Source of the DNA: a virus
Length of the DNA: 23,873 nt
IMG/VR virus record: IMGVR_UViG_3300037246_000118
Coordinates: 1 to 23,873 of that record
Strand: one strand, 5' to 3'
Shown here: piece by piece, positions 1 to 23,873 of the stretch
Numbering within the stretch: the stretch's first letter is position 1
Layout: each line of letters opens with the position of its first letter
Notes under the pieces: generated by a model
Told to the model about the DNA's origin: nothing
Database searches by the model: none
What the model saw: only the letters and a program-made list of their open reading frames with translations
Program-made: the position numbers and the translations under genes

Positions 1-142
1 CATATCCCTTCAGAATACCTTTGGAATCTTGTTGCTCTTTGGTTCTCAAATCAAGAGAACCTAGATTTCCCTCTATGGGGAAACCCCATTCACCTCCTGC
101 TATATCAACCCACTTGTACGGTGCTAGATAAACAAATGCCAT
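1..142 (-). CDS. Partial phage protein of unknown function, N-terminal 47 codons (runs off left edge)
   Basis: Reading from an ATG at 142-140 there is an uninterrupted frame to the window edge. The peptide begins MAFVYLAPYKWV and includes a GSLDLRT segment. It looks like real protein (Trp, Pro, Gly and charged residues well mixed) and follows the 133-residue gene after a gap of only 27 bases, as every other gene here does. The GSLDLR type of segment recalls small virion-associated proteins of other marine and environmental phages, but I cannot name a family. Codons end in A or T more often than in the packaging genes. No good Shine-Dalgarno lies before this ATG (GAAAACAAT), so the start is uncertain; the AAAGG at the end of the upstream gene is about 20 bases away. 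Two perfect inverted repeats lie inside the frame. The 3' part and stop are outside the window. Confidence 0.5.
   Translation of the reverse strand, partial: MAFVYLAPYKWVDIAGGEWGFPIEGNLGSLDLRTKEQQDSKGILKGY
41..61. repeat. Perfect inverted repeat, 7-bp arms
   Basis: GGTTCTC and GAGAACC arms are separated by 7 bases. It lies inside the partial left-edge reading frame and has no T-tract on either strand, so it does not look like a terminator. It may be chance or an mRNA structure. Confidence 0.5.
75..89. repeat. Perfect inverted repeat, ATGGGG/CCCCAT
   Basis: Six-base arms are separated by AAA (TTT on the minus strand). It is 13 bases from the preceding inverted repeat and inside the same partial frame. 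No run of T follows on the minus strand (ATAGAGGG), so termination is unlikely. Confidence 0.5.
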
Positions 143-169
143 ATTGTTTTCTAAATAATCATGAACCCT

Positions 170-571
170 TTATGCGAACGCAACAACAAGATTGCCAATC
201 GCAAATTCAAAAGTATCGCCATCACCAATCGTCTTGGGGTCGGTCAATTGACCATGAATCAAAAGATTGCCAGTTGTTGCAGCATCATAGATACCGAAAT
301 GCGTTGCTTCGCCCCACGTTCCATCTGTAGCAGTCGGGAACTCTATAGCAGCAGTGTTGGTTGCCTCTGTCGGTGTAGTTCCAGAAACTGTCCAACCACC
401 TGTCATCGTCACGCGAGCATACGCGCCACCCGTGACTTCTGTTCCAGAGTCGGCATCGGTTGGATCTGTATTATGGATTCCAACATAAACACTGGTTGGA
501 CTGGTCATTGATACTCCATCAAGCACATGAGAAAGTAGTGCGTCTTCGAGATAATCTGACATTGCTGCCAT
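170..571 (-). CDS. Small phage tail-associated protein (tail-fibre accessory type), 133 aa
   Basis: The protein starts MAAMSDYLEDALL, followed by a P..VYVGIHNTDPTD segment, an EVTGGAYARVTM segment, a DGTWGEATHFGIYD segment and a C-terminal GDTFEFAIGNL. This order of motifs is characteristic of a very widespread family of about 130-residue phage proteins, usually annotated as tail fibre or hypothetical virion proteins and encoded beside host-recognition genes. A beta-rich fold is expected. The start at 571 is supported by GGGAGG eight bases upstream; the ATG at 562 (MSDYLED) is an alternative without such a site. It lies 18 bases after the stop of the 566-residue fibre gene and is followed after 27 bases by the left-edge gene, so it is probably co-transcribed with both. 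Its exact role on the virion is inferred from family and position, not seen in the sequence. Confidence 0.75.
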   Translation of the reverse strand: MAAMSDYLEDALLSHVLDGVSMTSPTSVYVGIHNTDPTDADSGTEVTGGAYARVTMTGGWTVSGTTPTEATNTAAIEFPTATDGTWGEATHFGIYDAATTGNLLIHGQLTDPKTIGDGDTFEFAIGNLVVAFA

Positions 572-589
572 TGTGTTGCCTCCCTTTGG

Positions 590-2290
590 TTAAAATTCTG
601 CGCTGGCTGCGACGTGCGCCCGCAGCACCTTGTTGTCGTAAGCTCCACCCGTGTGTGTCCAGTTGACGAACCGCTCCGTGATAGTCTCAGTCAACGCAGT
701 TTGTAGTAGATCGTTTCCAGTTTCCTGGTCGTACCATGAATTGTCCTCGTCTCTAAAGGCGTTGAAGAGTTTGATGGATGTCGGTTCCAGTCTCATCCGT
801 GTCGGATAGATGAATTGCATCGCAGGACCATCATTCTGAGCCCCTGATGAGTTGCCGCTGTACCACTGCATCGCCGTGAACTCTCCGGCCCCATTGCGAG
901 GCTCTACGCCTTCGTCAAACGTGTTGGTGTAGAAACGCTCGCACCTGCGAAGCTCGGAATCGTAATCGGTATGCGCGTAGAGTGGTGTCGATGCGCCATT
1001 GATGAGTTGAACACCGGTCATGCTGAACGTGTTGCCAACGGCGATTGTCGAGTCAGCGTATACGAGAACCGCGATGTTCTTCACGCTTCCAACCGCGCTG
1101 AAGTCTACGTTCTCTTCTTTGTATTCCGTCCACGTCGCGTCGATTAAAGTTTGGCCTGAGTCCAGCAGCTTCGACCAGTTAGAACTCGGAGTCGGTCCGT
1201 CTATATCTCCAACCGTTCCCCAGTCGCTGATCACATCCGCCGCGAGACCCGACGCGTCATCTGCTGTACCCGTCCAGCCGAAAACCATGAACCGTCCGTT
1301 CACCAGAGTGACGCCGTTGCTCTTCAGGTAGCAGGACATGGATACAGAGGTTGAGTCGATGAACCGCCGCGCTTCCCTAGCTTCCATGATTTGGACGAAC
1401 CCGAACATGTCATTCGCCGCAACGTGCGTGCCTGTCACCGTCGCTTTCAGAGCTGACCAGAAACCAGTCGGGACGTCGGTGGTATCACGAGAGATGTCTA
1501 CCATGTCGTCATGGTCGATCGCCGCTCTGCCAGACATCAACCGCCATCGGTCAGCGATGTACTCTCCGTTGCTGTTGACGTAGATGCGACCACTCGCGGT
1601 GGAGTTTGTGAACGCCACCCCGCGCTGCCATATCTGGAACTCGCTGTTGGTGACGGAGTTACGGCCGGAGGATGCGGAAGCTGTTGCGATAATGTCCGCT
1701 GCGTGCTGGCCGTCCACCATATCCGCGTTGAACTCGTTGCCCTCTCCCATATCCTTCGTGACGCCATCACCGAGATCATCAATGGTGGGAACCTGCGGAG
1801 GCTCCTCATCGCGCGTAGTGCCTGTCGGGTAGTAGGCCGTCTTACCCAGCGAGTCTCTGAGAAGGCCGATCTCAAGCGACGTGATGTCTGCAGGTACAAC
1901 TGCCGGAGGATCACCGTCCAACGCAACCTGGACGATAGTATGCACTCCGACTTTCCCTGCAGTAATGACGAACCCGTAAAACGTACCACTCGCGGTGCTT
2001 TGAATCTTTACGCGAGATCCAGTCGGGTATCGTGTAGAGATGTCGATGTCCTGAGAATTGTCAGGACTTAGGCTTACGGCCGTGTCCGAGGTCTTGCTAG
2101 TTGACCACGATTGGCCGGTAGTCTGCGCCGGGTCGATCCACTCTGCGTTCCGGTAGAATTCCACCAACGCACGCATCATCTCGCGAGCAGCGTTGTTCAC
2201 TCCGGACCGAGCCATCCCTTCCGGCCAACCGTCAGCAGGGGGTTGGTTGTTCTCCGCTGCTGTACTACTCCAGTTTTTTACGTCGGTCAT
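590..2290 (-). CDS. Tail fibre / receptor-binding protein, 566 aa
   Basis: Residues 1-60 contain W....A..N..P..GW.EGM.RS.VNNAAR..M and EWIDP, a short virion-anchoring module common at the N-terminus of phage fibres and spikes. The upstream tailspike carries the same module, so the two proteins probably dock on equivalent sites. Around residues 215-255 a segment NSEFQIWQRG followed by YIADRW matches the start of the carbohydrate-binding, jelly-roll-like domain found in many fibre proteins. The rest is beta-rich with few charged clusters and ends in a region containing ITERFVNWTH. I see no catalytic motif. The ATG overlaps the tailspike stop by four bases (ATGA), giving translational coupling. 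Receptor binding is inferred from the family; whether it binds a sugar or only supports other fibres cannot be told here. Confidence 0.8.
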   Translation of the reverse strand: MTDVKNWSSTAAENNQPPADGWPEGMARSGVNNAAREMMRALVEFYRNAEWIDPAQTTGQSWSTSKTSDTAVSLSPDNSQDIDISTRYPTGSRVKIQSTASGTFYGFVITAGKVGVHTIVQVALDGDPPAVVPADITSLEIGLLRDSLGKTAYYPTGTTRDEEPPQVPTIDDLGDGVTKDMGEGNEFNADMVDGQHAADIIATASASSGRNSVTNSEFQIWQRGVAFTNSTASGRIYVNSNGEYIADRWRLMSGRAAIDHDDMVDISRDTTDVPTGFWSALKATVTGTHVAANDMFGFVQIMEAREARRFIDSTSVSMSCYLKSNGVTLVNGRFMVFGWTGTADDASGLAADVISDWGTVGDIDGPTPSSNWSKLLDSGQTLIDATWTEYKEENVDFSAVGSVKNIAVLVYADSTIAVGNTFSMTGVQLINGASTPLYAHTDYDSELRRCERFYTNTFDEGVEPRNGAGEFTAMQWYSGNSSGAQNDGPAMQFIYPTRMRLEPTSIKLFNAFRDEDNSWYDQETGNDLLQTALTETITERFVNWTHTGGAYDNKVLRAHVAASAEF

Positions 2291-4446
2291 TTTTCCGGCC
2301 TGATATACATATCAATGTAGGTTCCGCCTCCAATCGTATCTTCCCCAACAATCTGCGTCTCATGTTCATTCGGATCTACGCCACCCGTTCGCTCTATCGT
2401 CAGGTACATTTCATCACCGTTTCCTGCGTTCGGAACGATCGTTGGGATCGGAACAAGGTTCATCGTGAATGTCACCGGAGTGCTGGTCCCGGAAGTCTGG
2501 GTGTCGTCAATGGCTAGCTGCGCGTCACTGGTAGGATTTATGAGTCTATTCGGACCCATACGCAATCGTACGGTAAACCCATTATCATTTGTCAAGAGGG
2601 TGAACTTGACTTTGACTATGACAGTATCGTTCAAGGTGGCGAATACGTTTGTTCCATCGGCAAACTCATCGAACTCGACTAGCGTATCCGGGATTTCAAC
2701 CTCCGCGTTTCTCGGTTTTGCATCTACGGTCGTGTGGGCACCAGCAATCGGATTCAGAATTTGATGAAAGGTCTCTGTGACCGCGAAGATGGTGGATTGT
2801 GTCCCATCATCCGTAATTTCGACTCCCGTGGCGTTTCGGATGTAGTCCAGATACGACTGAGTTCTCGTAGCTCCAGTTGCGATGACGATCCCGTCATTGC
2901 TGGAGGTGTCGATGGTGTTCATCGAAAGCACTGGATCCTCGGCAGTTGAGCCGATCGTGATCCCATCCGTACAGTTCATGATGTGATTCACGGAGAACTT
3001 GTTCCTCTTTCCGCTATCCGTGTAAGGGTAGGTGCAGTTGGCGAAGCGGTTTCCGGTGATTACGTTGTCTTCTCCGTCCGGCTCAATCTCTACGCCACGG
3101 TTCTGGTCGTTGAACAAGCAACCAGTTACGATGTTATTGTCAGCAACCCCTGAGCCTGACTGGCGAATCAGAACCCCCTCTGTGCCGCCAGAACTCATCA
3201 TGAACGTGCAATTAGATATGGTGTTATCACGTCCCTGGCAATCTATACCGCGAGCATTGACTCCTGTTCCACTGAAGTAGCAGTTCGTAATCGTGCAGTT
3301 GTGTCCGGACTGGTCGATTGGAGATGCGGCCAACTTTTGATCGAGAAGGATACCGACCTGGATGTTGCTAAATTCGTTCATGTCAGAGAACGTGCAGTCG
3401 CTGATGCTGATCTGGCCTGCAGCGTAGATGCCAGCGGACGGGCTAACATCCCTACCAAAGTCGTTGAACCTGCAGCCACGGATATAGACGGACGTATTGG
3501 AACTGTTCGGATCGACAATCTTGATGCTGTCCCTGGAACATCCGTCGAACACGCACGCATCAATCCAGCAGTTCTCGATGTTATCCATGTAAAGCATGGG
3601 TCCAATCGAGTCGCCGAAGAAGCAATTCACGAACCGGACGTACGAAACATTCTCTGGGATGCTGACCATCCCATCGCCAGTAAATGACTGTTGCGATGAG
3701 TTGCCATTGAAGATCACGTTGTCCAGGATGATGTTCGCGCTGATCCCGGTCCCGAGGTTGTGACCGATGATCATGATCTCTGATTCCAGATCAGCGTGAG
3801 CAAACAATGTCGCGCCCTGGCCCATGATCCGGAAGTTCCCACCGACCGCTCCGCCCGGTTCCGCGTAATACGCAGCCAAGATGGTTGTTTCCACGATGTA
3901 GGTAGCGCCAGGAGTGAGCATGATGGTGCCGCCGCCAGCGTCCTCAACTTCCTTGATCGCTTCCTGGATTGCAGCACCAGTCAGAATCGGGACCGTCACG
4001 AAAAAGGGATCTTCGAAAGAAGCTCCGGAGATGATGTTCAGGAAGATCGCAGTCGGATCAGGTGACGCGGGCACTGCCGTGCCGGATGAAAAGTTCTTCA
4101 ACGTAACCAGCGTGTTGGGTGCCGCAGGGGCAGAGTCTCCATCTACCGTGGCGTACCACGGGTCAGTGGATCCGCCCGTGAGCTTCACGCGCTTGCCATC
4201 CGTGAAATAGGATGCGTAGTCTCCTATTACAGTTACTTCCGTGTCGCTTGTTCGCGATACCGTTGCGCCCACTGTGAGATCCAGCCACTCCGGATCCTCG
4301 TACCAACGGCGCACCGCACCCATGTTGGCACGCGCCGCGTTGTTCACATCCGACCGATTCATGCCTTCCTTCCAACCACCCTCATCGGCTGGAAAGTTGT
4401 TGGCAGCGTCAGTCTTCTCCCATTCTGCTACTTCGCGTGTGGCCAT
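2287..4446 (-). CDS. Tailspike with right-handed beta-helix (pectate-lyase-like) domain, 719 aa
   Basis: Residues 1-60 form the shared anchor (EGMNRSDVNNAARANM, then EWLD). From about residue 152 there is an IQEAIKEVEDAGGGTIML segment followed by GATYIV, the usual opening of a pectate-lyase-like beta-helix. It is followed to about residue 545 by many short rungs such as ITNCYFSGTGV, ISNCTFM and ITGNRFANCTY, each with the N-C/T-F pattern of parallel beta-helix coils. The last 170 residues look like a beta-sandwich trimerisation or binding domain. Family knowledge suggests surface-polysaccharide binding, often with cleavage; I cannot pick catalytic residues, so enzymatic activity is unproven. 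A longer frame begins with TTG at 4449, but I chose the ATG at 4446, which overlaps the stop of the 1440-residue gene (TGATG) and has GAGG about eight bases upstream. The gene directly follows the ejection-protein block, where T7 has its fibre gene 17. Confidence 0.88.
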   Translation of the reverse strand: MATREVAEWEKTDAANNFPADEGGWKEGMNRSDVNNAARANMGAVRRWYEDPEWLDLTVGATVSRTSDTEVTVIGDYASYFTDGKRVKLTGGSTDPWYATVDGDSAPAAPNTLVTLKNFSSGTAVPASPDPTAIFLNIISGASFEDPFFVTVPILTGAAIQEAIKEVEDAGGGTIMLTPGATYIVETTILAAYYAEPGGAVGGNFRIMGQGATLFAHADLESEIMIIGHNLGTGISANIILDNVIFNGNSSQQSFTGDGMVSIPENVSYVRFVNCFFGDSIGPMLYMDNIENCWIDACVFDGCSRDSIKIVDPNSSNTSVYIRGCRFNDFGRDVSPSAGIYAAGQISISDCTFSDMNEFSNIQVGILLDQKLAASPIDQSGHNCTITNCYFSGTGVNARGIDCQGRDNTISNCTFMMSSGGTEGVLIRQSGSGVADNNIVTGCLFNDQNRGVEIEPDGEDNVITGNRFANCTYPYTDSGKRNKFSVNHIMNCTDGITIGSTAEDPVLSMNTIDTSSNDGIVIATGATRTQSYLDYIRNATGVEITDDGTQSTIFAVTETFHQILNPIAGAHTTVDAKPRNAEVEIPDTLVEFDEFADGTNVFATLNDTVIVKVKFTLLTNDNGFTVRLRMGPNRLINPTSDAQLAIDDTQTSGTSTPVTFTMNLVPIPTIVPNAGNGDEMYLTIERTGGVDPNEHETQIVGEDTIGGGTYIDMYIRPEK

Positions 4447-7400
4447 CAACTAGCCCTCTTCAGTCGCTCTTGTTCCTTGGACCTCTCCTTGGACCTCTCC
4501 TTGAACCTCTTCTTGAACTCTTCTGCCATATCATTCAGCTTCTTCATAATACCGTTCCGCATTGCTTCCACTCTGTTGATAGCATGGTGGCGCTCTCGCG
4601 GAGTGGCTGTTGGCATCGCCACGCCACGCCTGATCAGGTCGATCTCTCGGTTCATCATCTGCAGCTTCCGGTTGGCACGGTCGAATCCAGGAGCCATCGC
4701 GATCATCGCCTGTTGATCTGGGTCCATCATCATCTCTTTCGCCATCTCGATGTCGCCCTGCTTTGCCCGGTGTCGCATCGTGTTGTACGACTGCGTGAAC
4801 TCTTCCATGTTCAGGTAGAAATCGGCGGTGTTCTTGTCGTACTTCCCAGCCTCGCTGTAGACACGTCGGACCATGGGTACGTCATCCCATCCGAGAGCGG
4901 GACCACCAGGGAACATGGCGAGGTCGGTCAACTGAAGCGCCATGCTCGCCCAGTTGCCGAACACGCCTCGGAGCAATGCCTCTGCCCTGGCAGGAGACCG
5001 TGCGGCACCGAGGAACTCGGCATCCTTCAGCACTTCACCGTATGCCTTCATCGTCCTGGACTGACCGGAACGCGCACGGTTCCAGTCCTGCTCGTCCGTC
5101 ATGCCCATCGTCTCGATCGGAGATCCGGTGAAAAGGATCCGGTTCATCGCCTGCTCCATCATCACGTCAATCCCTGCCGGGAGAGGCATCGGCAGTCCCT
5201 TGTGCGCAGTGTTGATGTTGAAGTTGTGAGCGGCGATCTGCATCAGATCGAACAGCGTCTCTTTGTCGAACGTGTCTCCCTTATACATCGACTCGGCGAA
5301 TTCCTCGCCCATCGAGCCGATCATCCCCACCTCCCACAGCTTCGGCATGTGCCAGTGACGGAACTTCGTGATCTCACCAGTGTCGTTGTCCCATGTGGTC
5401 GGGATGTAGAAGTGCCAGTACGCGGTGGTCGCCCACTTCGGCAGGTTCAGGAAATCCACCTGCTGCCGTCCGTCTTCATCGAGCAGGTGCTTGTACTTCT
5501 CGGACATATCTCGATTGATTCCGTACAGCACGACCGAGGACACGCCGACCAATCCCATCTTCAACCCAGAAGCCATCTTCCCGTGCGGGTCACGGAACAC
5601 AGCGCGGTATCCACGGTCTGAGCCAGCAAGCATGGCGTTGAAGAAAGGAACCGTGTCGCCCATGAACTTGGTGATCTGCGGACCATGCGTGAAGCCGAAG
5701 TTGATCTTGTCGCCATGCACTCCCGTAGACTGACCACCACCTCGAACACGGAAGTCGGTGGACACCTCGCGTCCAGAGAAAACAGCTTCAATCATGCTTG
5801 CGGGTCGTAGCTTATTCCCCTCTCCGAGAATTCCCTTCTCGCGTGCGCGGAGTGCTTCTCCAACGCGAGGACCGAGTTCGATCGCTCGCCCGATGTCAGA
5901 CATGAACCGAACGAGATCGCCTGGGCCGAACACCATCCCCTTCGGATTCAGTATCCCCTCTGATCTCTGAGCTTCACGTCGCAGCCTCTTTCGAGACATA
6001 GCGATGTTGTCTCGAATGGGAGAGCCACCGAGACCGTTCGCCATCAGTTGATTGAACTCAGGAGAATCATTCCAGACGTGCTTCAGACCACGGAGAGAAT
6101 TGGTGATGTTCTTGTTCCCTGTGCGGGTCATGATCAGCGCCATCGCGGGGTCACGGATGAAGTTGCCGAAGATAAAGCTGGGGTCGAGAGTGATGGCTGC
6201 CTGCTTGAAGTCCTTGAAGGTCGCCATCCACCTACCAACAAGGTCTACGCGACTGGACGGATCCAGTTGCTCGAACGCACGGTAGAGTACCGGGTCCATC
6301 ACCTCGTAGTATTCCGGCTTGCCGTTACGCAAGAACGAAATGATGTTGTCCCCGTACGGGCGACCAGCACCGATGAAGAACGCAGCTCGCTCGATCGAAC
6401 CGGGCATGTTGTCCAGCCAGTCCATGTGTTCAGCGGCTTCTTCCTCAGTGAGTTTCTTATTCTCCTTGATCTCCTTCTTCATTGCCCTTCTGAGCTGATC
6501 ACGTCCTGCAACAATCCGCTTGCTGTCAGGCTTCAGCTTCTTCAGGAATCCGCCTGCCGCGAGCAATTGGTCGGCTGCATCTCTGGTGAACTTGTTGTAG
6601 AGGATGGCCCTGGCCGTATCCTGCGCACCACGGATGAAGTTTCCGTACTCATCGCGAACCTGTCGCAGACTACCGTGCAGCTTTCGAACGCCGAATGCGT
6701 TCATCAGCTTGTCCTGAGTCCGGTGACGTCCAGTCCTAGCGATGTCCTGGACACGGGCCATGCTCCACCCGTACTCGCTCCGCTTCCATGCTCCAACCTG
6801 TTCGGCAGTGAAGAAGTCCATCTCAATCCCGAGACGTACGGTCGTTGCGTTGAACTCCTTCATCTCTTCGTACACTTTTCTGAACTCTGGATTCTCCAGC
6901 TTCACTCCACGTTCGATCCTATCCAGGTCCCACACCTTTTCGCGAGTTTTTAGATTCGCGATCTCTTCTGGCGTTGACTGCCTGATTTTCCCAGTCTTCA
7001 TGTCGATCGTCTGGTTGATCAGCTCTCGCGCCTGAACAGCTCCACCGAACTCGAAGAAGTCGTCTTCGTATTGCCGATTCTTTTTGAAGATCGGCTTCAG
7101 AATGTCGCCCATTCCCTTGCCACGGAACTCCAGGATCCTATGTCCAGGGTTCAGAGGGTCAGCGACCAGTTCGAGATGACCCTTCGTGACCATGCGGTCT
7201 TGCATCTCTGCCATACCGAGAAGTGACCGCGCACGCTTCCAGAGACTGAAGTTGTTGTCCATGTTCCCAGTCTCTTTGTCTGCCCACAAGAATCCGTGCT
7301 GTTGATCCAGGTACTCCTCACGCCTCGCGTCCATCTTTGAACTAACACGCTGCTCCGCTGCATCCTGCGGACCTACCGGGACCCTTTCGTCTGGTTGCCC

Positions 7401-8768
7401 CCGACCGCCTTCCACCGGAGGATCCCCCGTTCCTCCAGCTTCTTCGGTCGGGGGCGAGACCTTTTCCAGTTTCCCTGCATCGTCCCCTGCCTTCACACCT
7501 GCAGCGCCCTCGATCTCTGCAATCGCAGCGCTCTCTTCTTCGGTCAGAGATTCCTTTTTCTTCGCAACACCATATCTCTTGATATCGTTTTCCTTCTGGC
7601 GAATCTGCTGCTCCGTCTTGAGGTACAGATCCGGATTCTCCATCACGTCCGGATCCTGCAGCTTCTCTCGGAGCGCTTTGATCTGGTGCTTGATCCTGAC
7701 CACAACCGGGTCAGGAGGAAGCGCACCGCGACTTCGCATGAGAGCTGCACGCTCCTGCTGGAGCTTGTTCAGTGTCGTCTGGTGCTTTTCGACGTTCTCT
7801 CCACCGGCTTCCTGCTCTCTCGAAAGTCGCGACTCTCCCTCTCGAATGAAGATCGACAGCTCGCGTTCACGGCGAGTAGGATTCGCCGCTTCGGGAACTG
7901 AATTATTGTCAGCGACCACCTCTGTCTGTGCCTTCTCTGAACCGAACTTCTCTGTCGCTACGTCCAGGACCCTCTCGCCTTCCATCTTCCCTGCAATCGC
8001 AGCATCCACTTCCGCCTGGACTTTTCCCTTCATGTCAACAGGCTTCGCGTGAAGCGCAGCGAGAATCGCCATGGTCAGTCCGTGAGCGACACGTTCTTCC
8101 GGATCCAGATCTTCAGGAGTCATCTGGTATGCAACACCACCGAGAACAGATGCCCTGGCCGCTCGACTGGTGTTGTGCATCACCCCGAACAGCGCACCAA
8201 ACGCAGCTTCCTTGGATGCCGCCTTCATCGCATCCTGGAATCCCTGGTCGGCAGCAGAGAGACCTCCGAACGTGCCGAACGTGAGCATCGGAACGAGGTA
8301 CTGAGCTGCCTTGGCAGATAGGTGTGCAGCTTTAGCGCCAACACCTACGGCACCCATAGTGGCCGCGTAAACTGGCAACGACACTGAGAGGTTCCCCAGT
8401 ATCTGCATACCTAGTTCTGCGTAAGTTCGATCTTCAGGTGGCGTGGCGTCTTCAGCAAGCTCTTCGGACAACCCTCGAAGGTATTGGCCTGCCGCCGAGT
8501 CACCGTCTACCAATTCAGCGACGTTCGCAGCCATGTGCGCAAATTCACCTGCACCCTGAGAAAGCCCGCGCTGGTAGGCGTCACTCATGTCACCGCCGAA
8601 CCATTCGGTATCGCTCTCGGAGCTTACGCGACCCAACAATTCGTTCTGCTGCTCACGGGTCAGATCTCCGAATCCGCTAGGATCCGCGCCGGAGAGCATC
8701 GAGCGCTGGTCTTCCGGCTGTGCATTCCGGAAGTCGCGGGACTGAACAATTTGCTGTAGGTCTGCCAT
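4446..8768 (-). CDS. Giant internal virion / DNA-ejection protein, polyvalent-type, 1440 aa
   Basis: This is the largest gene. The N-terminus (FRNAQPEDQRSML, then LTREQQNELLGRV) resembles the start of other giant podovirus internal proteins. Residues about 115-215 are Ala/Gly-rich and hydrophobic and could insert in membrane. Residues about 290-420 are charged and helical, followed by a Pro/Gly linker near 440-475. Around residue 860 a LDPSFIFGNFIRDPAMAL segment resembles the LPD38-type domain of phage polyvalent proteins; this assignment is from memory and moderate in confidence. The C-terminus is very basic with KERS repeats. I see no lytic transglycosylase motif like that of T7 gp16, although length (gp16 is about 1300) and position just before the spike gene fit that role: a protein packaged in the head and injected with DNA. 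The ATG overlaps the upstream stop as TAATG; the Shine-Dalgarno is weak, so coupling probably drives translation. Confidence 0.75.
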   Translation of the reverse strand: MADLQQIVQSRDFRNAQPEDQRSMLSGADPSGFGDLTREQQNELLGRVSSESDTEWFGGDMSDAYQRGLSQGAGEFAHMAANVAELVDGDSAAGQYLRGLSEELAEDATPPEDRTYAELGMQILGNLSVSLPVYAATMGAVGVGAKAAHLSAKAAQYLVPMLTFGTFGGLSAADQGFQDAMKAASKEAAFGALFGVMHNTSRAARASVLGGVAYQMTPEDLDPEERVAHGLTMAILAALHAKPVDMKGKVQAEVDAAIAGKMEGERVLDVATEKFGSEKAQTEVVADNNSVPEAANPTRRERELSIFIREGESRLSREQEAGGENVEKHQTTLNKLQQERAALMRSRGALPPDPVVVRIKHQIKALREKLQDPDVMENPDLYLKTEQQIRQKENDIKRYGVAKKKESLTEEESAAIAEIEGAAGVKAGDDAGKLEKVSPPTEEAGGTGDPPVEGGRGQPDERVPVGPQDAAEQRVSSKMDARREEYLDQQHGFLWADKETGNMDNNFSLWKRARSLLGMAEMQDRMVTKGHLELVADPLNPGHRILEFRGKGMGDILKPIFKKNRQYEDDFFEFGGAVQARELINQTIDMKTGKIRQSTPEEIANLKTREKVWDLDRIERGVKLENPEFRKVYEEMKEFNATTVRLGIEMDFFTAEQVGAWKRSEYGWSMARVQDIARTGRHRTQDKLMNAFGVRKLHGSLRQVRDEYGNFIRGAQDTARAILYNKFTRDAADQLLAAGGFLKKLKPDSKRIVAGRDQLRRAMKKEIKENKKLTEEEAAEHMDWLDNMPGSIERAAFFIGAGRPYGDNIISFLRNGKPEYYEVMDPVLYRAFEQLDPSSRVDLVGRWMATFKDFKQAAITLDPSFIFGNFIRDPAMALIMTRTGNKNITNSLRGLKHVWNDSPEFNQLMANGLGGSPIRDNIAMSRKRLRREAQRSEGILNPKGMVFGPGDLVRFMSDIGRAIELGPRVGEALRAREKGILGEGNKLRPASMIEAVFSGREVSTDFRVRGGGQSTGVHGDKINFGFTHGPQITKFMGDTVPFFNAMLAGSDRGYRAVFRDPHGKMASGLKMGLVGVSSVVLYGINRDMSEKYKHLLDEDGRQQVDFLNLPKWATTAYWHFYIPTTWDNDTGEITKFRHWHMPKLWEVGMIGSMGEEFAESMYKGDTFDKETLFDLMQIAAHNFNINTAHKGLPMPLPAGIDVMMEQAMNRILFTGSPIETMGMTDEQDWNRARSGQSRTMKAYGEVLKDAEFLGAARSPARAEALLRGVFGNWASMALQLTDLAMFPGGPALGWDDVPMVRRVYSEAGKYDKNTADFYLNMEEFTQSYNTMRHRAKQGDIEMAKEMMMDPDQQAMIAMAPGFDRANRKLQMMNREIDLIRRGVAMPTATPRERHHAINRVEAMRNGIMKKLNDMAEEFKKRFKERSKERSKEQERLKRAS
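4477..4512 (-). repeat. 12-bp tandem repeat, about three copies, encoding K-E-R-S
   Basis: TTGGACCTCTCC occurs at 4477-4488 and 4489-4500, followed by a diverged copy TTGAACCTCTTC at 4501-4512. On the minus strand it encodes the basic tail RFKERSKERSKEQ of the 1440-residue protein. Copy number could vary between relatives without breaking the frame. Confidence 0.8.
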
Positions 8769-10201
8769 TAGAGCCCGAGTCGCCTGCCTTCAGCAGCCTG
8801 CTGTCGCAGCCGCCTGTCGATAACCTGTGACTTCCTGCGCTTCTCTTCCAGGTATGCACCCTGGTCTCCGGCAACTCCACTCGGCTTCCCTTCTCCCATT
8901 GCTGACATGGGATCACTTACATCAACACCCGGCCTCTTACTGTGGTAATCCGTCATGTACCCGCGCTCACTAGACGCCCAATTCCATGCGTCTCCAGCCC
9001 ATCCAGCGATAGTGTCCATGCCAGAATACGGATTATCAACGAGGTTAGTTATCCCGGACCCATCGCCAGCCATGCTGCTCATCAGACCAGAGCGTGCGGC
9101 CTGTTCCGGACCCGCCGTCGTCGTGCCAACGGAACCAGGAGCCACTGCACCAGGAGCGGCGGCGGCGGCAGGAACCGGCTTCGTCTCGTCCGGAGCAAAC
9201 GAGTGGTACGGTCCTGCCGGATCGAAGTCCAGAGGATTCTGTACGCCGATCAGACCGAGACCGGCTGCGACGTCCTTCACCTTGTCGCTGCTCATGTCCT
9301 CGCGTTTAATCTCTGCCTTGTCGATCGCTAACTCAATAGACCTTGCAGCTTCAGGGGAAGGCTCCGGCGCTCCCTCTCCGAACATGCGTTCGGCAACGAT
9401 GTCCTTGTCGGATGCGGTTACTTTCTCTCCGGTATCCGGATCCGTAACCGTCGTCTCGCCAGACAGATCCATGTTTCCTGGACCATAATTCTCTACGCCC
9501 TTCTTGCCGGAAGCGACGTCGGCTGCCAATCGCTGCGCCAGGAGTCCATGCTCAGGGCTCCAGAGAAGTTCCAGATAGTCCCACGCGTTCTCGTCCATGA
9601 ACGCAACGTCAACCGGCTCACCTTTATACAGTCCGTCTTTCTGATCCTTCCTCAAGCTGGTGTACCAGTTGTTGGCAGATCCGATCTTTCTCATGGTTTC
9701 TGCGCTCAACTCGCCTTTCGCAGAGGCCCTATTCCCAGACTTGATCGCCTCCAGTTGCTTCGCGTATCCGAATTCCTTCTCAGCGACACGCATCATTCGC
9801 GCTTCTTTCGATGCGGGAGTGTCAGCCGTCAGGAATGCGTGTGCGTTCTGCGGATTCGCGAGCGCACCCTGCAGCATCATCCTCTTCTCCGGATCGGTTT
9901 CTGTTTCCAATTGGCTCTGAATGTGTCGAGAAAACTTTCGAGTCCGCATTCGCTTCCTGGCTTCTCCGGGTGCGGCTGCGGCACGAACGGCGGCACGTTC
10001 CATCGAAGACATATCGCCACCGCCAGCGGGGATCCCGGCGAGACCACCCATGACCGCAGTGAACGCACCCATGATTCCCTGGAACTTCTCCTGCGTGGAA
10101 TCACTCCCCCACCAGTCCGAGAACCCAGGATCAGAATCAGAATCCTTCGGGACCGTCGGCATGGGAGCTGTCGTTTTCGACTTCGAAGCAAGATCAGCCA
10201 T
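8768..10201 (-). CDS. Putative internal virion / ejection protein, 477 aa
   Basis: No family is recognised with certainty. The N-terminal part holds a Gly/Ala-rich hydrophobic stretch (IMGAFTAVMGGLAGIPAGGG, about residues 43-62) followed by a basic helical region with KRMRTRKFSRH. The middle is charged and helical. An Ala/Pro-rich linker (VPAAAAAPGAVAPGSVG, about residues 341-357) precedes a Gly/Ser-rich region, and the C-terminus is strongly basic (KRRKSQVIDRRLRQQ). That mix resembles podovirus ejection proteins, and it sits between the Ala-rich gene and the 1440-residue gene, where T7 has gene 15. The ATG at 10201 is preceded by AGGAGGAG and overlaps the stop of the upstream gene by eight bases. 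The role is inferred from position and composition; no enzymatic motif is visible. Confidence 0.65.
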   Translation of the reverse strand: MADLASKSKTTAPMPTVPKDSDSDPGFSDWWGSDSTQEKFQGIMGAFTAVMGGLAGIPAGGGDMSSMERAAVRAAAAPGEARKRMRTRKFSRHIQSQLETETDPEKRMMLQGALANPQNAHAFLTADTPASKEARMMRVAEKEFGYAKQLEAIKSGNRASAKGELSAETMRKIGSANNWYTSLRKDQKDGLYKGEPVDVAFMDENAWDYLELLWSPEHGLLAQRLAADVASGKKGVENYGPGNMDLSGETTVTDPDTGEKVTASDKDIVAERMFGEGAPEPSPEAARSIELAIDKAEIKREDMSSDKVKDVAAGLGLIGVQNPLDFDPAGPYHSFAPDETKPVPAAAAAPGAVAPGSVGTTTAGPEQAARSGLMSSMAGDGSGITNLVDNPYSGMDTIAGWAGDAWNWASSERGYMTDYHSKRPGVDVSDPMSAMGEGKPSGVAGDQGAYLEEKRRKSQVIDRRLRQQAAEGRRLGL

Positions 10202-10982
10202 AGAAGGCTCCTCCTGACGATAGGTAGCTGGACATCAGATTTTCCGAGAAGAGACGCTGCGCATCAGCATTACCCGATCGGTACGGCGCGGAAGCCGGAG
10301 GCTGTCCAGCGCCGAACTGGACTGGACCCTGAGCCGGTGCTTGCTGCTGATCGTCGCCACCCATGCTTTCGCCCATCGAAGAGAATCCCTTGGAGGCAGC
10401 CTGAATCAACTGTTTCTGCATCGAGGATCCGGTCTTACTTACGGTGGTTCCTCCTGGCGGAGCGCCGGAACCGGCAAGACCGCCGGAACCTGTAACACCT
10501 GCTGGAGTTGAGCCGAAGCCTGACCCGGTGAACGGGGCAGCGACTTCACCCATGAGAGGACCGCCCTCCGCGAACGGCAGTACGCTGGGAGCCTGGGTAC
10601 TCATCTGCCCCCCGACCCCACCAAGCTGAGACATGAGCCCACCGCCTTCTGCCAGTGCCGGAGCCACCTCCGCAGCGATAGGTGCAACTTCTCCTGCCGC
10701 TGCTCCTACTTCAGCGATCAACGGGGCTGCTGTTGCCGCCGTCTCCGCGATGGCCGGGGCTGCTGCCGCTATGGACGGAGCTACTCCAGCGATTGCGGGG
10801 GCTGCTCCAGCGATTGCGGGAACGGCACCCGCTATTGCCGGGGCTGCTGCCGCGATGGCGGGTACAGCTGCCGAAATGGCCGGGGCTGCTGCCGCCACGG
10901 CGGGTGCCGCAGCGCTGACTGCAGCGGTAACCGCGGGTACGGCTGCTGCGATAGCGGGAGCTGCTCCAGCAAGAATCGGCAT
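10194..10982 (-). CDS. Ala-rich heptad-repeat protein, putative ejection/internal virion protein, 262 aa
   Basis: Residues 9-82 consist of ten heptads of the form P-A-I-A-x-A-x (for example PAIAGAV, PAIAGAA, PSIAAAA), broken once by SAAA at residues 23-26. A further Ala/Glu segment reaches about residue 112. The rest is Gly/Ser/Pro-rich with an SMQKQLIQAASKGFSSMGES helix, then Gln/Pro-rich sequence, and a C-terminus containing RLFSENLMSSYLSSGG. The repeat has almost no charge, so it could form a hydrophobic helix bundle or a membrane-crossing segment. Its place between two putative ejection genes fits a protein that helps DNA cross the envelope, but this is inference. GGAGG lies upstream of the ATG at 982 of the 10-kb block (10982), which supports the start. 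The GC-rich repeat also opens a mirror frame on the plus strand, which I do not consider coding. Confidence 0.7.
   Translation of the reverse strand: MPILAGAAPAIAAAVPAVTAAVSAAAPAVAAAAPAISAAVPAIAAAAPAIAGAVPAIAGAAPAIAGVAPSIAAAAPAIAETAATAAPLIAEVGAAAGEVAPIAAEVAPALAEGGGLMSQLGGVGGQMSTQAPSVLPFAEGGPLMGEVAAPFTGSGFGSTPAGVTGSGGLAGSGAPPGGTTVSKTGSSMQKQLIQAASKGFSSMGESMGGDDQQQAPAQGPVQFGAGQPPASAPYRSGNADAQRLFSENLMSSYLSSGGAFYG
10737..10958 (-). repeat. 21-bp degenerate tandem repeat encoding ten P-A-I-A heptads
   Basis: Repeated units such as GGGGCTGCTCCAGCGATTGC (plus strand) occur near 10776-10822, with diverged copies around them. The period is 21 bases, one heptad per unit, interrupted once by 12 bases (SAAA). 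Confidence 0.8.
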
Positions 10983-11005
10983 TACGGACCTCCTTCACCT
11001 GACAT
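10982..11005 (-). other. Eight-codon linker frame MSGEGGP-stop formed by a 12-bp direct repeat
   Basis: The stop of the 269-residue gene overlaps an ATG (TAATG at 11007-11003). That frame reads seven residues and stops in a second TAATG that contains the start of the Ala-rich gene. TTCACCTGACAT occurs at 10994-11005 and again at 11008-11019, so the frame seems to come from duplication of the end of the upstream gene. The Shine-Dalgarno (GGAGG) of the Ala-rich gene lies inside it. A translated peptide is possible but unlikely; a spacer or re-initiation bridge is the simpler reading. Confidence 0.4.
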
Positions 11006-11814
11006 TATTCACCTGACATCATGGCCCCGGCCGCCGGACCGATGAACGAACCAGCCATGCCAGCAATTTGCGCCGGACCGACCTTCGACGTGCCCTTACT
11101 CACACCGTACCCACCGGGCTGGTTGATCAGACCCTGGTACAGACCCAGACTCTCGTAGGGCTCGTACTGCTCGAAGTTGAACCGGTTCACCATATCCGAG
11201 AGCTGCAACTGCGCGTACTGGAACTCGTCCGCACCCGCAGCGCTCAACGCTGCCTGATCCGTGAACTGCGCACCGCGTAGTGAGGGTGCCTGTCCAGCAG
11301 CCGTACCCATGCGACCGCGCTCTGACTCGTACGCGCCTCCATATAGGTTCGAGTACATCTGCGACAGCTCTTGGCCGAGACCACGCTGGCTGGCTGCCAT
11401 CGCAGAGCCCTCTGCGTTTCCCGCATCGTTCGGACCCGCAGAGCGTCCTGCTCCACCGAACCGGCTCGCGATCTGCGGCACGACCGATCGGTTGTAGTCC
11501 CTGCTGATGTCCTGTCCCGCCGCCTCGCCCACGCCGCGCAAATACGGGTTCGAATCCACGTTCAGGTACTGGCCAGACGTCGTACGCTGGTTCTCTGCGA
11601 GTGCCGAATTGAGACCTGGAGACCCAGCCGTCACCATGTCAGCGACGTTCTGGTTCGCCATGGTCTGCCACGGATTACGTTGTGCAACCGTCGATTCGGG
11701 GAAATATTCAAGCTCCTGGCTCAGAAGTTTGTCGGCTTCATCGTAGAGAGTCTTGAAACGCTTCCCCTGTGGTGCCCACGGAATACTTGAAGTGGTCTCT
11801 GATCCAGTTCCCAT
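11005..11814 (-). CDS. Putative internal virion protein, 269 aa
   Basis: The protein begins with a Ser/Thr-rich stretch and PWAPQGKRFKTLYDEADKLL. It continues with Gln/Asn/Gly-rich helical sequence (NPYLRGVGEAAGQDISRDYN, then SRFGGAGRSAGPNDAGNAEG) and ends in a short hydrophobic Ala/Gly segment (PAQIAGMAGSFIGPAAGAMM). This architecture of an amphipathic helical body plus a small hydrophobic tail is common in a conserved podovirus protein encoded between the GNAT-like gene and the larger ejection genes, comparable in place to T7 gene 14. I do not recognise a named domain. AGGAG lies eight bases before the ATG, and the start overlaps the upstream stop as TAATG. Function is inferred mainly from context; a tail-tube or fibre-attachment role is an alternative. 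Confidence 0.65.
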   Translation of the reverse strand: MGTGSETTSSIPWAPQGKRFKTLYDEADKLLSQELEYFPESTVAQRNPWQTMANQNVADMVTAGSPGLNSALAENQRTTSGQYLNVDSNPYLRGVGEAAGQDISRDYNRSVVPQIASRFGGAGRSAGPNDAGNAEGSAMAASQRGLGQELSQMYSNLYGGAYESERGRMGTAAGQAPSLRGAQFTDQAALSAAGADEFQYAQLQLSDMVNRFNFEQYEPYESLGLYQGLINQPGGYGVSKGTSKVGPAQIAGMAGSFIGPAAGAMMSGE

Positions 11815-12293
11815 TACAAAATCTCCTTCTCAAAGACCGAATGGCTGAATTCGTAGCCTTCCGGAAGCACTCTCCCCCAACCGTTCCTGCCTTCGACCAT
11901 CACCGATGCGCATATTCCCAGCATTGCGAACTCTTCGATCTTCTCCATCAGCGGCTCCATCAAGCCCATCTTCAATCCGCCCATGCCACCCGCGAGCATC
12001 ACCTTCATGCAACGCCGACCGCTGATCCACTCGACGATTTCCGTTACTACCACTCCTACAATCTCTTTCTTGTCCTGCACCGCCACGAACAACTGCGCCT
12101 TGTCGTTATCCAGCAAGTGGAATATCTGCTCAATCTTGATGCGACCATGACTCTTCTCAATCGTTGGACCGAGATGACGCCTGATCTCAGCATCAATCAG
12201 CGGATTTCGCTGATCTTTCGAGACGACGACTGCTTCGACTTCACCCAGAGAAGGTGAGGTAGAAGACTCGATCTGTGAGTGCGCTGCTGTCAT
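11814..12293 (-). CDS. GNAT-fold-like internal virion protein (T7 gp13-like position), 159 aa
   Basis: The central strand pattern (AQLFVAVQDKKEIVGVVVTEI, about residues 67-87) followed by a Gly-rich loop (MLAGGMGG) and a C-terminal VEGRNGWGRVLPEGYEFSHSVFEKEI looks like the late strands of a GNAT acetyltransferase fold. Many podoviruses carry such a protein in front of their ejection genes, among them T7 gp13, where it is thought to be structural. The Gly-rich loop lacks a clear Q/R-x-x-G-x-G/A acetyl-CoA motif (GGMGGLKMG is seen), so enzymatic activity is doubtful. The annotated ATG overlaps the previous gene by 53 bases and has only a weak AAGG upstream at long distance. The first 20 residues are low in structure, so the true start could be slightly further in. 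Confidence 0.6.
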   Translation of the reverse strand: MTAAHSQIESSTSPSLGEVEAVVVSKDQRNPLIDAEIRRHLGPTIEKSHGRIKIEQIFHLLDNDKAQLFVAVQDKKEIVGVVVTEIVEWISGRRCMKVMLAGGMGGLKMGLMEPLMEKIEEFAMLGICASVMVEGRNGWGRVLPEGYEFSHSVFEKEIL

Positions 12294-12585
12294 GGTGAAT
12301 GATCGCCTTACCCGTTTCCGTTGTGACCCAGATCAGACCCGTTGCGAATGACGCCGCAGCGTGTTCTGTCCCTGGTGTGATTTGCACTGCAGACCCCGGC
12401 CTGATCGGAGGGTGCAGCACTGTCGTTTCAGTGTCTCCTGCGTCCAGAGTCACTGTGTAGTGGTTGTTGCTGACTCCCTTCAAAAGCTGGTTCAATGCCT
12501 GACCGAGCTTCCTACGATGCTCTTCCTCGCTTCCCTGCCAGAATTCAGGAACCGTCTGGGCTCTCGGAATATTTCTCTGGCTCAC
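12241..12585 (-). CDS. Conserved small phage structural protein of unknown role, 114 aa
   Basis: The start codon is GTG and overlaps the upstream stop by four bases (GTGA), so translation is probably coupled. A helical N-terminus (EEHRRKLGQALNQLLKGVSN) is followed by a beta-rich domain (TVTLDAGDTETTV, then SAVQITPGTEHAAASFATG and VFYLTFSG). Proteins of this shape occur in many short-tailed phages between the connector genes and the ejection genes. They are usually uncharacterised, and a virion surface or head-decoration role has been suggested for similar beta-sandwich proteins. I cannot assign a name. No catalytic or signal motif is visible. Confidence 0.7.
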   Translation of the reverse strand: MSQRNIPRAQTVPEFWQGSEEEHRRKLGQALNQLLKGVSNNHYTVTLDAGDTETTVLHPPIRPGSAVQITPGTEHAAASFATGLIWVTTETGKAIIHHDSSALTDRVFYLTFSG

Positions 12586-12806
12586 AGGTTTTTATCCCTC
12601 GGGTACTTCTTGTTGTTCTCTTTCTTCTGCTCCTTGGTGCTTTTCAGTTTCCCGGTGTAGTCGTCTCCCGTCTCTTCTCCGTGCGCTCCACCACTGGGCC
12701 AAATGAAGACGCTCGACTCGGGAGCTGACTCCACGGTGTGTGTAGCTGCTTCAGCTTTCGCCATGTCTCTCAACAACTTCGCTGTTCTGCCTCCGCCTTC
12801 TCCCAT
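12582..12806 (-). CDS. Small basic-tailed protein of unknown function, 74 aa
   Basis: Unrecognised. The N-terminus is Gly-rich (MGEGGGRTAKLLRDMAKAEA), the middle is acidic to neutral, and the last 25 residues are Lys-rich, ending KKYPRDKNL. AAGGAG lies six bases before the ATG, which overlaps the stop of a preceding 11-codon frame (TAATG). That micro-frame ends in the similar KKYPRNKEL, so this C-terminus has been duplicated. The stop overlaps the GTG of the next gene. Charge and position suggest an assembly or nucleic-acid-associated accessory protein, but that is only a guess. Confidence 0.6.
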   Translation of the reverse strand: MGEGGGRTAKLLRDMAKAEAATHTVESAPESSVFIWPSGGAHGEETGDDYTGKLKSTKEQKKENNKKYPRDKNL

Positions 12807-12841
12807 TACAGCTCCTTATTTCTCGGGTATTTCTTTGTCAT
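12806..12841 (-). CDS. Possible 11-residue micro-ORF (MTKKYPRNKEL), likely a duplication remnant
   Basis: It fills the gap between the nozzle-like gene and the 74-residue gene exactly. Its ATG overlaps the upstream stop (TGATG), it has AGGGAG six bases upstream, and its TAA overlaps the downstream ATG (TAATG). The peptide repeats the C-terminus of the downstream gene (KKYPRNKEL against KKYPRDKNL), and about 25 of 33 aligned bases are identical. The simplest reading is a tandem gene duplication of which one copy lost its middle. Translation is plausible because all signals are present, but the peptide may have no function of its own. Confidence 0.35.
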   Translation of the reverse strand: MTKKYPRNKEL

Positions 12842-14394
12842 CACCTTCTCCCTGACGATCGACCATCAACATCAATCCCGACCGCGTTCGTGAAGGACGG
12901 CGGCAGGTTCGTCCGAAACCTGTGGAATCGGCCATCCACACGAACGGGGCACTTCCCATCATCGTCCTGTTCGGAGATAGGACAATACGCGAAAGATTCG
13001 TTCTTGCGGCCGGTCGCGGCTACCTGGATTGTGGCATCAGCAGAATCAACGATCGGCCTGACCAGATTGATCATGGTTCGAGCGCCTGGGTTCACCTCAA
13101 TGTCGCCTGTCTCCAGGGTCCCGGAGAGATTCGGACCAGAGAAGTCGGACAGGATATGGCCATCGTCGTATACACCGAGTTGAAGTGCGCCAGGAGGAGA
13201 CACGCGGTTATCGAATGTCTCGTCACCCGGAGGATCTGTGTCTGGAGATCCCTCTCCACCGGTTTGCGTACCGAGGATGTCCGGGTCTTCTGCGGTGCCG
13301 ATCGTGTCCAGGTGGAGACCAGGAGTCACGGCCCACGTCAGTATCTCCGCGTCGATCTCTGCGTGGCTGAACATATCGAGAGCCCAGTCGTAGATGAGAA
13401 CCTTGTTCGGAGTTCCGCCCACGTTTCCGGCTCCCGGATACAGCACGAAGATACGGGTTGAATCAGGATCCCTGATAGCACTCACGCGATCAGGAAATTC
13501 AGCGTCGTAATCTGCGAAGAACGTGGAGTTGATCCGGTCTTTCCCGATCGGCTTACTGGACGTGTAGTCGAACAGGTAGAAGCCGTCCTCGGAGAGGTAG
13601 AAAACCCACCGCGAGACGGGTACTGCGAGTCCGGGAATCAGAAGGCCGCGATTCGGTTCCACTCTATTCAGGGCGAATACAACATCGCCACCTACATAGT
13701 CCATGCGCCAAATGGCGTGTTCTTGGAAGATCGCGCCTACTTCTGACCCCGGAACAACAGCGTTGATCCAACCGCCAGCGCCTTCGAGAATCTGTCGGTC
13801 GGACTGGACAGCAACCGCTCCATCGCTTCCCCGCTTCGGGTACGAGAGCGGGTTATTGATCGCAGACCAGGAGATTGCCTCTGGGTGATTTCCTATCTCG
13901 TTGTCGTAGATATTCCCGAAGACCAGAAAGTTGTCGATCACTCCAACGTGTCTGGCTCTTGGCACTCCTGGAGCAATCGTGAGATCTGAGATGTTCTGAA
14001 ATATCAATGACGAGCGAATGTCGTAATACTGCACATCGTCCGTGAAGTTCGTTGCAATGATGGTCTCTCCGAATGCTGCGAATTCCCATCTACCTTCAAG
14101 GCCCGTGTTGTAAGCGCCGGTCGATTTGGAGATTTCATCAGCTCCAGAGAGAACGGTGTTGTAGAGGTCGTTCTGGTCTCCCGCGAAGTTGTACGGATTG
14201 CCACCGAAGTCGATGCCACCGAGAGCCCCTCGGCAATAGCTTGTCAGGGCAGACGCGTGTTCGATATTCGCGATACTCCCAAGGGGTCCGTACCCACCAT
14301 TGACCGGCAGCACGTTCTTCGCCTTGATCAGCCCCTGCTGATTCACCACAGGAGGCAGATCTGGAAGGTATTGGCCGTAGGGGATTCGCTTCAT
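12841..14394 (-). CDS. P22 gp10-like packaged-DNA stabilisation / tail nozzle protein, 517 aa
   Basis: The start MKRIPYGQYLPDLPP, followed by NVLPVNGGYGPLGSI, is typical of the gp10 family. Further motifs are a GALGGIDFGGNPYNFAGD segment, then RARHVGVIDNFLVFGN, then AISWSAINNPLSY with SDRQILEGAGG, and GAIFQEHAIWRMDYVGGDVV followed by VFYLSEDGFYLFD. These repeated beta-blades match the propeller-like body of phage stabilisation proteins (P22 gp10 is about 470 residues; this one is somewhat longer). In P22 this protein binds below the adaptor ring and keeps packaged DNA from leaking. The gene directly follows the adaptor gene with a TGATG overlap, as expected for partners. Near residue 380 there is an Asp/Pro/Gly-rich insert (GGEGSPDTDPPGDE) that is probably a surface loop. 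Confidence 0.85.
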   Translation of the reverse strand: MKRIPYGQYLPDLPPVVNQQGLIKAKNVLPVNGGYGPLGSIANIEHASALTSYCRGALGGIDFGGNPYNFAGDQNDLYNTVLSGADEISKSTGAYNTGLEGRWEFAAFGETIIATNFTDDVQYYDIRSSLIFQNISDLTIAPGVPRARHVGVIDNFLVFGNIYDNEIGNHPEAISWSAINNPLSYPKRGSDGAVAVQSDRQILEGAGGWINAVVPGSEVGAIFQEHAIWRMDYVGGDVVFALNRVEPNRGLLIPGLAVPVSRWVFYLSEDGFYLFDYTSSKPIGKDRINSTFFADYDAEFPDRVSAIRDPDSTRIFVLYPGAGNVGGTPNKVLIYDWALDMFSHAEIDAEILTWAVTPGLHLDTIGTAEDPDILGTQTGGEGSPDTDPPGDETFDNRVSPPGALQLGVYDDGHILSDFSGPNLSGTLETGDIEVNPGARTMINLVRPIVDSADATIQVAATGRKNESFAYCPISEQDDDGKCPVRVDGRFHRFRTNLPPSFTNAVGIDVDGRSSGRR

Positions 14395-15077
14395 CAGCCA
14401 CCCCCAATGTTATGCCGGTCATCTGGAGAGAAATCAGGTCGAACCCGCAAAGGCCCGCCAGATGTCCGGCTTCTCCATTCGAATCGCCTGTAGGCTTCTT
14501 TCGCCTGCGAGTACATCGTTCCCCAGAGCTGGATGCGACCGTCATCTCCAATGTATGGAGCAGAGTGCATGAGCGCTCCGTACAGCAGGGCATCAGGGGC
14601 GTCCTTCAGGATGCGATTCGTGCTGTTGCTGGAGCTGAGAGGCATCAGGCGTGCGAGGTAAAACAAAGTGTATGATTCAGCGGTTCCTGGAGTTCCAGCG
14701 AGCATGAGCTTGTCGCCAACCATCGTCGCTGCAAAAGGAAGTGCCGTTGATGCGTATTGCGCCTTCTCTCTCACACCGGAGAACTTGTCCATAGAGACGA
14801 TCTCGACGATGCGAATCGGGTCCCCGTTGATGCGAAAATGCCTCGGAACCTGAAGGTCGTCAGGCATCTTGATGTAGTCTTGGCCTACGACCAAGACGCC
14901 TTCGATTTCCTTCTCCTGCTCCCGCAAGTTCATGCCGCGAGAAAGGTCGGCTTCTGTCAGGCCGATGAAGTCAGGGATCCTCTCGTTGAGATCGTTGCGG
15001 CCGAGGAAGTTCGCGATCAGTTCGATCAACTTCTCGTACGTGTCGAATCCTCCTGCGTCTGCCGGTGTCGGGCTCAT
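14394..15077 (-). CDS. Head-to-tail adaptor protein (P22 gp4-like), 227 aa
   Basis: The N-terminal helices contain YEKLIELIANFLGRNDLNER followed by IPDFIGLTEADLSRGMNLRE, the typical opening of the podovirus adaptor family. Then come a beta-rich middle (VLVVGQDYIKMPDDL) and a helical C-terminal region with DALLYGALMHSAPYIGDDGR and WGTMYSQAKEAYRRFEWR. In P22 the related gp4 forms a ring under the portal after packaging and carries the rest of the tail. The length is somewhat above P22 gp4 (about 166) but usual for this wider family. The ATG overlaps the upstream stop by four bases (ATGA) and AGGGGG lies upstream; the stop overlaps the gp10-like start. Assignment rests on motif pattern plus gene order. 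Confidence 0.85.
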   Translation of the reverse strand: MSPTPADAGGFDTYEKLIELIANFLGRNDLNERIPDFIGLTEADLSRGMNLREQEKEIEGVLVVGQDYIKMPDDLQVPRHFRINGDPIRIVEIVSMDKFSGVREKAQYASTALPFAATMVGDKLMLAGTPGTAESYTLFYLARLMPLSSSNSTNRILKDAPDALLYGALMHSAPYIGDDGRIQLWGTMYSQAKEAYRRFEWRSRTSGGPLRVRPDFSPDDRHNIGGG

Positions 15078-15445
15078 GAAGTGGACCCCCTGTAGTAATT
15101 CCTCACCGGCTTACGGGACAGCGTACCTGGAGCAGTCCGGAGGTATCGCCACTCCGGATCGTCCAGCTTCGCCATAAGCTTCGGCGTGTCTTCGGAATCC
15201 CAGTACCGGATCCCTTCTTCCTTCAGCCACTTTTCGAGAATGATGTTCGGGATGGTCGCAGCACGTCGCCACTCACGAGTGGGTCCGTACCCCTCGGTGC
15301 CATCGTTGTAGAGCTTCTTGTTATGCTCCAGGATGGGTTCGACGTCCTGCTGATTGATGATCGTCAGTTCATCGTCAATCGGGTCGTACTCCATGCCCGT
15401 AGTTGTTCCGCCCTCGATGTTCGCAATGTCCCAAAGGAGACCCAT
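15074..15445 (-). CDS. Conserved phage protein of unknown function next to the adaptor, 123 aa
   Basis: Recognisable family features are an acidic N-terminus (MEYDPIDDELTIINQQDVEP), then ILEHNKKLYNDG, then REWRRAATIPNIILEKWLKE and PKLMAKLDDPEWRYLRTAPG. Proteins with this WR..A.IP..I.EKW pattern and a terminal DPE.R.LRTAPG are frequent in podoviruses among the head and connector genes and remain uncharacterised. The fold appears mostly helical. GGAGG is six bases before the ATG, and the stop overlaps the adaptor start, so both are probably made together. A head-completion or connector accessory role is inferred from position. Confidence 0.75.
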   Translation of the reverse strand: MGLLWDIANIEGGTTTGMEYDPIDDELTIINQQDVEPILEHNKKLYNDGTEGYGPTREWRRAATIPNIILEKWLKEEGIRYWDSEDTPKLMAKLDDPEWRYLRTAPGTLSRKPVRNYYRGSTS

Positions 15446-15457
15446 GCACGACCTCCA

Positions 15458-15796
15458 TTAGAAATCTTCGAGCGGATAGAGTTGCAGCCCCGAAGTTCCA
15501 TCTCCGATTTCGTCGAATCCAATGTGACTGAATCCGTGAACATTCAGGATCACATGCGCGAACCCGTTCTGACAGAGAGCGAATCCTGTTAGATTCGAAC
15601 CGTTGTTCTCATCTATGTCCGGCGTCACGGTGATGACATTGGTGACGGTTCCAGAGTGAATACTGATGTGGAGAAACTTCGGAGCGATACCACTCGACAT
15701 CGTTGGAATAGCAACCCAGCCAGGAGCACTGACCGTCAGTTCCTGATCGCCCTGATCTGTGCCAATCGAGATGACATGGAAATTGTCGATACTCAT
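15458..15796 (-). CDS. Small beta-rich virion protein, unknown role, 112 aa
   Basis: Unrecognised. The sequence alternates short hydrophobic strands (FHVISIGTD, VAIPTMSSG, NVITVTPDID, FAHVILNVHGFSHIGF) with polar turns, which suggests a compact beta-sandwich. AAGGGG lies about six bases before the ATG at 15796, and the next gene starts 12 bases after the stop. Together with the 129-residue protein just upstream it follows the major capsid gene, where many phages encode head-decoration proteins. That role is inferred from position and fold type only. Confidence 0.65.
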   Translation of the reverse strand: MSIDNFHVISIGTDQGDQELTVSAPGWVAIPTMSSGIAPKFLHISIHSGTVTNVITVTPDIDENNGSNLTGFALCQNGFAHVILNVHGFSHIGFDEIGDGTSGLQLYPLEDF

Positions 15797-15805
15797 CGCA
15801 TCCCC

Positions 15806-16195
15806 TTACGGACGGATTACGAGCGTGATGCGCCCCGTACCTGTTCCGCCTCCATCGGTGTCTACTGCGATGGTTCCACCGACAGCGATCAGATCGAGGT
15901 GTTCCGGCTCGTAGCAGAAGCTCCCCGGAACAACGGAGAAGTCCACCACATGGTTTCTCCCTACCGCACCGGCAGATGACGGAACCGTCAAGGTCTGCCC
16001 AAGGTCAACCGTGTTGACCGCGAAAGTGAGAAGCGCGTCGGCTGATGCCTGAGCGGTCGTTGACGTGTAGAGCGCCCTTACGAGTGATCCGGCCTGCGGT
16101 ACACCAAAGTACCATGTCGCCGCTCCGCCACCGATGTCCAGGATTTCCGACATGATGTGATACTCGCGCATATCGTGTTGTTCTTGCTTCGGCAT
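15806..16195 (-). CDS. Beta-rich protein downstream of the capsid gene, possible head decoration, 129 aa
   Basis: Residues 1-20 are polar and helical (MPKQEQHDMREYHIMSEIL). The rest is beta-rich with many Ala, Thr and Val residues (SLVRALYTSTTAQASADALL, then VDLGQTLTVPSSAGAVGRNH) and ends with a Gly-rich turn (TDGGGTGTGRITLVIRP). GGAGG is eight bases upstream of the ATG at 16195. This is the first gene after the hairpin that follows the capsid gene. The composition and place resemble capsid-stabilising or decoration proteins, but I do not recognise a family. ATGs at codons 9 and 15 are possible internal starts with no better ribosome site. Confidence 0.6.
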   Translation of the reverse strand: MPKQEQHDMREYHIMSEILDIGGGAATWYFGVPQAGSLVRALYTSTTAQASADALLTFAVNTVDLGQTLTVPSSAGAVGRNHVVDFSVVPGSFCYEPEHLDLIAVGGTIAVDTDGGGTGTGRITLVIRP

Positions 16196-16213
16196 TTCGA
16201 AACCTCCATGCAG

Positions 16214-16249
16214 AAAGGGGGCCGGGGTCGAGTTACCCCCGACCCCCCT
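16214..16249 (-). terminator. Strong GC hairpin after the major capsid gene (terminator or attenuator)
   Basis: On the minus strand GGGGGTCGGGG pairs with CCCCGGCCCCC (eleven pairs including one G-T) across a 9-base loop and is followed by TTTCTG. It begins about ten bases after the capsid stop codon, in the largest gap within this half of the operon. The T-tract is short, so partial termination or mRNA 3'-end protection is more likely than a complete stop. Confidence 0.7.
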
Positions 16250-16257
16250 GTCTACTT

Positions 16258-17262
16258 CTAGCTGGTTGTCAGATCAGCGACGACGCCCGATGCGTGCGGA
16301 TTGCTGGACCGAAGCGTGTACTCAGCGAGGAGTTCCCGCTTCTCCGCATCACCGGTCTTCGCCAGTGCGAACTGACGGAAGCCTCGGAGGTAGTCCACGG
16401 ACCACATTCGCGGCGTGATGATCAGTGCCGATCGGTCACGCTGGAAGCGATTCGGAACCACACGATGCTCGCCGAAGTCGCTGACGTAAACGTCAACGGC
16501 CGTGACCAGCCGCATGTCCTCGGAGCGATCGAACCGCGTCGTGTTACCCGAGAACGCAGACAGAGCCTGCTTGTTGAAAGGACCCACCATGATGACCGAG
16601 GGGTCCCCTCCCTCCTGCCATGCTTCGCGGATCACTTCCTTCAGGTCGGCTTCCTTGAACGGACGAAGCGCACCACCCTCGACACCCACTGCGGTCGGCT
16701 GGTAGCCATCCGTGGTGGTCGGGGCCGTGCCCGTACGACTCTGCGGTTGGATGTGACCGGAGATGCCAGCCGTCATCCAGGTCTCGTACGGAGTCAGCAG
16801 CGAACCGCTGGTGTCCGTGACGCCGACTGCCGAGATCTGCGTAACTGCGCCAGCCGTGGCACGCGCAGCGATCAGGATGGATTCCATATCCCGCTTCAGC
16901 TCTTTCGCCATCTTTGCGAGCTGGTACGCCATCTCCGACTTTCGACCGGCCTTGTCCACTGCTTCCAACGTCCCGGAGATCACCACGCTCTTGGCACTGA
17001 GCTGAACGCGGTTATCGACACGGATGGACGGAACCACCGCATCGAATCCTGGATCGTCACCTTCGATCGTGGAGTTCGCGAAGTCGGCCGATGCCAAATA
17101 GTCGATCTGCCACTCGTGCAGTCGTCCACTTGTCGCCGTCCCTCGACCGATCATCATCATGAACGGTGTCTCGGTCGGGGAGATGTTGTAGATGATGTCG
17201 GAGAGATCTTCTCTCTGACCGATTGCGTCGAACGTCTCGAACGTATTGGCTGTGATACTCAT
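16258..17262 (-). CDS. Major capsid protein, SU10-like (DUF5309 family), 334 aa
   Basis: The N-terminal part contains EDLSDIIYNISPTETPFMMM followed by IGRGTATSGRLHEWQIDYL, the signature of SU10-type major head proteins, which adopt the HK97 capsid fold. Further family-like segments are a KRDMESILIAARATAG helix (spine helix region), a GGDPSVIMVGPFNKQALSAF segment and a VVPNRFQRDRSALIITPRMW segment near the C-terminus. The length is normal for the family. The ATG overlaps the scaffold stop (TAATG) and GAGGAG lies eight bases upstream, a strong ribosome site that fits high expression. A hairpin follows the stop. This protein forms the icosahedral shell around the scaffold; no fused protease or decoration domain is visible. 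Confidence 0.92.
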   Translation of the reverse strand: MSITANTFETFDAIGQREDLSDIIYNISPTETPFMMMIGRGTATSGRLHEWQIDYLASADFANSTIEGDDPGFDAVVPSIRVDNRVQLSAKSVVISGTLEAVDKAGRKSEMAYQLAKMAKELKRDMESILIAARATAGAVTQISAVGVTDTSGSLLTPYETWMTAGISGHIQPQSRTGTAPTTTDGYQPTAVGVEGGALRPFKEADLKEVIREAWQEGGDPSVIMVGPFNKQALSAFSGNTTRFDRSEDMRLVTAVDVYVSDFGEHRVVPNRFQRDRSALIITPRMWSVDYLRGFRQFALAKTGDAEKRELLAEYTLRSSNPHASGVVADLTTS

Positions 17263-18341
17263 TAAATCATCTCCTCAAAGAGTCGCGCAGCGTCCCTCTC
17301 GTCCCCTGTTGCCTTCAGACGATCAAGATTTTTCTGGGACTGTTTTCTCGCAACCTCCCCAGAGCCCTTTCTGGCACTGGACCGAAGTACATGCTTCGGC
17401 TTTGGTAGGCTGCGAAGTTTGTCGATTTTTTTGGGGGTCTGATTTTTGAGCTTCCGATACTGCGATGCTTCGTATGCAACCAGCAAGTAGCGATGGTCGG
17501 TGATGCCGTTGATCTCTTCCTGCGAAAATCCTGCTTCCGACAGGAAACTCTGTGTATCGCTCATGGCTGTCTGAGCAACAGCGGGATCCTTCCACTCCGG
17601 CTTTTTCGTATGCAGAGTGACCATCTCCTTCTGACGAGTTTCGAGATTTACAGCCTGTGCCTCACCAGCGCGTTGGTGTTCGAGACCTCGCATCTTCTCG
17701 ATCGCTCTCTGGATAAGCTGACCTCGCTCTTGCTGCTTCGATTTCATGATTAGGAACTGCTGCGGATCCTCAACTTCTAGCGTTTTCCAGTTGATGTCCG
17801 AGAATTCCTGCTGCGTGACGTCCAGGAGAACCTGCGTCTGGATCGCCATCTCCTTGACTGTGGCGTCCGTCGTCACGCGCAATTGGGCGGCTTCCGCTTG
17901 CAGCGCCGTCCGCTCTACGGTGAGTTCATCGTGGCTCTTCTGTATTACGGCTGAATTCTTGTAGGTGTCGAGGGCCTTTGCGAGCGGGACGGAAGCACCG
18001 TTCGGGCCTTCTACTTCGAGGTGGTTTAGGAGTTCCTTCTCATCGACTTCGAACATCTTCGCGAGGTCTGACATCGTGCGTACTTCTTCGTCGCCAACCT
18101 CTGCAGACTCCGGATCTTTCTCTTCGCCTTCCGGATCTTTCTCTTCGCCCTCTTCGCCTTCTTCCTTCGCAGCGATAGGCTCTTCGCCTTCCTCGTCTTC
18201 TGGAAGCTCTACCTTCGGCTCTTCTTCGCTGGTTTCCCGAGCATCCTCAGGATTGGCGGGCGGCACGGGTGAGTCGTCTAGTTGTTTTTCTAGCCGACCG
18301 AGAATATCAAGTTCCGGCGTACCCGCTGTCGGGGCTGCCAT
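17262..18341 (-). CDS. Capsid scaffolding protein, 359 aa
   Basis: The gene lies directly before the capsid gene and overlaps it at TAATG. Residues about 30-90 are extremely acidic (Glu/Asp/Pro-rich with EGEEKDPE repeats), residues about 95-300 are predicted helical or coiled-coil with many Gln and Glu, and the C-terminus is strongly basic (KNQTPKKIDKLRSLPKPKHV, then SSARKGSGEVARKQSQKN). An acidic N-terminus, helical middle and basic capsid-binding tail are typical of podovirus scaffolds. It would guide procapsid assembly and leave before or during packaging. The start overlaps the upstream gene by 35 bases with GGAG close to the ATG. No protease motif is visible, so release by exit rather than self-cleavage is likely, as in P22. 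Confidence 0.85.
   Translation of the reverse strand: MAAPTAGTPELDILGRLEKQLDDSPVPPANPEDARETSEEEPKVELPEDEEGEEPIAAKEEGEEGEEKDPEGEEKDPESAEVGDEEVRTMSDLAKMFEVDEKELLNHLEVEGPNGASVPLAKALDTYKNSAVIQKSHDELTVERTALQAEAAQLRVTTDATVKEMAIQTQVLLDVTQQEFSDINWKTLEVEDPQQFLIMKSKQQERGQLIQRAIEKMRGLEHQRAGEAQAVNLETRQKEMVTLHTKKPEWKDPAVAQTAMSDTQSFLSEAGFSQEEINGITDHRYLLVAYEASQYRKLKNQTPKKIDKLRSLPKPKHVLRSSARKGSGEVARKQSQKNLDRLKATGDERDAARLFEEMI
18109..18150 (-). repeat. 21-bp tandem duplication in the scaffold gene
   Basis: TCCGGATCTTTCTCTTCGCC followed by T or C occurs at 18109-18129 and 18130-18150, with one difference. It doubles G-E-E-K-D-P-E in the acidic region of the scaffold and keeps the frame. Confidence 0.85.
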
Positions 18342-18630
18342 CCCACTCCGCTAACTTTCGTTCCCTTTCCGATAATTCTTCGCGCTGCGCCTGCGCTACG
18401 GTGGCCATCTTGCCGGTCTCAATAATGTTCGTCAAGTGCCTATTGAACATGCGCACCGCACATAGCATCCTATACGCTTCTTCACGTACCGCCGACTGAC
18501 TCAGTTCGGAGTCAACCATCTTGCTCGTAAAGTGCAGCTCTATCTTCTCAAGTGCTTCATTTAGAAGGCTATTTTCGAGGAGCTGTCGCGCATTGTGCCC
18601 GCGATGGATCTCTACTTCTTCGTCAGCCAT
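18307..18630 (-). CDS. Conserved helical phage protein upstream of the scaffold, 107 aa
   Basis: The pattern ARQLLENSLLNEALEKIELH, then REEAYRMLCAVRMFNRHLTN, then IIETGKMA is shared with a widespread group of small podovirus proteins encoded between portal and scaffold. These are all-helical and of unknown role. The sequence ends in a polar tail (LAEWDGSPDSGYAGT) whose coding region overlaps the start of the scaffold gene by 35 bases. The ATG at 18630 has only AGAAGG at long distance, so coupling to the upstream gene, whose stop is 12 bases away, may help. An assembly cofactor role is inferred from position. Confidence 0.75.
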   Translation of the reverse strand: MADEEVEIHRGHNARQLLENSLLNEALEKIELHFTSKMVDSELSQSAVREEAYRMLCAVRMFNRHLTNIIETGKMATVAQAQREELSERERKLAEWDGSPDSGYAGT

Positions 18631-18642
18631 AGGTTCGCCCGC

Positions 18643-18843
18643 TTACCTTCTTTGAGGTCGAGGCCCCGTCCGACTTTTTTCTCCGGTGGGGGACCGGGTG
18701 AGAATTCTGTGACGATGCGAAGGGCTTCCGTTCATCGTCGTCCACGCAGACCCAACCGGTATCGCGTGGTTGTGACCATCCTCAGTCGTCGTTCGACGGC
18801 CGATAACCGAATGGTCATGCCCTGCGTTGAAGTTGGTGCGCAT
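18643..18843 (-). CDS. Small His-rich protein with three HxH motifs, 66 aa
   Basis: The start at 18843 overlaps the upstream stop (TGATG) and is preceded by AAGGAAG; a longer frame beginning at 18942 has no such support and I reject it. His pairs occur at residues 9/11 (GHDHSV), 24/26 (GHNHAI) and 43/45 (SHRHRI), each inside a similar short G/S-H-x-H-(S/A/R)-(V/I) context. This suggests an internal repeat that could bind a metal ion, as HxH motifs do in the T4 long-tail-fibre needle. The C-terminus is basic (RTGPRPQRR). The gene lies between portal and scaffold. Similar His-repeat proteins occur in other phage head operons, but I know no established function. Confidence 0.65.
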   Translation of the reverse strand: MRTNFNAGHDHSVIGRRTTTEDGHNHAIPVGSAWTTMNGSPSHRHRILTRSPTGEKSRTGPRPQRR

Positions 18844-19016
18844 CAGTCTTCCTTCTTTTCCTTCTTGCCCAAGAAGCCCTTCATCACCTGCTCGTCGTTC
18901 GCCTTCTCTACTTTCGGTGCTGGCTTTACATCCATCAGACAATTCAGTCTGTCGATCTTCGCCTGCGGATCGCCTGGATTACTGAGAATTTCCATTACTT
19001 CCTTAATCGTCGCCAT
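18843..19016 (-). CDS. Small charged protein, 57 aa, unknown function
   Basis: I chose the ATG at 19016 because GGGAG lies seven bases upstream; a longer frame from 19100 reads only through the portal gene. The protein begins MATIKEVMEILSNPGD, followed by KIDRLNCLMDVKPAPK, and ends in a Lys-rich tail (GFLGKKEKKED). It overlaps the end of the portal gene by 14 bases. It appears helical and soluble. No family is recognised. Because it is encoded between portal and scaffold, it may be an assembly accessory protein. Confidence 0.6.
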   Translation of the reverse strand: MATIKEVMEILSNPGDPQAKIDRLNCLMDVKPAPKVEKANDEQVMKGFLGKKEKKED

Positions 19017-21237
19017 CACCGTCTCCCTTTTGAGAGTTTTCTGCTGCGATTTCCTTCTGTCCTGATATTTGCGCCAACGCAATCTTCTCGTTGGACACAA
19101 TCTTCTCGCGCTCCAGAACCATCTTCTCCTTCATCTCCAGAACGCGGAATTCAGCCATCGCCTTCGACTCGGCCATCTCCAATTGCAGCTTGTTCGCATC
19201 GAGCTGGAGCTGCTTCGCGTTGTCCTCGGAGCGGCGCTTCGTCTCTGCGAGCTTGACCTGATCCTTCCCGTCGGGCTGCGGCGGATCCGGAGGCTGGCCC
19301 TTCGGATCACTGAAGAACAGTTCCGGGTTGGGAAGCTGCATCGCCTCTGCCATCGTAACGCCAGCGCGATACACGTTGTCGGCAGTGACGACGTTGCTGA
19401 GGCCAGCCATCTTCGCACCCTGCTGAACCTGGAGAAGATTCATCAGGTACTGAATGCGTTCTCCAGCCTGTCCGACTCCGAGCCCCACCTGGATCTCGAC
19501 GTCCATCTCGGTATTCCAGGTGGAAGGATCCACCTCCACCCACTCGCCACGCAACCGCATCATCCGATCCTTGATCGGATTCTCGCACATCATCTTGAGC
19601 TGCTTCTTAAACAGATCCTTCACACCCGTTTCGGCGAATACGCGAGCAATCATCTCTACGCGGGCGTATGCGGCGCTCATTACCTGAGAAACGCCCGTAG
19701 CCGTCTGATTCCGGAACGTAGAGGCGTCCAGGCCCTGATTCTGCATCCCCGCACCCGTGCGCATCTGCCGCACGTTTTCGAGGAAATCCATCAGGGTGTA
19801 CGCGGACTGGTTGAACGGCGTGGTTGGAAGAGGGTTGACCATTCCCGGAGCAGAGACCCGAACGACTCCACCCGGACGGCTGGTGAGAAGATCGTCGATC
19901 TCCACCGCCCCCTCCACAACCTCGTATCTGCCATTATTCACCAGATACATATTGTCGAGCATCTGGCGCAAAAGCGTGGACCGGATCAGTTGGAGATCCG
20001 ATACCTGATCGGCGATCGAGAGGCCGAAGAACTTGTGCGGCATCGGGATCGGCGTGAGAGAACTGAACGGTTGCCAGTTGATCTCCTGGTCGTCCAGGAT
20101 GGTGATCGACTGCTCTCCAACCACCGTGATCTTCCGCAACTCCGCGTAGCCGTCGCCGTCTTCGTCGATCCGGACGTAGCACTCCGTAACCCAGATCTCC
20201 CTACTCGCAGGGTCTGTCCGTTCGGCGGTAGTAACGGGGAACGTCTCATCTTCCGACAATCGCTCCGTTCGACCCTGCGAGTATTCTGGAGTGTCGTCTG
20301 AGGGGAGGTTTTCAACGATGTCACGCGGGTATCCCAAGGCGATCAGGTCAGAGACCGTCATCTTCTTGCGATGACCAGTGAACGCCGTCCGGTCATTCAG
20401 CTCGATCGTTCTTCGCGCAATCAGAAACTCTTCCGGCGGCACGAGGTCGATCTTCAGTTCACAGACGGTCTGCGCCTGTCGAACCATCACGTCATGAAGC
20501 ATGACCATGTTGGGCTGACCTGTTTGCGGGTTCATGCCCATCTGGATCTCACCGCGCTCTTCATGCGCGATCGGCTCCATTCGACCGTCCTGCAGCAGGA
20601 GACCGACGCCCTCTTCGGTCAACCCCTTGTACGTCTCAACCTTGGGCTCGTACCGCTCTTCTGCATAGGATTTGACGATGCCGTTCTTCTCCAGCAGTGC
20701 ATCCTTGAACCAGTCATGAAGAACCTGGAATCCACGCTGCTCACAACGGAAATGCTTGTTGATGTACTCGGTGGCTTGCGCTGCGCCCTCTTCGTCCTGC
20801 GGCTTTCGGGGAATGAACTTCGCGGTGATCTGGCCACCTGTAAACATGCGCATCAGCGATGGCATGATCCACTCGATGGTGTCGGCAACGTCCGTTAGGA
20901 TGACCTTGGACCGGCCTTCCACTTCGTTCCCGAAATCTCGACCGTAGTAATAACGAAGCGCCTTCCGACGCTCTTCGCTTACTTGGGATCCAAGGCCACC
21001 CAATGAGTCTTCGATTTCGTGCTGGATGACGGATTTGATCTCGCCTTCGGTCAGCGGGATGATGTCACGGCTGGGTTCGAGTGGATGGGTGTCGCCCATC
21101 GGATCGACGTCGTTCGGGTCGATCTGGAAGAGCGCGCCGCCCTGATCGCGGTCGTAATGCGCGCCACGCTCGTCTTCTCGTTCTGGAAAATCGTTACGAC
21201 GCGCCCCATCGAGGCCCGAAATAGGAGTTGCCGCCAT
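19003..21237 (-). CDS. Portal protein, P22-like, 744 aa
   Basis: The diagnostic stretch is at about residues 90-205: RRKALRYYYGRDFGNEVEGR, then VILTDVADTIEWIMPSLMRM with FTGGQITAKF, then QATEYINKHF and WFKDALLEKNGIVK. Later segments include SLTPIPMPHKFFGLSIADQV followed by LIRSTLLRQMLDNMYLVNNG, and RTGAGMQNQGLDASTFRNQT. All of these fit the large podovirus portal family (P22 gp1 is 725 residues). The last 90 residues form a charged helix (MAESKAMAEFRVLEMKEKMV), comparable with the barrel helix of P22. The protein would form a dodecamer at one capsid vertex, the channel for DNA entry and exit. AAGGGG lies about nine bases before the ATG, three bases after the stop of the 75-residue gene. The first 55 residues are polar and poorly conserved in type, so a shorter start cannot be excluded. 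Confidence 0.92.
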   Translation of the reverse strand: MAATPISGLDGARRNDFPEREDERGAHYDRDQGGALFQIDPNDVDPMGDTHPLEPSRDIIPLTEGEIKSVIQHEIEDSLGGLGSQVSEERRKALRYYYGRDFGNEVEGRSKVILTDVADTIEWIMPSLMRMFTGGQITAKFIPRKPQDEEGAAQATEYINKHFRCEQRGFQVLHDWFKDALLEKNGIVKSYAEERYEPKVETYKGLTEEGVGLLLQDGRMEPIAHEERGEIQMGMNPQTGQPNMVMLHDVMVRQAQTVCELKIDLVPPEEFLIARRTIELNDRTAFTGHRKKMTVSDLIALGYPRDIVENLPSDDTPEYSQGRTERLSEDETFPVTTAERTDPASREIWVTECYVRIDEDGDGYAELRKITVVGEQSITILDDQEINWQPFSSLTPIPMPHKFFGLSIADQVSDLQLIRSTLLRQMLDNMYLVNNGRYEVVEGAVEIDDLLTSRPGGVVRVSAPGMVNPLPTTPFNQSAYTLMDFLENVRQMRTGAGMQNQGLDASTFRNQTATGVSQVMSAAYARVEMIARVFAETGVKDLFKKQLKMMCENPIKDRMMRLRGEWVEVDPSTWNTEMDVEIQVGLGVGQAGERIQYLMNLLQVQQGAKMAGLSNVVTADNVYRAGVTMAEAMQLPNPELFFSDPKGQPPDPPQPDGKDQVKLAETKRRSEDNAKQLQLDANKLQLEMAESKAMAEFRVLEMKEKMVLEREKIVSNEKIALAQISGQKEIAAENSQKGDGDGDD

Positions 21238-21240
21238 GAC

Positions 21241-21468
21241 TTACGCCCCCTTGGGATCTTGCCCAATCTCCAATTCTGCCAATGAATCCGGCAATTTCAC
21301 TTGGGGGACTGTCGTGCCGCCTCTGGTCGTTCGCGCACCACGCTCCAAAACGGACAGCGCCTTCAGCATGAGCTTGACGCTTTTCTCTAATTTGTCCAGC
21401 CGGTCGCGATGCCTGCAGAGGTGTTCGGTGTTGTTGCGAGCCAGGGCCATGGTGGCCTTCGATGACAT
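21241..21468 (-). CDS. Small helical protein between terminase and portal, 75 aa
   Basis: The stop of terL (TAG) is part of the Shine-Dalgarno for this gene (TAGGAG, five bases before the ATG). Residues 15-45 form a basic amphipathic helix (HRDRLDKLEKSVKLMLKALS), probably coiled coil, followed by a polar tail ending LAELEIGQDPKGA. Short coiled-coil proteins at this place occur in other podoviruses; no function is established. It is too short and lacks an evident helix-turn-helix, so I do not call it the small terminase. Confidence 0.6.
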   Translation of the reverse strand: MSSKATMALARNNTEHLCRHRDRLDKLEKSVKLMLKALSVLERGARTTRGGTTVPQVKLPDSLAELEIGQDPKGA

Positions 21469-21476
21469 GGGATCTC

Positions 21477-22793
21477 CTAGACGAGTGCGATCTGCGGGTA
21501 GAGAATTTCTCGCTCTTTGCGGAATTCTCGTAGACCGACAGCAAGGGTGCGCAGTGCGTCAGCGGGGTGAGATGCCCAGTTGTGCAGGGGTTTGTCGCGG
21601 AATAGAGCCTCTCCCCGCGATCCTTCTTCATCCAATACTCGCTCTTTGGTGTACTGCCTGAGACCTTCGAGGCCAATCTCGCAGTTACCTTCGTCAATCC
21701 AAACCTTCGGCAGGAAGAGACGAGTGGCGTTGATCCCATCTGCCAGCGGCAGCTTCGGGACCACGCGCATGTTCAGTCCGAGCTTCCTCGCGATTTCGAG
21801 TCGGCTCTTGCCCGTACCCAGTTCACGAACGGTCGCGTCATGCGGAACCAGATGTTCCTTGTACGTGTACGGTTTTTCGGAGAGGATTTTCGCATAATGG
21901 TCGAGCCCCACACCGGAGCTTTGGTAGTAGTCGATGAGTCGGTGTTCGTGTCCGATGAGTTGGTGGAACCAAATGGCGGTGTAGTCTGCGATCCCCAAGT
22001 CCCAGGAGGTGGTAACCGGTCTTTCGGGCTCATGCGGCACCTTCCCTATGCGATCCTTCTCTACCATATCCCTCAATAGGTCGCCGTAGTAGGCCCCTAC
22101 CAACGGCGCGTCGAACGAACAATAGAATTCCTGCTGTATCAGTTCCTCCGGCATACCCGCTTTGCGTTCGTCTTCTACCGCATCCATGGGAATTGAGTTC
22201 GTCATATCCACGGTCAATCGCTGTGCGAACCATCCGTCGGTCTCTTCAGCCATTTTGAATGTCCGGTAGCCGTGGTTCCGACCCCTGGGCGTGTATATGA
22301 AAACGACCCATCCACCGTTCTCAGCAAGAATTGGTCGGAGGTACTCCCAGACTCGGGGTGGCATGACGGACCATTCGGAGAAGATGATTCCAACGGGGTT
22401 TGCTCCGACAAGTCTATCTGGCTCTTCCGCTCCGATGACTTGGTAAACGGAACCATTCGCGAACCAGAGGGCCATTTCGTCGTCACGTTTTCTGTTGATG
22501 ACTTGTCCGGGTCCGATGTCGTTGGAACCAGGGAAGTGATCCAAGAAGGCCCGACCGTCACGCGTACGCCCCTCCCAGACCACCTTGCGACCCTGACGGT
22601 AGGTAGGAAGGATGTGCCAATACAGTCCCACCCGTTGGAAGATCTGTGTCGCACAGTAGTTGATAGCGAATAGATCTTTCCCAGCTCTTCGGTGCCAAAC
22701 GAGCGCGGCGCGCTTCGTACCCGTTTCCAGTGCTTCCCACGCTGGTTTTTGGTAGTCACGCGGCATCCAATCGTATGGAAGTGTTATGTCCAC
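21477..22793 (-). CDS. terL: Terminase large subunit (packaging ATPase and nuclease), 438 aa
   Basis: The ATPase part shows a Walker A at residues 34-40 (HRRAGKD), a Walker B at about 134-141 (VGIIFSEW, with Ser before the catalytic Glu) and a coupling motif YTPRG at 167-171. The nuclease part shows the RNase H-like first acidic strand SWDLGIADYTAIWF (Asp265), an acidic site at VPHDA (Asp319) and a final NWASHPADALR with Asp412. The length is typical. The enzyme cuts concatemeric DNA and pumps it through the portal. The start codon is GTG at 22793 with GGGGGTAGG upstream, six bases after the stop of the membrane-protein gene; the next in-frame Met is residue 10, which would remove part of the adenine-binding region. 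No small terminase is identifiable in this window. Confidence 0.95.
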   Translation of the reverse strand: MDITLPYDWMPRDYQKPAWEALETGTKRAALVWHRRAGKDLFAINYCATQIFQRVGLYWHILPTYRQGRKVVWEGRTRDGRAFLDHFPGSNDIGPGQVINRKRDDEMALWFANGSVYQVIGAEEPDRLVGANPVGIIFSEWSVMPPRVWEYLRPILAENGGWVVFIYTPRGRNHGYRTFKMAEETDGWFAQRLTVDMTNSIPMDAVEDERKAGMPEELIQQEFYCSFDAPLVGAYYGDLLRDMVEKDRIGKVPHEPERPVTTSWDLGIADYTAIWFHQLIGHEHRLIDYYQSSGVGLDHYAKILSEKPYTYKEHLVPHDATVRELGTGKSRLEIARKLGLNMRVVPKLPLADGINATRLFLPKVWIDEGNCEIGLEGLRQYTKERVLDEEGSRGEALFRDKPLHNWASHPADALRTLAVGLREFRKEREILYPQIALV

Positions 22794-22798
22794 CTAAC

Positions 22799-22966
22799 CT
22801 ACCCCCATATCAGATAGATTACGCTGAAACAAAAAACGGTCAGGATCATCAGCTTCGGAATACTGACCTTCTCTTCCTTGTATACGCGATACGGTATCGG
22901 TTTTCCTGGCTTGCAGTTTTGAATGTCTTTGCGCTGCACCATCACCCAATCCGAGTCCGCGCCCAT
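22799..22966 (-). CDS. Small single-span membrane protein, 55 aa
   Basis: The start at 22966 has AAGGA close upstream, nine bases after the upstream stop; a longer frame from 23014 lies in the previous gene and is rejected. Residues 1-35 are polar with net positive charge near the membrane (GKPIPYRVYKEEK), and residues 36-54 form one hydrophobic helix (IPKLMILTVFCFSVIYLIWG) that ends the protein. This is a tail-anchored layout with the N-terminus probably in the cytoplasm. It could be a holin-like or superinfection-type protein, but no lysis gene is adjacent and I do not assign it. The first 24 bases around its start closely repeat a stretch in the partial gene at the right edge. Confidence 0.6.
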   Translation of the reverse strand: MGADSDWVMVQRKDIQNCKPGKPIPYRVYKEEKVSIPKLMILTVFCFSVIYLIWG

Positions 22967-22972
22967 AGAGTC
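22949..22972 (-). repeat. 24-bp repeat copy 1, covering the start codon of the membrane-protein gene
   Basis: It matches 23683-23706 at 21 of 24 positions. The shared core on the minus strand is ATGGGCGCGGAC-N-CGGAT, followed in both places a few bases later by ATGG(G)TGCAGCG. Confidence 0.7.
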
Positions 22973-22974
22973 CT

Positions 22975-23277
22975 TCAAAACACCTTCTCCTCGTCGAGCT
23001 TGTGGTCGCCGCACCAGTCAGTCAGCTTCATCGCAGGCCAACCGTCGAGCGTCGGCGCGTGCTTGCGACACCTACCGACCTTCACCTCACCCTGCTCGGG
23101 CACCTTCTCGACGAAGTGCATACACGTCGAACACTTCATACCCTTGCTGCGGTGCTTCCAGTTGTCTTCGGATCCTATCACGACGGTGCCTCCTGGAAGC
23201 GTACGGTCTTCGGATCCTATCACGACGGTGCCTGGAAGCGTACGGCCGCTACCTTCGGTGCTCTTTTGCTGGCCCAT
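22975..23277 (-). CDS. Cys/His-rich (probable zinc-binding) small protein, 100 aa
   Basis: The C-terminal half has C49, C52, H54, C70, H73, C89 and H92 in the order CSTCMHF, then GRCRKHAP, then GWPAMKLTDWCGDHK. This C..C.H / C..H / DWCG arrangement recurs in small uncharacterised phage proteins and probably holds one zinc ion. The N-terminal 38 residues contain a tandem duplication: RTLPGTVVIGSED followed by RTLPGGTVVIGSED. The ATG overlaps the stop of the Acb2-like gene as TAATG, so the two are translated together. No catalytic motif is visible; nucleic-acid or protein binding is possible. The adjacency to a counter-defence gene makes an accessory role worth considering, but that is inference. 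Confidence 0.7.
   Translation of the reverse strand: MGQQKSTEGSGRTLPGTVVIGSEDRTLPGGTVVIGSEDNWKHRSKGMKCSTCMHFVEKVPEQGEVKVGRCRKHAPTLDGWPAMKLTDWCGDHKLDEEKVF
23165..23245 (-). repeat. 42/39-bp tandem duplication inside the Cys/His gene
   Basis: Copy 1 is 23165-23206 (42 bp) and copy 2 is 23207-23245 (39 bp). They are identical except for one 3-base indel that adds a Gly. Such near identity, including third codon positions, shows a recent event. Confidence 0.9.
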
Positions 23278-23528
23278 TACGAATGCACCCCGCTTTCTTC
23301 CTCATCGGGGGTCTGCTCTTCGTTGCAAGCGATCGTCTGATTGCACGCCATTGAACACTCGCGCAGCATCCGAAGCGCTGCGGTCTGGTCAGGGCAGCAT
23401 GGGGTTACGTCCAGGATGAGATAAGCGAGTACCTTGAATTGCTCTCGCAGTGCCACGTAACGGACCTGCTGGTTGCCGGTTGGCGCGTGGTAAGTGAACC
23501 AATTGTTAATATCGCTCATTGTAGCCAT
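23277..23528 (-). CDS. acb2: Acb2-like anti-CBASS cyclic-nucleotide sponge, 83 aa
   Basis: The motif order matches the Acb2 family (the family of T4 Vs.4): FTYH.P at residues 11-16, Q..RY..LR at 20-28, LA..I at 34-38, P....D..AALR.LRE at 43-57, and M..N..IA.NE at 60-70. Known members are small helical proteins that form hexamers and sequester cyclic di- and trinucleotides made by CBASS immune systems, so that the effector is not activated. Tyr13 in FTYH is a candidate ligand contact, because a Tyr in this region binds nucleotide in studied members. Unusual features are ACNQ and IACNE in place of the usual WANA and IARNE types, five Cys residues, and an acidic C-terminal tail (EEQTPDEEE). The start has AGGAG nine bases upstream. 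It overlaps the Cys/His gene and lies three genes before terL in the same transcript orientation. Function is inferred from family similarity read by eye. Confidence 0.8.
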   Translation of the reverse strand: MATMSDINNWFTYHAPTGNQQVRYVALREQFKVLAYLILDVTPCCPDQTAALRMLRECSMACNQTIACNEEQTPDEEESGVHS

Positions 23529-23544
23529 GGGGGACTTCTCCTAT

Positions 23545-23873
23545 TTAGAAGGGCATTGTTTCGGGTGTCCTGCACGGGCAGTCGTCCGGGCAGCGTTCAT
23601 CGGCACTTTCGGTGGCCACTGCTTCTTCTGCATCACCGCGCATCTTTCGAAACCACGATTCCGCTGCACCCATACGTCCGGGATCCGTGTCCGCGCCCAT
23701 CGTGTCATTCGAATCATCTTCGGCGCGGAGCGGCGACGACTCTTCAATTTTACCTCGTTCGGAATTGTAGTCGGTGTTGAAGAGGTCAGGGACTGTGAAC
23801 ACGCCCAGGTGGCGTACCTCTGTGTCTCCGAGTTCTGCCAGGAACGGGGTGAACTCTTGGAGCAGTTCTCGTA
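23545..23873 (-). CDS. Partial protein of unknown function (start outside window), at least 109 aa
   Basis: The frame is open from the right edge to a TAG/TAA-type stop at 23545. A GTG at 23802 could be a start, but the upstream codons continue as sensible protein (ELLQEFTPFLAELGDTEVRH, then LGVFTVPDLFNTDYN), so I treat the gene as truncated by the window. The visible part ends in a polar, acidic region (DDSNDTMGADTDPGRMGAAE), then SWFRKMRGDAEEAV and a Cys-containing terminus (RCPDDCPC). No helix-turn-helix is seen, so a small-terminase identity is not supported. It lies 16 bases before the Acb2-like gene, and that gap holds the AGGAG of acb2. Confidence 0.6.
   Translation of the reverse strand, partial: RELLQEFTPFLAELGDTEVRHLGVFTVPDLFNTDYNSERGKIEESSPLRAEDDSNDTMGADTDPGRMGAAESWFRKMRGDAEEAVATESADERCPDDCPCRTPETMPF
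23683..23706 (-). repeat. 24-bp repeat copy 2, inside the right-edge gene
   Basis: It encodes MGADTD in the partial gene and matches 22949-22972 at 21 of 24 bases. There the same bases form the start codon and the MGADSD N-terminus of the membrane protein. Confidence 0.7.

Follow-up and report, generated by a model that had tools for sequence, protein, structure and literature searches.

A proline-led heptad array in a small gene of a putative phage ejection cassette

The repeat gene and its surroundings

The window analysed here is a stretch of 23,873 nucleotides, positions 1 to 23,873 of IMG/VR virus record IMGVR_UViG_3300037246_000118, a linear virus DNA of 23.9 kb. A gene on its minus strand (10194..10982) encodes a 262-aa protein and holds ten P-A-[I/V]-A-x-A-x-like units (10737..10958, minus strand; residues 9–82). 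The gene is called from its open reading frame, from a Shine-Dalgarno-like AAGGAG 7 nt 5' of the ATG (10990..10995, minus strand), and from same-strand counterparts in the same slot of two other contigs, L084 and L008. A scan of 10000–11900 for promoters and terminators gave nothing above its own shuffles.

The ten copies start at residues 9, 16, 27, 34, 41, 48, 55, 62, 69, and 76. Their register is broken once, by an 11-residue step between copies 2 and 3, and the last eight are consecutive. A degraded form of the pattern continues past the array to about residue 110: prolines in the first 115 residues stand at 2, 9, 16, 27, 34, 41, 48, 55, 62, 69, 76, 87, 101, and 108, with steps of 7,7,11,7,7,7,7,7,7,7,11,14,7. 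None of 20000 shuffles of residues 1–110 limited its proline steps to 7, 11, and 14, a step set read off the data before the shuffle test. Lag-7 self-identity over residues 5–88 is 0.62, against 0.33 in shuffled sequence (z 7.6; reached by 0 of 2000 shuffles). Residues 1–79 contain no D, E, K, R, or H; the first charged residue is number 80. The first-pass annotation had described a ten-copy P-A-I-A-like heptad at 10737–10958 as a nearly uncharged seven-residue period with proline at a fixed place. Its coordinates are exact and the uncharged period is borne out, with the amendments that one step is of 11 residues and that the pattern runs on to about residue 110.

Such heptads are rare but not confined to phages. 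A two-unit motif scan of viral_contigs gave 76 stretches. Among motif-bearing ORFs of 167 loci plus the window, the longest proline-led heptad run is 8 in the window (also in L081, the record from which the window comes); no other locus exceeds 5 (L127 and L125, of other make-up). A three-unit motif in genome_contigs gave 24 stretches, with PA[IV]A runs of 6 (L180), 5 (L176, L195), 4 (L185, L189, L192), and 3 in the other 18; many of these sit in Pro/Ala-rich or charged frames. The window array is the longest among those scanned. A 209-aa ORF of one motif-matched viral contig (L160:430-1059, minus strand) starts MPPAVALAIPAIAGAGASAAGG, like the start of the window gene. In the titles and abstracts of the open-licence literature searched, a proline-heptad repeat in an ejection protein is undescribed.

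The gene order downstream of the capsid gene (PHROG 1328) is SU10_adaptor (PF24175), a virion structural protein (PHROG 3287), and then proteins of 159, 269, 262, 477, and 1440 aa. The names terminase, portal, and scaffold are given here from gene order and size alone, the 438-aa one having no Pfam match. The 159-aa gene (11814..12293, minus strand) has only weak PHROG matches of unknown function; genes in a similar place in L197 and L198 are annotated as acetyltransferase. The 477-aa gene (8768..10201, minus strand), of gp15 type by size and order only, has no informative PHROG or Pfam match, and phage tblastn and the viral_contigs scan returned nothing useful for it. The 1440-aa protein (4446..8768, minus strand) carries LPD38 (PF18857, E 2.7e-23) and is gp16-type by size and order only; nothing useful came from its viral_contigs scan and no match from PDB.

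A one-sided, helix-like stripe in the slot proteins

Hydrophobicity in the N-terminal stretch has the period expected of an amphipathic helix. The Fourier peak over residues 5–88 lies at 102°/residue and exceeds all 4000 shuffles. In the slot counterparts it lies at 97–98° (L084) and 98° (L008), reached by 0 of 4000 shuffles each, and in all three proteins the period persists with Ile/Leu/Val/Met/Phe alone. The remainder of the window protein has no helical period (the helix band is reached in 32% of shuffles), nor has that of L008 (22%); in that of L084 the signal is weak (1.5%). The control set comprised 80 uncharged stretches of at least 40 residues from 4095 ORFs, of which 5 pass 0.01 in the 95–106° band, a band fixed after data inspection. 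These five are the three slot proteins and the tails of the proteins of L004 and L087 that resemble the 269-aa neighbour (269-like proteins; these two are identical). Most 269-like tails have no helical period, which counts against reading the stretch as an ejection helix.

The prolines follow the same geometry. All 14 prolines of residues 1–112 face away from the stripe (at 102°, their cosines run from −0.73 to −0.95), and so does Gly in the window protein (mean cosine −0.84). In L084 and L008, the residues opposite the stripe are Ser (−0.82, −0.73) and Glu (−0.73, −0.88), with Thr uneven (−0.69, −0.26) and Gly weak (−0.19, −0.37). By the coiled-coil rule, an 11-residue step is a heptad plus four, a stutter that keeps the helical stripe. 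The first-pass annotation had suggested an extended or stacked structure; a non-helical form of this kind is not supported, as steps of 7 and 11 residues preserve the stripe of an alpha-helix and every proline falls on the far face. A canonical charged heptad coiled coil was also rejected: the Ile/Val spacing fits a stripe, but the stretch is uncharged and has recurrent prolines. The stretch at residues 1–110 (10653..10982, minus strand) is thus, by its one-sided period near 100°/residue and the placing of its prolines, a predicted uncharged amphipathic helix.

Structure prediction by AF2 was of low confidence. Mean pLDDT for the 262-aa protein is 48.9, which counts against the ejection-helix reading, and a second model was also poor (37.1). 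At this low confidence, helices are drawn at 3–31, 40–64, 69–95, and 103–125. A C-terminal helix at 237–257 lies in a block with pLDDT up to 79, and coincides with a conserved tail (residues 236–262; 10197..10277, minus strand) recognised by its similarity to L084.

Two full-length counterparts occupy the same slot, of 258 aa (L084) and 311 aa (L008). The slot proteins share an MPxLxG start (first 12 residues, window vs L084: 1.35% of shuffles) and an uncharged, small-residue, striped N-terminus. The C-end is common to the window protein and L084: over the last 27 aa the local score is 66, against 18.5 ± 3.9 in shuffles, and 0 of 2000 shuffles reach it. Over the last 60 aa the comparison with L008 is borderline (1.4% of shuffles), and the C-ends of L084 and L008 show no significant similarity to each other (40%). 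The period of both counterparts differs from the 102° of the window protein, their polar face is made of Ser, Glu, and Thr rather than Pro, and both lack the heptad. L083, with a 269-like protein of 71% identity, shows its slot gene over 36 initial residues only, and these are small-residue rich and without the heptad; L082 shows none of it. Several loci represent the same contig: L006, L085, and L171 are one, as are L084, L170, and L204, and the slot and 269-like proteins of these two contigs are identical and were counted once; L004 and L086 are likewise one contig, as are L008, L088, and L172. A viral_contigs search with alignment A7 returned only L084's contig, and one of genome_contigs with alignment A4 gave 144 stretches, with no relative among them.

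The first-pass annotation took relatives devoid of periodicity in this gene as evidence against its reading, and that is not what the relatives show. Both full-length counterparts are strongly periodic, but helically so (about 3.7 residues) and without the proline heptad. Since the helical period is shared and the heptad is, among these slot proteins, present in that of the window only, the heptad looks like a lineage-specific dress of a shared, predicted amphipathic helix. As far as sampled, in collections that may omit records very near the window, it appears to be lineage-specific.

Proline disfavours helix, and the stretch might instead serve only as a flexible, Pro/Ala-rich spacer, a disordered or polyproline-like linker between the two ends of a structural protein. 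The low AF2 confidence is consistent with this, as are the cellular sequences in which Pro/Ala-rich heptads of four to six units often lie in Pro/Ala-rich stretches (L176, L180, L185, L189, L192, L195). A linker would not, however, be expected to have a strong helical period, with every proline on a single face and the phase kept across steps of 11 residues, and homologous N-termini without the proline heptad have the same helical stripe. The stretch is moreover the N-end of the protein rather than a segment between two recognised domains. The linker explanation is accordingly judged unlikely.

The stretch could also consist of several short, proline-kinked TM helices (multi-pass, as predicted for T7 gp14), or be a tape-measure-like hydrophobic segment, rather than an amphipathic helix of a surface or ring. 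In the window protein, 35 windows of 21 residues reach KD 1.6, AF2 draws four helices, and the portion of PMC8954989 consulted gives the number of predicted TM helices in gp14-like proteins as four or five. The counterparts weakly match tail tape measures in PHROG (best 7.7e-5), matches that count against the ejection reading and are probably due to composition. Against multiple passes, the first 79 residues offer no charged or clearly polar loops, hydrophobicity is one-sided, and the counterparts reach KD 1.6 in only 0 (L084) and 3 (L008) windows. The hydrophobicity of the N-terminal stretch is marginal (maximum KD over 21 residues 1.82), a point that weighs against an ejection helix. Multiple TM helices or a tape-measure segment seem doubtful, and an amphipathic helix remains the preferred structure.

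The array at the DNA level

The array is a tandem repeat in DNA as well as in protein. TRF finds a period of 21 (7.2 copies, 71% matches) and one of 84 (1.9 copies). The ten 21-nt units are 43–90% identical in pairs, those starting at residues 27/41 and 55/62 being the most alike (90%). Elsewhere in the window there is an exact 21-bp tandem duplication at 18109–18149, within the acidic region of the scaffold-like gene, and a 42-bp unit repeated twice at 23164–23245 (93% matches).

These features might suggest a 21-bp repeat recently expanded by slippage, without selected function. Codons for the same residue agree slightly more often in the array than window codon use predicts (0.395 vs 0.317). 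Codon positions 1, 2, and 3, however, agree at 84, 81, and 36% among the ten units; the third-position divergence speaks against recent slippage, and the array peptide is retained while its DNA drifted. Relatives in the same slot, moreover, have N-termini that look unrelated yet are equally periodic, and the slippage explanation is very improbable. The related claim of the first-pass annotation, that the 21-bp repeat makes copy number changeable, is weakly supported at a third-position agreement of just 36%; the searches turned up no relative carrying this array, and hence none for a comparison of heptad copy number.

The plus strand carries a 127-aa ORF (10633–11016) that mirrors the array and reads GATPAIAGAAPAIAG...; read in another frame, the reverse complement of the 21-nt unit is almost the unit itself, hence the like peptide. 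Despite the similar peptides from both strands, it is scarcely credible that this ORF is coding or that the array is a nucleic-acid element: the minus strand of the window is the one that holds the long ORFs nearby and matches the slot counterparts, and the array RNA has a less stable fold than its synonymous resamples (z +1.81), so that RNA structure was rejected.

The ejection cassette and a proposed role

The link to DNA ejection runs through the neighbour upstream. Alignments A1 and A2, tblastn, and the PHROG matches of homologs relate the 269-aa protein (11005..11814, minus strand) distantly to members of PHROG 4287, "DNA ejection protein". Its relatives include proteins at 44–77% identity (L004/L087, L006/L084, L008, L082, L083) and at 25–27% (phages Mel-JY34, Venkman, and Kuura). 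Six homologs match PHROG 4287 (L089, L090, L091, L198, L200, L202), as do gp21 and gp22 of SU10 (Kuravirus), so that the 269-aa protein is related to the SU10 pair distantly, through intermediate phages. The 269-like copies of L004, L006, and L008 do not match PHROG 4287 and the window copy matches no PHROG, which leaves the link to SU10 indirect and counts against the ejection reading. A direct SU10 profile search gave nothing with A2, and with a wider profile only gp22 at 4.3 bits, mostly bias; PDB gave nothing with A2.

The SU10 set lies in the same kind of cassette, followed by proteins of 551 and 1473 aa, and its presence in virions is known from peptide counts (portion of PMC4281155 consulted). 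Through the link of the 269-aa neighbour to PHROG 4287 and SU10, the 262-aa gene is placed in an ejection cassette by position, and packaging of its product in the virion may be inferred; the placing in an ejection region by the first-pass annotation agrees with this. The product itself gives no informative match in PHROG (0 families; none to a PHROG 4287 profile), Pfam, phage tblastn, viral_contigs, or PDB (best E 0.21), which counts against the ejection reading. A phmmer comparison of the 262-, 477-, and 1440-aa proteins with SU10 gp20–24 found no match. A match to PHROG 2534, "released from the phage upon host infection", comes from L198, where it is made by the gene after the slot (32531–33898; E 2e-11).

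The cassette resembles that of phages with gp14-type proteins (T7 gp14, DEV gp73, N4 gp52; Schitoviridae), in which a small gene lies beside larger gp15/gp16-type genes. The agreement is one of size and order only (262, 477, and 1440 aa, against sizes listed in the part of PMC8954989 consulted), and the 269-aa neighbour competes with the 262-aa protein for the gp14-type role. Searches of PHROG, Pfam, phage tblastn, and PDB found no similarity of the 262-aa protein to gp14-type proteins; within that group identity is very low, according to the same part of PMC8954989. In the excerpts consulted, T7 gp14 and DEV gp73 form helical channels with pore activity (PMC8954989, PMC10925440), and N4 gp52 has a hydrophobic part (1–68), an amphipathic helix (69–131), a predicted nonamer, and channel activity (PMC12633501). 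The DEV gp73 core is strongly basic (PMC10925440, part consulted), unlike the uncharged stretch of the window protein, and a proline heptad is unmentioned for gp14-type proteins in the text consulted.

Outside phages, the nearest likeness is to the 11-mers of perilipin: a long, weakly polar amphipathic helix, with the 11/3-type stripe seen in the relatives of the window protein. Apolipoproteins and ALPS motifs are further examples of long, repetitive amphipathic helices in lipid-surface proteins, the prolines of apolipoproteins standing between helical units. Unlike the window protein, these are eukaryotic, and they are unrelated to it.

Long uncharged segments recur in this region of the cassette. 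When 1162 non-overlapping ORFs from the scanned loci are ranked by uncharged run, 7 of the top 8 (6 distinct proteins) lie here, the exception being rank 1, an ORF of L201; the non-overlap filter dropped the L084 slot ORF from this ranking. In loci with no visible small-residue gene next, the run lies on the 269-like C-end and measures 82 (L091), 80 (L039, next gene unexamined), 78 (L004/L087), 70 (L202), 48 (L200), or 39 residues (L089). Where such a next gene follows, the longest 269-like run is 19–28 (L008, the window, L090, L083, L084, L198). The split is clean in 12 cases, though drawn after the pattern was seen; in L090 and L198 the next gene is only weakly of the small-residue kind and only a putative homolog of the window gene, and that of L200 has a short (15-residue) uncharged run. 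Excluded from the comparison of tails, which was also chosen after the data were seen, were L199 for its weak match (E 3e-6) and, for want of a profile match, L197 and L201, although a Gly/Ala tail is present in L197. An uncharged C-end in the form of a Gly/Ala zipper occurs on the 269-like or PHROG 4287 proteins of L004, L087, L089, L200, and L202 and on SU10 gp22 (L203), and is lacking in loci where a small-residue gene of its own comes next. In the window lineage, by contrast, the long uncharged segment lies in a separate gene, is longer, and carries the proline heptad; SU10 has no direct match to the window proteins.

Because the uncharged run is found either on the 269-like C-end or in the next gene, it is read as one movable module: the sequences suggest that a single envelope-active module may be carried on a gp22-like protein or in a gene of its own. 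A bolder version, which is decidedly speculative, would have an envelope-penetrating helical module move from an SU10-gp22-like C-end to its own gene, extend to about 110 residues, and be rewritten as a proline heptad whose outward prolines bend every subunit alike, giving sequence-coded curvature and an uncharged, low-friction wall for a DNA channel.

The broad idea of the first-pass annotation, an envelope or channel part, stays the best reading. More specifically, it is proposed, with roughly even prospects of being right, that the 262-aa protein is a small ejection protein with an envelope-binding or -penetrating amphipathic N-terminus, working like T7 gp14, DEV gp73, and N4 gp52. The first ~110 residues would form an uncharged, small-residue amphipathic alpha-helix or chain of helices with a single Ile/Val/Leu stripe and a polar face bearing a proline every seven residues, 4-residue stutters keeping the stripe in phase. 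The middle of the protein (residues ~111 to 235) looks flexible, and docking on a partner is the probable task of the conserved C-terminal helix. The protein would be packaged and would leave the virion early. Its N-terminal helices might then put the stripe into lipid or against each other, with the Pro/Gly/Ala face towards water, and so help to form or seat a channel across the host envelope, as an outer-membrane component of gp14 type would. The regular outward prolines could bend every helix gently and alike, which would suit the curved wall of an oligomer.

Envelope crossing by short-tailed phages is solved for few systems, and sequence comparison seldom picks out its small membrane component. 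Where such searches fail, this component may be recognised by combining helical periodicity with slot position. The very regular, rare repeat described here belongs to a known kind of machine, as the form that one lineage gives to an amphipathic module. If the proline heptad truly curves an uncharged helix, it would provide a simple, testable rule for the walls of helical channels.
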